Shown: one piece after another, positions 1 through 64,000 of the stretch
Layout of the letters: the number at the start of each line of letters is the position of its first letter
Position numbering within the stretch: position 1 is the first letter of the stretch
Source of the DNA: an uncultured bacterium
GTDB lineage: Bacteria > Cyanobacteriota > Vampirovibrionia > Gastranaerophilales > JAILCC01
Direction: 5' to 3'
Assembly: GCA_949283935.1 (NCBI GenBank)
Contig: CASDUJ010000006.1
Span: forward strand, 78,147 to 142,146
DNA: 64,000 nt
Notes under the pieces: generated by a model
What the model was told of the DNA's origin: nothing
The model's database searches: none
What the model saw: only the letters and a program-made list of their open reading frames with translations
Translations under genes and position numbers: made by a program

Positions 1-461
1 CCACAAATCTCCATAGTTCCAGCTAAATTACCTTTACATTCATTTTTTAAAGACGAAATACAAATTAAAGAACCATCCATCAATGCAGTACAACCATTGT
101 TGTCGTTAGAACTAAATACTTTACCTATAACAGTTCCATCTAAAGAATAATATGAAGCATTAGATGGACAATTTTCCTTATTTCCACAATTTAAAAGAAT
201 TTCCGTATTTTCCAACAAAAAATTAAAAGGTACAAGTCCATCAACATACATATTATTCCAATATTGAGGTGCTCCATGAATTAAAATAGCTTTTTTGTAA
301 GCTTCTTCAAGATTTGTGTGTATTTTTTGTAATTTAGTTATTATTAATTTTTCTTCAAAACTATTAAAAAACGAAGGAATTACCATTACACAAAGAACAG
401 CAATAGTAAATAATGCCAACAATGTTTCGATTAATGTAAAACCTTTGTAATTATTTTTCAT
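1..461 (-). CDS. Type IV prepilin-like protein, 3' end outside the window
   Basis: Read from the reverse complement, an open frame starts at an ATG at 461 behind an AGGGG Shine-Dalgarno and runs off the left edge, giving about 153 residues. The start MKNNYKGFTLIETLLAL is a class III prepilin leader: a short basic leader, the G-F-T-L-I-E cleavage and methylation motif, then a hydrophobic helix. A prepilin peptidase would cut after the glycine and methylate the phenylalanine. The rest is a Cys-containing globular region with no domain I can name. It is a pseudopilin or minor pilin of a type IV pilus or type II secretion-like machine. With comEC at 16.3 kb it fits a DNA-uptake lifestyle, but that link is inference. 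No assembly genes are adjacent in the window. Confidence 0.85.
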   Translation of the reverse strand, partial: MKNNYKGFTLIETLLALFTIAVLCVMVIPSFFNSFEEKLIITKLQKIHTNLEEAYKKAILIHGAPQYWNNMYVDGLVPFNFLLENTEILLNCGNKENCPSNASYYSLDGTVIGKVFSSNDNNGCTALMDGSLICISSLKNECKGNLAGTMEIC

Positions 462-478
462 TTTTCCCCTGTTAGAAC

Positions 479-530
479 ATTGTATAAAATTAACAATACT
501 TTTGCAATAAATATCAAATTAAACTAAAAT
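479..530. promoter_or_regulatory. Divergent promoters sharing one -35 palindrome
   Basis: The palindrome TTGCAA at 502-507 can act as -35 in both directions. Leftward, 17 bases separate it from TACAAT (minus strand, 484-479), which would drive the prepilin gene. Rightward, 17 bases separate it from TAAAAT (525-530), which would drive the helicase gene. Both spacings are ideal for a vegetative sigma factor and both -10 boxes match five of six consensus bases. Two polymerases could not occupy the shared element together. Confidence 0.5.
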
Positions 531-557
531 ATTTACTAGACATAAAGGAACAAAAAA

Positions 558-2852
558 TTGGATTTAAATTTTGGATTTGAACTTGATGATTTTCAAAAAG
601 AAGCACAAGAATATATATGTAATAAAAAAAGCGTAGTAGTCTGTGCTCCAACAGGAGCAGGCAAAACTGTTATTGCCCAAATTGGTATTCACAAAGCTTT
701 AGAACTAGGTAAAAGATTATTTTACACAACTCCACTTAAAGCATTAAGTAATCAGAAATATAGAGATTTTTGCGAAAAATATGGAGAAAACAAAGTAGGA
801 TTACTAACAGGAGATATTTCAATAAATCGAGAAGCTCAGATTGTCGTAATGACAACTGAAGTTTTTCGAAATATGCTTTATGGAACTAATTTAGGAAAAA
901 TAGAAGAAAATTTAAAAAACGTAGAATTTGTTGTTTTGGACGAAGTTCATTATATGAACGACGAACAAAGAGGAACTGTATGGGAAGAAAGTATAATATA
1001 TTGTCCCAGTAACATAAAATTGATTGCATTAAGCGCAACTGTAGCTAACGCTAAAGCTTTAACAGAATGGATAAATACTGTCCACTCAGAAACAAATCTA
1101 GTAAACACAGATTTTAGACCAGTTCCTTTAAGATTTTATTTTTATAGTGAAGAAACCCAAAATAATATATTGCCACTTTTTGAACCTGGAGGAAATATTA
1201 ATAGAAAAATAAAGCCAATTCAAATAAAAAATCGTTTTCAGGCAAAAAAACGTAAGATATCTCCAATCAATTTAGTAGAAAATTTGCACAAAAAAGATAT
1301 GCTTCCTGCAATATATTTTACATTTAGTCGCAAAAAATGTGATACCTATATGGAAGATTGTTCTATATTGAATTTACTTTCAAAAAAAGAAGAACATGAA
1401 ATAAGAACCATTATTAATTCTTACATAAAAGACAATCCCTACCTTGCTAACCACAAAAACATAGGTTATTTGTACCAAGGTGTAGCAAGTCACCATGCAG
1501 GCTTATTACCTGCCTTGAAAGTGCTTACAGAAAAACTTTTTCAAAAAGGTTTAATTAAAGTTGTTTTTGCCACAGAAACACTAGCCGCAGGAATTAACAT
1601 GCCGGCAAGAACAACAATAATAAGTTCCATAAGCAAAAGAACAGACAATGGTCACAGAAAACTTACAGCAAGTGAATTTTTACAAATGTCAGGCAGAGCA
1701 GGCAGAAGAGGGATGGACAAAGTAGGACACGTAGTAATTGTAGGCAATCAATTTGAAGATCCTATAGATGCATATGAAATAGCCAAAGCTAAAGCTGACC
1801 CTTTATCGAGTCAATTTACCCCTAGTTATTCAATGGTATTAAATCTTTTGCAAAGATTTTCTCTTGAAGAAGCTAGAGAATTAATATTAAAAAGTTTTGG
1901 ATATTTTTCTTCTAATACAAGGCTTAAACCATATATTGATGAAATGGAAAAAATAAGTGAAAAGTTAAATGCAATAGAAAATTTTAAATGTCCTCATAAA
2001 CTTAAATCCTCAAATTTAATAGAATTTAACAAAACAAAAAACACTTATGTACAATATCGAAAAATTACAAATACACTATTGAAACAAGCTAAACATCGTG
2101 GAGGCAAAAATGCTCCTGAAGTTATTGAATATTCCAACAAAACTAAAAATTTATATAAAAAAATGGAAGCAACCAAATGTAATTATTGCAAATTGTACAA
2201 AAAACACATAAAAGAAATTGAATTACAAGGACGTTTTGAAAAAAAACTAGAAAAAATTAAGAAAACAATTGAATTTGAAAAAGATACTTATTGGAATAGA
2301 TTTATAAAACTTAAAGAAATTTTGACGCAATATGGATACATAGAAGACAATTATCCAACAGATAAAGGAATTATGACAGGAGCATTTAGAGCAGAAAATG
2401 AATTATATCTGGCAGAATTGTTATTTAATGGAATTTTTGATAATTTAAATTATTCTGAACTTGCAGCAGTTGTATGTGCAATTTCAACAGAGGAAGACAG
2501 AATTTTTAGCAGACCTAGATTAAAAATAAGTAAAAATGTAAAATCATCAATTTTTAGAGCAAGAGAAATATTAAAAAAAATTCATCAAAGTCAAAAAGAG
2601 AAAGGTATTGATGTTTTTATGAATTGGAATCCTAAATTTAGCGCATATATTGAATTTTGGATAAATGGAGGAGAATGGAGTGAAATGTTTATTGATGATG
2701 AATTTTCCGAAGGAGATTTGGTTAGAGCATTTAAAAGAACTATAGATGTCTTAAGACAATTTTGCACAATAAAAAACATTCCATCAGAAATAGCTAACAA
2801 TGCAAGTTTGGCAATAGATTGTATTAATAGAGATCCAATAAAAGAAGATTAA
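558..2852 (+). CDS. Ski2/Mtr4-like DEVH-box RNA helicase
   Basis: This 764-residue superfamily 2 helicase has Walker A PTGAGKT at 31-37, the DEVH box at 128-131, SAT at 159-161 and motif VI QMSGRAGRRG at 376-385. The motif set and the C-terminal helical region match the Ski2/Mtr4 branch, whose bacterial members include actinobacterial HelY and the cyanobacterial/chloroplast ISE2 type. It is therefore expected to be an ATP-driven RNA helicase in rRNA or mRNA processing. A CPH at 478-480 and a CNYC at 541-544 flank a basic stretch and could bind one metal ion. The start is TTG with an AAGGA Shine-Dalgarno eight bases upstream. It is transcribed away from the prepilin gene. The family is clear; the substrate is unknown. 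Confidence 0.9.
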   Translation: MDLNFGFELDDFQKEAQEYICNKKSVVVCAPTGAGKTVIAQIGIHKALELGKRLFYTTPLKALSNQKYRDFCEKYGENKVGLLTGDISINREAQIVVMTTEVFRNMLYGTNLGKIEENLKNVEFVVLDEVHYMNDEQRGTVWEESIIYCPSNIKLIALSATVANAKALTEWINTVHSETNLVNTDFRPVPLRFYFYSEETQNNILPLFEPGGNINRKIKPIQIKNRFQAKKRKISPINLVENLHKKDMLPAIYFTFSRKKCDTYMEDCSILNLLSKKEEHEIRTIINSYIKDNPYLANHKNIGYLYQGVASHHAGLLPALKVLTEKLFQKGLIKVVFATETLAAGINMPARTTIISSISKRTDNGHRKLTASEFLQMSGRAGRRGMDKVGHVVIVGNQFEDPIDAYEIAKAKADPLSSQFTPSYSMVLNLLQRFSLEEARELILKSFGYFSSNTRLKPYIDEMEKISEKLNAIENFKCPHKLKSSNLIEFNKTKNTYVQYRKITNTLLKQAKHRGGKNAPEVIEYSNKTKNLYKKMEATKCNYCKLYKKHIKEIELQGRFEKKLEKIKKTIEFEKDTYWNRFIKLKEILTQYGYIEDNYPTDKGIMTGAFRAENELYLAELLFNGIFDNLNYSELAAVVCAISTEEDRIFSRPRLKISKNVKSSIFRAREILKKIHQSQKEKGIDVFMNWNPKFSAYIEFWINGGEWSEMFIDDEFSEGDLVRAFKRTIDVLRQFCTIKNIPSEIANNASLAIDCINRDPIKED

Positions 2853-2859
2853 AAATTTA

Positions 2860-2888
2860 TTATCAACACAAATACTTCATGTTATACT
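2860..2888 (+). promoter_or_regulatory. Candidate promoter of the TPR gene, possibly leaderless
   Basis: TTATCA (2860-2865), a 17-base spacer and TATACT (2883-2888) sit so that only six bases separate the -10 box from the ATG at 2895. Transcription would begin at or next to the start codon. There is no strong Shine-Dalgarno, only AGGT directly before the ATG. The match is moderate in AT-rich DNA. Confidence 0.3.
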
Positions 2889-2894
2889 TTAGGT

Positions 2895-3473
2895 ATGAAA
2901 AATATTTGGAAAATTTTTTTATTATTTATTATCATTTTCGGACTAAGTTATACAGTTATAGCGCAAGATTCTCAGGTAAATTACACATTAATTCGCCAAA
3001 AAGGAATAGAAGCCTACAACAAAGGTAATTACAAAGAAGCTATAAATTATTTAACAAGTATTCCAAAAAATGAACACACACTTGAAATGGTTATATGTAT
3101 AGCGAATAGTTACGAAAGTATAGGAGATACACGTTCTGCAGTTATACTTTTGGAATCTTTAAATAAAAGAAACATAAACAATTATAGTGCCTTTTACAAT
3201 TTAGGAAATATTTATTTAAAAGCTAAAGTTTATAAAAACGCAATAGAATCGTACAAGACATGTACAAAATTAAACAGTAAATTTGCTCCGGCTTATTATA
3301 ATCTTGGAATTACTTATTATGAAATTAAAGACTACAACAAAGCTTTATTTAATTTTGAAAAAGCAATGAGATTAAATCCTTCTAACAAAGATTATATATA
3401 TAATGCAGGAGTATGTTTAGAAGCCATGGGCAATATAAAAGAAGCAAATGAATATTTCAAAAAAGCTAAATAA
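2895..3473 (+). CDS. Secreted tetratricopeptide-repeat protein
   Basis: The 192-residue product starts with a lysine, a hydrophobic run and a likely signal peptidase I site near residue 24 (V-I-A-Q), so it should be exported. The rest is about four TPR units, with the typical alternation of small and aromatic residues (for example AYYNLGITYYEIKDYNKAL). TPR proteins act as scaffolds, and no enzymatic motif is visible. It follows the helicase by 42 bases and precedes a LysM protein and a cyclase, but no shared function is evident. Other TPR proteins in the window lie at 36.5 kb and 54.7 kb. Confidence 0.75.
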   Translation: MKNIWKIFLLFIIIFGLSYTVIAQDSQVNYTLIRQKGIEAYNKGNYKEAINYLTSIPKNEHTLEMVICIANSYESIGDTRSAVILLESLNKRNINNYSAFYNLGNIYLKAKVYKNAIESYKTCTKLNSKFAPAYYNLGITYYEIKDYNKALFNFEKAMRLNPSNKDYIYNAGVCLEAMGNIKEANEYFKKAK

Positions 3474-3569
3474 AATATTAATAATTTGTTATCAATTTGA
3501 ATGATTAATATGTTCATGCTAATATATTCATAAGACATCTTGGGAAAGAGTAGGAAGGCTGAGGAATAT

Positions 3570-4109
3570 ATGAAGAACACACTTCAACAAAAGACAAATA
3601 TCTCCAGAGAGAAACTAGCAGTACTAGAAGAATTATTATCTACAAAACAAAAAGAATACGAAGCTACTGCATCAGAATATAATCAACAAAACAAAGATAG
3701 AGAAATAGATATTCTTTGGCAAGAATTAAAAACTCATAGAGAAGAACGTTCTCCAGGAGTATATCTTTCAATAGGATTTGTTGTAGGAGCATTAGCTATG
3801 TTTCTTATGACTTCTATAATAAATTTTGGAGTCCAAAGCGAAAATACAGCAGATTTTAATTTATGGAAAAAGAGCAGTATTTCTTCGAAAAACGCATCAA
3901 TTAATGTAGCTCCTGCCAGCAATGCTGGTGAAGTTTTAAACAATATGACATACACAATAAAAAGTGGCGACACATTAGAAACTATAGCTGTAAAATATTA
4001 CGGAATAGCAAGTCAAGCTAATGTAGCAAAAATACAACGTGCAAATGACATAAAAAATCCTCATAGTATTCAAATAGGCCAAACTATAACTATTCCTTTA
4101 GCAGAATAA
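3570..4109 (+). CDS. Membrane-anchored LysM protein
   Basis: The 179-residue protein has a charged, coiled-coil-like N-terminus (about 1-65), one membrane segment (about 72-95, GFVVGALAMFLMTSIINFGV) and a C-terminal LysM domain beginning YTIKSGDTLETIAVKYYG. LysM binds N-acetylglucosamine polymers, so the C-terminus probably contacts peptidoglycan outside the inner membrane. I chose the ATG at 3570 because GAGGA lies four bases upstream; a longer frame from a TTG at 3540 has no ribosome site. The next gene starts ten bases after the stop, so the two are probably co-transcribed. Confidence 0.75.
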   Translation: MKNTLQQKTNISREKLAVLEELLSTKQKEYEATASEYNQQNKDREIDILWQELKTHREERSPGVYLSIGFVVGALAMFLMTSIINFGVQSENTADFNLWKKSSISSKNASINVAPASNAGEVLNNMTYTIKSGDTLETIAVKYYGIASQANVAKIQRANDIKNPHSIQIGQTITIPLAE

Positions 4110-4119
4110 GGTATAGCAA

Positions 4120-5952
4120 ATGGAAAAAGAAAAAATTATTAGAGGTATTTCATATGCACTTTTGATTTTTTTTGTATTGAGTTTTTTGACTCTTTTAACA
4201 AAAGAAATACCCTTTGCAGATAATTTTTTTAAATCTTTAGAAGTTAAAAGTTTTGATTTTAGAGAAAATATACTAGCTAACATATACGGCCAAAAAAGAA
4301 CAGACAATTCGAAACTTGCTTTAATAGTTATAGATGATGATTCAATGGAAAAATTAACCGAACGTTATGGTTCTTGGCCTTGGAACAGAAGTTCTTATGC
4401 AGACATTATTCGATATTTGGTTAAAGATCAAGCTGATACAATATTTTTAGATTTTATGTTTTTAGGATTTCACCAAGGTAATGAACAAAAGGATTGGGAT
4501 TTTATTAACGAAGTAAGCAAAAACAAAAATATTTATATAGCTTTAAATTTTGATTTTCGCAAAAGTGAAGAAAATAGCGAACTACCTTTAGAGTTAGCAG
4601 CTAATTTGGATAACAAAAGTTTGTCAATAGATTTTAAGGATTTTACTTTTACAAATGTTAGAAGTATTATTCCTGAGCTTATGAAAGCAGCCTCAAACAT
4701 TGTTTTTATAAATTACCAAAGAGATAATGACGGTATATCAAGAAGAGCTCCAAGTTTTTTTGTATACAAAGAAAAATATTACCCATATGCTGCATTAAAA
4801 ATTGTTCAAGATTATATGCTTAGAAATAATATTATTGGAAGTGAAAAATTTACTATTACTTCTGATAATTATCTTGTGATGGGTTCTAAAAAAACAAAAC
4901 TTGATCGAGAAGGTTACTTAGTATTAAATTGGCACAACAAAAGTAATGTTGAAGAAATTCCATTTTGGAAAGTAATTGAAGGGAAAGTAGAAAAAGGATA
5001 TTTCAAAGATAAAATAGTAGCAATAGGAGCAAGTGCTGTTTCATTAGCTGACACAAAAAGCACACCTCTTGAAAGATATCTTCCAGGGGTGAAAATTCAC
5101 ACTACATATATGAACAACTTATTAAATTCAAATGCCATAAAACCTGTAGATTTTAAATTTAATCTTTTAATAACTTTTGTTTTTATTTTTACAACTAGTA
5201 TTTTACTTTTTAAAATAAATTCAAATTTATTCAATGCAATTAGTGTAATATTATTAATTATTTTGTATGTTTTATTTTCCACTTGGATTTTGGCGAAATA
5301 CAATTTATGGATTGATTTAGCATATCCAATATTTTTAATTTTATCTACATATACTGTTGTCTATGTTGTTAAATTTATAAGAAAATCTCAAGATTTTGAA
5401 AAGACATACAAACTTGCCACAACAGATGGATTAACGGAATTATACAATCACAGATATTTTCAAGAGCAAATGATTGCAAATATTGACACAGCTAAAAGAT
5501 ACAAGAACAATTTTAGTTTAATTATAATAGACATAGATTTTTTCAAAAAATTTAATGATAAATTTGGACATCAATCAGGTGATGCTGTTTTAAAACAAGT
5601 TGCTGGAATTTTAAAAAAATCTGTAAGAGCTTCTGATATTGTTGCGAGATACGGAGGAGAAGAAATGGCAATTATTCTCACAAATACTAATCTTGAAGAT
5701 GCTCAAATTACAGCGAACAAAATTTGCAAAGCTGTTGCCAATAAACCTTTTAAACTTGTTGGAGGTATTGAATGTAAAGTGACCATAAGTCTTGGGGTAG
5801 CAACTTATCCAATGCACGGAGAGAAGCCTCAAGATTTAATAGAAATAGCAGACAAAGGTTTATACAATGCAAAAGAAAATGGAAGAAATCAAGTAGGTAA
5901 AATTCCTTATGTTGAGCCAAAACAAAATGAAGAAAATTCTTTAGAGGAGTAA
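4120..5952 (+). CDS. CHASE2-domain diguanylate cyclase
   Basis: The 610-residue protein has an N-terminal membrane segment, an extracytoplasmic CHASE2 sensor domain (about 40-335, with the GSWPWNR signature), three membrane segments (about 345-420) and a C-terminal GGDEF domain (about 430-600). Its active-site loop reads GGEEM at 512-516, where GG[DE]EF is usual. An RxxD inhibitory site, RASD, lies at 503-506, five residues upstream as in product-inhibited cyclases. It should make cyclic di-GMP in response to an external signal, provided the Met substitution is tolerated. It follows the LysM gene by ten bases and is followed by asnS after two bases, so a read-through operon is likely. Confidence 0.88.
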
Positions 5953-5954
5953 TT

Positions 5955-7247
5955 ATGAATTTTGTAAGAATTAAAGATGTAAACAAATACGAAGGACAAG
6001 AAATAAAAATAAAAGGATGGGTATACAATAAACGTTCTAGTGGTAAATTACATTTTTTACAAATTAGAGATGGTTCAGCAGAAATTCAAGCTGTAGCTTT
6101 CAAAGGAGATTTACCGGACGAAATATTTAATCTTACAGATAAAATTACTCAAGAAACATCAGTAGAAATACAAGGAATAGTAAACAAACATGAACGCTCA
6201 AAAATTGGCTACGAAATTGCTTTAAAAGATATAAAAATTATTGGAGAAAGTTGTGATTATCCAATTTCACCCAAAGAACATGGTGTAGATTTTCTTATGC
6301 AAAATCGTCATTTATGGTTAAGAGCACCAAGACAAAGAGCCATTTTAAAAATTCGTCATGCAATAATAACATCCATAAGAAAATTTTTTGACGAAGAAGG
6401 ATTTGTTTTAATAGATGCTCCCATTTTTACTCCATCCGCTTGCGAGGGAACAACAAATCTTTTTGAAACAGAATATTTTGATACAAAAGCTTATTTAACC
6501 CAAAGCGGGCAACTATACATGGAAGCAGCTGCAATGGCTTTTGGAAAAGTTTATTGTTTTGGTCCTACCTTTAGGGCTGAAAAATCTAAAACCAGAAGAC
6601 ATTTAACTGAATTTTGGATGGTTGAACCAGAAGTAGCTTTTAACGACATATATGATAATATGGATTTGGCTGAAAATTTTCTTGTTTATATAGTTAATTA
6701 TGTTTTACAAAATTGCAAAGAAGAATTAGACCTTTTGGAAAGAGACATTTCCAAACTTGAAAAAATAAAAAAACCCTTTGCCCGTATTACTTATGATGAA
6801 GCCATAGAAATTTTACATAAAAAAGGAAATGAAACACCTTGGGGCGAAGACTTCGGAGGAGATGAAGAGACTTTAATTTCAGAAGAATTTGAAACTCCCG
6901 TTATGATTTACAAATATCCAGCAGAAGTTAAAGCTTTTTACATGAAACAAGATCCTGACAATAAAAAACTTGCAATGTGCGTTGACGTAATTGCCCCTGA
7001 AGGTTATGGAGAAATTATAGGAGGAGGTCAACGCGAAGAAAATATGAATATACTTTTATCTAAAATTAAAAAACACAATTTACCAGAAGAAGCTTTTGAT
7101 TGGTATTTAGATTTGAGAAAATATGGAAGTGTTCCCCATTCAGGTTTTGGTTTAGGAATAGAAAGAACTGTTGCTTGGATATGTGGCTTGCATCATGTAA
7201 GAGAAACTATTCCATTTCCAAGACTTATGGATAGAATTCGCCCATAA
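5955..7247 (+). CDS. asnS: Asparaginyl-tRNA synthetase
   Basis: The 430-residue class II synthetase charges tRNA-Asn with asparagine. An N-terminal OB-fold anticodon-binding domain (about 1-105) precedes the catalytic core. Motif 2 is visible in the [20 protein letters not shown] region and motif 3 in [15 protein letters not shown]. The length and the [11 protein letters not shown] segment favour AsnRS over AspRS, which usually carries a large GAD insertion. The ATG has GAGGAG upstream, overlapping the end of the cyclase gene. Its 3' end meets dtd on the opposite strand six bases away, with no terminator. Confidence 0.93.
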
Positions 7248-7253
7248 AAGATA

Positions 7254-7694
7254 TTAATTGGCTTCAACCATAAAAGTTACAGGCCCATCATTAAGAAGAT
7301 TTATTTCCATCATTGCTTTAAAGACTCCCGTTTTAACAGATAAACCACAATTTTTCAAACATAAAACAAAATATTCATAAAGTTTATTTGCTTCTTCAGG
7401 ATTTTTAGCATTATCGAAACTAGGACGAGTACCTTTTTTACAATCAGCCGCTAAAGTAAATTGAGAAACAACCAAAATTTCTCCTTTAATATCTGTTACA
7501 GAAAAATTCATTTTCTCATTTTCATCTTCAAAAATACGTAGTTTAAGAATTTTGTTAACTAAATAATCTGCTTGTTTTTGGGAATCATTTTTTTCAACAC
7601 CTAAAAATATTAATAAACCCCCATTAATTTGCGAATATTTTTGTCCTTTTATCGTAACATTTGCAAATTTAACTCTCTGTATTAACGCTTTCAT
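7254..7694 (-). CDS. dtd: D-aminoacyl-tRNA deacylase
   Basis: The 146-residue product matches the DTD family in full length. It hydrolyses D-amino acids (and glycine mischarged on tRNA-Ala) from tRNA. The family signatures SQFTLAAD and C-terminal NDGPVTF are present; the Gly-Pro of the latter forms the chiral proofreading site. Its start overlaps the end of the acyltransferase gene by 26 bases in another frame, so translational coupling is likely. It lies last in the minus-strand run aroA-plsC-dtd. Confidence 0.93.
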   Translation of the reverse strand: MKALIQRVKFANVTIKGQKYSQINGGLLIFLGVEKNDSQKQADYLVNKILKLRIFEDENEKMNFSVTDIKGEILVVSQFTLAADCKKGTRPSFDNAKNPEEANKLYEYFVLCLKNCGLSVKTGVFKAMMEINLLNDGPVTFMVEAN

Positions 7695-8382
7695 GGGAAT
7701 CTTTCTTTTCTCTTATTTTTTGAATTTTATCTTTTGCACTTTGCTCAATTTCGTAATCACCTAATTTAACTATAGCTTCGCACCATTGTTCCATTGTATC
7801 TGCAAGATCTTTTGATGGAGCAAATGGTTCACCAATTTTTATTACAAGCTTTTTGGAAAAAGGTATTTTACTAAATCCATTAGCTCCTTTAATAGAAACT
7901 GGTAGTATCTTAGCTTTTGCTGCTCTTGCTAAATATGCAAATCCAGGATTTATTTTGGTAATTTTCCCAGGTAAATCTCTGTTGCCTTGAGGAAACATCG
8001 CAAGTATCCATCTTTTTGTTTTCATAATTGCTTGAGCAGTTCTAATTGTAGCTATTTCTAATTTATTTCTGTCTACTGCAAAAGTACCAAGGGCAACAAT
8101 AATAGGACACAAAATTGGTACATCATACAGTTCTTTTTTAGCCATATAAGCTATAGGTCTTTGAGTTGCAAAAGAAACAAGTTCTGGATCAAGATAAGAC
8201 GAATGAGTAGGAGCTACTAAAAATGATTCGCCTTTTGGGATATTTTCTCTTCCCACAATTTTTACTCTGAAAAAAGTAATAACATAAGGTACTACAAAAA
8301 TCCAAACAGCAATCCATTGAAAAATTTCTGTCAAAAAATTGTATTCTTTTGTTTCTCTTTTTGCGTAATTTCTTTTGGCCAT
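7669..8382 (-). CDS. plsC: 1-acylglycerol-3-phosphate acyltransferase (PlsC family)
   Basis: The 237-residue protein has the PlsC acyltransferase catalytic motif H-x4-D at His60-Asp65 (THSSYLD) after a hydrophobic N-terminal segment (about 20-40). It would acylate lysophosphatidic acid in the inner membrane to give phosphatidic acid. The second conserved block reads FPQGNRD where FPEGTRS is typical, so the glutamate and threonine are replaced; substrate preference may differ. The tail (about 205-237) is charged. The gene starts two bases after aroA ends and overlaps dtd, making a tight three-gene unit. Confidence 0.85.
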   Translation of the reverse strand: MAKRNYAKRETKEYNFLTEIFQWIAVWIFVVPYVITFFRVKIVGRENIPKGESFLVAPTHSSYLDPELVSFATQRPIAYMAKKELYDVPILCPIIVALGTFAVDRNKLEIATIRTAQAIMKTKRWILAMFPQGNRDLPGKITKINPGFAYLARAAKAKILPVSIKGANGFSKIPFSKKLVIKIGEPFAPSKDLADTMEQWCEAIVKLGDYEIEQSAKDKIQKIREKKDSHESVNTES

Positions 8383-8384
8383 TT

Positions 8385-9668
8385 TTATTCCTCTTTTAAT
8401 TTTTCTATTGTTTGAACAAATTCAGGGAAAGATGTATTAACCCATTGAAAATCATTAATTATCAAAGGTTTTTCACAAATTAATCCTGCAATATAAGCAC
8501 TCATAGCTAATCTATGATCATTATATGTCTCAATTATTTTATCACCTTTAAGTTTTGTTTTACCTTCTATTTCAAAACCATCGTCTTTTTCTTGTATACA
8601 CATTCCTAATTTTGAAAATTCACAACACACAGCTTTTATTCTATCCGATTCTTTGTTTCTTAAATCCCAAGCATCTTTTACAATAGTTTTTCCTACAGCT
8701 TGTGAAGCTAAAATTGTAATAACAGGCAATTCGTCAATTAAACGTGGAATTAAATTACCTTGTATAGTTATACCTTTAAGATTTTCGCTATATGAAACTT
8801 TTATGTCAGCAATTTCTTCATTACAAATTATTCTTGAATTTAGTATTTGAATGTTTACCCCCATTTTTTTCATTACATCTATAATGCCTGTTCGTGTTGA
8901 ATTTATGCCAACATTTTTTATTGTTATTTCAGCATTAGGAACAATTGCAGCAGCAACTAAAAAGAACGCAGCCGATGAAATATCTCCTGGAATTATTAAA
9001 TCACTAGGGTAAAGCTCTGAAGGAGTAATTCCAATTTCCAAGCCATTAATTTCTATATTAGCTCCCAAATATTTAAGCATTCTTTCAGAATGATCTCGGG
9101 ATTGAAATGGTTCAGTAATAGTTGTTTTACCCTTAGCAAAAAGTCCTGCAAATAATAAACAAGATTTTACCTGCGCACTTGCAATAGGAGAAACATAATT
9201 TATTCCATTAAGTAAAGACTTTTTTATAATTAAAGGAGCTTTGAAATCATTATTTTTAGAAGAAATATTAGCTCCCATAAGCTTTAAAGGCTCTATAATT
9301 CGCTTCATAGGTCTTTTAGATAAACTCTCATCACCTTCAAGTATACTTTCAAAATTTTGTCCAACTAAAATTCCACTTAAAAGTCTTATCGTAGTGCCTG
9401 AATTACCAACATAAAGAGGTTTTTGGGGGTTAGAAAGCTCTTTGCATTCTAAGCTAAAATTTTTTTCATTTTCAAAATCAATTTTAGCTCCAAGTTCTTT
9501 AAATATTTTCAAAGTATTTTGACAATCCTCTCCTTGAGAATAGTTTTTTATTTTTATTTTTCCTTTACATAAAGCTCCCAACATTACTGCACGATGACTA
9601 AGAGATTTATCAGGAGGAACTTCTATTTCGCCTTTTAAAGTTTTTATTTTTTCAATTTTTAATTGCAT
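8385..9668 (-). CDS. aroA: 3-phosphoshikimate 1-carboxyvinyltransferase (EPSP synthase)
   Basis: The 427-residue enzyme makes EPSP from shikimate-3-phosphate and phosphoenolpyruvate in the shikimate pathway. Visible motifs are DKSLSHRAVMLGAL near the N-terminus, GNSGTTIRLLSG (phosphoenolpyruvate site), ESDRIKA and YNDHRLAM. The length and two-lobed repeat arrangement are normal. The GNSGTT loop is closer to the class II, Gram-positive-like enzymes than to E. coli; this subclass call is tentative. It is the first gene of the minus-strand run ending in dtd. No other aro gene is in the window. Confidence 0.94.
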   Translation of the reverse strand: MQLKIEKIKTLKGEIEVPPDKSLSHRAVMLGALCKGKIKIKNYSQGEDCQNTLKIFKELGAKIDFENEKNFSLECKELSNPQKPLYVGNSGTTIRLLSGILVGQNFESILEGDESLSKRPMKRIIEPLKLMGANISSKNNDFKAPLIIKKSLLNGINYVSPIASAQVKSCLLFAGLFAKGKTTITEPFQSRDHSERMLKYLGANIEINGLEIGITPSELYPSDLIIPGDISSAAFFLVAAAIVPNAEITIKNVGINSTRTGIIDVMKKMGVNIQILNSRIICNEEIADIKVSYSENLKGITIQGNLIPRLIDELPVITILASQAVGKTIVKDAWDLRNKESDRIKAVCCEFSKLGMCIQEKDDGFEIEGKTKLKGDKIIETYNDHRLAMSAYIAGLICEKPLIINDFQWVNTSFPEFVQTIEKLKEE

Positions 9669-9797
9669 AATAAAATTATTTTAACATGAAAAATAATTAG
9701 TTCTTTACACCTTTAATAATATTTGTTTAGTAAAAAACAAACAATGTCATAATTAAACAAAATATAGTTGGAGAATTTTTATGGATATTTATCTTTT

Positions 9798-10319
9798 ATG
9801 CCCAATTGTACCATTTTTATAAATGGTATTAGAGAAAAATTCCTTGTTTATAAAAAAGGAGCAATGAAAGATAAAATTAAAGCAATTGAGAAAATTACTG
9901 AATTGCCTGAAAATTTCTCAAAACTGGAAATAAATAATTCTCAATTTAACAATTATTTTGAAATTTATACAGATAATCAACAAGAAGCTTCTAAATTTTT
10001 TGATGAATACACTTGTAATAATTTAGTTATGTATTATCAAGAAAATATTCTTCCCATAAATGGTTTTCTCATTGTTATTGATTCTAATTGTTTATCTTTA
10101 TTTTATAATTATGTTAAATATAAAGATTTATTTGAATTTTCTATATGTTATTCATTAAATAAATTAAAAGAACTTTTTGAATTATTTGCTAATTCAATTG
10201 ATTATTCTGTAAAAATTATTGATATCTTAGATTTAAAACGTTTAAACCCAAATAACAACTTATTGTCTGAAAAAACTGAAACTTTAGATAATAATGAAGA
10301 AAAACAACAGGAAATATAA
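9798..10319 (+). CDS. Unknown protein, possibly a DUF3137-like fragment
   Basis: The frame is open from a TTG at 9768; the first in-frame ATG is at 9798, giving 173 residues. The middle (YFEIYTDNQQEAS, then INGFLIVIDSN and a stretch ending VKIIDILDL) resembles in pattern the C-terminal half of DUF3137 proteins, but the membrane-bound N-terminal half of that family is absent. This resemblance is a weak, by-eye call. The start is problematic: the only good Shine-Dalgarno, GGAG at 9770-9773, is spaced correctly for an ATG at 9781 in another frame that stops after 13 codons. A truncated or frameshifted gene is possible. There are no membrane segments. It lies between the divergent aroA and the mla operon. 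Confidence 0.5.
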   Translation: MPNCTIFINGIREKFLVYKKGAMKDKIKAIEKITELPENFSKLEINNSQFNNYFEIYTDNQQEASKFFDEYTCNNLVMYYQENILPINGFLIVIDSNCLSLFYNYVKYKDLFEFSICYSLNKLKELFELFANSIDYSVKIIDILDLKRLNPNNNLLSEKTETLDNNEEKQQEI

Positions 10320-10349
10320 TTATACTTTTCATAGACTATTTCTTTGTGA

Positions 10350-10355
10350 TATAAT
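10350..10355 (+). promoter_or_regulatory. Extended -10 promoter of the mla-lpxK operon
   Basis: A perfect TATAAT at 10350-10355 is preceded by TG one base upstream (10347-10348), an extended -10 element. A weak -35 (TTTCAT, 10327-10332) lies 17 bases away. The mlaE ATG is 21 bases downstream of the box, leaving a short leader with a weak AGAAAG ribosome site. Confidence 0.55.
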
Positions 10356-10376
10356 CAAAACAAAAAAGAAAGTCTA

Positions 10377-11189
10377 ATGGAACAAATTTATATAAAAAAT
10401 TTTATAAAAAACAGTATATTTTTCAAAATATTTTCAAGTGCATTTTGTACTTTTGCAAAAACGCTTGAAACAATTGGTTATATTGGATTTAATTTACGAG
10501 ATGTGTTTATTTTAGTTCTGAAAGGTAAAGTAAGTATTAAAAAAACAATTTCAGAAGCTGCAAGAATAGGAGTAGATTCACTTCCTTTGGTGATAATGAT
10601 TTCTTGGCTTGCAGGAATGATTATTTCTTTGCAACTAGCAACAGAAATGGTAAAACAAGGCGGAGGAAATTTCGTGGGAGCTTTTGTTACTCTTGTTATG
10701 TTAAAAGAATTAGGCCCTATTATGGCTGCTTTTGCTATAGTTTTTATGGAAGGATCTTCTATAGCTGCTGAAATTGCTTCTATGAAAGTTACAGAACAAA
10801 TAGATGCCATGAAAACATTAAAAGTTAATCCCATTCAATATCTAATAGCTCCAAAAGTTACTGCAGCAATTTTAATTGTTCCTCTTGCTGTAATAATTGC
10901 TTGTACTACGGGAATTTTAGGAGGTTTGTTTACTAGTGTAGCTCATACAGAACTTACTGCTGTTGGTTATTTAGAATCTGTTAGAATGGGATTGTTTTTA
11001 AAAGATATTTCTGCAAGTCTTGTCAAAGGTGCCGTTTTTGGTGGTATAATTGCTGTAGTTTGTGCCACCATAGGATACGAAACAAAAGGAGGAGCATTAG
11101 ATGTTGGCAAAGCTACTACAAAAGGAGTTGTTTGGTCAATTACAATTGCAGCAATATTTGATTATATTATTTCAGCATTATTTATATAG
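10377..11189 (+). CDS. mlaE: MlaE/YrbE-family lipid ABC transporter permease
   Basis: The 270-residue membrane protein carries the MlaE signature: EGSSIAAEIASMKVTEQIDA followed by MKTLKVNPIQYLIAPK, with about five membrane helices. MlaE dimers form the inner-membrane channel that moves phospholipid between inner and outer membranes through an MCE-protein ring. It starts a compact cluster with the ATPase seven bases downstream, then the MCE protein and lpxK, so the whole unit is devoted to the outer membrane. The family is known for both retrograde transport (E. coli Mla) and, in chloroplasts (TGD1), lipid import; direction cannot be read from sequence. Confidence 0.92.
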   Translation: MEQIYIKNFIKNSIFFKIFSSAFCTFAKTLETIGYIGFNLRDVFILVLKGKVSIKKTISEAARIGVDSLPLVIMISWLAGMIISLQLATEMVKQGGGNFVGAFVTLVMLKELGPIMAAFAIVFMEGSSIAAEIASMKVTEQIDAMKTLKVNPIQYLIAPKVTAAILIVPLAVIIACTTGILGGLFTSVAHTELTAVGYLESVRMGLFLKDISASLVKGAVFGGIIAVVCATIGYETKGGALDVGKATTKGVVWSITIAAIFDYIISALFI

Positions 11190-11195
11190 GTTAAT

Positions 11196-11918
11196 ATGAT
11201 AGAAGTTCAAAATATTTTCAAAAAATTTGATGACAAGGAAGTTTTAAAAGATATAACCTTTAAAGTTGAAAAGGGGGAAACTCTTGCAATAGTAGGAGTA
11301 AGTGGTTCAGGCAAAAGTACTATTTTAAAAATTATAAGTGGTCTTTTAAAACCTGATAGTGGACAAGTAATTTTAGGCGACAAAAATTTTGCAATGTTGT
11401 TTCAATATTCTGCATTATTTGACAGTTTAAATATAGCAGATAATATTTCTTTTGCTTTAGATGAAAGAGAAGATTTAAAAGGTAAATACACAAAAGCACA
11501 AATAAAAGAAATAATAAAAGAAAAATTAAACATAGTAGGTTTATCAGGCATTGAAAATAAATATCCAAATGAATTATCAGGGGGTATGCAAAAACGTGTG
11601 AGCTTTGCCCGTGGAATAGTTACTGACCCCAAAATTATTTTATACGACGAACCTACAGCAGGATTAGATCCAATTTCTTCTACTGTTATTGAAGATTATA
11701 TGACTGTATTAAAAAAAGAGCTTAATGCAGCATCAATTGTTGTAACTCACCAAATGTCTACAATAACAAGAACAGCAGACAAAGTTATAATGTTATACAA
11801 TGGACATATTGTTTGGAATGGGACACCAAATGAAATGTTAAAAGCTGACAATGAATATACAAAACAATTTGTTGAAGCACAAAAAGATGGTCCCATGAGA
11901 ACTTCTGCAGGAATTTAA
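11196..11918 (+). CDS. mlaF: MlaF-type ABC transporter ATPase
   Basis: The 240-residue ATPase has Walker A GVSGSGKST (34-42), the ABC signature LSGGMQKR, Walker B IILYDEPTAGLDP and a switch His in VVTHQMS. LSGGMQKRVSFAR, with its methionine, is typical of MlaF rather than other import ATPases. It sits on the cytoplasmic face of MlaE. The gene is six bases after mlaE and is followed by the MCE gene after 18 bases with a GAGGA ribosome site. Confidence 0.92.
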   Translation: MIEVQNIFKKFDDKEVLKDITFKVEKGETLAIVGVSGSGKSTILKIISGLLKPDSGQVILGDKNFAMLFQYSALFDSLNIADNISFALDEREDLKGKYTKAQIKEIIKEKLNIVGLSGIENKYPNELSGGMQKRVSFARGIVTDPKIILYDEPTAGLDPISSTVIEDYMTVLKKELNAASIVVTHQMSTITRTADKVIMLYNGHIVWNGTPNEMLKADNEYTKQFVEAQKDGPMRTSAGI

Positions 11919-11936
11919 TTTAAGAGGATAAATAAT

Positions 11937-13313
11937 ATGAAATTTTCACCGGCATTAAAAGTAGGAATATTAACACTTATAGCACTAACTATTTTAATTT
12001 TTTCTGTTATGTGGTTAAAAGGTCGAGCAATCAGTTCAGGTAATCGTATTACTGTAATGTTTCACGACGTAGATGGAATGAGAGCTGGTTCAGGAGTTCA
12101 AATTATGGGACTTAGAGTAGGACAAATTGAAGAAATTACTCCTTTTATTACACCTGACATAAGCTATGTAAATGTAAGATTTGTTATAACCGAACCAGGT
12201 ATAGAAATACCTGTAGGTTCTGAAATTTCTATTCAACAATCAGGAATTATTGGCGAAAAATTTATTGAAATTACTCCTCCTCAAATAAATTATGTATATA
12301 TGCCTTTAAAATCAGAAAAAACTTCCATTGGAGTACAAAAAGGAGACAAAGTTGAATTATACACATTTAATGATACAAAAGAAGATTACACTGTAGTTGG
12401 AGAAATAAAAAGCACAGAAACTGTTGATAGACTCTCTTTACCTTTAGAATTGAGAGAACAATACGAAGTACCTTATATAGCTAAAATAGGTTTTGTTTTA
12501 AATGTTTCGAATTTAGAACTTCCTCAATTATTTGAACCTAAAATTTTAAAAGTAGGAGAAAATCCTGTTTTAAGATTAAATAACAAAAACTCAAAAGTTT
12601 ATTACATAGCTTCAGATTCACCATATACAATTGTTGAACCTGTTCGTATTAGAGAATTTTTAGATTTACAATTACAAGCAGCGAAAGCTTTAAACGAAAC
12701 CAATAACAAAATAAATGCTGTTTTAAGTGATGATGTAATTATTGATATTAAAGATGCTCTTAGAAATGTTAAAACTATTTCTCTTAAGACTACTGAACTT
12801 ATAGACAAAACAACTATTCTTGTAGAAAGTTCCAAAAATGATATAGATGCTCTTTTAAAAATGGCTAATCAATTATCTGAAGAATTAGCTTTATTAGCAA
12901 ATAATTTAAATACAATAGCAGGTGATCCAGAATTTCAAAAATCTGTTATTTCTATGACAAAGTCGCTTGATGAATCATCAAAACAAATTTCAAATATTTT
13001 AGGAGATGAAAAAACTCAGCAAACAATTGCTTATTTAAATGAAACCATGAAAAATGTTTCAGAAATTTCTGCATCAGTAAATGAATTAACTAAAGATGAA
13101 GAAATGAAATCTAAAGTTAACGATACCATAGACAATATGAACAAATCCATGTGTATACTATCATCAATACTTGAAAAAGTAGATAACATACCGGCAAGTG
13201 AGCAGAAAAAAATTGCCGGAATTGTGAATGATGCAGCAGAGACATCGAAAAATCTTAAAAAATTCTCCGAAAAATTGAATAAAAGATTTTTGTTGTTTAG
13301 ATTAATGTTTTAA
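11937..13313 (+). CDS. mlaD: MlaD-like MCE-domain lipid transport protein (long form)
   Basis: The 458-residue protein has an N-terminal membrane anchor (about 8-26) and one MCE domain (about 35-115), which includes MRAGSGVQIMGLRVGQIEEI and SGIIGEKFIEITPP. It would form the periplasmic substrate-binding ring on MlaE. At 458 residues it is much longer than the ~180-residue E. coli MlaD. The extra part is a beta-rich insert (about 130-235) and a long coiled-coil-like tail (about 250-450) that could form a tunnel or reach toward the outer membrane, as in longer MCE proteins; that is inference. lpxK follows three bases after the stop. Confidence 0.88.
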   Translation: MKFSPALKVGILTLIALTILIFSVMWLKGRAISSGNRITVMFHDVDGMRAGSGVQIMGLRVGQIEEITPFITPDISYVNVRFVITEPGIEIPVGSEISIQQSGIIGEKFIEITPPQINYVYMPLKSEKTSIGVQKGDKVELYTFNDTKEDYTVVGEIKSTETVDRLSLPLELREQYEVPYIAKIGFVLNVSNLELPQLFEPKILKVGENPVLRLNNKNSKVYYIASDSPYTIVEPVRIREFLDLQLQAAKALNETNNKINAVLSDDVIIDIKDALRNVKTISLKTTELIDKTTILVESSKNDIDALLKMANQLSEELALLANNLNTIAGDPEFQKSVISMTKSLDESSKQISNILGDEKTQQTIAYLNETMKNVSEISASVNELTKDEEMKSKVNDTIDNMNKSMCILSSILEKVDNIPASEQKKIAGIVNDAAETSKNLKKFSEKLNKRFLLFRLMF

Positions 13314-13316
13314 TTT

Positions 13317-14402
13317 ATGAAAAATTATATAGCACATATCCACTACGCAAAATATTTAACATTTGAAGGAAAACTTATATATTGGAGTTTAGGTTTTGCC
13401 AAAGTATTTTATGGAATTGGTGTACATTTAAGGTTATTAGCTTACAAAATTGGCTTTAAAAAAAGCCAAAAAGTAAATGCTTACGTTATTTCAATAGGCA
13501 ACATTACTACAGGAGGTACGGGAAAGACTCCTGTTTGTGTAGCAATTGCAAATTATTTTTCAGAAAAACTAAACAAAAAAACAGCTATTTTAAGTCGAGG
13601 TTATGGAGGCAAACTTGCAAACACACAAGTAAATACAATAAGTGATGGTGAAAATATATTTTTTTGTGCTCATATGAGTGGAGATGAACCTTATTGGCTT
13701 GCTTATAATTCACACAAAACAGCGGTATTAACAAGTAAAAATCGTATTGAGGCTGCAAAAATAGCTATTCAAGAACAAAAAGCTGAAATTTTAATTTTAG
13801 ATGATGGATTTCAACATTTACAACTAAAAAGAGATTTAAACATAATGTTAATTGATGGAAATCTTAAATTCGGAAATGGGAAATTACTTCCACAAGGACC
13901 TTTAAGAGAACCTTTGCAAGAATTAAAACGTGCTGATTGTATCCTTATTATGAACAAGAAAGCTTTAGATAAAGAAGCTCAAGAAAAATGTAATAATTTT
14001 GCCAAACAAATACAATTAGAATACAAAAAGAAAACTTTTGTTTGTAATTTTGTTCCAAAAGGCATATACAATCTAAACAAAAACGAACAATTGTTACCTC
14101 CAGAAAAAATTTATGCTTTTGCTGGTATAGGACAACCAAAATTTTTCTTTGAATATTTAGAAAATCAAGGGTTTCAAATTTTAAAAAAAAGGATTTTCGA
14201 AGATCATCATTTATACACAAAAGAAGACATTCAAAACATAATAGCTGAAGCTAAAAAACTTGGAGTAAAAGGAATAATAACAACAGAAAAAGATGCAGTA
14301 AAAATAAAAGCTCTTTTAGAAAATAAATTTTCCGAAATAAGTTTTTATGCCTTGAAACTTGGATTAGAAATTGATATTGAAAAAATTCTAGGTAATAATT
14401 AA
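13317..14402 (+). CDS. lpxK: Tetraacyldisaccharide 4'-kinase
   Basis: The 361-residue inner-membrane kinase phosphorylates the 4' position of the lipid A disaccharide. The P-loop region SIGNITTGGTGKTPV lies near 56-70, followed by SRGYGGK and DDGFQH, all LpxK signatures. Presence of lpxK indicates that the organism makes lipid A and so a lipopolysaccharide or lipooligosaccharide outer leaflet. It ends the mla cluster, joining lipid A synthesis to phospholipid transport in one transcription unit. Its stop is three bases from the end of the convergent second MCE gene. Confidence 0.93.
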   Translation: MKNYIAHIHYAKYLTFEGKLIYWSLGFAKVFYGIGVHLRLLAYKIGFKKSQKVNAYVISIGNITTGGTGKTPVCVAIANYFSEKLNKKTAILSRGYGGKLANTQVNTISDGENIFFCAHMSGDEPYWLAYNSHKTAVLTSKNRIEAAKIAIQEQKAEILILDDGFQHLQLKRDLNIMLIDGNLKFGNGKLLPQGPLREPLQELKRADCILIMNKKALDKEAQEKCNNFAKQIQLEYKKKTFVCNFVPKGIYNLNKNEQLLPPEKIYAFAGIGQPKFFFEYLENQGFQILKKRIFEDHHLYTKEDIQNIIAEAKKLGVKGIITTEKDAVKIKALLENKFSEISFYALKLGLEIDIEKILGNN

Positions 14403-14405
14403 TAA

Positions 14406-15362
14406 CTAAATTTTATCTTTTAAATTTTCACTTAAAATTCTTACATAATCCATTGAATCATAAACTTTATCTAAATTTTCTTGAGAAAGATTTTTGTCTA
14501 AAGTACAAAGTGCAGAATCTAAATTAACAAAAGCATTGTGCAAGCCATCCAATTGTTTTACTTTTTCTCCAATACCTTCTATTTTTTTACAAGCATAATT
14601 AACATTATTTGTACTGATTTCAGAATATTTATTAAAATCTTTTATTTTTCTATGAAATTTAATCAAAGAACGCTTAGTAAGATTTGTTGCATATTTTGCA
14701 ACATTTATATTACGAGATACATTAAGCATTTGAGCTTCATCATAAACTCTTGTCATACCTTTTGTAGTTCCCTCAAAACTTTTGTGAACTTTAGCTCCTC
14801 CTTGTTGAATTATATTTGTTAAATTTTCTATAGAATCATCAGCATTATTTGTATTATTCAGAAAAGCAGCTGTAGTCATTTCTACTTCTCGTTGAGTACG
14901 ATTTTTGGCAAATTCATATAGTCCTCCTACAGAAACCATCATAGCTTTTGCAAATTGCGCCATAATATCAAAAGCATCTCCAATTCGTATTGGAGCTTCT
15001 ATTAATATACCTTGAGCATTAGTTTTAGAATCAGGCGGAGTAAGTTCAATTGAGCGAGAACCTGCTAAGCCAAAAAATTCAATCGTTGCCTTTGTTCCTT
15101 GTGGAATTTTTACTTTATCGTGTGTTACAACAAAATCTATATATATCTCGTCAAAATTGCTTTGAATTTTAGTTACATGACCTATATCTACGCCAAGTAT
15201 TCTTACAGGAGAACCTATTACAATTCCATCAATATCTTTAAAAGCTAAATGATAAGTTGTTCCAATATCAAAAGTATGTTTAACAACTTTTGTGCCTACA
15301 ACAACCAACATTGTCGTAAGGATTGCAAATATAAATAATTCTACTATAAGTGACTTTTTCAT
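14406..15362 (-). CDS. Second MCE-domain (MlaD-like) protein
   Basis: The 318-residue protein has an N-terminal membrane anchor (about 7-24) and a single MCE domain (about 38-118) with the landmarks GIVIGSPVRILGVDIGHV and GLAGSRSIELTPP. The C-terminal 190 residues are helical and charged. It is convergent with, not part of, the mlaE-F-D-lpxK operon and has no permease or ATPase partner of its own in view. It may assemble with the nearby MlaE/MlaF or with a distant system. It is clearly different from the 458-residue MCE protein, lacking its beta-rich insert. Confidence 0.85.
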   Translation of the reverse strand: MKKSLIVELFIFAILTTMLVVVGTKVVKHTFDIGTTYHLAFKDIDGIVIGSPVRILGVDIGHVTKIQSNFDEIYIDFVVTHDKVKIPQGTKATIEFFGLAGSRSIELTPPDSKTNAQGILIEAPIRIGDAFDIMAQFAKAMMVSVGGLYEFAKNRTQREVEMTTAAFLNNTNNADDSIENLTNIIQQGGAKVHKSFEGTTKGMTRVYDEAQMLNVSRNINVAKYATNLTKRSLIKFHRKIKDFNKYSEISTNNVNYACKKIEGIGEKVKQLDGLHNAFVNLDSALCTLDKNLSQENLDKVYDSMDYVRILSENLKDKI

Positions 15363-15411
15363 ATTTACTATATTATAATATTTAAGGATTTAAGTAAATG
15401 TTAGGTTTATT

Positions 15412-16278
15412 TTGAAAAAGATTTTTTTTGAAGAGAGATATTCAGCTTGGATATTTTTAGCTCCTGCAATTGCGGGAACTTTTATTTTTATTGTGGTTCC
15501 TATATGTGTTTCTTTTTACATAAGTTTGCTGGATTGGAATTTAATTAATTTACCTAAATTTGTAGGATTAAACAATTATATTGAATTATTTAATGAAAAA
15601 TTTTTTTGGCAAATCCTTTTTAATACAATCGTTTATGCAATTTTAACAACTATTTTTGCGGTAATTATTCCTTTGATTTTAGCTATTATTTTAAATGAAA
15701 AAATTAAATTTACTAAATTTTTTAAAACGATATATTTTTTGCCCTATATTACTCCTATGATTGTTTTAGCCGTAGTTTGGAGTTGGATATTTGATCCTAA
15801 TTATGGTATCTTTAATTTTATATTTCAATCAAATATTAAATGGTTATACAATCCCAAAACAGCTATGGCTACTTTGATATTTGTAAGCGTCTGGAAAAAT
15901 ATTGGATATAATATGATATTAATGCTTACTGGTCTACAAAATATACCAGAAGAAATTGACGAAGCTGCAAAAATTGATGGGGCTACAAATATTTCAAAAT
16001 TTTTCAAAATAACTTGTCCTTTATTAAGTCCAACTATTTTATTTGTAAGTTTAATCACAACTATTTCATCTTTCCAAATATTTGATTTAATTTTTCTTAT
16101 GACTCAAGGAGGTCCTGAGAATTCAACTACTGTATTAGTTTATTGGATGTATAAAAATGCATTTGAATTTTTCAAAATAGGAAAAGCTTCTGCTATTGCT
16201 TATGTGCTTTTTATAGTTATTTTGATTTTAAGTGCTTTTCAATGGTTTAGTAGAAAAAAATGGGTTTACAATGAATGA
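15412..16278 (+). CDS. MalF/UgpA-type ABC sugar permease, orphan
   Basis: The 288-residue inner-membrane protein has about six membrane helices and the EAA loop EEIDEAAKIDGATNISKFFK that docks the ATPase. The region LMTQGGPENSTTVLVYWMYKNAF is characteristic of carbohydrate uptake permeases of the MalF/UgpA/LacF type. These normally work with a MalG-type partner, a binding protein and an ATPase, none of which lies in the window. The following gene is comEC, whose ATG overlaps the permease stop by eight bases. The start is TTG with AGG six bases upstream. Confidence 0.85.
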   Translation: MKKIFFEERYSAWIFLAPAIAGTFIFIVVPICVSFYISLLDWNLINLPKFVGLNNYIELFNEKFFWQILFNTIVYAILTTIFAVIIPLILAIILNEKIKFTKFFKTIYFLPYITPMIVLAVVWSWIFDPNYGIFNFIFQSNIKWLYNPKTAMATLIFVSVWKNIGYNMILMLTGLQNIPEEIDEAAKIDGATNISKFFKITCPLLSPTILFVSLITTISSFQIFDLIFLMTQGGPENSTTVLVYWMYKNAFEFFKIGKASAIAYVLFIVILILSAFQWFSRKKWVYNE

Positions 16279-18655
16279 ATTGCCTTTTAACCCTAATCAA
16301 AAAACTATTGCTTTTTGTACAGTTATAATTGCAGCAGTTTGTACTGTATTATGGAACAAAATCTTTTTCATTTTTCCATTAATTATTTTATTAATTTTGT
16401 TTGGCTTTTGGAAGAAATATTACAGCAAAATTTTTGGAATAGTTTTGTTAGTATTTTTCATTTTAAGCATTTTTTATACAGAAATTCGCAAACCTATTGG
16501 GGACGTTTTGATGTTATACAACAAACAAAATGTTTTATTAGAAGGTAAAATTATTTCTTTACCTGAAAAAACTAACTACAACAAAATAAGATTTGATTTT
16601 GAAGCATATAAATTAATTGATAAAAACAATACCGAGAAAGAAATCAAGGCAAAAACAAAAGTCTTTTTGGACGAAAAAATTACAGAAAAAATTTACAGAG
16701 GAAATAATTTAAAACTTCACGCTTTTATAATAATTCCCGAAACATTTTCCAATCCTGGGGAATTTGATTATGGAAAATATCTTGCTAATTCTCACATTTT
16801 TACTCTTGCTTTTGCAGATTCACTCGAGATTATTAATACAAAATCTCATTTTTACGACAAATTTTTAAAATATGTGGACAAAATAAGAGAAAACATCATA
16901 ACAAAACACAAAAAATATTTAAATCAAAATAAAACAGAAATATTGGGAGGAATTGTTTTTGGAAGTGAGGCAATTAAACCTTCTTTAGAATTGAAAACAA
17001 ATTTTATAAATTCTGGCTTATACCATCTTTTAGCTGCATCAGGAATGAATGTTGCATTTATATTTGGTATTTGGTTTTTTATTTTAATAAATCTTAAAAT
17101 TCCTTACAAAATAACAATAATATCAGGAGGAATTATAGTATTTTTTTATGCACTAATGACAGGACTACCTCCATCAGTTACTAGAGCTACTTGGATGCTT
17201 GAGCTGGCACTTTTAGGAAAACTTTTAAATAGAAATTCAAACAATAATACTATTTTGTTTATAGTTTGTACTATTTTACTTATTTATAATCCTTTACTTT
17301 TAAATGATATTGGATTTTTGCTTTCTTTTATGGTTACTTTTGGTTTGATAAATTATACTCTACCAACTATGCAAATTATAAAATGGTTGCCTCCCAAAAT
17401 TAGCGGATGGTTTGTTATACCTTTCATAGCACAAATTTTTGCTGCACCAATTCAAATGTATTATTTTCAGACATTTTCAGTATATTCAATTCTTGCAAAT
17501 ATGTTAGTTGTTCCATTTATGGCAATAATTAGCTTTTGTGGATTTATTTCAAGTATTTTCGCTCTTTTACCTATAATTGGATCTTGGATATGTTTGGGAT
17601 TAGATAAATTGAATGAACCTTTTTTAACATTCATGATTTTTGTAGCACAATTTTTTTCTACTTTACCTAATAATATTATCCGTGTAACCAAGTTACATTT
17701 TATTGAAATAGTATTATACTATTTACTAATATTTCTATTTTTATATATGCTAAAATGTAAATTCAAAAATATCCGAATAAATATTGTGACCGGACTACTT
17801 GCTATTATTATATTGTTTTGCTTTAACTTAAAAAGTTTAGCAAATGATTTAACTTTTACATTTTTAAATGTAGGTGAAGCAGACAGTATTTTTATAAAAA
17901 CTCCTAATGATAAAAGAATTTTAGTAGACACAGGGAAAAATTATGGCAAAGTTCGTAATTCCGGAGGCTCTATAATTGTTCCATTTTTGAAAGTAAATGG
18001 AATAAATTACATAGATTTATTGATACTTACACATCCAGACAGTGATCATATAGGAGGGACTGTCGATGTTTTAGAAAATATTATGGTTAAAAAAATTATA
18101 ACAAATGGAGAAAAAGCTAAAAACAAAGCTTTTTTAAGGTTACAAAATTATTTGAACACAAAAGAAGAAACGGAATACAAAATTACAAAAGCAGAAGAAA
18201 TTTCTCCAGATGAAGATATAAGTATTATTGCTTTTAAACCACCAGACACAAATCCAAGAAGCCAAAATGATACTTCCATAATTTTAATTTTTAAATACAA
18301 AGAATTTGATGCAATATTAATGGGAGATAACGAAAAAAACAGTTACGATATGCTAAAAGCTCATCTTAATCCAACAGGAGAAATTGAACTTTTCAAAGTA
18401 GGTCATCACGGAAGTTATAATTCTGTAGATGAAAAAATGGCCAAATTAGTTGCTCCTAGTGTTTCTGTTATAAGTGTTGGAGAAAATCAATATGGACACC
18501 CACATCCTAAAGCTCTTTCGTGTTTAAGAGGAAGCAGAATTTACAGAACAGATATGGATAATACAGTAAAAATTAAAACAAACGGCAAAGAATTTGAAGT
18601 TTACACATATGACCCCAAAACATCTTGTTGGCGAAAAGACAATCGAAAACCTTAA
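16271..18655 (+). CDS. comEC: ComEC/Rec2 DNA uptake channel
   Basis: The product, 794 residues from the ATG at 16271, has an N-terminal soluble OB-like domain between membrane helices and a central multi-helix competence domain (around LLAASGMNVAFIFGIWFF and LPPSVTRATWMLELALLG). A C-terminal metallo-beta-lactamase-like domain carries HPDSDHIGG and GHHGSYNS. ComEC carries single-stranded DNA across the inner membrane in transformation. The three-part architecture is complete, so the gene looks functional. A longer frame from 16232 would overlap the permease more deeply and adds nothing conserved. The 3' end overlaps mrnC on the other strand by four bases. Confidence 0.92.
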   Translation: MNELPFNPNQKTIAFCTVIIAAVCTVLWNKIFFIFPLIILLILFGFWKKYYSKIFGIVLLVFFILSIFYTEIRKPIGDVLMLYNKQNVLLEGKIISLPEKTNYNKIRFDFEAYKLIDKNNTEKEIKAKTKVFLDEKITEKIYRGNNLKLHAFIIIPETFSNPGEFDYGKYLANSHIFTLAFADSLEIINTKSHFYDKFLKYVDKIRENIITKHKKYLNQNKTEILGGIVFGSEAIKPSLELKTNFINSGLYHLLAASGMNVAFIFGIWFFILINLKIPYKITIISGGIIVFFYALMTGLPPSVTRATWMLELALLGKLLNRNSNNNTILFIVCTILLIYNPLLLNDIGFLLSFMVTFGLINYTLPTMQIIKWLPPKISGWFVIPFIAQIFAAPIQMYYFQTFSVYSILANMLVVPFMAIISFCGFISSIFALLPIIGSWICLGLDKLNEPFLTFMIFVAQFFSTLPNNIIRVTKLHFIEIVLYYLLIFLFLYMLKCKFKNIRINIVTGLLAIIILFCFNLKSLANDLTFTFLNVGEADSIFIKTPNDKRILVDTGKNYGKVRNSGGSIIVPFLKVNGINYIDLLILTHPDSDHIGGTVDVLENIMVKKIITNGEKAKNKAFLRLQNYLNTKEETEYKITKAEEISPDEDISIIAFKPPDTNPRSQNDTSIILIFKYKEFDAILMGDNEKNSYDMLKAHLNPTGEIELFKVGHHGSYNSVDEKMAKLVAPSVSVISVGENQYGHPHPKALSCLRGSRIYRTDMDNTVKIKTNGKEFEVYTYDPKTSCWRKDNRKP

Positions 18656-19011
18656 ATATAGTTTTTTATAATTTCAAAAATTTCTTTAAGTCTATTTTTA
18701 TCGTACAAATACAAATATCCTAAAAGCACTTCAAAAGCAGTAGCTAATCTATGTAGTTTATGATTAATTCTTCTTGATGTAGTAGTAGAAAGATTTCTAG
18801 CACGTCTTATTATATCTAATTCTTTTTCGTGCAAAATTGGTTCTAATTTAGCTAACAATTCAGTTTGAAATTCAGCATTAACATAAGAAACAGTAAGTTT
18901 ATGAAGTTTTTGTATATTTTTAGTTTGAAAAACAGTATATTCTCTTATAAAAAGTTCATATACACTATCGCCAAGATGTGCTAAATTTCTTAAACTAACA
19001 TCATTTTCCAT
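18652..19011 (-). CDS. mrnC: Mini-ribonuclease III
   Basis: The 119-residue protein is a lone RNase III catalytic domain without the double-stranded RNA-binding domain, the Mini-III family. Signatures are LAHLGDSVYEL with catalytic Asp15, RRARN and ATAFEVLLGYLYL. In Bacillus, Mini-III matures 23S rRNA ends; the same role is likely here but not proven. The gene is convergent with comEC and divergent from dapL. Confidence 0.9.
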   Translation of the reverse strand: MENDVSLRNLAHLGDSVYELFIREYTVFQTKNIQKLHKLTVSYVNAEFQTELLAKLEPILHEKELDIIRRARNLSTTTSRRINHKLHRLATAFEVLLGYLYLYDKNRLKEIFEIIKNYI

Positions 19012-19017
19012 AAGATA

Positions 19018-19046
19018 ATATTAAACAAATAAAAGTCAACTGTCAA
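19018..19046 (-). promoter_or_regulatory. Candidate mrnC promoter, possibly leaderless
   Basis: On the minus strand, a perfect TTGACA (19046-19041) is followed after 17 bases by TAATAT (19023-19018). Six bases later comes the mrnC ATG at 19011. No Shine-Dalgarno fits in that gap, so the mRNA may start at the ATG. The -10 box matches four of six consensus bases. Confidence 0.35.
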
Positions 19047-19127
19047 AATTAAAAGCAAAAAGCTGCATAGCTCTAAAATTATTTTTGTGATAAAAATATA
19101 AACGGGCAGAAATATTAGGATAAAACC

Positions 19128-20297
19128 ATGAAAATATCTAAAAGATTAGAACAAATACCTCCATATTTATTTGCACAAATTGACAAAAAAATTGATGAAG
19201 CAAAAGCAAAAGGAATAGACATAATAAGTTTAGGTATTGGAGATCCTGACACACCAACATTACCAAATATTGTTGAAGCAATGCACAAAGCTATTGATAA
19301 TTCCCAAAATCACGATTATCCCCCTTACCAAGGTACCAAAACATTTAGAGAAGCTAGTGCTAAATGGATGCAAAAACGTTTTGGAGTTAATCTTAATTCG
19401 GAAAATGAAGTTTTAGCTTTAATAGGCTCAAAAGAAGGTATTGCACATATTTTCTTTGCTTTTGTTGATGCAGGAGATATTACTCTTGTCCCAGATCCTG
19501 GGTATCCCGTTTACCAAAATGCAACAATACTTGCTGGAGGCGAACCATATATTATGCCCCTTTTAGAAGAAAACCATTTTCTTCCTGATTTCGACAAAAT
19601 TCCTGCTGAAATTGCCAAAAAAGCAAAATTAATGTTTTTAAATTATCCAAATAATCCAACAGGAGCTGTAGCTGATTTAAATTTTTATCAAAAAGCTGTA
19701 GATTTCGCGAAAAAATATGACATTTTAATATGTAATGACCAAGCATATAGTGAAATGACATACGAAGGATACAAAGCTCCTTCTATTTTGCAAATTGAAG
19801 GAGCAAAAGAAGTTGCTATTGAATTTTATTCTCATAGTAAATCATATAACATGACAGGTTGGCGTATTGGTTTTGCTTGTGGAAACAAAGAAGCAATAAC
19901 AGCTCTTGGAACAATTAAAAACAATATTGACAGCGGGGTATTTAAAGCCATTCAAGAAGCTGCCATAGAAGCTTATGAAACACCAAAGGAAGTTATTGAA
20001 AATCTTAATAAAATGTACGCAAAACGTAGAGATATAGTAGAAAATGGTTTAAGAGAATTAGGCTGGAATATTCAATCATCAAAAGCAACTTTTTATTTAT
20101 GGTTACCAACCCCAAACAAAATGCCAAGTGCCGATTTTGCTGCTATGATGATAGAAAAAGCTCACGTGGTAGTTCCTCCTGGAATAGGTTATGGCAAATG
20201 CGGAGAAGGTTATTTTAGAATTGCTTTAACAAAAGATGAGGAAACATTGAAAAAAGCAATTGCAAGAATGAAACAAGCAGGAATAAGATATAAATAA
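19128..20297 (+). CDS. dapL: LL-diaminopimelate aminotransferase
   Basis: The 389-residue class I/II PLP aminotransferase converts tetrahydrodipicolinate directly to LL-diaminopimelate, the short route to peptidoglycan precursor and lysine found in Cyanobacteria, plants and some other phyla. The N-terminus ([20 protein letters not shown] and [10 protein letters not shown]) is characteristic of DapL. The PLP lysine is Lys238 in [12 protein letters not shown], and NYPNNPTG contributes cofactor contacts. It heads a likely operon dapL-panD-LOG-dacB. Discrimination from general aspartate aminotransferases rests on the N-terminal motif. Confidence 0.88.
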
Positions 20298-20311
20298 AAG
20301 AAAAGGAAATT

Positions 20312-20668
20312 ATGTTTATTGAAATTTTATCTTCCAAAATTCATAGAGCAACAGTAACCGATGCAAATATTAATTACGTAGGTTCTATAACTATTGATGA
20401 AATATTAATTAAAAAAGCAAATTTGAAATTACATCAAAAAGTTGATATTTATAATATTAACAACGGTGAAAGATTTTCGACTTATGTAATTAAAGGAGAA
20501 GCTAATTCTGGCAAAATATGTCTTAACGGAGCAGCAGCAAGAAAAGTTGCAAAAGGAGACAAAATAATAATAGCTGCATATGCTACAATGACACCTGAAG
20601 AGGCAGATAATTTTTTACCTACAGTTATTTTAGTAGATGAAAACAATAAATTTTCGAAGGAGTTATAA
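20312..20668 (+). CDS. panD: Aspartate 1-decarboxylase
   Basis: The 118-residue pyruvoyl enzyme makes beta-alanine for pantothenate and coenzyme A. The self-cleavage site Gly24-Ser25 (YVGSIT) and the NGAAAR loop are present, and the length is normal. The protein would be processed into a small beta and a larger alpha chain carrying the pyruvoyl group. It starts 14 bases after dapL with AAGGA. The next gene begins directly after its TAA. No panB or panC is in the window. Confidence 0.95.
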
Positions 20669-21265
20669 GTGATAAAAAACATATGTGTTTATTGCTCGTC
20701 AGGTGATTTTATAGATCAACAATATTTTGAAGCAGCCAAAGAACTTGGAGAAAAGCTTGCTCAAAATAATTACGGACTTGTATATGGTGGAAGTTCTTTA
20801 GGTCTTATGGGAGAAATAGCAAATACAGCATTTAATTTAGGAGCAAAAGTTTTAGGAGTAGTACCTGAAAAAATATATAATTCTAAAATCAAATTTAACA
20901 AAAAAATTGAACTTATAATAACTAAAGATATGAGAGAAAGAAAAATGACCATGGAACTTAATGCAGATGCATTTATAGCAATGCCTGGAGGTTTTGGGAC
21001 ATTAGAAGAAATATCTGAAATAATTGTAGCAAAGCAATTGGGATATCATTACAAACCCATTGTATTTTTGAATATAAATAATTTTTACGAAAAATTATTT
21101 GAATTTTTCGAAAATTTTTACAAAGAAAAATTTGCTCATGGTAATTGCTGCGAACTTTTTTATAAGGCCAAAGATGTTGATGATGCATTAAATTACATAA
21201 AAAATTACACAATTATTGAGGACAAAGACAAATGGTTAGAAAAATTTTCATTTATAAAGCAATAA
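20669..21265 (+). CDS. LOG-family nucleotide phosphoribohydrolase
   Basis: The 198-residue protein has the LOG/lysine-decarboxylase-like fold with GGSSLGLMGEIA and the PGGFGTLEEI active-site motif. Family members release the base from nucleoside 5'-monophosphates; the plant LOG enzymes activate cytokinins, and bacterial homologues act as PpnN-like or general AMP glycosidases. The start is GTG immediately after panD's stop, with AAGGAG inside the end of panD, so translation is probably coupled. The old 'lysine decarboxylase' label for this family is not supported. Confidence 0.88.
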   Translation: MIKNICVYCSSGDFIDQQYFEAAKELGEKLAQNNYGLVYGGSSLGLMGEIANTAFNLGAKVLGVVPEKIYNSKIKFNKKIELIITKDMRERKMTMELNADAFIAMPGGFGTLEEISEIIVAKQLGYHYKPIVFLNINNFYEKLFEFFENFYKEKFAHGNCCELFYKAKDVDDALNYIKNYTIIEDKDKWLEKFSFIKQ

Positions 21266-22578
21266 TACTTTTATTGTTTTTAATAACACCAAAAGCTTTT
21301 GCGAACTCTATTGATGCAATTATCAATGCAGAAAAATCATTCTCTCCTGCAATAATAAGTATTAGCGTAAAAGATAAAAACACAGGGGAAATTATTTACC
21401 AAAAAAATCCTAAAATACTTGTTCATCCTGCATCTACATTAAAAATTGTAACCAGTTCTGCAGCTCTTAATTATTTAGGCAAAGATTACAATTTCAAAAC
21501 AGCTCTGTATAGAAACGGAAACAAAATTTATCTAAAAGTTGGAGCAGATCCATTGTTTAGTTACGAAGATATTTTAAATTTAGTATCTCAATACAAATCT
21601 AAAAATACTGAAATGATTAAAAATTTCATAATAGATGACACCATTATTGATAAAGAATCTTTTGGTATTGGCTGGCAATGGGATGACAATGCCAATATTT
21701 ATTTTCCACAAATGAGTCCTTATATTATTAACCGAAATCTTTTTATGGTTAAAGCCAATTTAAGCAGAAAAAATACAGTAACAATTGAATATGCCAAAGA
21801 ATACAAAGAACCAATAATCAACAACATTTCTTATGGTGATACAAATTTTATAAAAAGCACTCGTGATATTTTTGCAACAAATCCCAAAATAACTTTGTCA
21901 GGGACAATAAAAGAAAATCAAATTATATACATTCCTGCCAAAAATCCCCAACAAATGTATCATAACGTTTTAATGTATGCCTTTTTATCCAACAATATTC
22001 CCATTAATGCTAATTTTAAATATGAAAAACTTCCTCGTTTTTGCGCAGAAGAAGGCGCAATAACACACACAATTGAAGATGTACTAAAACGTATTAACCA
22101 AAACAGTGATAATTTAGCAGCAGAAATACTTATTAAACATGCCGGCAGCATAAAAACAGATAATACAGGAACAACTCAAAATGGTTTAGAAGTAGTTAAA
22201 AATTTTTATGAAGAAAACGGAATTGATATGAAAAATATTATTATTGTTGATGCATCAGGCGCTTCAATGAATGACTATATAACATCTGATTTTTTAACAG
22301 AAGCTTTATTAGTTATAAGCAAAAATCATAATTTTGAATTTATTAAAAACACTATGTCCGACCCTACAAACGGAACATTTCGTGGAAGATTACCTGAATT
22401 AAATGGAAAAATCAAAGTAAAAACAGGTACACATGCCAATACTAGTAGCATTACAGGTTATATAACAACAAATTCTGGAAAAGATCTTGTTTTTGCAATT
22501 ATTTTGGATAATTTGCCTTTAAATGTAAATCCTAAAGAATTTGAAAATAAAATTATAAAAGCTATTTCTTTTTTGTAA
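21232..22578 (+). CDS. dacB: D-alanyl-D-alanine carboxypeptidase/endopeptidase, PBP4 class
   Basis: The 448-residue protein has a signal peptide (cleavage near AFA, residue 24) and the three penicillin-binding motifs: Ser68-x-x-Lys71 in PASTLK, SDN in NSDNLAAE and KTG in VKTGTHANTSS. The large insert between the first two motifs is typical of class C PBP4 enzymes. It would trim or open peptidoglycan cross-links in the periplasm. The start lies 34 bases inside the LOG gene with GAGGA nine bases upstream. Grouping with dapL gives the operon a cell-wall theme. Confidence 0.9.
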   Translation: MVRKIFIYKAIILLLFLITPKAFANSIDAIINAEKSFSPAIISISVKDKNTGEIIYQKNPKILVHPASTLKIVTSSAALNYLGKDYNFKTALYRNGNKIYLKVGADPLFSYEDILNLVSQYKSKNTEMIKNFIIDDTIIDKESFGIGWQWDDNANIYFPQMSPYIINRNLFMVKANLSRKNTVTIEYAKEYKEPIINNISYGDTNFIKSTRDIFATNPKITLSGTIKENQIIYIPAKNPQQMYHNVLMYAFLSNNIPINANFKYEKLPRFCAEEGAITHTIEDVLKRINQNSDNLAAEILIKHAGSIKTDNTGTTQNGLEVVKNFYEENGIDMKNIIIVDASGASMNDYITSDFLTEALLVISKNHNFEFIKNTMSDPTNGTFRGRLPELNGKIKVKTGTHANTSSITGYITTNSGKDLVFAIILDNLPLNVNPKEFENKIIKAISFL

Positions 22579-22604
22579 GAATTTTACTAAAATTTAAATT
22601 ATAT

Positions 22605-23708
22605 TTATTTTTTTAAATATTTTAATTTTAGATAATTAAAAATTCTATTAACTCTTACATCCAAAAGTCCATCAGATTCTTTTAGCAAAGTAGATTTAAT
22701 AACTAAAGGATAAAAATCATGATTTTTAATTTTATTTTCAATAATTAAAGAAATTACTTTGTCTATATATATTTGCAAATTTGAACGCATTTCCGGATGA
22801 CGTTTAAGCCAATCTTTATAATTCATAGAACTTCTTTCATTATTACAAAATTTACATTGTACAAGATAATTAGAAGGATCATTAACTCCACCATCAGAGC
22901 GAGGCATAATATGCTCAGTACTTGCTAAAGATGCATCCAAAAGTCTTTGCGCAATTTCTTCAATAGATCTTCTGTGATATTTAACAACAAAAGCATCAGC
23001 ACTATTTCCAGAAGTTGGAAGTTTTTTGGCTTTTAAAGCTATGAGTTCTAAAATTTTTTTATTTCTCTCTAATTTTTCTTCTGACATTAATTTATAAAAA
23101 TTAGCTATAAAAGTTTTTCTTTTAAATGTTTGGGTATGTTTTCTTTTTCTCAAAAGTTTAGAAACAAAAGCTATATCTTTTTTTACAGCCTTTAAAGTTT
23201 CTCCTTCCAAACCATCAGATAATTTACTTATTTTTGCAATAACTTTTTTTTGGGAATTTTCCAATTGTTTTATAGAATTTCTGTACATTAATATAAACAA
23301 TTCTTTAAGATTTTTGCCATTATGTTTTTGCGCAAGATTTTTCAATTTTTTAACAATTTGTAATTCAACTCCTCTTAATCTAGGTCTATATTTTTCTAAT
23401 TCATCAAAAAGTTCTATCCCTTTTTTAATTTTTACATTATCAATAAAGGATAAAAGTTCTTCACGAGTTGTCATTATTTTTCCACAGCAAGGGCAAGGGA
23501 GAGAACCCAATTTTTTAAATTCAAAACAATATTTTCTAGAACCATTTCGTAATTCTGCAATATCTAAAAAGGCACCTTTTGTGGCAAAATCAAAAAAATA
23601 TTTTTGGGACAAAAAATAATCTTTGTAATATTCATCAAAAGTTAATTTTTTTTCAAAATGTTCAGACATATTTAAATTCCAAAAGCTTTCAAAATATATA
23701 TTCCACAT
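22605..23708 (-). CDS. HNH endonuclease-like protein with cysteine clusters
   Basis: The 367-residue protein carries an HNH-type core near 265-305 (STEHIMPRSDGG, a following N-Y, then CKFCNNERSSM), with the E-H-I, N and C-x-x-C features of metal-bound HNH nucleases. A second cluster, PCPCCGKIM, lies at about 71-79, and the region between (100-250) is basic and helical. I recognise no fuller family. It stands alone between dacB (convergent) and leuD (divergent), without a methylase or recombinase, so a restriction or homing role is not supported. The ATG at 23708 has AAAGG upstream; an alternative ATG at 23669 also has a GGA site. Confidence 0.65.
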   Translation of the reverse strand: MWNIYFESFWNLNMSEHFEKKLTFDEYYKDYFLSQKYFFDFATKGAFLDIAELRNGSRKYCFEFKKLGSLPCPCCGKIMTTREELLSFIDNVKIKKGIELFDELEKYRPRLRGVELQIVKKLKNLAQKHNGKNLKELFILMYRNSIKQLENSQKKVIAKISKLSDGLEGETLKAVKKDIAFVSKLLRKRKHTQTFKRKTFIANFYKLMSEEKLERNKKILELIALKAKKLPTSGNSADAFVVKYHRRSIEEIAQRLLDASLASTEHIMPRSDGGVNDPSNYLVQCKFCNNERSSMNYKDWLKRHPEMRSNLQIYIDKVISLIIENKIKNHDFYPLVIKSTLLKESDGLLDVRVNRIFNYLKLKYLKK

Positions 23709-23776
23709 TTTACCTTTTTTTAAACATTAAAAGCAATATTCTCATAGAGAATTAACACAAAGATTTAATAGTTTTA

Positions 23777-23805
23777 TTGAAAGGGTAAATGTTTTGTTAT
23801 ATTAT
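23777..23805 (+). promoter_or_regulatory. Vegetative promoter of leuD
   Basis: TTGAAA (23777-23782), a 17-base spacer and TATTAT (23800-23805) form a good sigma-70-type promoter. Each box matches five of six consensus bases. Transcription would start near 23812, leaving a leader of about 30 bases with an AAGGAG ribosome site before leuD. Confidence 0.6.
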
Positions 23806-23840
23806 TTAAAATAAAGTGAGAAAATAAAAGGAGTTTTCCA

Positions 23841-24338
23841 ATGGCAAACATTTCAGGTAATGCTTGGGTTTACAAAGATAATGTTGATACTGATGTAATT
23901 ATTCCTGCCAGATATTTAAATACTTCTGATCCAAACGAACTAGCTAAATATTGCATGGAAGATATAGACAAAGATTTTGCATCAAATGTAAAAGAAGGAG
24001 ACATAATAATAGCTGGAGAAAATTTTGGTTGTGGTAGTTCAAGAGAACACGCTCCAATAGCTATAAAAGCAAGTGGAATAAGTGTTGTTATTGCCAAAAC
24101 TTTTGCCAGAATATTTTTTAGAAATGCAATTAATATTGGACTTCCTATATTAGAAAATTCTGTATTGCCAGATGAAGTAAAAAAAGGCGATAAAATTGAA
24201 GTAGATTTAGCCAAAGGTATTATTTATAATTGTACGCAAAATAAAGAATACAAATGTGCGAAATATGAAGGTTCTATAGCCCAACTTATTGAAGAAGGTG
24301 GTTTAATTAACTACACAAAGAAAAAACTTGGAGTTTAA
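23841..24338 (+). CDS. leuD: 3-isopropylmalate dehydratase small subunit (swivel domain)
   Basis: The 165-residue aconitase-superfamily swivel subunit has the signatures [14 protein letters not shown] and [12 protein letters not shown]. With LeuC it isomerises isopropylmalate in leucine synthesis. The same type of enzyme isomerises citramalate, which the window's CimA makes, so it may serve both pathways; that is inference. The large subunit gene is not in the window. The short single-domain length is of the archaeal/cyanobacterial-like small type. Confidence 0.9.
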
Positions 24339-24392
24339 AACCTACCAATTCGTTACAAATTTTTTCAATAAATTATAGCTCAAAACATTGCC

Positions 24393-24420
24393 TTGACATT
24401 GTGTTATGTCTGTTGATAAT
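24393..24420 (+). promoter_or_regulatory. Strong promoter of the rpsL-rpsG operon
   Basis: A perfect TTGACA (24393-24398), a 16-base spacer and GATAAT (24415-24420) sit 85 bases upstream of rpsL. This is among the best promoter matches in the window, as expected for ribosomal protein genes. Transcription would start near 24427, just before the leader hairpin. Confidence 0.7.
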
Positions 24421-24429
24421 TATTATTAT

Positions 24430-24448
24430 ATGTCGGTAAAGCCGGCAT
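24430..24448 (+). promoter_or_regulatory. Leader hairpin upstream of rpsL
   Basis: ATGTCGG (24430-24436) can pair with CCGGCAT (24442-24448) over a five-base loop, with one G-U pair. It lies at the very 5' end of the predicted mRNA. It has no U-run, so it is not a terminator. It could stabilise the mRNA or bind a ribosomal protein. Confidence 0.4.
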
Positions 24449-24504
24449 GTTTAGATAACGCAATTTATTAACATTGGACGCAATAACGGCATAAGGAGGT
24501 ATGT

Positions 24505-24885
24505 GTGCCTACATTAAATCAGTTAGTTCGTAAAGAAAGAACTAAATTAAAAAAGAAAACTAAATCACCAGCGCTTACAAATTGTCCTCAAAGAAGAGGG
24601 GTTTGTACAAGAGTTTATACAACAACACCTAAAAAACCAAACTCAGCTTTAAGAAAAGTAGCAAGGATTAGACTTACAAATGGTTTTGAAGTTTCAAGTT
24701 ACATTCCTGGTATTGGACATAATTTACAAGAACACTCTGTTGTTTTAATTAGAGGTGGCAGGGTAAAAGATCTTCCTGGTGTAAGATACCACATTATTAG
24801 AGGAACTCTTGATACTCAAGGTGTTCAAAACAGAAATCAAGCAAGAAGTAAATATGGCGCCAAAAAAGCCAAAGCTAAGAAATAA
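24505..24885 (+). CDS. rpsL: 30S ribosomal protein S12
   Basis: The 126-residue protein is S12, at the decoding centre of the small subunit. The conserved segments [17 protein letters not shown] and [13 protein letters not shown] are intact, including the lysines whose mutation gives streptomycin resistance in other bacteria. The start is GTG with AAGGAGGT four bases upstream. It is followed by rpsG after 16 bases. The first residues [11 protein letters not shown] match the family start. Confidence 0.97.
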
Positions 24886-24901
24886 GAAAAGGATTATATA
24901 A

Positions 24902-25372
24902 ATGTCAAGAAGAAGTAAACCACAAAAAAGAATTCCAATGCCTGATCCTGTTTATAACAGCAAAGATATTGCTAAGTTTATCAACAGATTAATGAGAAAA
25001 GGCAAAAAAAGTATAGCAGAAAAGATTTTTTATTCTGCAATGGATAGAATTCAAGAAAAAACTAAACAAAATCCCGTTGAAGTTTTTGAGCAAGCAATTA
25101 AAAATGTAACTCCTCTTTTACAAGTTAAAGCTCGTAGAATTGGGGGATCTACTTATCAAGTACCTATAGAAGTAAGACCTGATTTAGGAGTTGCAATAGG
25201 TTCTACTTGGATTATTCAAACAGCTAAAAGTCGTAGTGGAAAATCTATGATAGACAAACTTGTTGCAGAACTTTTAGATGCTTCAAACAATCAAGGTGCT
25301 TCTGTTAAGAAAAAAGAAGATACCCACAAAATGGCAGAAGCAAACAAGGCATTTGCTCATTACAGATATTAA
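24902..25372 (+). CDS. rpsG: 30S ribosomal protein S7
   Basis: The 156-residue protein is S7, which nucleates assembly of the 16S rRNA 3' domain. Conserved segments include FINRLMRKGKKSIAEKI and VPIEVRPDLGVAIGSTWII. The usual str-operon partners fusA and tuf do not follow; a terminator and recA come instead, so the operon is reduced to rpsL-rpsG here. The C-terminal ANKAFAHYRY ending is normal. Confidence 0.97.
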   Translation: MSRRSKPQKRIPMPDPVYNSKDIAKFINRLMRKGKKSIAEKIFYSAMDRIQEKTKQNPVEVFEQAIKNVTPLLQVKARRIGGSTYQVPIEVRPDLGVAIGSTWIIQTAKSRSGKSMIDKLVAELLDASNNQGASVKKKEDTHKMAEANKAFAHYRY

Positions 25373-25387
25373 TTTTTAAAAATAACA

Positions 25388-25420
25388 AAAAAAGACTGCA
25401 AAATTTGCAGTCTTTTTTTT
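25388..25420 (+). terminator. Rho-independent terminator after rpsG
   Basis: GACTGC (25394-25399) pairs with GCAGTC (25407-25412) over an AT-rich loop, with flanking A and T runs that lengthen the stem. Eight T residues follow (25413-25420). It separates rpsL-rpsG from recA. Confidence 0.85.
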
Positions 25421-25437
25421 GTATAAAAAAATTAATA

Positions 25438-25453
25438 AATTGTTACAACAATT
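25438..25453. promoter_or_regulatory. Perfect inverted repeat upstream of recA, candidate operator
   Basis: AATTGTT-AC-AACAATT is a perfect palindrome with seven-base arms. A TACAAT -10 box lies at 25469-25474, so the palindrome covers the position where the -35 would be, which is typical for a repressor site. It lies 56 bases before the recA ATG. It resembles neither the E. coli nor the Bacillus LexA box closely. Confidence 0.4.
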
Positions 25454-25508
25454 GGAGCAATTTTGGGATACAATAAAAAAATAAATTATGTAAAAAAAGG
25501 ATAAGATT

Positions 25509-26528
25509 ATGAGTGAAACAAGCGAAACAGCAATTTTGGAAATAGAAAAACAAAAAGCATTAGATGCAGCAATTTCCAAGATAGAAAAAGATTTTGGAAA
25601 AGGATCCATAATGAAACTTGGAGATAAATCTTCAGCACAGATTGAATCAGTTCCAACAGGAGCACTTTCGCTTGATATTGCATTAGGGATAGGTGGAGTA
25701 CCCAAAGGAAGAATCATTGAAATATATGGACCTGAAAGTAGTGGAAAAACTACTTTAGCTCAACATATAGTAGCAGAAGTCCAAAAGCTTGGAGGAATAG
25801 CGGCTTTTGTAGATGCTGAACATGCTCTTGATCCTGAATATGCCAAAAAACTAGGAGTAGATATTGAGCAACTTTTGATAAGTCAACCTGATACAGGTGA
25901 ACAAGCTTTAGAAATTACAGAAGAATTAGTTCGTTCAGGGGCAGTAGACGTTATAGTAGTTGATTCAGTAGCAGCATTAGTTCCAAAAGCTGAAATAGAT
26001 GGAGAAATGGGAGATTCGCATGTAGGTCTTCAGGCTAGACTTATGAGTCAAGCATTAAGAAAACTAACAGGTGTAGTAAGTAAAACCAAAACCACAATAA
26101 TTTTTATAAACCAATTGCGCTCAAAAATTGGCGTAATTTACGGCAGTCCTGAAACAACAACAGGAGGTAATGCTTTAAAATTTTATTCTAGCGTAAGAAT
26201 GGAAATAAGAAAAATAGAAACGCTAAAAAAAGATGGGCAAGAATTTGGCAATAGAGTAAAAGTAAAAGTTGCAAAAAACAAAGTAGCACCTCCATTTAGA
26301 ATAGCAGAATTTGATATTATTTATGGTCAAGGAATTTCTAAAGTTGGATGTATTTTAGATGTAGCAACTGATATGGATATAATAAAGAAAGCTGGAGCTT
26401 GGTTTAGTTATAACGATGATAAAATAGGACAAGGTAGAGATAAAGCTAAAGAATTTTTAGAACAAAATCCTGAAATTCTTTCAGAAATTGAAACAAAAGT
26501 TAGAGAAAAACTTGCCAACAAAGAATAA
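25509..26528 (+). CDS. recA: Recombinase A
   Basis: The 339-residue RecA has Walker [10 protein letters not shown], the [11 protein letters not shown]alker B strand, DNA-binding loop residues around [22 protein letters not shown] and the conserved [10 protein letters not shown] segment. It catalyses strand exchange and triggers LexA self-cleavage in SOS-competent bacteria. With ComEC it would support integration of incoming DNA. The acidic C-terminal tail is shorter than that of E. coli. mntP begins two bases after its stop, so they are probably co-transcribed. Confidence 0.97.
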
Positions 26529-26530
26529 TT

Positions 26531-27070
26531 ATGGAAATAACTCAAATAGTACTTCTTTCAATAGCTTTATCAATTGATGCAATGGTTGTAAGTTTTTCCC
26601 AAGGATTAATTTTTAAAGAGAAAAAACGTAGAAATTCATTTCTTCTTGCGTTTTTCTTGGGATTTTTTCAGTTTTTTATGCCTGTTTTGGGATATTTTTG
26701 CGCATTAGGTATATATAAATATTTAGAATTTATAAATAATTGGATAGTTTTTTTAATATTTTTGGTTTTAGGTATAAAATTTATCAAAGAAGCTTTTGAA
26801 GAAAAAGAAAAAACTATCTGTTGTATTTCCATTAGTTGTTTGTTTATGTTTGCAATTGCAACAAGTATTGATGCATTTGGAGCAGGTATATCTCTTTGTT
26901 TCTCACATGTAAATATTTGGTTTCCGGCAATTTTGATAGGTATAATAACTTTTGTTAATTCGTTATTTGGATTTTGGAGCGGATATTTATTTAAAAATTT
27001 TCCAACAAAATATTTAGAAATTATTGGAGGAATTATTCTTATTGGACTTGCCATTAAAGCTGTTCTTTAA
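26531..27070 (+). CDS. mntP: MntP-family manganese efflux pump
   Basis: The 179-residue membrane protein has about six helices and an internal duplication, each half carrying the S-I-D-A signature: LSIDAMVVSFSQGL near the start and ATSIDAFGAGISL in the middle. This is the MntP/YtaF fold; MntP exports Mn(II), whereas YtaF-type members are less well defined. A CCISISC cluster in the central loop is unusual. The gene follows recA by two bases and is convergent with cimA four bases later. Confidence 0.75.
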   Translation: MEITQIVLLSIALSIDAMVVSFSQGLIFKEKKRRNSFLLAFFLGFFQFFMPVLGYFCALGIYKYLEFINNWIVFLIFLVLGIKFIKEAFEEKEKTICCISISCLFMFAIATSIDAFGAGISLCFSHVNIWFPAILIGIITFVNSLFGFWSGYLFKNFPTKYLEIIGGIILIGLAIKAVL

Positions 27071-27073
27071 ATT

Positions 27074-28690
27074 TTACAGCATTACTTTATTTTCGTTAAG
27101 AGCTTGAACATTATTAAGCAAAAGTCCAAACAAAATACTGTCAACAAGTGCCATATAAGAAGCTTCTGTTATGTTTGAAGAAACTCCTACAGTATCCCAC
27201 CTATTAAATCCATCTGTAGTTTCTACATGAACTCTTGTTCTCGCTGCAGTACCTTCTTTACTATCTAAAATTCTTACTTTGAAATCAGCAAGTTTAAAAT
27301 TGTTTATTATTGGATAAATTTCTTTCAAAGCTTTTCTTAATGCCATATCTAGAGCATTAACAGGACCATCTCCTTCGCTTACCGTATGAATAATTTCATC
27401 ATTAATACTTATTTTTACTGAAGCTTCAGAATTTAAATTCATTTGAGCAGGAGCAATTGTATCATCAATTACTCTAAAACCAAGAATAGAAAAATAATTA
27501 GGCATTTGCTTTAAAGCTTTTAAAATAGTTATCTCAAAAGATGCATCGGCATTCTCAAAAGAAAATCCTTGCCATTCAAGTTCTTTTATTTTCTCAATTA
27601 TTGTTGGTACATCATTTTCTTGTACATTTATTTGCAATTTCAAAGTTTCAAGTTTCTTTCTTATAGTAGTTGAACCAGCTTGATCACTTACTAAAATTCT
27701 TCTTAAATTACCAATTTTCTCTGGCGCAATATGTTCGTATGTTTCAGGACTTTTTGCAACTCCGCTAGCGTGTATACCTGCTTTGTGAGCAAAGGCACTT
27801 CTTCCTACAAAAGGAGCATAATCACTAGCTTTTCTGTTAGCAATTTCTGCAATTTGTCTTGAAACAGAAAAAAGTTTTTCTAAATTATCTCCTATTACTT
27901 CTTTTTCAAGTTTTATTTGAAGATTTGGAATTATAGAACATAAATTTGCATTTCCGCATCTTTCTCCGTAGCCATTTATTGTTCCTTGTATTTGTATTGC
28001 TCCAGCTTCTACCGCTGCTATTGAATTTGCTACAGCTAAATCTCCATCATTATGAACATGAACACCAACCGTTGCATTTGGTAAAAACTTTAGCACATCA
28101 TCAGTAATTTTATAAACTTGATTGTTTATTGTCCCTCCATTTGTGTCACAAAGAACAATTCTGGAAGCACCTGCTTCAAAAGCAGTTTTTATAGTTTTCA
28201 ATGCATATTCTTTATTGTTTTTGTAGCCATCAAAAAAATGTTCTGCATCAAAAAATACTTTTTTACCTTTAGAAATAAGATATTCTATAGATTCTTTAAT
28301 CATATTAAGATTTTCTTCAAGTGTAGTGTTGAGAGCATGTTCAACGTGAAAATCCCAAGTTTTTCCAAAAATAGTAACAATAGGAGTATCTGCTAATAAT
28401 AATTGCTCAAGTACTTTGTCTTTATTTACATCTACCAAGGGTTTTTTAGTACAGCCAAAAGCAGTAATTTGTGCGTTTTTTAATTCAATTGTTTTAATAA
28501 GTTGAAAAATTTCATTATCTTTTGGATTAGCTCCAGGCCAGCCAAGTTCAATGTAATCAACGCCTAAATCATCAAGAAGTCTTACAATCTTTAATTTATC
28601 ACTAACTGAAAAAGCTATACCTTCAGATTGTGCTCCATCTCTTAAAGTTGTATCGTAAATTTCTATTTTTGCTTGATTGGCTGTACTCAT
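27074..28690 (-). CDS. cimA: (R)-citramalate synthase
   Basis: The 538-residue enzyme condenses pyruvate and acetyl-CoA to citramalate, giving 2-oxobutyrate and then isoleucine without threonine. It has a HMG-CoA-lyase-like barrel with DTTLRDGAQ at the start and the metal-binding VHVHNDGDLAVAN, then a C-terminal LeuA-type dimer regulatory domain (about 390-530). The sequence DTTLRDGAQSEGIAFSVSDK and the long C-terminus favour CimA over LeuA or homocitrate synthase. It is the last gene of ilvB-ilvN-ilvC-cimA, which supports the assignment. Isoleucine feedback through the regulatory domain is expected from the family. Confidence 0.88.
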   Translation of the reverse strand: MSTANQAKIEIYDTTLRDGAQSEGIAFSVSDKLKIVRLLDDLGVDYIELGWPGANPKDNEIFQLIKTIELKNAQITAFGCTKKPLVDVNKDKVLEQLLLADTPIVTIFGKTWDFHVEHALNTTLEENLNMIKESIEYLISKGKKVFFDAEHFFDGYKNNKEYALKTIKTAFEAGASRIVLCDTNGGTINNQVYKITDDVLKFLPNATVGVHVHNDGDLAVANSIAAVEAGAIQIQGTINGYGERCGNANLCSIIPNLQIKLEKEVIGDNLEKLFSVSRQIAEIANRKASDYAPFVGRSAFAHKAGIHASGVAKSPETYEHIAPEKIGNLRRILVSDQAGSTTIRKKLETLKLQINVQENDVPTIIEKIKELEWQGFSFENADASFEITILKALKQMPNYFSILGFRVIDDTIAPAQMNLNSEASVKISINDEIIHTVSEGDGPVNALDMALRKALKEIYPIINNFKLADFKVRILDSKEGTAARTRVHVETTDGFNRWDTVGVSSNITEASYMALVDSILFGLLLNNVQALNENKVML

Positions 28691-28704
28691 TGCGACCCTT
28701 TTTA

Positions 28705-30248
<1,544 letters not shown>

Positions 30249-30259
30249 TCTTCGTTCTC

Positions 30260-32017
30260 CTACGGCTCATCTACTACATCATTTGAAAGTAATACTTTGT
30301 TAATTGGATCTCCCGCAAGAACCCACGGATATACCATTTCAAATGGTTCTACTATAAAATCAACAAAAACAGGTCCTTTATGTTCTATAGCTTTTTTTAT
30401 TGCTGGAACAATTTCTTCTTCTTTTTGTACCCTTATACCTATAGCTCCATATGCTTCTGCTAATTTTACATAATCAGGACTTGATATTTGAGTTTGCGAA
30501 TAATGTTTGTTGTAAATTTTTTCTTGCCATTGTCTTACCATTCCAAGATATCCGTTGTTTATAATAAAAACTTTGATATTTAAATTATAATCAACACACG
30601 TCATTAATTCTTGAATATTCATTTGAATACTTCCGTCTCCAGCAATATTTAAAACAACTTTGTCTTTCATTGCTACAGCAGCACCTACTGCAGCAGGAAA
30701 ACCAAAACCCATTGTCCCTAATCCACCTGATGTAATAAATTGTCTGGGTTTATTAAATTTATACAATTGTGCTGTCCACATTTGGTGCTGTCCTACTTCA
30801 GTACAAACAATTGGATCAATATCTTTTGTGTATTCGTAGATCTTTTGAATTACTGTTTGAGGTGCAATTTTGTCAGAATTTACAACCGGCATAGCTCTTT
30901 TTTGCTTCCATTCATCAATTTGAGCAAACCATTTATCTTTTAAATCTACATTAATTTCGTGTTCTCTTTTTTGAGCTTGGGCAAGCATTTGAGTCAAAAC
31001 ATTTTTTGCATCTCCTACTATTGGAATATCAACATTTACGTTTTTACTAATAGAACAAGGATCAATATCTATGTGAATTACTTTTGCATCAGAACAGAAT
31101 TTTTTCAAACTTCCTGTAATTCTATCATTAAAACGTGTGCCAACAGCAAAAAGTACATCGCAATTTGAAACGGCATAATTTGCCCAATAATTTCCGTGCA
31201 TTCCTAACATTCCTAAAGATAATTTATCATCTGCAGGAAATGTTCCTATTCCCATTAAAGTGTTTGCTACAGGAATGTGTAAATATTTAGCAAATTCCGT
31301 AAGTTCTTTATTTGCCCCTGACGCAACTACTCCTCCACCAGAAATTATCACTGGTCTTTTTGCTTCATACAAAAGTTTTAAGGCATTTAAAATTTGTCTG
31401 GGATGTCCATTGTATGTAGGATTATAGCCTGGAAGTTCTAATTTTTCGGGATATTTAAATTTTGCTTTTTGAACTATTACATTTTTGGGTAAATCTATTA
31501 CTACAGGTCCAGGTTTACCTGTTTTCGCTATGTGAAAAGCTTCTTTTATTATTCTTGGCAAATCCTTAACATCTTTTACTAAATAATTATGTTTGCAACA
31601 AGAACGAGTAATCCCTACTATATCTGCTTCTTGAAAGGCATCGTTGCCTATTAAATCTACAGAAACTTGTCCGGTTATAACTACTATTGGATAACCATCT
31701 AAATATGCATTTGCTATTCCTGTTATTGCATTAGTTGCTCCAGGGCCTGATGTGGTAAGAGCTACACCAACTTTTCCAGTTGCTCTTGCATAACCTTCTG
31801 CCGCATGTACAGCAGCTTGTTCGTGTCGAACTAAATAGTGTTTTATGTAATCACAATTATAAAGCTCATCATAAATGTGAAGAACAACTCCCCCTGGATA
31901 TCCAAAAATTTCATCAACTCCTTCTTTTCGCAAACATTCAAGAAGAATTCTAGCACCTATCATAGTTTCTGTGCTTTCTTGTTGTTCAATTTTTGTAATA
32001 CATTTGCCTTCTGCCAT
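30260..32017 (-). CDS. ilvB: Acetolactate synthase large (catalytic) subunit
   Basis: The 585-residue thiamine-diphosphate enzyme makes acetolactate or acetohydroxybutyrate. The activating glutamate lies in RHEQAAVHAAEGYARATG and the ThDP-Mg motif is GDGSIQMN. The order of ThDP-pyrimidine, central and pyrophosphate domains is complete. It heads the operon ilvB-ilvN-ilvC-cimA. About 110 bases upstream are free of genes; no T-box or leader-peptide attenuator was recognised. The ATG has TAGGAG upstream. Confidence 0.96.
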   Translation of the reverse strand: MAEGKCITKIEQQESTETMIGARILLECLRKEGVDEIFGYPGGVVLHIYDELYNCDYIKHYLVRHEQAAVHAAEGYARATGKVGVALTTSGPGATNAITGIANAYLDGYPIVVITGQVSVDLIGNDAFQEADIVGITRSCCKHNYLVKDVKDLPRIIKEAFHIAKTGKPGPVVIDLPKNVIVQKAKFKYPEKLELPGYNPTYNGHPRQILNALKLLYEAKRPVIISGGGVVASGANKELTEFAKYLHIPVANTLMGIGTFPADDKLSLGMLGMHGNYWANYAVSNCDVLFAVGTRFNDRITGSLKKFCSDAKVIHIDIDPCSISKNVNVDIPIVGDAKNVLTQMLAQAQKREHEINVDLKDKWFAQIDEWKQKRAMPVVNSDKIAPQTVIQKIYEYTKDIDPIVCTEVGQHQMWTAQLYKFNKPRQFITSGGLGTMGFGFPAAVGAAVAMKDKVVLNIAGDGSIQMNIQELMTCVDYNLNIKVFIINNGYLGMVRQWQEKIYNKHYSQTQISSPDYVKLAEAYGAIGIRVQKEEEIVPAIKKAIEHKGPVFVDFIVEPFEMVYPWVLAGDPINKVLLSNDVVDEP

Positions 32018-32127
32018 TTATTTAACTCCTACATGGTTTTCTTAATATTGTTACACATATAATAATAGTATCAAAAAAACAATATTTCTAATAATTTTAG
32101 CAAAAAATGTATAAATTGTAACGAAAA

Positions 32128-33846
32128 TTAAATGTTTTCGTCGCCCAATGTTATTGTTAATTCCTTTTCATTTTTATATGTCACATAACCTAAATTTGCT
32201 CCGGGAGGTTTCTTTAAATATTTTCGTTTTGTATAAATAACATTTATTTTTGCATCATTTTTTCTTTCCGAATATTTTGCAGCTAGTTTTGCGGCTTTTA
32301 GCAAAATTTCTTCTGATATGTCTTCTTTCTTATTCTTTAATTTCACTAAAACATGTGAACCAAAATCACCTCGCACATGAAACCAAAAATCTTCAGGGGA
32401 AGCAATTTTAGAAACTATGTAGTCGTTTTGTTTGTTGTTTTTTCCAATAAAAATTTGAGAATTAGCATCTTCTTGTTTTTCTACTACTATTTTTTCTTTT
32501 CTTTTCTGTCTCTTTTTATTATTATTTAGCAAAATCATCTCGGATATTTCTTCTTCAATTTCTTGTAGTGTTTCAATATCTATTGCAAGTTTTATTGCAG
32601 ATTTTATACTTTGTAAATATTTTTCTTTCTGTATATATTTTACGTGAAGATTTTCATTATTTTCTTTGGCTTTTTTCGCTTTGTTGTAAAGTTTATAATA
32701 ATTTTGAGCATTATCATTTAAAGATTTTGTTCTGTCTATTTCTATTATCATTTCTTCATTTGTGTATACATTTTTTAGTTTCACCTTGTTGTTTGTCTCA
32801 CAAAAAGAATAAATATTTGCCATCAATGTGTCGGCGATATGCTTGTACAAAATTATTTTTTCTTCAAGATCTTTGCCCAACAAAAGTTTTTTTGTAAGTC
32901 TTTTTATTTTCTTTTCTTCTTTTTCAATAATGTTTACTAAATTTCTACGTTTGCGTTCTAATATTTCTGCAAAACTGTTTTTTGCAAAATATAAATCTAC
33001 CATTTCATTTATTGTCTTTAAATGATGTTTATATTTACCTGTAATTGAAAATTCTCCAAAATCTTCACTAATAGATGGTTTAATAGTATTTAAGGACAAA
33101 ATAGATTGTAATTCTGCAAAAACTTCTTTTAAAATTTTTACATCTATTACAAAATTTAAATCTTTACTTGTAGAAATATTAAATTTTTGGCAAATTTCTT
33201 TTGCTAGCGGAATACTTATATCGTAAAATTCTTCATTTAGCCAATTATGAAAAGTTGTTCTTATAACTTTTGCCAAATTTATAAATTCGATTTCGTTTAT
33301 TTGCGTAATATCAATTTTATGATATTTTGGAGGATAAATATACGGTAAATTACCTGCTAATTCTCGATTTTTGCTTTTTTCTTCTCCAACATTATGCGCA
33401 CATCCTAAAATGATTTTGCTATCTGCATTGTACAAAATCATATTACTATGCTTACCCATTAATTCAATTGCTAAAACAAGTTTAATTCTTTCGCCTAAAT
33501 CTCCATATGCCGTAAAATAAAATTCTACTATCCTTTCATGTTTTGGTATTATTACATGCTCTAATTTGGAATTTTCCATATATTTGCGCAAAAGCATACA
33601 AAACATAGGAGGAGATTGAGGTATTTCAAGTATTCTAAATTTTCTATTTTCTTCTTCCATTAAACAAATGTGGGCAAATGAAGGTTTTATGGAAATAAAA
33701 AGATTATGGTTATGGGAATTTTTTCGTAATGTTAAAATAAGTTCTCTTCTTGATGGTTGCCTAATTTTTTGTATTCTTGCATCTATAAGAAATGGTTCTA
33801 TTTCTTCCATCAATGCCTTCAAAGTTAAAGAATCAAAATTAATCAT
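32128..33846 (-). CDS. rqcH: RqcH/NFACT-family ribosome quality control factor
   Basis: The 572-residue protein has an N-terminal NFACT domain (with IELMGKHSNMILYN and a conserved N-R-E-L), a long coiled-coil middle (about 265-420) and the C-terminal NFACT-R domain (PEDFWFHVRGDFGSHVLVKLK). Bacterial RqcH binds 50S subunits blocked by peptidyl-tRNA and recruits tRNA-Ala to add alanine tails that mark the peptide for proteolysis. The older label 'fibronectin-binding protein' is misleading. Its partner RqcP is encoded at 37.6 kb. Its 5' end is overlapped by eight bases by the end of folP. Confidence 0.9.
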   Translation of the reverse strand: MINFDSLTLKALMEEIEPFLIDARIQKIRQPSRRELILTLRKNSHNHNLFISIKPSFAHICLMEEENRKFRILEIPQSPPMFCMLLRKYMENSKLEHVIIPKHERIVEFYFTAYGDLGERIKLVLAIELMGKHSNMILYNADSKIILGCAHNVGEEKSKNRELAGNLPYIYPPKYHKIDITQINEIEFINLAKVIRTTFHNWLNEEFYDISIPLAKEICQKFNISTSKDLNFVIDVKILKEVFAELQSILSLNTIKPSISEDFGEFSITGKYKHHLKTINEMVDLYFAKNSFAEILERKRRNLVNIIEKEEKKIKRLTKKLLLGKDLEEKIILYKHIADTLMANIYSFCETNNKVKLKNVYTNEEMIIEIDRTKSLNDNAQNYYKLYNKAKKAKENNENLHVKYIQKEKYLQSIKSAIKLAIDIETLQEIEEEISEMILLNNNKKRQKRKEKIVVEKQEDANSQIFIGKNNKQNDYIVSKIASPEDFWFHVRGDFGSHVLVKLKNKKEDISEEILLKAAKLAAKYSERKNDAKINVIYTKRKYLKKPPGANLGYVTYKNEKELTITLGDENI

Positions 33847-35005
33847 AAAGCACCTTGTTTAAAGCCTTAAATGCGATTTTATGTTCAATTACATCGTGTA
33901 CTCTTACAATCTGTACTCCTTTTTCAGCAAGATATGTGGCTAAAGAAATGTTTGCACAAAGTGTTTCTTTTGGCTTTAAGTCTGTAACTTTTTGTATAAA
34001 AGATTTTCTGGATAATCCATACAAAACAGGAAAACCCAAAGAACATATTTCATTTGCTCTTTTTATAAGTTCGTAATTTTGCTCAAAAGTTTTGTTGAAA
34101 CCTAAACCAGGATCAATAATAATTTTTTCTTTTGTAATACCAAAATCAAAAGCAATTTGAATTCTTTTTAAAAGTCCTTTTATCGTTTCATCAATAATAT
34201 CGTCAGATTCAATTTTATCATCAAAAGTTAAAATACAATAAGCTTTGTGTTTCGCTACAATTTCCGACATTTTTGCGTCGTTAAAAAAACCAGATACATC
34301 ATTAATAATATCAGCACCTTTTTCCAAAGCCATTTCTGCAGTTATAGAATTTCGAGTATCAACGCTTATAGGAATATTAGGATATAATTTTCTACATTTA
34401 CTTAAAATGTTTTCCAATCGCAAAATTTCTTCTTCAGGATTAATTTTTACACTAAAAGGAGCAGTTGATTCCGCTCCAATATCAACAATATCTGCACCTT
34501 GTTCTATTAAATCAACAAATCTCGGAATTGCTTTTTCTTGTTCTAAAAATTCACCACCATCAGAAAAAGAATTAGGAGTACAATTTAAAATTCCCATAAT
34601 ATATGTTTTGTTCCAGTTAAATTTTGTTTCTCTTATTTTCAATGAAACAGGTGAAATATTTTGAATTGCTTCTAAATTTTGCGCTAAAGTTTTTAAATTA
34701 AAAGGTTGCGCATACAATTTTTTTACAATTTCTTTTAATTGCATATTTGTAGCAAATAAAATTGCATCAGTAAATTCGACCTTATGAGTCAAAATTTCTT
34801 TATGTACAGCACAATCTGTTCCGCAAGACAATGCTGTTTGTTTAAGAATGGTTGCTTGTACAGGAGTTAAATTGTAAATTTTTAACAAATTTGATTGATA
34901 TTTGTTTTTCGCAACATTCAAATAAATTGAATCAAAACCTATGGAATTTAGTTCTTGTTCAATTGTATTTTCGGAAATTTTTTTTATCAAAAAATTTTCT
35001 TCCAT
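33839..35005 (-). CDS. folP: Dihydropteroate synthase with N-terminal extension
   Basis: The 388-residue protein has a DHPS barrel from about 120 to 388: YIMGILNCTPNSFSDGG, then the VDIGAESTAP and DVSGFFND loops, ending with RVHDV. It joins para-aminobenzoate to the pterin pyrophosphate. About 110 residues precede the barrel, including a cysteine-bearing stretch QTALSCGTDCAVHKEILTHK; a similar extended form occurs in some Clostridia-like bacteria, and its role is unknown. It overlaps rqcH by eight bases and follows lepB by nine. No other folate gene is nearby. Confidence 0.9.
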   Translation of the reverse strand: MEENFLIKKISENTIEQELNSIGFDSIYLNVAKNKYQSNLLKIYNLTPVQATILKQTALSCGTDCAVHKEILTHKVEFTDAILFATNMQLKEIVKKLYAQPFNLKTLAQNLEAIQNISPVSLKIRETKFNWNKTYIMGILNCTPNSFSDGGEFLEQEKAIPRFVDLIEQGADIVDIGAESTAPFSVKINPEEEILRLENILSKCRKLYPNIPISVDTRNSITAEMALEKGADIINDVSGFFNDAKMSEIVAKHKAYCILTFDDKIESDDIIDETIKGLLKRIQIAFDFGITKEKIIIDPGLGFNKTFEQNYELIKRANEICSLGFPVLYGLSRKSFIQKVTDLKPKETLCANISLATYLAEKGVQIVRVHDVIEHKIAFKALNKVLYD

Positions 35006-35014
35006 AAATTTTCC

Positions 35015-35635
35015 TTAATAATCAGGAGTAGTAAAAATTTTAATTCGATTAAGTGGCCAGAAAAGAAAAATTGCTTTTCCTATAACTCTATCTTTGTGTA
35101 AAAGTCCCCAAAATCTTCCATCTTGACTATTTGCACGATTGTCTCCAAGCATCAAATAATGATCTTTAGGAACTACAGCCGGACCGCAATACATATTTTC
35201 TGTACAATTTATTGTTTTGTTTTCGTATAAATAAGGTTCTTTAAGTCGTTTGTCATTTATATAAACAACACTTGCTCCAGTTTTGGGATCCGTATCAATT
35301 TTGTATTTATCACCTTCTACAGCTATAACTCTTTTTATATAAGCTTCATTTTTATCAAAAAGGCCAACAAAACGAGTAAATTTCGCCCACAAACTATCTT
35401 CTAATTTTGAAAAAGGCGGGTAAAATACAAGAATATCACCTCGTTGAATATCACGCAAATGATATTTTGTAGTAACTTTTTCAATAAAAACTCTATCACC
35501 TTCCAGTAAAGTTGGTCTCATAGAAGCAGAAGGAATCCATCTTGGTTCCCCAACAAAACCTCTTATAACAATAACTAAAACAGCTACAATAACTATAGTT
35601 TCAATACATTCATGCAAAAAAGATTTAATATTCAA
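35015..35635 (-). CDS. lepB: Signal peptidase I
   Basis: The 206-residue inner-membrane protease has one N-terminal helix (about 12-27) and the Ser-Lys dyad: Ser38 in PSASMRPT and Lys101 in KRVIAVEGD. The box LGDNRANSQDGRFWG closes the active site. It cleaves exported preproteins such as the TPR and glycine-zipper proteins here. The start is TTG, the first possible codon after an in-frame TAG; AGGAG lies 11 bases upstream, a long spacing. It precedes folP and rqcH on the same strand. Confidence 0.93.
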   Translation of the reverse strand: MNIKSFLHECIETIVIVAVLVIVIRGFVGEPRWIPSASMRPTLLEGDRVFIEKVTTKYHLRDIQRGDILVFYPPFSKLEDSLWAKFTRFVGLFDKNEAYIKRVIAVEGDKYKIDTDPKTGASVVYINDKRLKEPYLYENKTINCTENMYCGPAVVPKDHYLMLGDNRANSQDGRFWGLLHKDRVIGKAIFLFWPLNRIKIFTTPDY

Positions 35636-35716
35636 AACCCACTACGCTCCTTTTTGTCTGCCAGAATAATTTTATCACAAAGAAGTTAATAAAAAATATC
35701 AAACAAAAATCTCAAT

Positions 35717-36499
35717 TTATTTCTTGAAAATAAACAAAAGACAAAATGCCGAAAAAATTATGGTAAAAATACAAACTAATATTGCTATGGGGATACCAGC
35801 AATATTTAGAACACTATCAATTCTTATTGATTCTGTAAATATTCTGCCTATTGAATACAAAATCAAATACGAGAAAAAAAGTACACCTTTTTTTTGAAAA
35901 AAATACTTTTTAATTACAAAATACAAAATTAGGAAAACAAAAATATTCCAAATACTTTCATACAAAAAAGTAGGATGGAAAAATTCATTAAATTCATACA
36001 AAAAAGGTCTGTTATTAACGGGAATAAAAACACCCCAAGGCAAATTCGTCGGAAGTCCAAAAGCTTCAGAATTAAAAAAATTACCCCATCTACCTATTGC
36101 TTGAGCAAGAGGTAAACCTAAAGCATACAAATCTGCATATTTTGCAAAATTTAATTGTTTTATTTTACAAAAAACAATTCCTGAAATTAAACCTCCAATG
36201 ATAGCACCATGAATAGAAAGTCCACCTTGTTGAAAGAAAAAAATTTCATTAATATGCAAACAATAATAATCCAAACTCAATATTACATAATAAAGTCTAG
36301 CTCCAAAAATTCCTCCAAGCAAAGTCCAAAAGGCTAATTCATAGAGATTTTCTTGAATTTGAGTATCATTATATTCCTTTTTGGCTATTTTAAGCACAAT
36401 AAATTGCCCAAAAACAAAAGCCAAAGCTAAAATTATTCCATACCAGTATATAGTAAAAAAAGGTGTTTGAATTGCAACTGCCCCAGGAGATACAAACAT
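35717..36499 (-). CDS. lgt: Prolipoprotein diacylglyceryl transferase
   Basis: The 260-residue inner-membrane enzyme has about seven helices and the Lgt signature GRWGNFFNSEAFG. The essential HGAIIGG motif is also present. It transfers diacylglycerol from phosphatidylglycerol to the lipobox cysteine of lipoproteins. It lies two bases after a TPR lipoprotein gene, so the enzyme is made together with one of its likely substrates. Confidence 0.95.
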   Translation of the reverse strand: MFVSPGAVAIQTPFFTIYWYGIILALAFVFGQFIVLKIAKKEYNDTQIQENLYELAFWTLLGGIFGARLYYVILSLDYYCLHINEIFFFQQGGLSIHGAIIGGLISGIVFCKIKQLNFAKYADLYALGLPLAQAIGRWGNFFNSEAFGLPTNLPWGVFIPVNNRPFLYEFNEFFHPTFLYESIWNIFVFLILYFVIKKYFFQKKGVLFFSYLILYSIGRIFTESIRIDSVLNIAGIPIAILVCIFTIIFSAFCLLFIFKK

Positions 36500-36501
36500 A
36501 T

Positions 36502-37050
36502 CTATGCGCCTTCTGTTAGTGTGTTAAAATTATTTAAATCATTTTCAATTTGAATAATTTTTTCATTTACTTCATCTTTGTCAGTTGCATCTTTTTTTAA
36601 TTCCAAATATTTTTGAAAATCAATTTTTGCATTTCTTAGATATTCTGCAGACTGCAACTTGTCTTTTTCTGTAGGTTCTTTTGAAGAATTTTGTATATTT
36701 TCTCCTTCTAAAATTGAATAAGCCCAATCTTCATAAACTACAGCTCTTGAATAAAATGCATCGGCAAAATTTTCTTTTCTATTAATCGCTTCATTTAAAG
36801 CTTTCAATGCCTTTTCATAATCATTTAATTGATAATAAGCTACACCCAAATTATAATAAGTTTCAGGAAAATCAGGATTTAAATCTATTATAGATTCAAG
36901 TCGTGCAACAGCTTTATCATATTCAGCATTGTTCATGTATTCGGCAGCCTTTTGATTAAGTTTTTGAATATCAACATTTGATAAATTTTTTTCGCAACCA
37001 TTCAAAAATAAAATTCCACAAAAAACAAATAATAACAAAACTTTTTTCAT
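36502..37050 (-). CDS. TPR lipoprotein
   Basis: From the ATG at 37050 the 182-residue protein begins MKKVLLLFVFCGILFLNGC, a lipoprotein signal with lipobox LNGC and the lipidated Cys19. About three TPR units follow (for example ETYYNLGVAYYQLNDYEKAL), then a charged tail. I chose 37050 because GAGGA lies nine bases upstream; a frame from 37065 uses an ATG that itself overlaps this ribosome site. TPR lipoproteins often act in outer-membrane assembly or pilus biogenesis (BamD- or PilF-like), but nothing here decides between these. Confidence 0.78.
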   Translation of the reverse strand: MKKVLLLFVFCGILFLNGCEKNLSNVDIQKLNQKAAEYMNNAEYDKAVARLESIIDLNPDFPETYYNLGVAYYQLNDYEKALKALNEAINRKENFADAFYSRAVVYEDWAYSILEGENIQNSSKEPTEKDKLQSAEYLRNAKIDFQKYLELKKDATDKDEVNEKIIQIENDLNNFNTLTEGA

Positions 37051-37079
37051 AGAAATTTTCCTCATAAAATTACTTTCTG

Positions 37080-37088
37080 ATTATAACA
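37080..37088 (-). promoter_or_regulatory. Extended -10 promoter of the lipoprotein-lgt unit
   Basis: On the minus strand a perfect TATAAT (37085-37080) has TG one base upstream (37088-37087). No good -35 is seen at the right distance, as is usual for extended -10 promoters. Transcription would start near 37073, about 23 bases before the chosen ATG. Confidence 0.5.
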
Positions 37089-37147
37089 TAAAGGTTAATA
37101 TTCAAAAGTTCCCCACATAATTAAATATCAAACTGAGAAAAATAAAT

Positions 37148-37173
37148 AAAAAAAAGCTTCCTAAACAGGAAGC
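37148..37173 (-). terminator. Rho-independent terminator of tRNA-Gln
   Basis: On the minus strand GCTTCCT pairs perfectly with AGGAAGC over the four-base loop GTTT (37173-37156). Eight T residues follow (37155-37148). It begins about ten bases after the tRNA 3' end. Confidence 0.88.
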
Positions 37174-37183
37174 CTTTCAAAAT

Positions 37184-37255
37184 CTGGGGCGAAAGGATTC
37201 GAACCTCTGAATGGCTGGACCAAAACCAGCTGCCTTACCACTTGGCGACGCCCCA
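37184..37255 (-). tRNA. tRNA-Gln (anticodon TTG)
   Basis: The 72-nucleotide cloverleaf reads, on the minus strand, acceptor TGGGGCG paired with CGCCCCA, discriminator G, an anticodon stem GCTGG/CCAGC with loop TTTTGGT (anticodon TTG), and a T-arm with GGTTCGAATCC. The U1-A72 first pair is typical of tRNA-Gln. CCA is not encoded. It is a single-gene transcript with its own promoter and terminator. Confidence 0.96.
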
Positions 37256-37266
37256 AAGACAAGAAT

Positions 37267-37295
37267 ATTGTATACAACCCAAAATTTATTGTCAA
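37267..37295 (-). promoter_or_regulatory. Promoter of tRNA-Gln
   Basis: On the minus strand a perfect TTGACA (37295-37290), 17 bases, and TACAAT (37272-37267) place the transcription start about five bases before the mature tRNA 5' end. It is one of the strongest promoters in the window. Confidence 0.75.
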
Positions 37296-37406
37296 CCAAT
37301 TCTTTTAAAATTTAAAACAAACGAATGGATTATTAGTCTCTGTTTCAATAGCTGCAAAAAATTAAAACTAAGAAAATTGATATAATAATTTTCCATTTTT
37401 TACGTA

Positions 37407-37425
37407 TATTTACTTTAAGTAAATA
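37407..37425. repeat. Perfect 9-bp inverted repeat in the rqcP leader region
   Basis: TATTTACTT and AAGTAAATA are exact reverse complements around a single T. There is no T-run downstream in either direction, so it is not a terminator. It lies about 20 bases after a candidate extended -10 box and could be an operator. Confidence 0.4.
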
Positions 37426-37572
37426 AAAAATATTGGCTTTGATATAAAATGCAAATGCATGATACAAGGCACTTTGGAATTTATTATATCTCCTTACTTG
37501 TTTATTCTGATAATAATGTAGCAACCTATTTTTTTTTGTAGTAAAGTTATAGACGAAGAAAGTTTATAAAAC

Positions 37573-39158
<1,586 letters not shown>

Positions 39159-39171
39159 TTTATAAACACTA

Positions 39172-39211
39172 AACAAAAACAACAAGTCAGTTTTGACTTG
39201 TTGTTTTTGTT
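39172..39211 (+). terminator. Long-stem terminator after eno
   Basis: An 18-base perfect stem (39172-39189 with 39194-39211) closes over the loop GTTT; its core is CAACAAGTCA paired with TGACTTGTTG. The A-rich and T-rich outer stem provides the T-tract, so it may work in both directions. Confidence 0.8.
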
Positions 39212-39228
39212 GTTTTGTAACATATAAC

Positions 39229-39257
39229 TTGATTTTAGTTATACAAAACATTAACAT
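39229..39257 (+). promoter_or_regulatory. Weak candidate promoter for the exported orphan
   Basis: TTGATT (39229-39234), 17 bases, and TAACAT (39252-39257) end seven bases before the ATG at 39265. No Shine-Dalgarno is seen. The arrangement would give a leaderless message, but each box matches only four of six consensus bases. Confidence 0.22.
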
Positions 39258-39264
39258 ATATATT

Positions 39265-39885
39265 ATGGAAAAATTTTCGAAAATTTTTATTTTGATATTA
39301 GTTGTTTTGCTTTTTCAGCTTTATGTAATTGAAGATAATTTCATTTACGCTAAGCCAAAAGACACAAATGAAACAGAAAAAGCAAATTATATGAAAGAAA
39401 TGGAAGAATCTCAGCCCAAAAAAGATTTGGATTACCAAGCAATTTTTGACAATTTAGAAAACATTCAAGTGAAATTTATACATGATGAAGATCCTGATGA
39501 ATATTACGACACACAAAAAATTTACTTTTCTCCGTACCCATTAATTAGATTAACTCAAAAACTTTACGTAAAAAATCAAACTATTGAACCTGGATTTTAT
39601 CTTTTAACTCCAAGAGAATATAATGGAAAACGTTGTGTATTATTTAAACAGGCTGGAAAAATAAAACATATAGTTCCTATATTTGAATACAAAAAAATAA
39701 TTGTAGAATTAGAATATAACAAACCACCTAAAAAATGGTGGCAGATAAGGGACAGGTATACGTTTCAGACTCAATATTACGAAAGAAAAATTAGAGCCTT
39801 TGACGTTTATAGCAATTTTTATGAAATAGATTTATATTATCGAGATGGATTATATAAAATGCTTTTCAAAAAGAATCCTTATTAA
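39265..39885 (+). CDS. Exported protein of unknown function
   Basis: From the ATG at 39265 the 206-residue product begins MEKFSKIFILILVVLLFQL, a signal peptide or membrane anchor. The mature part is rich in Tyr, Lys and aromatic residues (IYFSPYPLIRLTQKLYVKNQ, then KKWWQIRDRYTFQTQYYERK) and looks beta-rich. I recognise no family. The longer frame from 39193 starts inside the eno terminator and is rejected. It stands between that terminator and the his genes, so it is probably its own transcription unit. Confidence 0.65.
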   Translation: MEKFSKIFILILVVLLFQLYVIEDNFIYAKPKDTNETEKANYMKEMEESQPKKDLDYQAIFDNLENIQVKFIHDEDPDEYYDTQKIYFSPYPLIRLTQKLYVKNQTIEPGFYLLTPREYNGKRCVLFKQAGKIKHIVPIFEYKKIIVELEYNKPPKKWWQIRDRYTFQTQYYERKIRAFDVYSNFYEIDLYYRDGLYKMLFKKNPY

Positions 39886-39953
39886 ATTGTAGTTATGAAA
39901 AAATAACTTAATATGTTAGAATAATTTGAGTAAAACATGTTAAGAGGTACATT

Positions 39954-41177
39954 ATGATAATCCCTAGTATAGACATTATGGACGGAAAAGCTGTTCAATT
40001 AAAACAAGGCACGACAAAAGTATTAGAAAGGGAAAATGTTTTTGAATTAGCGGAATATTTTTCACATTTTGGAGAAATTGCCATTGTTGATCTTGATGCT
40101 GCAATGGGGAAGGGAGATAATTTTGATTTAATAAAACAATTAATAAAAAAATATCCAGCTAGAGTAGGTGGTGGAATAAGAACAGCAAAAAAAGCCAAAG
40201 AACTTATTGCAGCTGGAGCAAAAAAAGTTATCATAGGTACAGCAGCCTCAGAAGCGCTTTTAAGCGAACTTCCGAAAAACAATGTAATAGTAGCAATAGA
40301 CACTAAAAATGGGAAAATAGTAACTCATGGCTGGTTAAATACTACTGAATTTAAACCTGAAGAATATATTAATAAATTTGATAATTATTGTTCCGGATAT
40401 CTTTACACTATTGTTGAAAAAGAAGGAATGATGGGAGGAACAGATTTAGATTCAATAAAAAGAATAAGAGAACTTACAGAAAATGAAATTACAGCAGCTG
40501 GAGGAATTTGTACTTTAGAAGAAATAAAGCAAATAAATGATACTGGTGTAAATTGTCAACTTGGAATGGCTCTTTACACAGGTAAACTTGATATGACTGA
40601 AGCCTATTGTTCTTTATTAAAATTTAATGAACAAGGATTAATTCCTACAATAGTACAAGATAAAGATTCTAAACAAGTTTTAATGTTAGCATATTCTAAC
40701 AAAGATTCACTGGAAAAATCTTTTAAAGAAGGTCTTGCTACATATTATTCGCGTTCAAGAAAAGTATTATGGACAAAAGGAGCAACATCAGGAAATACTC
40801 AGAAATTAGTTAGCGTAAAAGCTGATTGTGACAAAGATAGTTTATTATTTACTGTTGAACAAAAAGGTGTAGCTTGTCATACTGGGGCATATTCATGTTT
40901 TGGCGAAAAAGAATTTGTTATTAAAGATTTAATTTCTGTATTAAAGCAAAGACTTGCCGAACAACCTGAAGGTTCATTTACAACAAAACTATTTAATGAT
41001 GAATTTTATTTAAAAAGAAAAATCATGGAAGAAGCTTTTGAAGTAGTAAATTATGAACAAGGTGATGGATTAGGTTGGGAAGTAGCTGATTTAACCTATT
41101 TTGTTTTAACTTTTATGGTAAAACATGGATTGGAAATTGAAGATGTATTGACTAATTTAGCTTCCAGAAGAAAGTAA
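39954..41177 (+). CDS. Trifunctional HisA-HisI-HisE fusion
   Basis: The 407-residue protein joins three histidine enzymes. Residues 1 to about 218 are the HisA isomerase barrel with both catalytic aspartates, Asp7 (PSIDIMDG) and Asp116 (VAIDTKNG), and the phosphate loops VGGGIR and AAGGI. Residues about 222-322 are the HisI cyclohydrolase (SRSRKVLWTKGATSGNTQ; metal cysteines 292, 308, 315). Residues about 325-407 are the HisE pyrophosphohydrolase (KRKIMEEAFEV, WEVADLTYF). HisIE fusions are common; adding HisA is rare. It would catalyse HisE, HisI and HisA steps, three consecutive reactions. RBS AGAGG precedes the ATG. hisD follows after four bases. Confidence 0.9.
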   Translation: MIIPSIDIMDGKAVQLKQGTTKVLERENVFELAEYFSHFGEIAIVDLDAAMGKGDNFDLIKQLIKKYPARVGGGIRTAKKAKELIAAGAKKVIIGTAASEALLSELPKNNVIVAIDTKNGKIVTHGWLNTTEFKPEEYINKFDNYCSGYLYTIVEKEGMMGGTDLDSIKRIRELTENEITAAGGICTLEEIKQINDTGVNCQLGMALYTGKLDMTEAYCSLLKFNEQGLIPTIVQDKDSKQVLMLAYSNKDSLEKSFKEGLATYYSRSRKVLWTKGATSGNTQKLVSVKADCDKDSLLFTVEQKGVACHTGAYSCFGEKEFVIKDLISVLKQRLAEQPEGSFTTKLFNDEFYLKRKIMEEAFEVVNYEQGDGLGWEVADLTYFVLTFMVKHGLEIEDVLTNLASRRK

Positions 41178-41181
41178 ATTT

Positions 41182-42423
41182 ATGAAAACGATAGCATACA
41201 AAGATTTACCAAAAGATTTTTTCAAATACAAAGAGTTTGAAGCAATATCAACGGTAGAAAAAATTATTTCTGATATAAAACAAAATGGAGATGATGCAGT
41301 AAAAAAATACTGCAAACAATTTGATGGAGAAATAAATGAACTTGAAGTAACTCAAAAAGAAATTGAAGAAGCATTTAAAAATGTAAATTCAAATGTTATA
41401 AAAGCAATAAAACAAAGTATTTCTAACGTAAAAATCTTTGCTCAAGCTCAATTAAATTCAATTAAAGAATTTGAAATTGAAAACAACGGAATGAAACTTG
41501 GACAAAAAATAATTCCAATAGAAAAAACCGGAGCGTATGTACCTGGAGGAAATTATCCTTTACCATCTTCGGCAATTATGTCGTGTGTTCCTGCCAAAGT
41601 TGCTGGAGTAAAAGAAATAATAATGTGTTCTCCTAAAATCAAGGATATTACAATAGTAGCTGGAATTTTAGCTGGAGCTGATAAAATTTTCAAAATAGGT
41701 GGAGTTCAAGCAATAGCAGCAATGGCATACGGCACACAAAGTATTCCAAAAGTAGACAAGATTACTGGACCTGGGAATAAATTTGTAACATATGCAAAGA
41801 AACAAATTTTTGGAAACTGTGGTATTGATTTTCTTGCAGGTCCTTCTGAAGTAATGATCATTGCTGATAATATGGCAAAAGCAGAATTAATAGCTGCAGA
41901 TATGCTTGCTCAATGTGAACATGATGTTGATGCAAATGCTATTTTAGTTACGAATAATGAATTATTAGCAAAATCTGTTCAAGAAAAAATAAGTAAATTT
42001 CTTAAAAGTTTAAAAACAGCAGAAATAGCACAAAAGGCTTTAGAAAATTCTTACATAATAATAGTGAATAATTTAGACGAAGCAATCGAAATAGCTAACA
42101 GAAAAGCACCTGAACATTTAGAATTAATGACCAAAGAAAATGAAAATTTAAAAAAAAGACTAACTTGTTATGGTTCTTTGTTTTTGGGATCTTTGTCAGC
42201 AGAAGCAATAGGCGATTATTGTTCCGGCACAAATCATATTCTTCCAACAAACAAAGTAGCGAGGTATTCGGGGGGATTAAGTGTTTTTGATTTTGTTAAA
42301 ATTTTAACTTACCAAGAAGCAATACCTCAAAAATCGCGAGAAATAACAAATACAGCCGCTTTTTTGGCAGAAACAGAAGGCTTATACGCTCACAAACTTG
42401 CATGCGAAATAAGATTAAATTAG
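41182..42423 (+). CDS. hisD: Histidinol dehydrogenase
   Basis: The 413-residue NAD-dependent, zinc-bound enzyme oxidises histidinol to histidine in two steps. Conserved parts include YVPGGNYPLPSSAIM, ITGPGNKFVTYAK, GPSEVMIIAD, AQCEHDVDANA and APEHLEL. The length is slightly short but complete. It follows the HisA-HisI-HisE fusion by four bases; the two genes together cover the second, third and fourth steps and the last step of the pathway. Confidence 0.95.
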   Translation: MKTIAYKDLPKDFFKYKEFEAISTVEKIISDIKQNGDDAVKKYCKQFDGEINELEVTQKEIEEAFKNVNSNVIKAIKQSISNVKIFAQAQLNSIKEFEIENNGMKLGQKIIPIEKTGAYVPGGNYPLPSSAIMSCVPAKVAGVKEIIMCSPKIKDITIVAGILAGADKIFKIGGVQAIAAMAYGTQSIPKVDKITGPGNKFVTYAKKQIFGNCGIDFLAGPSEVMIIADNMAKAELIAADMLAQCEHDVDANAILVTNNELLAKSVQEKISKFLKSLKTAEIAQKALENSYIIIVNNLDEAIEIANRKAPEHLELMTKENENLKKRLTCYGSLFLGSLSAEAIGDYCSGTNHILPTNKVARYSGGLSVFDFVKILTYQEAIPQKSREITNTAAFLAETEGLYAHKLACEIRLN

Positions 42424-42489
42424 AAATCCAGATTAGTTAACAATTTTTCCTTCTGTTTTGTTTTAATTAAATAGTGAAGGTAAGATAAA

Positions 42490-44112
42490 ATGATAGTTTC
42501 TAATCGTCCAACGCAAGAAGAATTACTACAAACATTTGCGCCATTTATTAACAAGACGCAAATAAATAAGACTACTTCGTCGCCAAAATTGTCTCAAAAT
42601 GATCAATTTGAAAAGAAATATGGAATAATATATACAGGAACAGCATTAGCTGCAGGTGCAGGAATTTTATACTTTTTACACAGAGGTGGTAAACTTTTTA
42701 ATTTTACAAATTTTGTCAAAAAATATGCTACAAAATTAACAGCAAAAACAATTGAAAGTTTACAAAATGCAAAAACATCAAATATAGACTTTATTCAAAG
42801 AATAAAACTTAATACATCTTTAAAAATATCCAATGGATTAAAGAAACTTCAAGGATTGGGAAATATAAATCCCGTAAAAGATATAGCAGCAGATACTTTT
42901 TTAAAGAAAATAAGGCTTAAACCTATGTTTGATAGAATTACAAAACTTTTCACTGCATATGGCAAAAATTTAGCTTTAAAGAAATATAAAATTCCTCAAG
43001 AAGATTTAGCAAAACTCCAAAAATCTTTTGAAGAAGCTGCGCAAATAATAGAAAAACTTCCTGCTAATTCATTAAAAAACTCTTCACCTAAAATTCTATC
43101 TGAAAAACTTCGAAAACTTTCCACATTTTCTCAAACAGAATTAGAAGACATTATAAAAAATTTTGGCTCAAGATTTGATGAAATAGTTGATGTCCTCAAT
43201 AAAAATTCTGAAACAGAATTTCTTAAAGTAATGAAAAATTTGAAAGGAAATTCTTTAAAACAAAAAATTATTGAAAAATTCAAAGAATTTGGAGATTTTA
43301 TTCCGGAGAAAACGATGGAACCTTATAAAAAGAGAATTTTTTCTCCACTTTTCAAGTCTAAATCCAAAATTTCCAATAGTGTTATAGATTTACATAAAAA
43401 TCTTACCAATTCTATAAACAATATTTTTTATGACAATTCTTTACAAAATTCAGAATTACGTAAATGTTATTTAGATTTATGTGATTTAGCTGAAAAATTT
43501 AAAAATCCTAAAAAATATAATCTAAATAGAATAGATGTAAAAAAAGATTTGGTTAAAGCTTTAGAAACTGCTAGCAAAAAATTTCAAGAACTAAAACCTG
43601 AAACAAACAAATCAAAACTAGTGAAAGAACTATTAGATTTAGTACAAAATGACCAAAAAGGTGCTATAGAAGAAGCTATAAATATCTGCAAAATTTTAAA
43701 AGAACATAATCCTTCCTTATATATAAAATTAATTACTCAAAGAAATAAATTCCAAAAAAGCTTTAACAGAGCAATTGATTTTGAAACTGACAAAACTTAC
43801 AGAAAACTTTTAGATTTTTCTTTACATTCGCTAGCAACTGATTTATTTACTCAAGCATTAGGAATTGGATCAATTTTGTACATTTTGATGAACAGTAAAA
43901 AAAGTAAAGAAGAAAAAATTTCTGCAAATCTGAAAACCGGAATTCCTGTTGCCGGAGGTTTGATTATAGGATTTTTATGTAATTTAAGACAAGTAGCTTC
44001 TGGACCTGGAGCATTATTTTTCGCAACAATAGCAGGACTTATTTTAAATAGAATAGGTACGGTTACAAATAACTTTTATTTAAAAAGCCATAATTTAAAT
44101 ACAAAAGCTTAA
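42490..44112 (+). CDS. Large membrane-associated protein of unknown function
   Basis: The 540-residue protein has a polar N-terminus, one membrane segment (about 45-66, TGTALAAGAGILYFLH), a long lysine-rich helical middle (about 70-445) and three or so hydrophobic segments at the C-terminus (about 455-530, including IPVAGGLIIGFLCNLR). I recognise no family or catalytic motif. The middle looks like extended helical bundles. Codon usage matches its neighbours, so it is a native gene, probably lineage-specific. The ATG has AAGG about eight bases upstream. It is convergent with glgA with no gap. Confidence 0.65.
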   Translation: MIVSNRPTQEELLQTFAPFINKTQINKTTSSPKLSQNDQFEKKYGIIYTGTALAAGAGILYFLHRGGKLFNFTNFVKKYATKLTAKTIESLQNAKTSNIDFIQRIKLNTSLKISNGLKKLQGLGNINPVKDIAADTFLKKIRLKPMFDRITKLFTAYGKNLALKKYKIPQEDLAKLQKSFEEAAQIIEKLPANSLKNSSPKILSEKLRKLSTFSQTELEDIIKNFGSRFDEIVDVLNKNSETEFLKVMKNLKGNSLKQKIIEKFKEFGDFIPEKTMEPYKKRIFSPLFKSKSKISNSVIDLHKNLTNSINNIFYDNSLQNSELRKCYLDLCDLAEKFKNPKKYNLNRIDVKKDLVKALETASKKFQELKPETNKSKLVKELLDLVQNDQKGAIEEAINICKILKEHNPSLYIKLITQRNKFQKSFNRAIDFETDKTYRKLLDFSLHSLATDLFTQALGIGSILYILMNSKKSKEEKISANLKTGIPVAGGLIIGFLCNLRQVASGPGALFFATIAGLILNRIGTVTNNFYLKSHNLNTKA

Positions 44113-45570
44113 TTATTTTAGGCCGCAAGCATCTTCATAAAGCCAAATATATTTTTGCGCACTTTGGTTCCAACTAAAATCTTGTGCCATAGCAGATTTA
44201 ACAATTTTTTCCCAAGTTTTTTTATTTTTGTATATATCCATTGCCCAACGCATAGTATTTAGTAAACCATTTGCATCATAATTCCAAAATTTAAAACCCG
44301 TTCCTTCTTCTGTTTGTGGATTAAAATTTTGAACTGTATCAACAAGGCCACCTGTTTCTCGAACTAAAGGTAATGTTCCATAAGCCATTGCAATAAGTTG
44401 ACTTATCCCGCAAGGTTCAAATCTACTTGGCATTAAAAAAATATCTGCACCTGAATATATATATTCAGCTTCAGTAGCATTATAACCGATAAAATCTCTT
44501 ATGTTTTTTGAATTTAAGCCTAAATCTCTAAACATATTTTCATACCAACCATCTCCAGAACCCAAAACAACCATTTGTGCTCGCATTTGCTTAAATTCAT
44601 GAGCTATCGCAGCAATTAAATCAAGTCCTTTTTGATCTACAAGTCTTGAAACAATACCAAACAAAGGAATTTCCGCATTTACTTCTAATCCATATTTTTT
44701 TTGCAACCAAGTTTTACATTCTTTTTTGCCACTTAAATTTTTTGAAGAATAATTTTTTACAATCTTTTTGTCTTTTGCAGGATTATATAAATCATAATCT
44801 ATTCCATTTAATATCCCACAAGTTTTATATTTATTATCTCTTAAAATTTCATCTAATCCTTCTCCATATTCAGAACGCATAATTTCTTCTGCATAAGTAG
44901 GCGAAACTGTAGTAACTTTATCAGCAAATTTTATTGCCCCTTTCATCATATTTACTTCGCCATAACATTCAAGCATATCATATCTCCAAGCCCAATCTGA
45001 AGGAAATCCTATAAAATCTAAAATATCTTTGGAATATCTACCCTGATAAGCTAAATTATGAATGGTAAAAATTGTCTTTGCCCCACTTAAACCTGGACAA
45101 AATTTAAAATTATGTTTAATATGCATTGGAATAGTGGCAGTATGCCAATCGTTACAATGAATTATATCAGGACAAAAATTTAAAAGACGAGAAAACTCAA
45201 GAGCAGCTTTGGAAAAAACTGCATAACGTTCTTGCTCAAAACGATTTGAAACCCATTGAGGATAAACCCAAGCAAAATTACCAAAATAACCATCATTAGC
45301 AAGAAAATAAATTTCGACATCACTATCAGGTAAATATCCTTTAGCAACTCCTAAACCAATATCAGAACAACCCATTTGCACAATAATTGGAGGAAAATCA
45401 ATAAATTTTATTCCAAATTTTTCTTTATCTATACAACCATACAAAGGCATAACTACTTTTATGTTATGTCCAGCTTTTTTGATTGCTTTAGGAAGACTTC
45501 CTGCTACATCAGCTAGTCCACCAACTTTTGCAAAAGGAGAAACTTCTGCTGAAACAAAAAGAATATTCAT
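44113..45570 (-). CDS. glgA: Glycogen synthase (ADP-glucose)
   Basis: From the ATG at 45570 the 485-residue GT5 enzyme begins MNILFVSAEVSPFAKVGGLA, with the KVGGL ADP-glucose site. Its C-terminal catalytic lobe has MPSRFEPCGISQLIAMAYG and the ETGGLVDTV loop. It extends alpha-1,4-glucan for storage. GAGGT five bases upstream fixes the start; a longer frame from 45615 lacks a ribosome site. No other glg gene is in the window. It is downstream of the ExbD genes on the same strand with an 85-base gap. Confidence 0.93.
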   Translation of the reverse strand: MNILFVSAEVSPFAKVGGLADVAGSLPKAIKKAGHNIKVVMPLYGCIDKEKFGIKFIDFPPIIVQMGCSDIGLGVAKGYLPDSDVEIYFLANDGYFGNFAWVYPQWVSNRFEQERYAVFSKAALEFSRLLNFCPDIIHCNDWHTATIPMHIKHNFKFCPGLSGAKTIFTIHNLAYQGRYSKDILDFIGFPSDWAWRYDMLECYGEVNMMKGAIKFADKVTTVSPTYAEEIMRSEYGEGLDEILRDNKYKTCGILNGIDYDLYNPAKDKKIVKNYSSKNLSGKKECKTWLQKKYGLEVNAEIPLFGIVSRLVDQKGLDLIAAIAHEFKQMRAQMVVLGSGDGWYENMFRDLGLNSKNIRDFIGYNATEAEYIYSGADIFLMPSRFEPCGISQLIAMAYGTLPLVRETGGLVDTVQNFNPQTEEGTGFKFWNYDANGLLNTMRWAMDIYKNKKTWEKIVKSAMAQDFSWNQSAQKYIWLYEDACGLK

Positions 45571-45655
45571 TTTTACCTCATTATAATTTAACCGTTTAAA
45601 GTCATTATACTTCAAAATGAAAATTCTTCATAATATCTTGAATTAATAAAATAAA

Positions 45656-46063
45656 TTATTCTTCAACTAAAGAAATACTAAATATACCAGCACTTCTAGC
45701 CAAATCCATTAATTTTACTACAGCTCCATGAGTAGAATTTTCTGCTGCTCTTATTAATAATCCACCATCTTTTTCTTTTGCATTTTCTTTTAATGTTTTC
45801 ATTAAATCTTTTTCAAGAATTGATTGATCACCTATAAAATAAAAACCATTTTCATCTATATCTATTGTTAAAATTTTAGGTTCTTTCATTTCTTCTTGTG
45901 CCTCTTGAGCGCTTGGAACTGCAAGACTTAACCCTTGCTGGTCAAGCATAGGAGCAACAACCATCATAATAATAAGTAATACCAAAAATATATCCGTTAA
46001 TGGAGTTATATTAATTTCATTAAATGTTTTTCTTTGTTTTCTTTTTGTTCCGCTAATTGACAT
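45656..46063 (-). CDS. ExbD/TolR-family protein (second copy)
   Basis: The 135-residue protein has the ExbD/TolR signature FNEINITPLTDIFLVLLIIMMV, a single N-terminal membrane helix with the proton-conducting Asp in PLTDIFLV, and a periplasmic domain. Its start overlaps the stop of the first ExbD gene by one base (TAATG), so translation is coupled. The two ExbD proteins share the helix almost exactly but diverge beyond it. Confidence 0.88.
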   Translation of the reverse strand: MSISGTKRKQRKTFNEINITPLTDIFLVLLIIMMVVAPMLDQQGLSLAVPSAQEAQEEMKEPKILTIDIDENGFYFIGDQSILEKDLMKTLKENAKEKDGGLLIRAAENSTHGAVVKLMDLARSAGIFSISLVEE

Positions 46064-46527
46064 TATTCCTCCTCAGGAGTTTGTTTTTGGGCATTTTTTA
46101 TTAATTCTTTTTGTTGCTTTTTATTCAGTGGTTCACCTGCAACAGTAAGTTTTTCGTAACCACTTAGTTGGGCAGCTTTCATAATTTTCATTATTTCAGA
46201 GCTTTTTGTATTTTCGTCAGCCTTAACAACTACGCTTTTGTCAGGAGATAATTCTAGTAATGATTTTAATTGTTCTTCAAGTTGAGCTCCTGTTATTTGA
46301 GTTTCATTTACAAAAAGCATACCATCTTTTGTAACACTTACTACTACTTGTTTATTTTCAACATTTATTCCACTATTTACTTCAGGAATAGCTATATTTT
46401 GATCAACAGAAGAAAAAGTAGGAGCCAATACCATCATAATTATAAGCAACACCAAAAAAATATCTGTTAATGGAGTGATATTAATTTCATTAAATATTTT
46501 ACCTTTTTCATTAGTTGAAATTGACAT
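46063..46527 (-). CDS. ExbD/TolR-family protein (first copy)
   Basis: The 154-residue protein has the same FNEINITPLTDIFLVLLIIMMV helix and a periplasmic domain with a polar tail (about 135-154). With the MotA/TolQ/ExbB protein upstream it forms a proton-driven motor unit. It is nine bases after the ExbB gene. Having two different ExbD-like partners suggests a hetero-assembly or alternative complexes. Confidence 0.88.
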   Translation of the reverse strand: MSISTNEKGKIFNEINITPLTDIFLVLLIIMMVLAPTFSSVDQNIAIPEVNSGINVENKQVVVSVTKDGMLFVNETQITGAQLEEQLKSLLELSPDKSVVVKADENTKSSEIMKIMKAAQLSGYEKLTVAGEPLNKKQQKELIKNAQKQTPEEE

Positions 46528-46536
46528 TTTGACCTC

Positions 46537-47211
46537 TTAAATTTGAGAATTAAATGTTTGAGTTTGCGAAGCTGCATTAGAAGAAAAAGTGTTTTTTTCT
46601 GTTTTGTCCGAATATGTAAGGAACAAAAGTTTCATTAATTGAAAATCACTTTCATATCTTGCAACAATACTTTGAAAAGTATTATAAAGAATAACTGCAA
46701 CAATTGCTACTCCAAGACCAAAAGCTGTAGCAATTAAGGCAGAACCTATTCCCATTGCAACAGCAGCACTTTGGTTACCTTGTGTTGCCAAATCTTGAAA
46801 AGTATAAAGAATTCTTACTACTGTTCCAAACAAACCTAAAAATGGAGCAACTCCACCTATTGTACCTAAAATAGGTAAATATTGTTCGAGTTTTCTAACA
46901 GCTAAACTAGTAGAAATATCAAAAGAAGCCGCAAAATCATTTTCTCCTGTTTGTTCTTCTAAAATTCTAATACCTTCTTCGGCAAGTTCACCTGTAACAC
47001 CACCTAGTTGAGTACTAAGCATTTGGGCTCCATTTAAATTATTTTTAACTAATTCGCTTCTTAATCTGCGAATAAAAGAAACAATGTCTCTTTTATTATC
47101 GTTGTAAAAGGCCCATCTATTCAGAGCAACTCCTATAGTCAAAATTGAACAAATCAAAATTGGTAAAAGTACCGGCCAGTCTAATTTGATTGAATGAATT
47201 AAAAGTTCCAT
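46537..47211 (-). CDS. ExbB/TolQ/MotA-family proton channel subunit
   Basis: The 224-residue protein has three membrane segments (about 12-28, 112-135, 155-180) and the family segment LPILGTIGGVAPFLGLFGTV, followed by AVAMGIGSALIATAFGLGVAI. It would form the pentameric channel around ExbD and harvest proton flow. The gene lies 32 bases after the TonB-like gene and nine before the first ExbD, the usual order. Confidence 0.92.
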   Translation of the reverse strand: MELLIHSIKLDWPVLLPILICSILTIGVALNRWAFYNDNKRDIVSFIRRLRSELVKNNLNGAQMLSTQLGGVTGELAEEGIRILEEQTGENDFAASFDISTSLAVRKLEQYLPILGTIGGVAPFLGLFGTVVRILYTFQDLATQGNQSAAVAMGIGSALIATAFGLGVAIVAVILYNTFQSIVARYESDFQLMKLLFLTYSDKTEKNTFSSNAASQTQTFNSQI

Positions 47212-47242
47212 ATTTATACCTCTCTTCTGTATTATTTTTTAT

Positions 47243-48388
47243 CTAAAATCTTGAAGAATTTACTCCAAAAACATTATAGTCGAAAGTAAATTGAATATCT
47301 ATATTTGAGCCCCTAAATTCTACAGGTAAAGGTCTAAAAGGAGCTGTAAGTTCAACTGCAGCAAGTGCTGCTTTGTCAGCTGCAGGTGTACCAGAAGACT
47401 TTACAACCTTTACATTTAATAATCTACCATCTTTTGCAATTTTAAACAAAAGTACTACACGTTTACTTTCATCTCCTCTTGGAGGATCCCAGTTAGCCTT
47501 AATTCTTCTGGACAATTCACTCATATATGGACCAAAATTGGGCTCTTTTATTGCATCTACTCCAGCAGCTCCTTTAGGATTTCCAGGGCCTGGATTACCT
47601 ACATTTCCTCCCCCTGGTGAATATGCACTACCTCTCCCTGTTCCTTTAGAAGAAGGATTACGCGCCGAATTTCCAGTAGAACCATAACCTCCTGAAGCTA
47701 TTATTGGTTTAGGAGTTCCAGAAGAATTTCCTCCATAATTACCTTTCGGTTTAGTAGAAACAGGACCTGAAGGTGTAGTTGCTATTTTGGGAATTCCTTT
47801 TGTTGGAGGAATAGGAAGCTTTATACCCGTAGGAGCCTTTGTCGGCGGAATTGATGGTTTTGCCGTTGGTTTTGGAGGCGACGGTGCCTTTTGTATAGCT
47901 TTTTTTACCGGAGCTTCTTTTTGTTGAACAATTTGTTGCTTTTGAATTGGTTTATTTGCCAAAGCTTTTTTTTGTGCTTGTTGTTTTTGAGGTAAACTTT
48001 TAGCTTGTTGACTAGGAGCACTTTTAGGCAATGCAGGCTGCGGAGGAGATATTTTTTTGTTTGGATCATGAATACCTCCTGCTTGCGTATTTCTATCTGC
48101 ACGCAAAGGTGTATTTTTATTTATAGGTTCTTTTTCAGGCTGAGTTACAAGAACAAATTCTATATCTTTAACTTTAGCTTGAGGCTTTTTGAAAAGCTCA
48201 AGATTAAAACCTAAAAACAACAATATAACAGGAACAATTAAAAATAAAATAAATACAATTCCATGAGAAACCGCAGACCAGCCAACAGCTTGTTCTAAGG
48301 GAATTCTCTCTTCTTCTTCTTTGTAAAGAGCTTGATCTTCAAAATTTTTTTCTTGTTTGTATGTGGGTTGTAATTGTTGCCTCAACAT
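47243..48388 (-). CDS. TonB/TolA-like energy transducer
   Basis: The 381-residue protein has one membrane helix (about 38-60), a Pro/Gln/Lys-rich spacer (about 90-205), a Gly/Ser-rich stretch (about 215-275) and a C-terminal TonB/TolA domain (about 280-381, with VVLLFKIAKDGRLLNVKVVKSSG). It would span the periplasm and pass motor force to outer-membrane proteins. Whether it is TonB (receptor uptake) or TolA-like (envelope constriction) is undecided: no TolB, Pal or receptor gene is beside it. It heads the four-gene operon. Confidence 0.87.
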   Translation of the reverse strand: MLRQQLQPTYKQEKNFEDQALYKEEEERIPLEQAVGWSAVSHGIVFILFLIVPVILLFLGFNLELFKKPQAKVKDIEFVLVTQPEKEPINKNTPLRADRNTQAGGIHDPNKKISPPQPALPKSAPSQQAKSLPQKQQAQKKALANKPIQKQQIVQQKEAPVKKAIQKAPSPPKPTAKPSIPPTKAPTGIKLPIPPTKGIPKIATTPSGPVSTKPKGNYGGNSSGTPKPIIASGGYGSTGNSARNPSSKGTGRGSAYSPGGGNVGNPGPGNPKGAAGVDAIKEPNFGPYMSELSRRIKANWDPPRGDESKRVVLLFKIAKDGRLLNVKVVKSSGTPAADKAALAAVELTAPFRPLPVEFRGSNIDIQFTFDYNVFGVNSSRF

Positions 48389-48461
48389 TAAAATTCCCCA
48401 ATCTCAATTTTTATAAAATTATTATCGCAATTAAAGATAATTTATCAATTAATCTTATCGG

Positions 48462-49208
48462 CTAATATTTTTGAGCAGATGTATTTATAGTGACTGGTTG
48501 ATCAAGTACAATTTCAACTTTTTCGCCTGCTTCTATAACTACTTCCTTACCTTTGTCCCATAATGCTTTTCCAACTCCTATACCTCCACCAACTGCCGTA
48601 CCATATATGGCGCCTTTTCCTACACTTCCACCTGACAAAGGTCCCAAAGCTGTTCCTGCAAGAGCCCCTACAGCAGCACCTATTGCTGTATTCTTAGCAT
48701 AATTTACTGCTGTGTTTTTGGCAGTACCGCCTTTTAAAATACCAGAACCATCTTCAGTGGCAATTTTAGCTGAAATAGGTATGTTTTGTCCTTGAGGAGT
48801 TAATATTGAATTGAAAAGAACTTTTAATTGTGCATTTTTGCCAGTTCTACCGGCTTTTTTAGCTATAACAGCTTTTCCATAAACAGTACTTCCTGCAGGA
48901 GCTATTATATTACCATTATAATAAAAAGGTTCCGCAAGAACAAAAGAAACTGTGTCTCCTACTGTTATATTAGCCGAAGACAAATTATAATTTACTGTTG
49001 CAGGAAATTGCGTTCCTGCAGGCATTACTATAACATGTCCTTGAAATGGAGCAGAATATACCTGATTTTGAGTATTGTAATATTGTTGATTAATGGGTTG
49101 ATTGTATTGATTGTAATTTTGGTAATAACTAGGTTCGTAAGCCAAACAAACATCAGTAATGAAAACGCAAAAACTTAATATACAAAAAACTTTTAATTTT
49201 ATATTCAT
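48462..49208 (-). CDS. Secreted glycine-zipper protein
   Basis: The 248-residue protein has a signal peptide (cleavage near CLA, residue 23), a short Tyr/Asn/Gln-rich stretch (about 25-55), a beta-rich domain (about 58-160) and a glycine-zipper region (about 175-215, GAAVGALAGTALGPLSGG), ending in VIEAGEKVEIVLDQPVTI. The layout resembles periplasmic or outer-membrane-associated proteins with TrbI/VirB10-like beta domains, but I do not assign it. It is upstream of, and on the same strand as, the TonB operon, with its own good promoter. Confidence 0.7.
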   Translation of the reverse strand: MNIKLKVFCILSFCVFITDVCLAYEPSYYQNYNQYNQPINQQYYNTQNQVYSAPFQGHVIVMPAGTQFPATVNYNLSSANITVGDTVSFVLAEPFYYNGNIIAPAGSTVYGKAVIAKKAGRTGKNAQLKVLFNSILTPQGQNIPISAKIATEDGSGILKGGTAKNTAVNYAKNTAIGAAVGALAGTALGPLSGGSVGKGAIYGTAVGGGIGVGKALWDKGKEVVIEAGEKVEIVLDQPVTINTSAQKY

Positions 49209-49238
49209 AAAGAACTTCTCCTTAAGTAAAATATGGTA

Positions 49239-49267
49239 TTAATAGTATATTACATTATTTTTGTCAA
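49239..49267 (-). promoter_or_regulatory. Promoter of the glycine-zipper gene
   Basis: On the minus strand a perfect TTGACA (49267-49262), 17 bases, and TATTAA (49244-49239) precede the ATG at 49208 by about 30 bases. An AAGGAG ribosome site follows. It may also serve the TonB operon downstream. Confidence 0.55.
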
Positions 49268-49363
49268 ATAATCTAGTTTCATAACGAAATTTTGAAATTT
49301 TAAGTTCACTTGTTAAGAAATGTTAAAATTTAAAAGAAAGTGTATTTTTTACCACAAAAATAA

Positions 49364-49641
49364 TTCCCCAAAAAGCATGCAGTACATGGAATTGAGCAGG
49401 TAAATATCATGAAAAAGCATGCATATTGCTACTTTGCAAGCATACATTCCATGCAAAAGCCCTTCGTAACTCATGTTAAGATAATTGTTGCGAAATGTAA
49501 TAATAGTAAGGCTTTCCCTTGCAAAAATTTCTCTAAAGATAATATAATTTTAAACATAAAAGAAATCGGTTTTCGGTATTCTAAATATTATTGGTTCACA
49601 AACAAAAATTTAGCTGATTAACGATTTGGGGAGCCTTTTTT
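49364..49641 (+). ncRNA. Candidate structured non-coding RNA or long leader
   Basis: The ends can close: TCCCCAAA (49365-49372) pairs perfectly with TTTGGGGA (49625-49632), and six T residues follow at 49636-49641. Inside are CATGGAAT/ATTCCATG (49385-49392 with 49446-49453), which encloses ATGC-TTGC/GCAA-GCAT (49419-49443). Next come AAAGCC/GGCTTT (49456-49461 with 49510-49515) stacked around TTCGTAAC/GTTGCGAA (49463-49470 with 49487-49494, one G-U), and ATTTCT/AGAAAT (49527-49532 with 49561-49566). The 12-base word AAAAAGCATGCA occurs twice (49370, 49412). A 70-codon frame lies within but uses codons unlike the neighbours. I match it to no known RNA family. It could be a separate RNA or the leader of the small gene downstream. 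Confidence 0.4.
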
Positions 49642-49682
49642 AAGGCAAAAGGAGACATTGTAATTTGGAGGATGGTAAAAAA

Positions 49683-49904
49683 TTGATTAGGATGAGGGAT
49701 TTCGGACGAAACACTTCAGTTCGTCGTTGGACTAACATAGCAATTGATTGTTATTCCAGAGGGTGCGTGTGTAATGGATGTTTTTATCACACTTTTTTTA
49801 AAGACAGTCCGCAAAGATGTCAAATGAAATCTACCGTACTTGAGTTGGTAAGAGTTCTAGGAACACCTACTACCGCAAAACATCCGGCACAAGTTTTAGA
49901 CTAA
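49683..49904 (+). CDS. Small cysteine-rich protein of unknown function
   Basis: The frame encodes about 73 residues from a TTG at 49683 with GGAGG eleven bases upstream. A TTG at 49665 with AAAAGGAG ten bases upstream, or the ATG at 49692, are also possible. The core RWTNIAIDCYSRGCVCNGCFY has C-x4-C-x-C-x2-C spacing, and a further Cys follows in QRCQMK; this looks like a metal or iron-sulfur site. The end STVLELVRVLGTPT resembles a helix of a DNA-binding fold. I cannot name the family. It lies just after the structured region and is followed by a good terminator, so it is probably a real short gene. Confidence 0.6.
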   Translation: MIRMRDFGRNTSVRRWTNIAIDCYSRGCVCNGCFYHTFFKDSPQRCQMKSTVLELVRVLGTPTTAKHPAQVLD

Positions 49905-49946
49905 AACAAACAACATAATGTACGTATAAGAGAGTAAAATCTCTAT

Positions 49947-49980
49947 TTCCAATTAGCTTTGGCTTGTTGGAATTTTTTTT
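49947..49980 (+). terminator. Rho-independent terminator after the small Cys-rich gene
   Basis: TTCCAA (49947-49952) pairs with TTGGAA (49967-49972) with an inner AGC/GCT pairing, followed by eight T residues (49973-49980). A smaller AGAG/CTCT hairpin precedes it (49931-49944). Confidence 0.8.
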
Positions 49981-50026
49981 GCCTATCTTTTGTAGTATAA
50001 TAATTAGCATTGGAGTATGAGAGTTT

Positions 50027-53000
50027 ATGGATAGTGTTCACGAAAAAATAATATTAAATAATCAAAATCAAATTACTTCATATGAAATAGATACCGGTAC
50101 GGCTACTTTAGGCTATATTTATTCTGGACAAAACAAAACAGTTAAAATTAATTTCGAACTTTTTACTGATAGAGAATGTGATTTTATAGAAAATGCTTTT
50201 TATAAAAATCCTATTTTAAAAGAAGAATTAATTAATTCAAAATTAAATTTTTATTTTTTTGAATATTTGCTGCAAAATAATATCACAATAATCCCAAGTA
50301 AAATTGAAGATTTGTCTTTAAACAATGAAATACTTAACGAAGAAAAAATATTTATTTATGATTCACTTAAAACAATTTTTATGAAAAATCCTATATTAGC
50401 TCTTGATATAAAAGGGTTTGATACTGATGCAATGAAAGAAATTCTTGCCAAACAATTATTATTAACAAAAACAGAAAAACTAGATTTTATTCCAATAGAA
50501 AAAGTTAAAATAACTCAAAAGAATAATCTTCCAGAATATTATCGAATGAAAAAATTATATTCAGATGAAATTTTTGCAAATTTTTCTGAAAATCCGCAAT
50601 ATTTTGATAAAAAAGAATTCAAATCTAATATGATGGAACTTTACGATCTTATTAGAGATGAATTTGATAATGTTTTTGGATATGAAAATAATTTTTTCGC
50701 CAGAAACTCAAATTTTTATTGCATTTTTGGCAAAAAAGATATGAAATTTTTTGTTACTCCTACTATTAATTTCGAAATTTATCTAAAATCGAAAGGATCA
50801 ATGTTTAGAGCAACAAAAGAATTTAAAAATATCCCTGTAATTACAGGAGAAAAATTAATTTCAAAAAACATAACTGGTTTAACTTTGCCCAAATATATAG
50901 TTTATGATTACTTTTTAAGTTTTCAATCTTTAATAGAAAGTGAAGAAATAAGCCAAACAACCCGATTTTTTAATTACCTTACTTTACTTGCAAAAGACAT
51001 AGTAAAAACATTAAATATAAGACCTCACGTAATTTTTTTAGATGAACAATATTTCAAAATTAATTACAGCGTAGATTTTGAAAATCCCAAATTAAAGTCA
51101 ACTTTAAATTCAATTATAGATTACGCTGCAGAAAATTATGGAATAAGTGAAGATGGAAAAAATGTTGTAGCAAAATCATACATAAGAGAACTTTTAGACG
51201 ATATTATAAACTATATGGTGTATAAAATTTTAAATTTAAAAGTTTCAAAATTAAAACAAACTCCTGCAATAACTTTGTTTTCTCAAAATCAAGCTCATAA
51301 ATCAATTCGTTCAAACAAAAATATTGCAATAGCAATTATGGAGTGGCTTAACACTTTTAATCAAAATTCAAATCCGACCAAAATATTTGTTACATTTGAA
51401 AAAACAAATGAATTTGAATATAAAACAAAACTTTGTTTTAATAACAAAAAACAAACTTTTAATTTAAAAGAATTATTCACCCAAGAAGATGAAAATTTAA
51501 GAGAAATTATTGCGGCACAAATTCGTAGTGCATCAGAATTTATGCCCTCTTTAAAAAATATATATTGTTCTTTTGGATATTATGAGCCTATTGTTAATGC
51601 AATAGATATTATTAAAAATCTTTCCAAAATTTGTTCTATTTTGAATAGTTTTAATGTAGACATTTATATGCCTAAAGAATTACAGAACATTTTAAGACCA
51701 AAATTATCTATTAAAACAATTTTAAAATCAGACGCATCAAAAGATTTTTTGAACAATTTTGATGATCCAAATACCAATTATTCTCTAAATGATATAATGG
51801 AATTTTCATATGAAATAGCCATTGGAGATGAAAAACTTTCTAAAGAAGAATTTTTAAAATTAATTGAAAATTCAGGTGAATTAATAAACTTCAAAAATAA
51901 ATATGTGCTTTTAAATGAAGGTGAAATTAAAAAAATTCTCGAAAATCTTGACAAACCAATTGACAAAGCACTTAATAGACTTGAACTAATTCATAGTGTT
52001 TTTGCCGGTAAAATTGATGATTTCGAAACAGATTACGAAGATGCTATAAGAGAAGCTATAAAATCACATTTAAATGTAAAAGAAGTTGAACCTCCAAATA
52101 GTCTCAAAGATATACTAAGACCTTATCAAGCATATGGTTTCAAATGGCTTTATTCCAACATAATGAAAGGATTTGGTTGTTGTATTGCAGATGATATGGG
52201 ACTTGGCAAAACAATTCAAATTCTTAGTCTTATATTAAAATTAAAAGACGAAAAAAAATTAACAAAACCTGCTTTAGTAGTATGTCCGACAACTCTTGTG
52301 GGTAATTGGTTAAAAGAATGTGAAAAATTTGCTCCTGAATTAAAAGTAAGTATTTATCATGGAATAAATCGTATTTTGAACCTAAAATCTGATGTTGTCA
52401 TAACAACATACGGACATTTAAGAGCTGATTTAGAAATAATGAAAAAATACGAATGGGGTATGTTAATAATTGATGAAGCACAAAGTATTAAAAATCCTGC
52501 AACTGCACAATCCAAAGCTATTAAATCTCTAGTTACTCCTTGCAAAATTGCAATGACAGGTACTCCTATAGAAAATCGTCTAAGTGAATTATGGAGTATT
52601 TTTGATTTTATCAACAAAGGATATTTAGGTAGTTCTTCTGAATTTCAAGACAAATATGTTTTTGAAATTGAAAAATTAAAGCAAAATCAAGCTGCTCAAA
52701 GACTTCAATTAGTTACTTCTCCTTTTATTTTAAGAAGACTAAAGACAGATAAGAAAATTATTGACGATTTACCTGAAAAAATTGTTTTTGATGAGTATTG
52801 TTATTTAACACCTGAGCAAGCTGCTTTGTATGAATCAACTCTTAATTCAACTATGAAACTTGTAGAAGAATCTAGTGGAATTAATCGAAGAGGTATGATT
52901 TTAAAACTTATTACTTCATTAAAACAGATTTGTAATCATCCTGCAAATTATTTGAAGAATCAAGATTTTTCTTATGATTTGTCAGGAAAAACTAAGAAAA

Positions 53001-53503
53001 TTTTTGCAATAGTAGATTTGATTTTGCAAGCAGGAGAGAAGGTTTTGATATTTACTCAATACAAAGAAATGGGAGAAATTTTAAACAAAATTATAAAGCA
53101 AGAACTTCACGAAAAGGTTTTATTTTTTCATGGTTCATTAAACAGACAAGAAAGAGAAAACTTAATTGAGCAATTCCAAAATGATGATGCCACAAAAGTT
53201 ATGGTATTGTCACTAAAAGCTGGAGGAACAGGATTAAACCTTACTGCTGCTACAAATGTTATACATTTTGATTTATGGTGGAATCCTGCCGTGGAAACAC
53301 AGGCTACTGATAGAACATACAGAATAGGTCAAAATAAAAATGTAACGGTGCATCGTTTAATAACTTTAGGAACTTTTGAAGAAAAAATTGACGAAATATT
53401 AAAAAACAAACAAAAATTAGTAGATATGACACTTTATACAGGCGAAACAATGTTGGGAGATCTTTCTAACGAAGAATTAATGGAAATCTTTAGATTAAGA
53501 TAA
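50027..53503 (+). CDS. SNF2-family helicase-like ATPase
   Basis: The 1158-residue protein carries a complete SNF2 motor in its C-terminal 450 residues: DDMGLGKTIQ near 722, the DEAQ box in LIIDEAQSIKNPA near 815, SLKAGGTGLNLTAATNVIH and ATDRTYRIGQ. SNF2 proteins translocate on double-stranded DNA and remodel bound proteins; bacterial examples include RapA-like and defence-linked forms. The N-terminal 690 residues are Lys/Asn/Phe-rich with no zinc finger or domain I recognise. No nuclease or methylase is adjacent, so a defence role has no support here. A TATAAT box lies at 49996-50001. Confidence 0.88.
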   Translation: MDSVHEKIILNNQNQITSYEIDTGTATLGYIYSGQNKTVKINFELFTDRECDFIENAFYKNPILKEELINSKLNFYFFEYLLQNNITIIPSKIEDLSLNNEILNEEKIFIYDSLKTIFMKNPILALDIKGFDTDAMKEILAKQLLLTKTEKLDFIPIEKVKITQKNNLPEYYRMKKLYSDEIFANFSENPQYFDKKEFKSNMMELYDLIRDEFDNVFGYENNFFARNSNFYCIFGKKDMKFFVTPTINFEIYLKSKGSMFRATKEFKNIPVITGEKLISKNITGLTLPKYIVYDYFLSFQSLIESEEISQTTRFFNYLTLLAKDIVKTLNIRPHVIFLDEQYFKINYSVDFENPKLKSTLNSIIDYAAENYGISEDGKNVVAKSYIRELLDDIINYMVYKILNLKVSKLKQTPAITLFSQNQAHKSIRSNKNIAIAIMEWLNTFNQNSNPTKIFVTFEKTNEFEYKTKLCFNNKKQTFNLKELFTQEDENLREIIAAQIRSASEFMPSLKNIYCSFGYYEPIVNAIDIIKNLSKICSILNSFNVDIYMPKELQNILRPKLSIKTILKSDASKDFLNNFDDPNTNYSLNDIMEFSYEIAIGDEKLSKEEFLKLIENSGELINFKNKYVLLNEGEIKKILENLDKPIDKALNRLELIHSVFAGKIDDFETDYEDAIREAIKSHLNVKEVEPPNSLKDILRPYQAYGFKWLYSNIMKGFGCCIADDMGLGKTIQILSLILKLKDEKKLTKPALVVCPTTLVGNWLKECEKFAPELKVSIYHGINRILNLKSDVVITTYGHLRADLEIMKKYEWGMLIIDEAQSIKNPATAQSKAIKSLVTPCKIAMTGTPIENRLSELWSIFDFINKGYLGSSSEFQDKYVFEIEKLKQNQAAQRLQLVTSPFILRRLKTDKKIIDDLPEKIVFDEYCYLTPEQAALYESTLNSTMKLVEESSGINRRGMILKLITSLKQICNHPANYLKNQDFSYDLSGKTKKIFAIVDLILQAGEKVLIFTQYKEMGEILNKIIKQELHEKVLFFHGSLNRQERENLIEQFQNDDATKVMVLSLKAGGTGLNLTAATNVIHFDLWWNPAVETQATDRTYRIGQNKNVTVHRLITLGTFEEKIDEILKNKQKLVDMTLYTGETMLGDLSNEELMEIFRLR

Positions 53504-53504
53504 T

Positions 53505-54716
53505 TTAATCAAAAAATTCTTCCAAATCAGTTTCCGTTTTTATTTCTTCTTTTACAAAAGCAAAAATATCATAAATTTCATTTATTCCAAGTTGTAGTAA
53601 TTCTAAATTTATATTGTCAAAAAATTCTGGTTCTAAATCAATTTCCTTTTGACTAACATGTGCAAAAATATTTGCAATAGCAACTACTGTAACCATTTTA
53701 CGATGTTCCGGTAAAGCTTCTTGAGGAGCATGGTGATATCTAATTGTTTCAGATATAGCTTCAGGAAGATTCCAATGTTCTGCTATTAAATGACCAACTT
53801 CACAGTGATTTAATCCGCAATATTTTTTTTCAACTGCAAGATTTTGAACTAAATCTAAATCAGAAAAATCAGTAAGAGCCAAAATATAATTCCCATGATC
53901 ATATTGATCAAGAATAATTTTACCCATATCATGCAAAATTGAAGCACTAAAAAGATTTTCGCTATCATATGTTTTCAAAATTTTGTTAATATGTTTAGCA
54001 ATAATTGCACACAACAAAGAATGTTTCCATAGTTTTTTGTAATCTAACATTTTAACTAAATTATCTTTGGGTGCAAAAACTCTAAAAATACTTGAAGAAA
54101 GAACTAACCCTCGAATTGTTGTAAAACCTAAAATTGCTATTGCATGTTGAATTGAAGAAATTTGCTTTGGGAAACCATAATAAGCTGAATTTACTAATCT
54201 TAAAACTCTAGCTGTAAGTCCTGCATCATTAGAAATTAATTTAGCAAGTTGTAAAGCAGAAGAATTTGGATTTTGTACTAATTCAATTACTTTATTAACA
54301 ATTTCAGGAAGAGAGGGAATATCTCTCACTTTTTCTTTAATTTTTTCTGCTTTTTCTATTATTTTTTCGTCTGTATCAGGAGACAAAGACATATTTTCTG
54401 TGAGAGAATGAAGTTTTATTCCATTTTTCTTTAATTCATCAACCACCCAAACTTTTGCAACGGTATCTTGAGCAATTCTATCAAGATTTAATACTATTAC
54501 ATGTTGAAATTTGCCTTTGCTTGAATCATCTAAAAGTCTAAACAATTCTGATTTATAATCTTCTGTACTTTCTTTTGGTTCTTCATATATTTCAATACAT
54601 TCAAGGTCATTTAATTGACAAAATTCTCTAATACGTTCTTGTTGAACTTTTAATTCAATTTCACGTTCAATATCATGTCGTTTTGTTGAACTTATATAAC
54701 CTACAGCTTCTTTCAA
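53505..54716 (-). CDS. Degenerate serine-recombinase domain fused to HDOD
   Basis: The 403-residue protein has two parts. Residues 1 to about 112 follow the resolvase N-terminal fold: GYISS at the start, QQERIREFC, then HVIVLNLDRIAQDTV and NGIKLHSLTEN. Compared with gamma-delta resolvase the nucleophile position is Thr11 rather than Ser, the first Arg is Ser9, and the second Arg of L-D-R-x-x-R is Gln83; only Asp79-Arg80 remain. Residues about 132-330 are an HDOD domain (IPSLPEIVNKVIELVQNPNS, LVNSAYYGF, LHDMGK). HDOD proteins act in signalling. The recombinase part is probably a non-catalytic dimer module. It is convergent with the SNF2 gene and overlaps nothing. Confidence 0.8.
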   Translation of the reverse strand: MKEAVGYISSTKRHDIEREIELKVQQERIREFCQLNDLECIEIYEEPKESTEDYKSELFRLLDDSSKGKFQHVIVLNLDRIAQDTVAKVWVVDELKKNGIKLHSLTENMSLSPDTDEKIIEKAEKIKEKVRDIPSLPEIVNKVIELVQNPNSSALQLAKLISNDAGLTARVLRLVNSAYYGFPKQISSIQHAIAILGFTTIRGLVLSSSIFRVFAPKDNLVKMLDYKKLWKHSLLCAIIAKHINKILKTYDSENLFSASILHDMGKIILDQYDHGNYILALTDFSDLDLVQNLAVEKKYCGLNHCEVGHLIAEHWNLPEAISETIRYHHAPQEALPEHRKMVTVVAIANIFAHVSQKEIDLEPEFFDNINLELLQLGINEIYDIFAFVKEEIKTETDLEEFFD

Positions 54717-54737
54717 AAATTTTTCCTCACATAATTT

Positions 54738-55787
54738 TTAAATGTCGTAATCTTTACAAGCTTCACAAGTACGCATATTTTTCAAAATAGCTTTATCCAA
54801 TTCTTCTGATGCAACAATTTTGCCATTTACAAATGTTGGCTCATAACTTCTTATTGGATCTTTGTCTAATCTTTCTTTTAATACACTATAATCTTCTTGT
54901 GCATACAATTTTTTGGACGTTTCATTTAATACATCATAAATATATCTGGTTTTAAAACCATCACCTTCCGAATCAACTATTAATGCGGCTTTTTCTAATT
55001 CTAAAATTGCATCAAGATAATTATGTTGTTCTCTTAGTAAAATTGCAAGATTATAATGCACATCATAATCAAAAGGACGCATATTAATACATTTACAATA
55101 AACTTTTTTAGCTTCTTCATAATCTCCTAGTAAATGTAAACTTAAAGCAAGATTAAAATAACTGTCATAACTGTATTGCATTAATCTTATAGCCGCTTTG
55201 TAGGATTTAATTGCATTTTGTAAATTCGTACGTACTTCTATTGGATCTTGACCATAAATTAAAGATTTCCATTTATATGCCAATCCCATATTATGATAAG
55301 CAACTGATTTATTATAAATTACATAATCTTTGTTGTTATATACAAGCGGAATATTAATAAACAAAGGTGCTCTATCTATTGATGTTTTATATTCTTTTAT
55401 TGCTCTGTCATATTCAAAAAATCTTTCAGAAAGTATTATGCCTAAAGCTATTCTAGCATTCATAAAATTCGGATTGTACAAAAGTGCATGTTCATAATAT
55501 CTTAAAGAACTATCATAATCTTCGTATACAGCCAAAATATTTCCAAGGTTATAACTTGCTTTAGAATGTCCAGGATAAAGTTTTAAGGCTGCTCTGTAGT
55601 AATTTATTGCTCCTATTAAATCATTTTGGGAATATTTTTTATCACCTTTGTAAACAAAATAATAAGCATTTATTATTTTCCCTGCTGTTTTTACTTTGTT
55701 TGGAAAAGCAAAACAAAAAGCAACAGAAGCAAGTAACAAAACCGCCAAAATAATTTTCATTGCCGTACTACGTATAAATTTCAGCAT
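54738..55787 (-). CDS. Membrane-anchored TPR protein
   Basis: From the ATG at 55787 the 349-residue protein begins with a membrane segment (about 10-30, MKIILAVLLLASVAFCFAF). About six TPR units follow (for example NYYRAALKLYPGHSKASYNL and YYEHALLYNPNFMNARIAL). The C-terminus ends with a CEACKD segment. AGGA seven bases upstream supports this start; a longer frame from 55847 has no site. It lies 21 bases before the resolvase-HDOD gene on the same strand, so the two may be co-transcribed and form a scaffold plus signalling protein; that is inference. Confidence 0.75.
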   Translation of the reverse strand: MLKFIRSTAMKIILAVLLLASVAFCFAFPNKVKTAGKIINAYYFVYKGDKKYSQNDLIGAINYYRAALKLYPGHSKASYNLGNILAVYEDYDSSLRYYEHALLYNPNFMNARIALGIILSERFFEYDRAIKEYKTSIDRAPLFINIPLVYNNKDYVIYNKSVAYHNMGLAYKWKSLIYGQDPIEVRTNLQNAIKSYKAAIRLMQYSYDSYFNLALSLHLLGDYEEAKKVYCKCINMRPFDYDVHYNLAILLREQHNYLDAILELEKAALIVDSEGDGFKTRYIYDVLNETSKKLYAQEDYSVLKERLDKDPIRSYEPTFVNGKIVASEELDKAILKNMRTCEACKDYDI

Positions 55788-55917
55788 ATAATTTCCTATC
55801 CTATCAATTAATATTATACCCCTCTCTAAGTCTGTTAGGGAATACACAATTTAGACTAAAGTTGCTTATATAATATTGCATATATTCGACTCTTACCCAG
55901 ACACAATCCAATTTCAC

Positions 55918-55941
55918 GACCGGAATTTCCGGTCTTTTTTT
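55918..55941 (+). terminator. Rho-independent terminator in an intergenic region
   Basis: GACCGG (55918-55923) pairs with CCGGTC (55929-55934) over AATTT, followed by seven T residues. No gene ends here on the plus strand. A TATAAT box lies at 55869-55874, so a transcript of about 60 bases could start near 55881 and stop here. Confidence 0.65.
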
Positions 55942-56085
55942 AAAATTATACTTAAATTATTCCAAATTTTATTTTCTTTTTTGCAAATTTTTTTGAATTT
56001 TTATTTAAAATATATATATTTTTTCAGCAATTATTATAAGTTTTTTGTTTTTAATTAATTAAGAGAGCAAAAAGAGAGAACAAGC

Positions 56086-56610
56086 ATGCAAAACGCTAGT
56101 TTCAATTTCGGCAAAAATCTACCAATAAATGAACAAAAAGTTGCCATCCAAAATGGACAAACAAATTCTAATGCAATTGAACTTCAAAAACTAACTGAAA
56201 GTAACAGTATTTTTTCTAAAGAAAAGAATAACCCCACAGACATAAATCAATCCAACAGTAATTCCCAAGGAACAGGGGGCATAGATAACATATTCTCTTC
56301 TAATGGATTTAGTTCTTCTGCAATAGATAGCAGTAGTATTTTTGCGGGAATTAAGCGTGGATCTCGCTATGCACTTTATTCTAAAAAGGATACTTCTTTT
56401 GATGTACCTAAATTAACACAAGAAGATATAGCTGCACAAAAAGCTCCTGAAGGACCTAAAAAAACTAACCCAAAACCTTATAAAATTGATATGACACCAA
56501 AAGTTAATCCTTATGAAGCTTATAGAAATCCTGAAATGCAAGAGAATTCTTTTTCAGAAAGCATAGGAAATTTATTTTCAAATCTTTTTGGACAAAAAAA
56601 GACAGATTAA
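56086..56610 (+). CDS. Low-complexity protein of unknown function
   Basis: The 174-residue product has no membrane segment or signal peptide. It is rich in Ser, Asn, Gln and Pro and appears largely disordered. The most ordered part is IFAGIKRGSRYALYSKKDTS near 85-105, and the end SFSESIGNLFSNLF could form a short helix. I recognise no family. Codon use matches the neighbours. It is convergent with thiL six bases later. Upstream lies the short terminated region, which could attenuate it. Confidence 0.55.
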   Translation: MQNASFNFGKNLPINEQKVAIQNGQTNSNAIELQKLTESNSIFSKEKNNPTDINQSNSNSQGTGGIDNIFSSNGFSSSAIDSSSIFAGIKRGSRYALYSKKDTSFDVPKLTQEDIAAQKAPEGPKKTNPKPYKIDMTPKVNPYEAYRNPEMQENSFSESIGNLFSNLFGQKKTD

Positions 56611-56615
56611 TCTAA

Positions 56616-57602
56616 TTAAACAAAATGATTAAATGTTTTGTTTTCAATAATATCTTGAGTAAGTAAAACAGTTTTTGAATTTGTTTCTATTCTCACAAAA
56701 CCTTTTTGCACAACATTAATAACTTTACCGAGTTTTCTAATAGGAATATTTTTTTTGGCAAGTTTTTCCGCTGTATCATTTTCTATTGCAGCTACAAGCG
56801 TATAATCTTCTCCACCAAAAAGGGCCCATTCAAGAGGATTTTCTTTACAAATTTCTGCAACATTTTTCAAATCAGGATCCATAGGTATTAAATTTGCATC
56901 AATTTCAATTTCAACAGAACTACTTTGAGCTATTTTAAAAAGTGCATCTGCTAAGCCATCACTCGTATCCATCATTGCAGGAGTAGTATAAGAATTTTGC
57001 AAAATAATTCTGCCAAAACCTAAGTGAGGTTCAGGTTTTCTATGAGCTTTTTTAAATTTTTCCAAAATAAAAGATGGAATTGTTTTTATAAAATTAGCTT
57101 CATTTTCTAGTATTTCTAATCCGGCTTTGCTTGAACCATAAAATCCTGTTGCTACAATAATATCTCCTTTTTTGGCATTACCGCGTCTTGCAGGTTGCAA
57201 GTTCATAGTTTTACCTATTAATGTAATATTTATAAATAGTTTACTTCCTTTTGTTATGTCTCCACCAGCAATTATCACTCCATATCTTAAAGCAAGTTCT
57301 TTTAGCCCTTCATAAAATTCTTGTACAAAAATTTCATCAACATAATTAGGTAGCGACAATGCCACAAAAGCATAAGCAGGAATAGCTCCATCTGATGCAA
57401 TATCACTAAGATTTACAGCTAATGCTTTGTAACCTAAATCAAAAGCAGAAGTATTTTTTAAGCGAAAATGTACATCTTCCACTAAAGTATCAGTAGTTAT
57501 AACAATTCCAAGTTCTTGCAAATATGCCGTGTCGTCTCCAATATATTTGGAAGATTCTGGTATTATATTTTTTATTAGATTAATTAATTCAAATTCTTTC
57601 AT
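56616..57602 (-). CDS. thiL: Thiamine-monophosphate kinase
   Basis: The 328-residue enzyme phosphorylates thiamine monophosphate to the active diphosphate needed by, for example, IlvB. The AIR-synthase-like motifs IGDDTAYL, IAGGDITKG, MDTSDGLADAL and FGGEDYTLVAA are present. Its ATG overlaps the mtnA stop (ATGA), so translation is coupled. No other thiamine gene is nearby. Confidence 0.93.
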   Translation of the reverse strand: MKEFELINLIKNIIPESSKYIGDDTAYLQELGIVITTDTLVEDVHFRLKNTSAFDLGYKALAVNLSDIASDGAIPAYAFVALSLPNYVDEIFVQEFYEGLKELALRYGVIIAGGDITKGSKLFINITLIGKTMNLQPARRGNAKKGDIIVATGFYGSSKAGLEILENEANFIKTIPSFILEKFKKAHRKPEPHLGFGRIILQNSYTTPAMMDTSDGLADALFKIAQSSSVEIEIDANLIPMDPDLKNVAEICKENPLEWALFGGEDYTLVAAIENDTAEKLAKKNIPIRKLGKVINVVQKGFVRIETNSKTVLLTQDIIENKTFNHFV

Positions 57603-58648
57603 AATTTTGCTTGTTTTATTGAAATTGAATAATTTGGGCGCAAAATACCTTTTTCTGTAATTATTCCCGTAATTAAATTGTTATAGGTTACATCAAAAGC
57701 CGGATTAATAATATTTACTCCTTTTGCACAAATTGCTTTTCCGTTAATATAAGTTACTTCGTTTTGTTCTCTTTCTTCTATTAGTATTTCTTCTCCAGAA
57801 GCAATATTAATATCAATTGTAGAAAGAGGTGCGGCAACATAAAACGGAATTTTATGGAATTTTGCAACAATTGCAAGATTATATGTGCCAATTTTGTTGG
57901 CTGTATCACCATTTGCAGCTATTCTATCAGCACCAACAATAACCATGTCAATCATACCTTTTTGCATAAAATAACCACTCATTCCATCAGTTATTAGCGT
58001 TACCGGTATATTGTCTTGAATTAATTCCCAAGTAGTAAGCTTTGCTCCTTGCAGTCTGGGACGAGTTTCATCAGCAAATACTTTTATTGTTTGGTCTTTT
58101 GCAAATGCAGAACGAACTACTCCTAAAGCTGTACCATATCCAACAGTTGCAAGAGCTCCTGCATTGCAATGTGTTAATATTGTAGCTCCTTTGGGAACAA
58201 TTTCTGCCCCAAAATCTCCTATTTTTTTATTAATTTTGATGTCTTCCAATTCCATTTTTTTAGATTGACTAACAACATTAGCAACAATTTCTTTTATAGG
58301 CAAATCTTTTAATTTTAATGCGTATTCGTATAATTGCTCAACTGCCCAAGCAAGATTTACTGCCGTTGGCCTTTGCGAAATCAAATAATCTGCAGTTTGT
58401 CTTAAACTTTGAAAAAATTGATTTTTATCGTAATTTATAAATTCCATAGCAGCCAAAGCAATTCCATGAGCCCCAGCTATTCCAATTGCAGGAGCCCCTC
58501 TTACTATCATTTCTTTTATAGCTTTTGCCATATCTTTGTAATTTGTAATTTCTACTTTTTTATATTCGTTAGGTAAAATAGTTTGGTCTATCAGTATTAC
58601 TTTTGTACCTATTAATTCTATTGGTTTAATTGTTGAATTTAATGCCAT
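57599..58648 (-). CDS. mtnA: Methylthioribose-1-phosphate isomerase
   Basis: From the ATG at 58648 the 349-residue protein matches the MtnA/eIF2B-like fold: RGAPAIGIAGAHGIALA, LTHCNAGALATVGYG, the DETRPRLQGAKLT loop and VGADRIAANGDTANKIGTY. It converts methylthioribose-1-phosphate to the ribulose form in methionine salvage. GAGAG upstream supports this start over an ATG at 58678 inside the previous gene. It sits between the GHL10 gene and thiL. Confidence 0.92.
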   Translation of the reverse strand: MALNSTIKPIELIGTKVILIDQTILPNEYKKVEITNYKDMAKAIKEMIVRGAPAIGIAGAHGIALAAMEFINYDKNQFFQSLRQTADYLISQRPTAVNLAWAVEQLYEYALKLKDLPIKEIVANVVSQSKKMELEDIKINKKIGDFGAEIVPKGATILTHCNAGALATVGYGTALGVVRSAFAKDQTIKVFADETRPRLQGAKLTTWELIQDNIPVTLITDGMSGYFMQKGMIDMVIVGADRIAANGDTANKIGTYNLAIVAKFHKIPFYVAAPLSTIDINIASGEEILIEEREQNEVTYINGKAICAKGVNIINPAFDVTYNNLITGIITEKGILRPNYSISIKQAKL

Positions 58649-58658
58649 ATTTATCTCT

Positions 58659-60416
58659 CTAATGTTTGTCTTTAACATATATGTGATCTTGTTTCTTTTT
58701 TGAAGGTGTTCTAAAAATACAAAGCCTTAATGCATCATAATATTCTTTGCTTAAGAAATCTAAATCATATAATATAATTCCGTTTATATCCATTTTTCTT
58801 GCAATTGTAATTTGATCAAAAAGCCTACGAGGTTTTTCTTCAAGATAAGGTTCAAGATATATTGGATAAATTTTTGTTCCAGTTGCTTTTTCTTTAATTT
58901 CTCCCAAAAAATCTGCAGCAAAATCATTATCAGGAGAATTTAATACAGGTAAAAGTGCAATATTTTTATTTAAATTCCATTTTGCTATATTTTGCGATGC
59001 AAATTTTGCATCTGAATAAATATTGAAAGTTATTTTTAAATCTAAATTATTTTCATTGAATTCAATAATTTCATTTACAAAATTAGTTATTTTTTCTTCT
59101 TTATATTTTTCCCATTGTTGCCATTTTTCATCACTATTTTCTAATGAAATAGGATCAATTCCATTTAAATTCTTAAATTCATTTCGTGCAAATTCGGTAA
59201 AACCCCAAGAATCTTTGGTATTATCTGAAATACTTGCAGGATAAGACATTCCACTAATATTTATTCCTGCGATATCATATTTTTCAGCAACTTCTTGAAT
59301 TAATTCTAAAGTATATTGTTTAACTTCAGGATTGGCTGGATCTAATGTTAAATTGCCTTTTTTAGATGGTTTTTTATGTGTTTGATTTTGCCATTTTGGA
59401 TAAACAGAAACTATATGATTTTTAATTGAAGATTTTGCAGGATTGCCCATATCAAAAGGAGCCATGGTAACATAAACTTTTTTATTATTTCGTTTGGCAA
59501 TGTCTATCCAAGCTTGAAGAGGATCAAAATCTTGGTAATATCTATTTTGTTCTGGTAATCCGTATTTTTTAGCAATTTCGCTTTTATAAATAGTTGTACC
59601 ATTATAGTATGTTTCAATAAAAATATTTTCAATATTTAATCTTTCTATTATATCAAATGCTTGCTTTACTTCTTTTTCATTTTTTTGATAAGGAAAAACC
59701 CAAATACCCTTAAATTCATCCGGCTTATATGCAAGAGAAGAATACAATGCCATATCAGAATATGTCATTGAATCTTCTGCCATTTTTTTGGCATTTTCGT
59801 AATCTTCAAATTGGACAAGTTTTTTGGTTGTTTCTAAAATTTCAACAGCTCTATTTATATAAAAATTCATATTGTAAACATCTACTTCGTTTTTGTTTGA
59901 ATTTTCAAGAATATTTTTTGCTTTATCTATTCTGTAAGAAGCTTCATAAATATAATTATCCGGATGAGTAACTACTTTTAATTGTGCATTTTGAAAATCA
60001 ATATCAACATCTGCACCTTCAAAAATATTGTTCAATATAAATTTCTTAGCTTCTCCATGCCCAGAAATTACATAACCATCTTTTGGAATATAAGAATTAT
60101 ATTGATTTAATTTTATTACTCTATTGTTAACTACAACTGCTTCAAATCCTTTAGAATCAGTATTAGTAGATTTTCCAAATAAGGGAGTGTAAATTATTAA
60201 TTGATCTTTTTTTTCAGAAATTTTTTTGGGATCTACAGCAAAAATTTTATAAGTTTTATAATTTATTATTTCACCTTTAGGAAAAATATTTTGATTTATT
60301 TCACTTTGAATTATTTCACTTTCTTTTGCTTCTTCTTTAAATGGCATTTCTTCTTGAGCTATTACAGGAAACATTATAATATTTAGTAAAAACAACGTTA
60401 TTAAAAACTTTTTCAT
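58659..60416 (-). CDS. Secreted GHL10-family (DUF187) glycoside hydrolase-like protein
   Basis: The 585-residue protein has a signal peptide (cleavage near VIA, residue 20) and an N-terminal region (about 40-235) of unknown type. From about 240 to 560 a GHL10/DUF187 barrel follows, including FKGIWVFPYQKNEKEVKQAF, the IENIFIETYYNG strand and the LTLDPANPEVKQY segment. Members are predicted glycosidases, some linked to peptidoglycan or polysaccharide cleavage. The substrate is unknown. Its 3' end precedes the mtnA start by ten bases. Confidence 0.82.
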   Translation of the reverse strand: MKKFLITLFLLNIIMFPVIAQEEMPFKEEAKESEIIQSEINQNIFPKGEIINYKTYKIFAVDPKKISEKKDQLIIYTPLFGKSTNTDSKGFEAVVVNNRVIKLNQYNSYIPKDGYVISGHGEAKKFILNNIFEGADVDIDFQNAQLKVVTHPDNYIYEASYRIDKAKNILENSNKNEVDVYNMNFYINRAVEILETTKKLVQFEDYENAKKMAEDSMTYSDMALYSSLAYKPDEFKGIWVFPYQKNEKEVKQAFDIIERLNIENIFIETYYNGTTIYKSEIAKKYGLPEQNRYYQDFDPLQAWIDIAKRNNKKVYVTMAPFDMGNPAKSSIKNHIVSVYPKWQNQTHKKPSKKGNLTLDPANPEVKQYTLELIQEVAEKYDIAGINISGMSYPASISDNTKDSWGFTEFARNEFKNLNGIDPISLENSDEKWQQWEKYKEEKITNFVNEIIEFNENNLDLKITFNIYSDAKFASQNIAKWNLNKNIALLPVLNSPDNDFAADFLGEIKEKATGTKIYPIYLEPYLEEKPRRLFDQITIARKMDINGIILYDLDFLSKEYYDALRLCIFRTPSKKKQDHIYVKDKH

Positions 60417-60524
60417 AAAACTCCTTTAATTAAAACATTAAGAAATAATTGATTTTCTTTTAAACCTACAAATATTATACTAAAATAAAAATATAATACT
60501 TACATTGTAACGAAGAAAAAAATT

Positions 60525-61568
60525 ATGAAATATAAAGATTATTATGAAATATTAGGAATACCAAGATCTGCTACAGAAAAGGAAATTAAATCTGCATACA
60601 GAAAACTAGCAAAAAAATACCATCCGGATGTAAACAAAGCTAAAGATGCATCCGAGAAATTTAAAGATATAAACGAAGCTTACGAAGTACTTTCTGACCC
60701 ACAAAAAAGACAAAGATATGACAGTTTAGGTTCTAATTGGCAAGCAGGTTCAGATTTTACACCTCCTCCAGGATATGAAAATATTCATTTTGATTTTGGA
60801 GGTTTTGGAGGTATGGGTGGAAACACTCAATACCAAAAAGTAAATTATGAAGATTTTGGAGGTTTTGGAGGCTTTAGTGATTTTTTCAGTTCCTTGTTTG
60901 GAGATTTTGGAGCCCAAACATCTCGAACAAATTATGGCAAAAAAGCACGTTCATATAGACAAGAATATAAACAACCACCTGCTAAAAGTTTAGACATAAG
61001 CGAAACAATAATTATTGAACCCGAAGATGCAATGGATGGGGCATCAAAAAGTATTAAAATATCGTATTTAGACAAATGCTTGGATTGTACCGGCAAAGGT
61101 AGTAATTGTTATAAATGTGGAGGAACCGGAATAGCAACTATTTCGAAAAATCTTACTATAAAAATTCCTAAAGGAATAAAAGAAGGACAAAAAATAAGAC
61201 TTTTAAAAGAAGGAAAAAAAGACGAATATGGAAACATAGGAAATTTATATTTATCAGTAAAATTTAATCCTAAATCTCAATACAAAGTTGAAGGTGACAA
61301 TATAACTTCTAAGCTACAAATTACTCCAGCAGAAGCAGTATTTGGAACAATAAAAAACGTAGCAACTTTACACGGCATGGTAAAAGTTACAATTCCTGCT
61401 AAAACTCAATCGGGACAATCTTTAAGACTAAAAAATTTAGGTTTACCTAAAAAAGAAGGTGGTTTTGGTTACATGAACATTAAAATACAAATAGCCATTG
61501 AAGAAAATCTTTCGGACAAACAAATAGAATTATACAAAAAACTTTTTGAACTTGATAAGGCTAAATAA
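60525..61568 (+). CDS. DnaJ-like co-chaperone with one zinc centre
   Basis: The 347-residue protein has a J domain (1-70, with HPD at 33-35), a Gly/Phe region (about 88-135), a reduced zinc finger (Cys185, 188, 195, 198: [18 protein letters not shown]) and the C-terminal peptide-binding domains. Canonical DnaJ has four CxxCxGxG repeats and two zinc centres; here only two repeats exist. It is therefore intermediate between DnaJ and CbpA. It would stimulate a DnaK ATPase. tcdA follows after three bases. Confidence 0.88.
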
Positions 61569-61571
61569 TAC

Positions 61572-62315
61572 ATGGAAACATTCATTAGGAACGAACTTTT
61601 TTGGGGGAAAAAAAATCAAGAGAAATTACAAAAAGCAAATATTGCAATTTTCGGACTTGGTGGCGTAGGATCTTTTGCAATAGAAAGTTTAGCTCGTAGT
61701 GGCATAGGTAATTTTTTTATAATTGATTTTGACAAAATAAGTCAATCAAATATTAATCGACAATTATTTGCACAACAAAACACAATAGGTTTGTTTAAAA
61801 CAGATATTGCCAAGCAAAGGATTTTATCAATAAATCCAGAAGCAAACATACAAGTAATAAATGATTTTTATACTTCTGATATGAATTATATTTTTGACAA
61901 AAAGTTTGATTTTGTTGTAGATGCAATAGATAGTTTTAATTTCAAAATTGAACTTATAGAATACTGTTACAAACATAACATTCCTTTAATTACTTCTTTA
62001 GGTGCAGCAAATCGTATTTGTCCTGAACAACTTTATATTTCAGACATATCTAATATACAAAAAACAAATTGTTCTTTTGCAAATAGAATAATTAAAAGAT
62101 TAAAAAACGATGGAATAATTGAAAATTTACCAATTGTACTAAGTTACGAAAAACCAAAATCATGTCAAAAAATTTTGATTGAAGAAAAAATTCAAACTCA
62201 AACAGGTAAAATTGTAGAATTTAAAAAAATCACACCTTCTACCACACCATTTGTAGCTTCTGCTGCAGGTATTTTAATAGGTAGTTATGTTGTAAGAAGA
62301 ATAATAAATTATTAA
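61572..62315 (+). CDS. tcdA: tRNA threonylcarbamoyladenosine dehydratase (TcdA/CsdL family)
   Basis: The 247-residue ThiF/MoeB-type protein has the ATP-binding GLGGVGSFAIESLARSG, the DFDKISQSNINRQ segment and KFDFVVDAIDSF. It lacks the catalytic cysteine arrangement of MoeB/ThiF sulfur-carrier activation, and its SNINRQLFA and ITSLGAANR-like segments match TcdA, which cyclises t6A37 in tRNAs. It starts three bases after the dnaJ-like gene, so it is probably in the same transcript. Confidence 0.88.
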   Translation: METFIRNELFWGKKNQEKLQKANIAIFGLGGVGSFAIESLARSGIGNFFIIDFDKISQSNINRQLFAQQNTIGLFKTDIAKQRILSINPEANIQVINDFYTSDMNYIFDKKFDFVVDAIDSFNFKIELIEYCYKHNIPLITSLGAANRICPEQLYISDISNIQKTNCSFANRIIKRLKNDGIIENLPIVLSYEKPKSCQKILIEEKIQTQTGKIVEFKKITPSTTPFVASAAGILIGSYVVRRIINY

Positions 62316-62388
62316 TTACTATCTTTTCTGGTGATTTCCTTGTATTTATGGTAAAAAAGAAATAGCATAGGAAACGAGGAGAAAATTT

Positions 62389-62868
62389 ATGTCAGAAAAA
62401 TTGGAAAGAACCTTTGTGGCTATTAAACCTGATGCTGTTAATAGAGGTTTGATTGGCGAAATTATTACCCGTTTTGAAAAAAGAGGTTTTAAAATTATTG
62501 GCATGAAATTATTAAAACCTACAAAAGAAATTGCAGCTAAACATTACGAAGAACATTATGGCAAACCTTTTTACGAAAGTCTTATTAATTTTATTACTGA
62601 AGGACCAATTGTAGCTTTAGCAATAGAAGGTATAAATGTTATTGATATTGCAAGAAAAATGATGGGTTCAACTAATCCTCAAGAAGCTTTACCCGGAACA
62701 ATAAGATTTGATTTTGCACAAATAAAAGAATGTAATGTAATTCATGGTTCAGATAGCCCAGAAAGTGCAGAAAGAGAAATTTCCATTTATTTCAAACCAG
62801 AAGAACTTTTTGAAGCAAAAAAAACTCCGGAGGATTATTTTGTCGAAAAATACGGGCATATTGAATAA
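62389..62868 (+). CDS. ndk: Nucleoside diphosphate kinase
   Basis: The 159-residue enzyme balances nucleoside triphosphate pools. The phospho-histidine lies in NVIHGSDSPESAEREI, and the N-terminal ERTFVAIKPDAVNRGLIGEI is standard. It is slightly longer than usual at the C-terminus. GAGGAG precedes the ATG. The tgt gene starts inside its last 29 bases, so the two are coupled. Confidence 0.96.
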   Translation: MSEKLERTFVAIKPDAVNRGLIGEIITRFEKRGFKIIGMKLLKPTKEIAAKHYEEHYGKPFYESLINFITEGPIVALAIEGINVIDIARKMMGSTNPQEALPGTIRFDFAQIKECNVIHGSDSPESAEREISIYFKPEELFEAKKTPEDYFVEKYGHIE

Positions 62869-63976
62869 AAAGACTAAATATTTTGAATATAACCTTGAAA
62901 AAACTTGTTCAAAAACAAATGCCAGAGCAGGTATTTTTAAGACTCCTCATGGATTAATAAAAACACCTGTTTTTATGCCGGTAGGAACAAATTCTGCTGT
63001 CAAAACTCTTGTAAATTCGCAAATTAAAGATACCGGAGCTCAAATTATTTTATCTAATTCTTTTCATTTATTTTTAAGACCCGGACACAAATTAATTGAA
63101 CAAGCAGGAGGATTACACAAATGGATGAATTGGGAAAAACCCATTTTAACTGATTCAGGAGGATTTCAAGTTTTTTCGCTGGCAGACATAAGAAAAATTA
63201 AAGAAGATGGAGTTGAATTTCAAGATCCAAAATCTGGAGCGAAACATTTTATTAATCCCGAAATTTCTATGGAAATACAAGAAGCATTAGGTGCTGATAT
63301 AATTATGGCTTTTGATGAATGTGCTCCCTATCCTTGTGATTATGAACATGCAAAAATTGCAATGGAAAGAACTCATAGGTGGCTTGCCAGATGTTTTCAA
63401 GCTAAAAAAAGAGAAGATATTGCTCTTTTTCCCATTGTACAGGGAGCTTTTTTTGATGATTTAAGAAAAGAAAGTGCGCAAGCAATTTCTTCATTTGATG
63501 CTATTGGATATGCAATTGGAGGAGTGAGTGTTGGTGAACCAGCAGAAATCAAAAATCATATAATTGAAATTACTGCCCCACTTTTACCAGAAAACAAACC
63601 TCGCTATCTTATGGGCGTAGGTACTCCACAAGATCTTCTTGACGGAGTAAAACGAGGAATAGATATGTTTGATTGTGTAATGCCTACCAGAATTGCTCGA
63701 CATGGAAGTTTTTTTATGAATAATTCTCGAGGAATTATTACAAACAAAATTTTTGAAAATGATTTTTCTCCTTTAGTAGAAGATTGTCAATGTTATACAT
63801 GCCAAAATCACTCTAAAGCTTATATTAGACATTTGTTTAAAGCCCAAGAATCTACTGCGGCAACTCTTTTATCTATTCATAATATTCATTTTTTGGTAAA
63901 TCTTATGAATAAAGCTAGAGAAGCTATATTAGAAGATAATTTTGATGAATTTTACGCAAAACATACTATGAATTGA
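62840..63976 (+). CDS. tgt: tRNA-guanine transglycosylase
   Basis: From the TTG at 62840 the 378-residue TIM-barrel enzyme exchanges guanine 34 for a queuosine precursor in Asp, Asn, His and Tyr tRNAs. Motifs are TPVFMPVGTNSAVKTL, LTDSGGFQVFSL with the catalytic Asp, GGVSVGEP and the zinc site CQCYTCQNHSKAYIRHLF. GGAGG six bases upstream decides the start, which overlaps ndk by 29 bases; the longer frame from 62744 would lie deep inside ndk. A further gene begins after it. Confidence 0.95.
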   Translation: MSKNTGILNKKTKYFEYNLEKTCSKTNARAGIFKTPHGLIKTPVFMPVGTNSAVKTLVNSQIKDTGAQIILSNSFHLFLRPGHKLIEQAGGLHKWMNWEKPILTDSGGFQVFSLADIRKIKEDGVEFQDPKSGAKHFINPEISMEIQEALGADIIMAFDECAPYPCDYEHAKIAMERTHRWLARCFQAKKREDIALFPIVQGAFFDDLRKESAQAISSFDAIGYAIGGVSVGEPAEIKNHIIEITAPLLPENKPRYLMGVGTPQDLLDGVKRGIDMFDCVMPTRIARHGSFFMNNSRGIITNKIFENDFSPLVEDCQCYTCQNHSKAYIRHLFKAQESTAATLLSIHNIHFLVNLMNKAREAILEDNFDEFYAKHTMN

Positions 63977-63984
63977 GGCAAATT

Positions 63985-64000
63985 ATGGATGGAATTATCG
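63985..64000 (+). CDS. Start of a further gene, cut by the window end
   Basis: An ATG at 63985 follows GAGG by seven bases and the frame stays open to the window edge (M-D-G-I-I). The spacing of eight bases after tgt suggests co-transcription. Five codons are too few to identify the product. Confidence 0.4.

Follow-up and report, generated by a model that had tools for sequence, protein, structure and literature searches.

The gene at positions 53505..54716 of the window (the whole stretch of 64,000 nucleotides that was analysed) encodes a protein in which the catalytic core of a serine recombinase, stripped of its catalytic residues, is joined to an HDOD domain. The same residues are lost across the family, the fusions form a single clade, and in part of the relatives the gene is flanked by a TPR gene on one side and a gene for a diguanylate cyclase on the other. 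The core is predicted to keep a resolvase-type fold, and the protein may act as a nonenzymatic relay in c-di-GMP signalling.

Results

Gene and domain layout

The open reading frame was confirmed on the minus strand, running from 54716 down to 53505, with a TTG start codon preceded by GAGG 8 nt upstream. The parts of the gene are as follows.

53505..54716, minus strand: complete gene of the pseudo-recombinase–HDOD fusion, 403 amino acids, TTG start
54381..54716, minus strand: residues 1–112, serine-recombinase catalytic core without the catalytic residues
54321..54380, minus strand: residues 113–132, variable linker with a predicted short helix (116–129) leading into the HDOD domain in place of helix E (from the end of the Pfam Resolvase match at profile position 113 of 145, and the model)
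53724..54320, minus strand: residues 133–331, HDOD domain
53508..53723, minus strand: residues 332–403, helical tail, less conserved (from the model and the alignment)

Pfam recognises Resolvase at residues 18–119 (E 1.8e-12, profile positions 12–113 of 145) and HDOD at residues 133–331 (E 7.3e-60, profile positions 1–196 of 196). With 202.3 bits against a curated cut-off of 22.9, the protein carries the full domain and belongs to the HDOD family. Together with the predicted fold of the core, these matches confirm the division into a resolvase core (about residues 1–112) and an HDOD domain (132–330) that the original prediction had drawn. The source genome amounts to 1.73 Mb in 42 contigs. An Rfam scan of the window gave one tRNA and no match near the fusion gene. 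On the opposite strand a gene for an SNF2-type helicase with DUF3670 (1158 residues, 50027–53503, plus strand) converges on the fusion gene, and a single base separates the two ends.

Family and distribution

A search of 5.8 billion proteins returned 466 matches, and the family counts given here rest on the best 120 of these, which include the window protein and are 41–100% identical to the query with a coverage of at least 96%. At E ≤ 0.001 Pfam finds HDOD in 120 and Resolvase in 114 of the best 120 of 466, so that homologues of full length share the two-domain architecture, which is therefore no chance arrangement. The closest proteins and contigs that bear a name belong mostly to Candidatus Gastranaerophilales or Melainabacteria.

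A scan of one genome per species (84,980 species) found the fusion in 16 of the best 80 of 305 loci (L010–L022 and L024–L026; in L017 the domain is without about its first dozen residues), all of them in the Melainabacteria/Gastranaerophilales line by name or by position in the tree. For loci of other phyla among these 80 the match begins at residue 87 or later. These 16 loci, the window, L098 and L101 make up 19 distinct fusion genomes; L099 and L100 were taken as the same genomes as L022 and L021, and appear as duplicates in the tree and once in the counts. A survey of 386 genomes of the phylum, in which at most four candidates per genome were scored, found the full fusion in five genomes including the source genome, each with an additional stand-alone HDOD gene.

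A tree built from 111 HDOD domains groups all 21 fusion rows, two being duplicates, with L023 in one clade of 22 rows (support 100/98), and the stand-alone HDOD gene of the source genome falls outside it. In L023 a contig end cuts the N-terminal domain; because this row was labelled as separate, the fusion label requires two changes on the tree. The fusions are therefore one clade within the Melainabacteria/Gastranaerophilales line.

Searching with residues 1–122 of the window protein gave 16 proteins of 210 candidates, all of them fusions. A profile search added three short proteins of 115–121 amino acids (P0122–P0124) that resemble the L025 type and look like stand-alone N-terminal domains. 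Two of them come from very short contigs (651 and 529 bases), P0123 from one of 3354 bases; we took them for fragments rather than separate intact proteins, more tentatively so in the case of P0123. Seven phage records matched and none covered 80% of the query, six matching the HDOD part only and one residues 15–115. A protein of Microcystis phage MaAM05 (MW495066.1, 66416–67231 of a 274-kb record), annotated as ribonuclease Y, is 41% identical to residues 130–398.

Loss of the catalytic residues

To compare the fusion family with true enzymes we aligned its 120 proteins with 20 serine recombinases of the same phylum. These controls come from 19 genomes, are 20 of the 22 recombinase-type hits in the 386-genome survey (G037 and G242 were left out), and were picked by likeness to the N-terminal domain of the fusion. 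In the numbering of gamma-delta resolvase, Arg8, Ser10 and Arg71 correspond to Ser9, Thr11 and Gln83 of the window protein, and Asp67–Arg68 to Asp79–Arg80.

54690..54692, minus strand: Ser9, where resolvases have the catalytic Arg8 (0 of 120 rows with Arg)
54684..54686, minus strand: Thr11, where resolvases have the nucleophile Ser10 (20 of 120 rows with Ser and 69 with Tyr)
54477..54482, minus strand: Asp79–Arg80, equivalents of Asp67–Arg68 (both retained in 64 of 120)
54468..54470, minus strand: Gln83, where resolvases have the catalytic Arg71 (2 of 120 rows with Arg)

The columns of Arg8, Ser10, Arg68 and Arg71 hold Arg, Ser, Arg and Arg in every one of the 20 controls, and that of Gln14 is kept in 19. 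Among the best 120 of 466 fusion proteins the same four residues are found in 0, 20, 80 and 2 rows, and no row keeps any two of Arg8, Ser10 and Arg71. The catalytic residues of the core have been lost family-wide, so the replacement of the nucleophile and two arginines first noticed in the window protein holds among its homologues as well. Tyr occupies the nucleophile column, family position 11, in more than half of the rows (69/120).

There is some doubt about the register at the nucleophile, since an HMM alignment to MJ0014 contains a one-residue gap that would place Ser10 of the family in this column, while the alignment to TP901-1 and that with the 20 controls have no gap in this region. 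As none of the 120 rows has an Arg at positions 8–11, the core is inactive in either register. The catalytic columns lead us to reject an active recombinase: the protein has a predicted resolvase-type catalytic fold and is without the nucleophilic Ser and the catalytic arginines of the enzyme.

According to the original prediction only Asp79–Arg80 remained of the active site. The pair is indeed present in the window protein, but the family also retains Tyr7 (120/120), Gln25 (119/120), Glu or Asp at 46 (120/120) and Lys or Arg at 55 (115/120), all as in most true recombinases, and Asp79 and/or Arg80 is missing from 56 of the 120 rows. The equivalents of Arg8, Ser10, Gln14 and Arg71 are mostly or wholly gone. 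Three further positions are constant in the family, namely Ser10 (114/120), Cys33 (120/120) and Trp90 (103/120); the controls have Val, Tyr or Phe at the first of these and mostly Ala at the second. Mean pairwise identity over 3000 sampled pairs is 39% for the N-terminal part against 65% for HDOD, meaning that the N-terminal part changes faster. The retention of old-pocket residues together with family-specific constants suggests that selection still acts on the core, though for a task different from cutting DNA.

One way to read this pattern is that the old active site has become a ligand pocket, with which the N-terminal domain would sense a small anionic molecule or nucleotide and switch the HDOD domain. 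The selective retention of four pocket positions while the catalytic ones disappear, and the near-invariance of Ser10 and Cys33, are consistent with such a role. The retained residues may be structural, though, and one or both of Asp79 and Arg80 are lost in nearly half of the family. We regard a sensing pocket as possible, though well short of likely.

Fold of the core and the missing helix E

A resolvase-type fold is predicted for the core, including that of a member in which Pfam does not recognise Resolvase; the model is weak at residues 132–219 and carries no information on domain arrangement or dimers. The best fold match is the catalytic domain of an IS607-family TnpA (PDB 6dgc), and by sequence the profile of the N-terminal domain matches best to the large serine integrase TP901-1 (PDB 3bvp, E 5.5e-9), in which the conserved Tyr and Gln are as far apart as in the fusion. 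TnpA is part of a transposase that has helix E and, at its N-terminus, a DNA-binding domain, whereas the fusion has lost both of these along with the nucleophile and two arginines. In comparison with the large serine integrases it is missing the catalytic residues and all of the C-terminal recombinase domains.

The Resolvase profile match in the window protein stops ahead of helix E, HDOD begins 14 residues later, and the model has only the helix at 116–129 between them, so there is no long helix E. Behind the core the controls continue into longer sequence of their own, whereas the family members shown run into HDOD. No DNA-binding domain scored above cut-off in the window protein, where residues 133–331 are HDOD. 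The net charge of the core averages −1.5 (sd 2.8) in the family against +0.7 (sd 4.0) in the 20 controls, which is a weak difference; in the window protein it is −6, with a pI of 5.1.

These features bear on the proposal, made in the original prediction, that an inactive recombinase fold was reused for dimerisation or for recognition of a DNA locus. The first half survives in that an inactive core has been kept. A core that still recognised DNA would bring HDOD signalling to a chromosomal site, and its predicted fold is that of a DNA-acting enzyme, but with helix E and the DNA-binding domain missing and a core charge that leans the wrong way we consider this role very unlikely. The same observations argue against a helix-E dimer of the kind formed by small resolvases. 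PMC6188088 describes the IS607 TnpA core as dimerising over helices B and D, so that a dimer could form without helix E. In our model the conserved Trp90 lies in a helix (85–97) that corresponds to the TnpA dimer helix, and a helix-E-less dimer of the TnpA type is possible for the fusion.

A dead core might also pair with invading serine recombinases and block them as a dominant-negative partner. Its predicted fold is still that of these enzymes, and recombinase-type hits are present in other genomes of the phylum in the 386-genome survey. However, the search of the source genome gave no Resolvase-domain gene besides the fusion, which makes service to a recombinase of the same genome hardly plausible; the core is missing the helix that small serine recombinases use for pairing; and the family is one clade that lies partly beside signalling genes. 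We give this explanation the least credence of all.

Gene neighbourhood

The TPR gene that had been pointed out beside the fusion is its direct upstream neighbour on the same strand, with 21 nt between the TPR stop and the fusion start. Comparison with L010 indicates that its translation probably begins at the ATG near 55787.

54738..55847, minus strand: TPR gene directly upstream of the fusion, with a hydrophobic N-terminal segment

Six of the 19 distinct fusion genomes (L011, L021, L022, L024, L025 and L101) have the genes for TPR, fusion and diguanylate cyclase in this order and all on the same strand; at one extreme neighbours overlap by 4 bases (L021), at the other they lie about 300 bases apart (L011). 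A diguanylate cyclase is also next downstream of the fusion in L019, where a contig end cuts the upstream side, and in L020, where a TPR gene lies upstream with an opposite-strand gene in between. L010, L098 and the window have the TPR gene and no adjacent cyclase. The remaining eight genomes, which form one subclade (L012–L018 and L026), show no member of the TPR family and no cyclase next to the fusion within the stretch that was fetched, some contigs being short; L016 has a different TPR gene upstream.

GGDEF was recognised by Pfam in the four cyclases scanned (E 7e-45 to 2e-51), and the GGEEF and RxxD motifs are intact in all seven examined of the eight cyclases adjacent to fusions. The counterpart in the source genome (L093) is full length with an intact GGEEF motif and 33–39% identical to these seven over 476–487 residues. 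It lies on another contig, unlinked to the fusion, and the two are unlinked in G214 as well. Upstream of the source-genome cyclase (L178, G000:C3:60000-64400) there is a weakly TPR-like gene (27.5% over residues 52–180, E 8e-9). Close to the N-terminus, each of the nine TPR proteins tested has a single strongly hydrophobic segment, with a 19-residue mean of 2.5–3.0 compared with 1.4–1.8 in the fusion and three cyclases, and is predicted to be anchored in the membrane by it.

A divergent neighbour family of about 201–222 residues is conserved beside the fusion in six loci. Scans of four members against Pfam (L012, L014, L015, L018) and of three against NCBIfam (L012, L014, L015) gave no match.

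L012:149-751, L014:4148-4750, L015:2476-3087, L018:4556-5221, L020:5180-5794, L026:5278-5898, minus strand: divergent neighbour family

The N-terminal part of the cyclase occurs in 171 of the 386 genomes, all but one assigned to the same taxonomic order. Most of these are without the fusion, so the cyclase does not need it. Among 30 fetched loci without the fusion (L147–L158 and L159–L176), TPR and cyclase are neighbours in 21, counting as adjacent L168, where one match extends from the end of the TPR frame. In genera g15 and g25 the two genes overlap or abut in 12/12 loci, and in 18 further genera they are neighbours in nine and not in the other nine. The wider sample therefore weakens the statement on gene order from 12/12 to 21/30. 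Since the pair is common without the fusion, TPR and cyclase appear as a widespread pair in which the fusion is an optional middle gene. A stand-alone HDOD gene is present in 20 of the 21 genomes with the pair (the exception is G303) against none of the nine without it, as expected if TPR, cyclase and HDOD proteins work together, although this may be a single event in one branch.

The HDOD domain

The residues His232, His262–Asp263, His304 and His328–His329 of the HDOD domain are conserved in 117–120 of the 120 proteins, and Asn349, behind the domain, in 118. The window protein has LHDMGK at 261–266 and RYHHAP at 326–331 and no GYP motif, which sets it apart from the HD-GYP phosphodiesterases. 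Asn349 probably lies at the position of the last Asp of HD enzymes.

In principle HDOD could be an active, metal-dependent phosphodiesterase that breaks down what the cyclase makes, with the dead recombinase domain as its gate. The absence of GYP and the Asn in place of the presumed final Asp stand against this, and HD-type hits elsewhere in the source genome may be the real phosphodiesterases. HDOD domains are moreover described in PMC6543031 as being without phosphodiesterase activity, and such activity is not expected of the fusion. An active HDOD enzyme is improbable, if less so than recognition of DNA.

Discussion

A working model for the fusion

Our favoured model, to which we give an even chance, is that the fusion is a nonenzymatic relay that would work in c-di-GMP signalling alongside the TPR protein and the diguanylate cyclase, the dead core serving for docking or dimerisation. 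What points to a role in signalling is the gene order and the relatives. HDOD would be the regulatory part and would bind c-di-GMP or a c-di-GMP-responsive partner. The core would dock or dimerise the protein; since helix E is lost, a dimer might use helices B and D, the surface known from IS607 TnpA. As the cyclase counterpart is encoded elsewhere in the source genome, fusion and cyclase would there meet as proteins and not as neighbouring genes.

The closest studied analogue is SadB of Pseudomonas (PDB 9qzk), which likewise carries an enzyme-like front domain ahead of HDOD, YbaK-like in SadB and a Resolvase core in the fusion. According to PMC6543031, SadB binds c-di-GMP with a Kd of 0.23 uM, ran as a dimer and acts downstream of the cyclase AdrA. 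Binding was measured for SadB; by analogy the fusion may bind c-di-GMP or a partner that responds to it.

The source genome (G000) has seven GGDEF and two PilZ hits, and c-di-GMP is probably in use there. No EAL hit was found in this genome, so degradation of c-di-GMP would need HD-type enzymes or other routes. A further GGDEF protein is encoded at the other end of the window (GGDEF part 5377–5895, in a 611-residue open frame).

Several points count against a relay: eight of 19 fusion genomes have neither neighbour in the fetched stretch, nine of 30 fusion-less loci have no such TPR gene beside the cyclase, the cyclase family occurs mostly without the fusion, the cyclases of the source genome and of G214 are unlinked, and PMC6543031 describes the role of HDOD domains as not established. 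Of the four alternatives considered above, the ligand pocket and the active HDOD phosphodiesterase alone stay reasonable. A more far-reaching version, which we put forward tentatively, is that a site-specific recombinase was turned into a second-messenger receiver, its emptied active site becoming the ligand pocket and its core a dimer switch controlling HDOD output, and was placed once between membrane-TPR and diguanylate-cyclase genes in Melainabacteria.

Significance

Within the collection and terms searched, we found no literature on HDOD combined with resolvase and nothing relevant on inactive serine recombinases in signalling, and one limited search found nothing on c-di-GMP in Gastranaerophilales. 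HDOD signalling proteins are already known; what looks new is the recombinase front domain, together with its restriction to one clade and its location next to TPR and cyclase genes. Such genes would be mislabelled as recombinases if they were annotated from the Resolvase match only. The family is a clear case of a recombinase domain minus its catalytic residues that a bacterial lineage has kept for another job, and it draws attention to HDOD proteins as carriers of front domains taken from dead or borrowed enzyme folds, YbaK in SadB and a recombinase core here. It also offers a first handle on the c-di-GMP wiring of the nonphotosynthetic relatives of cyanobacteria.
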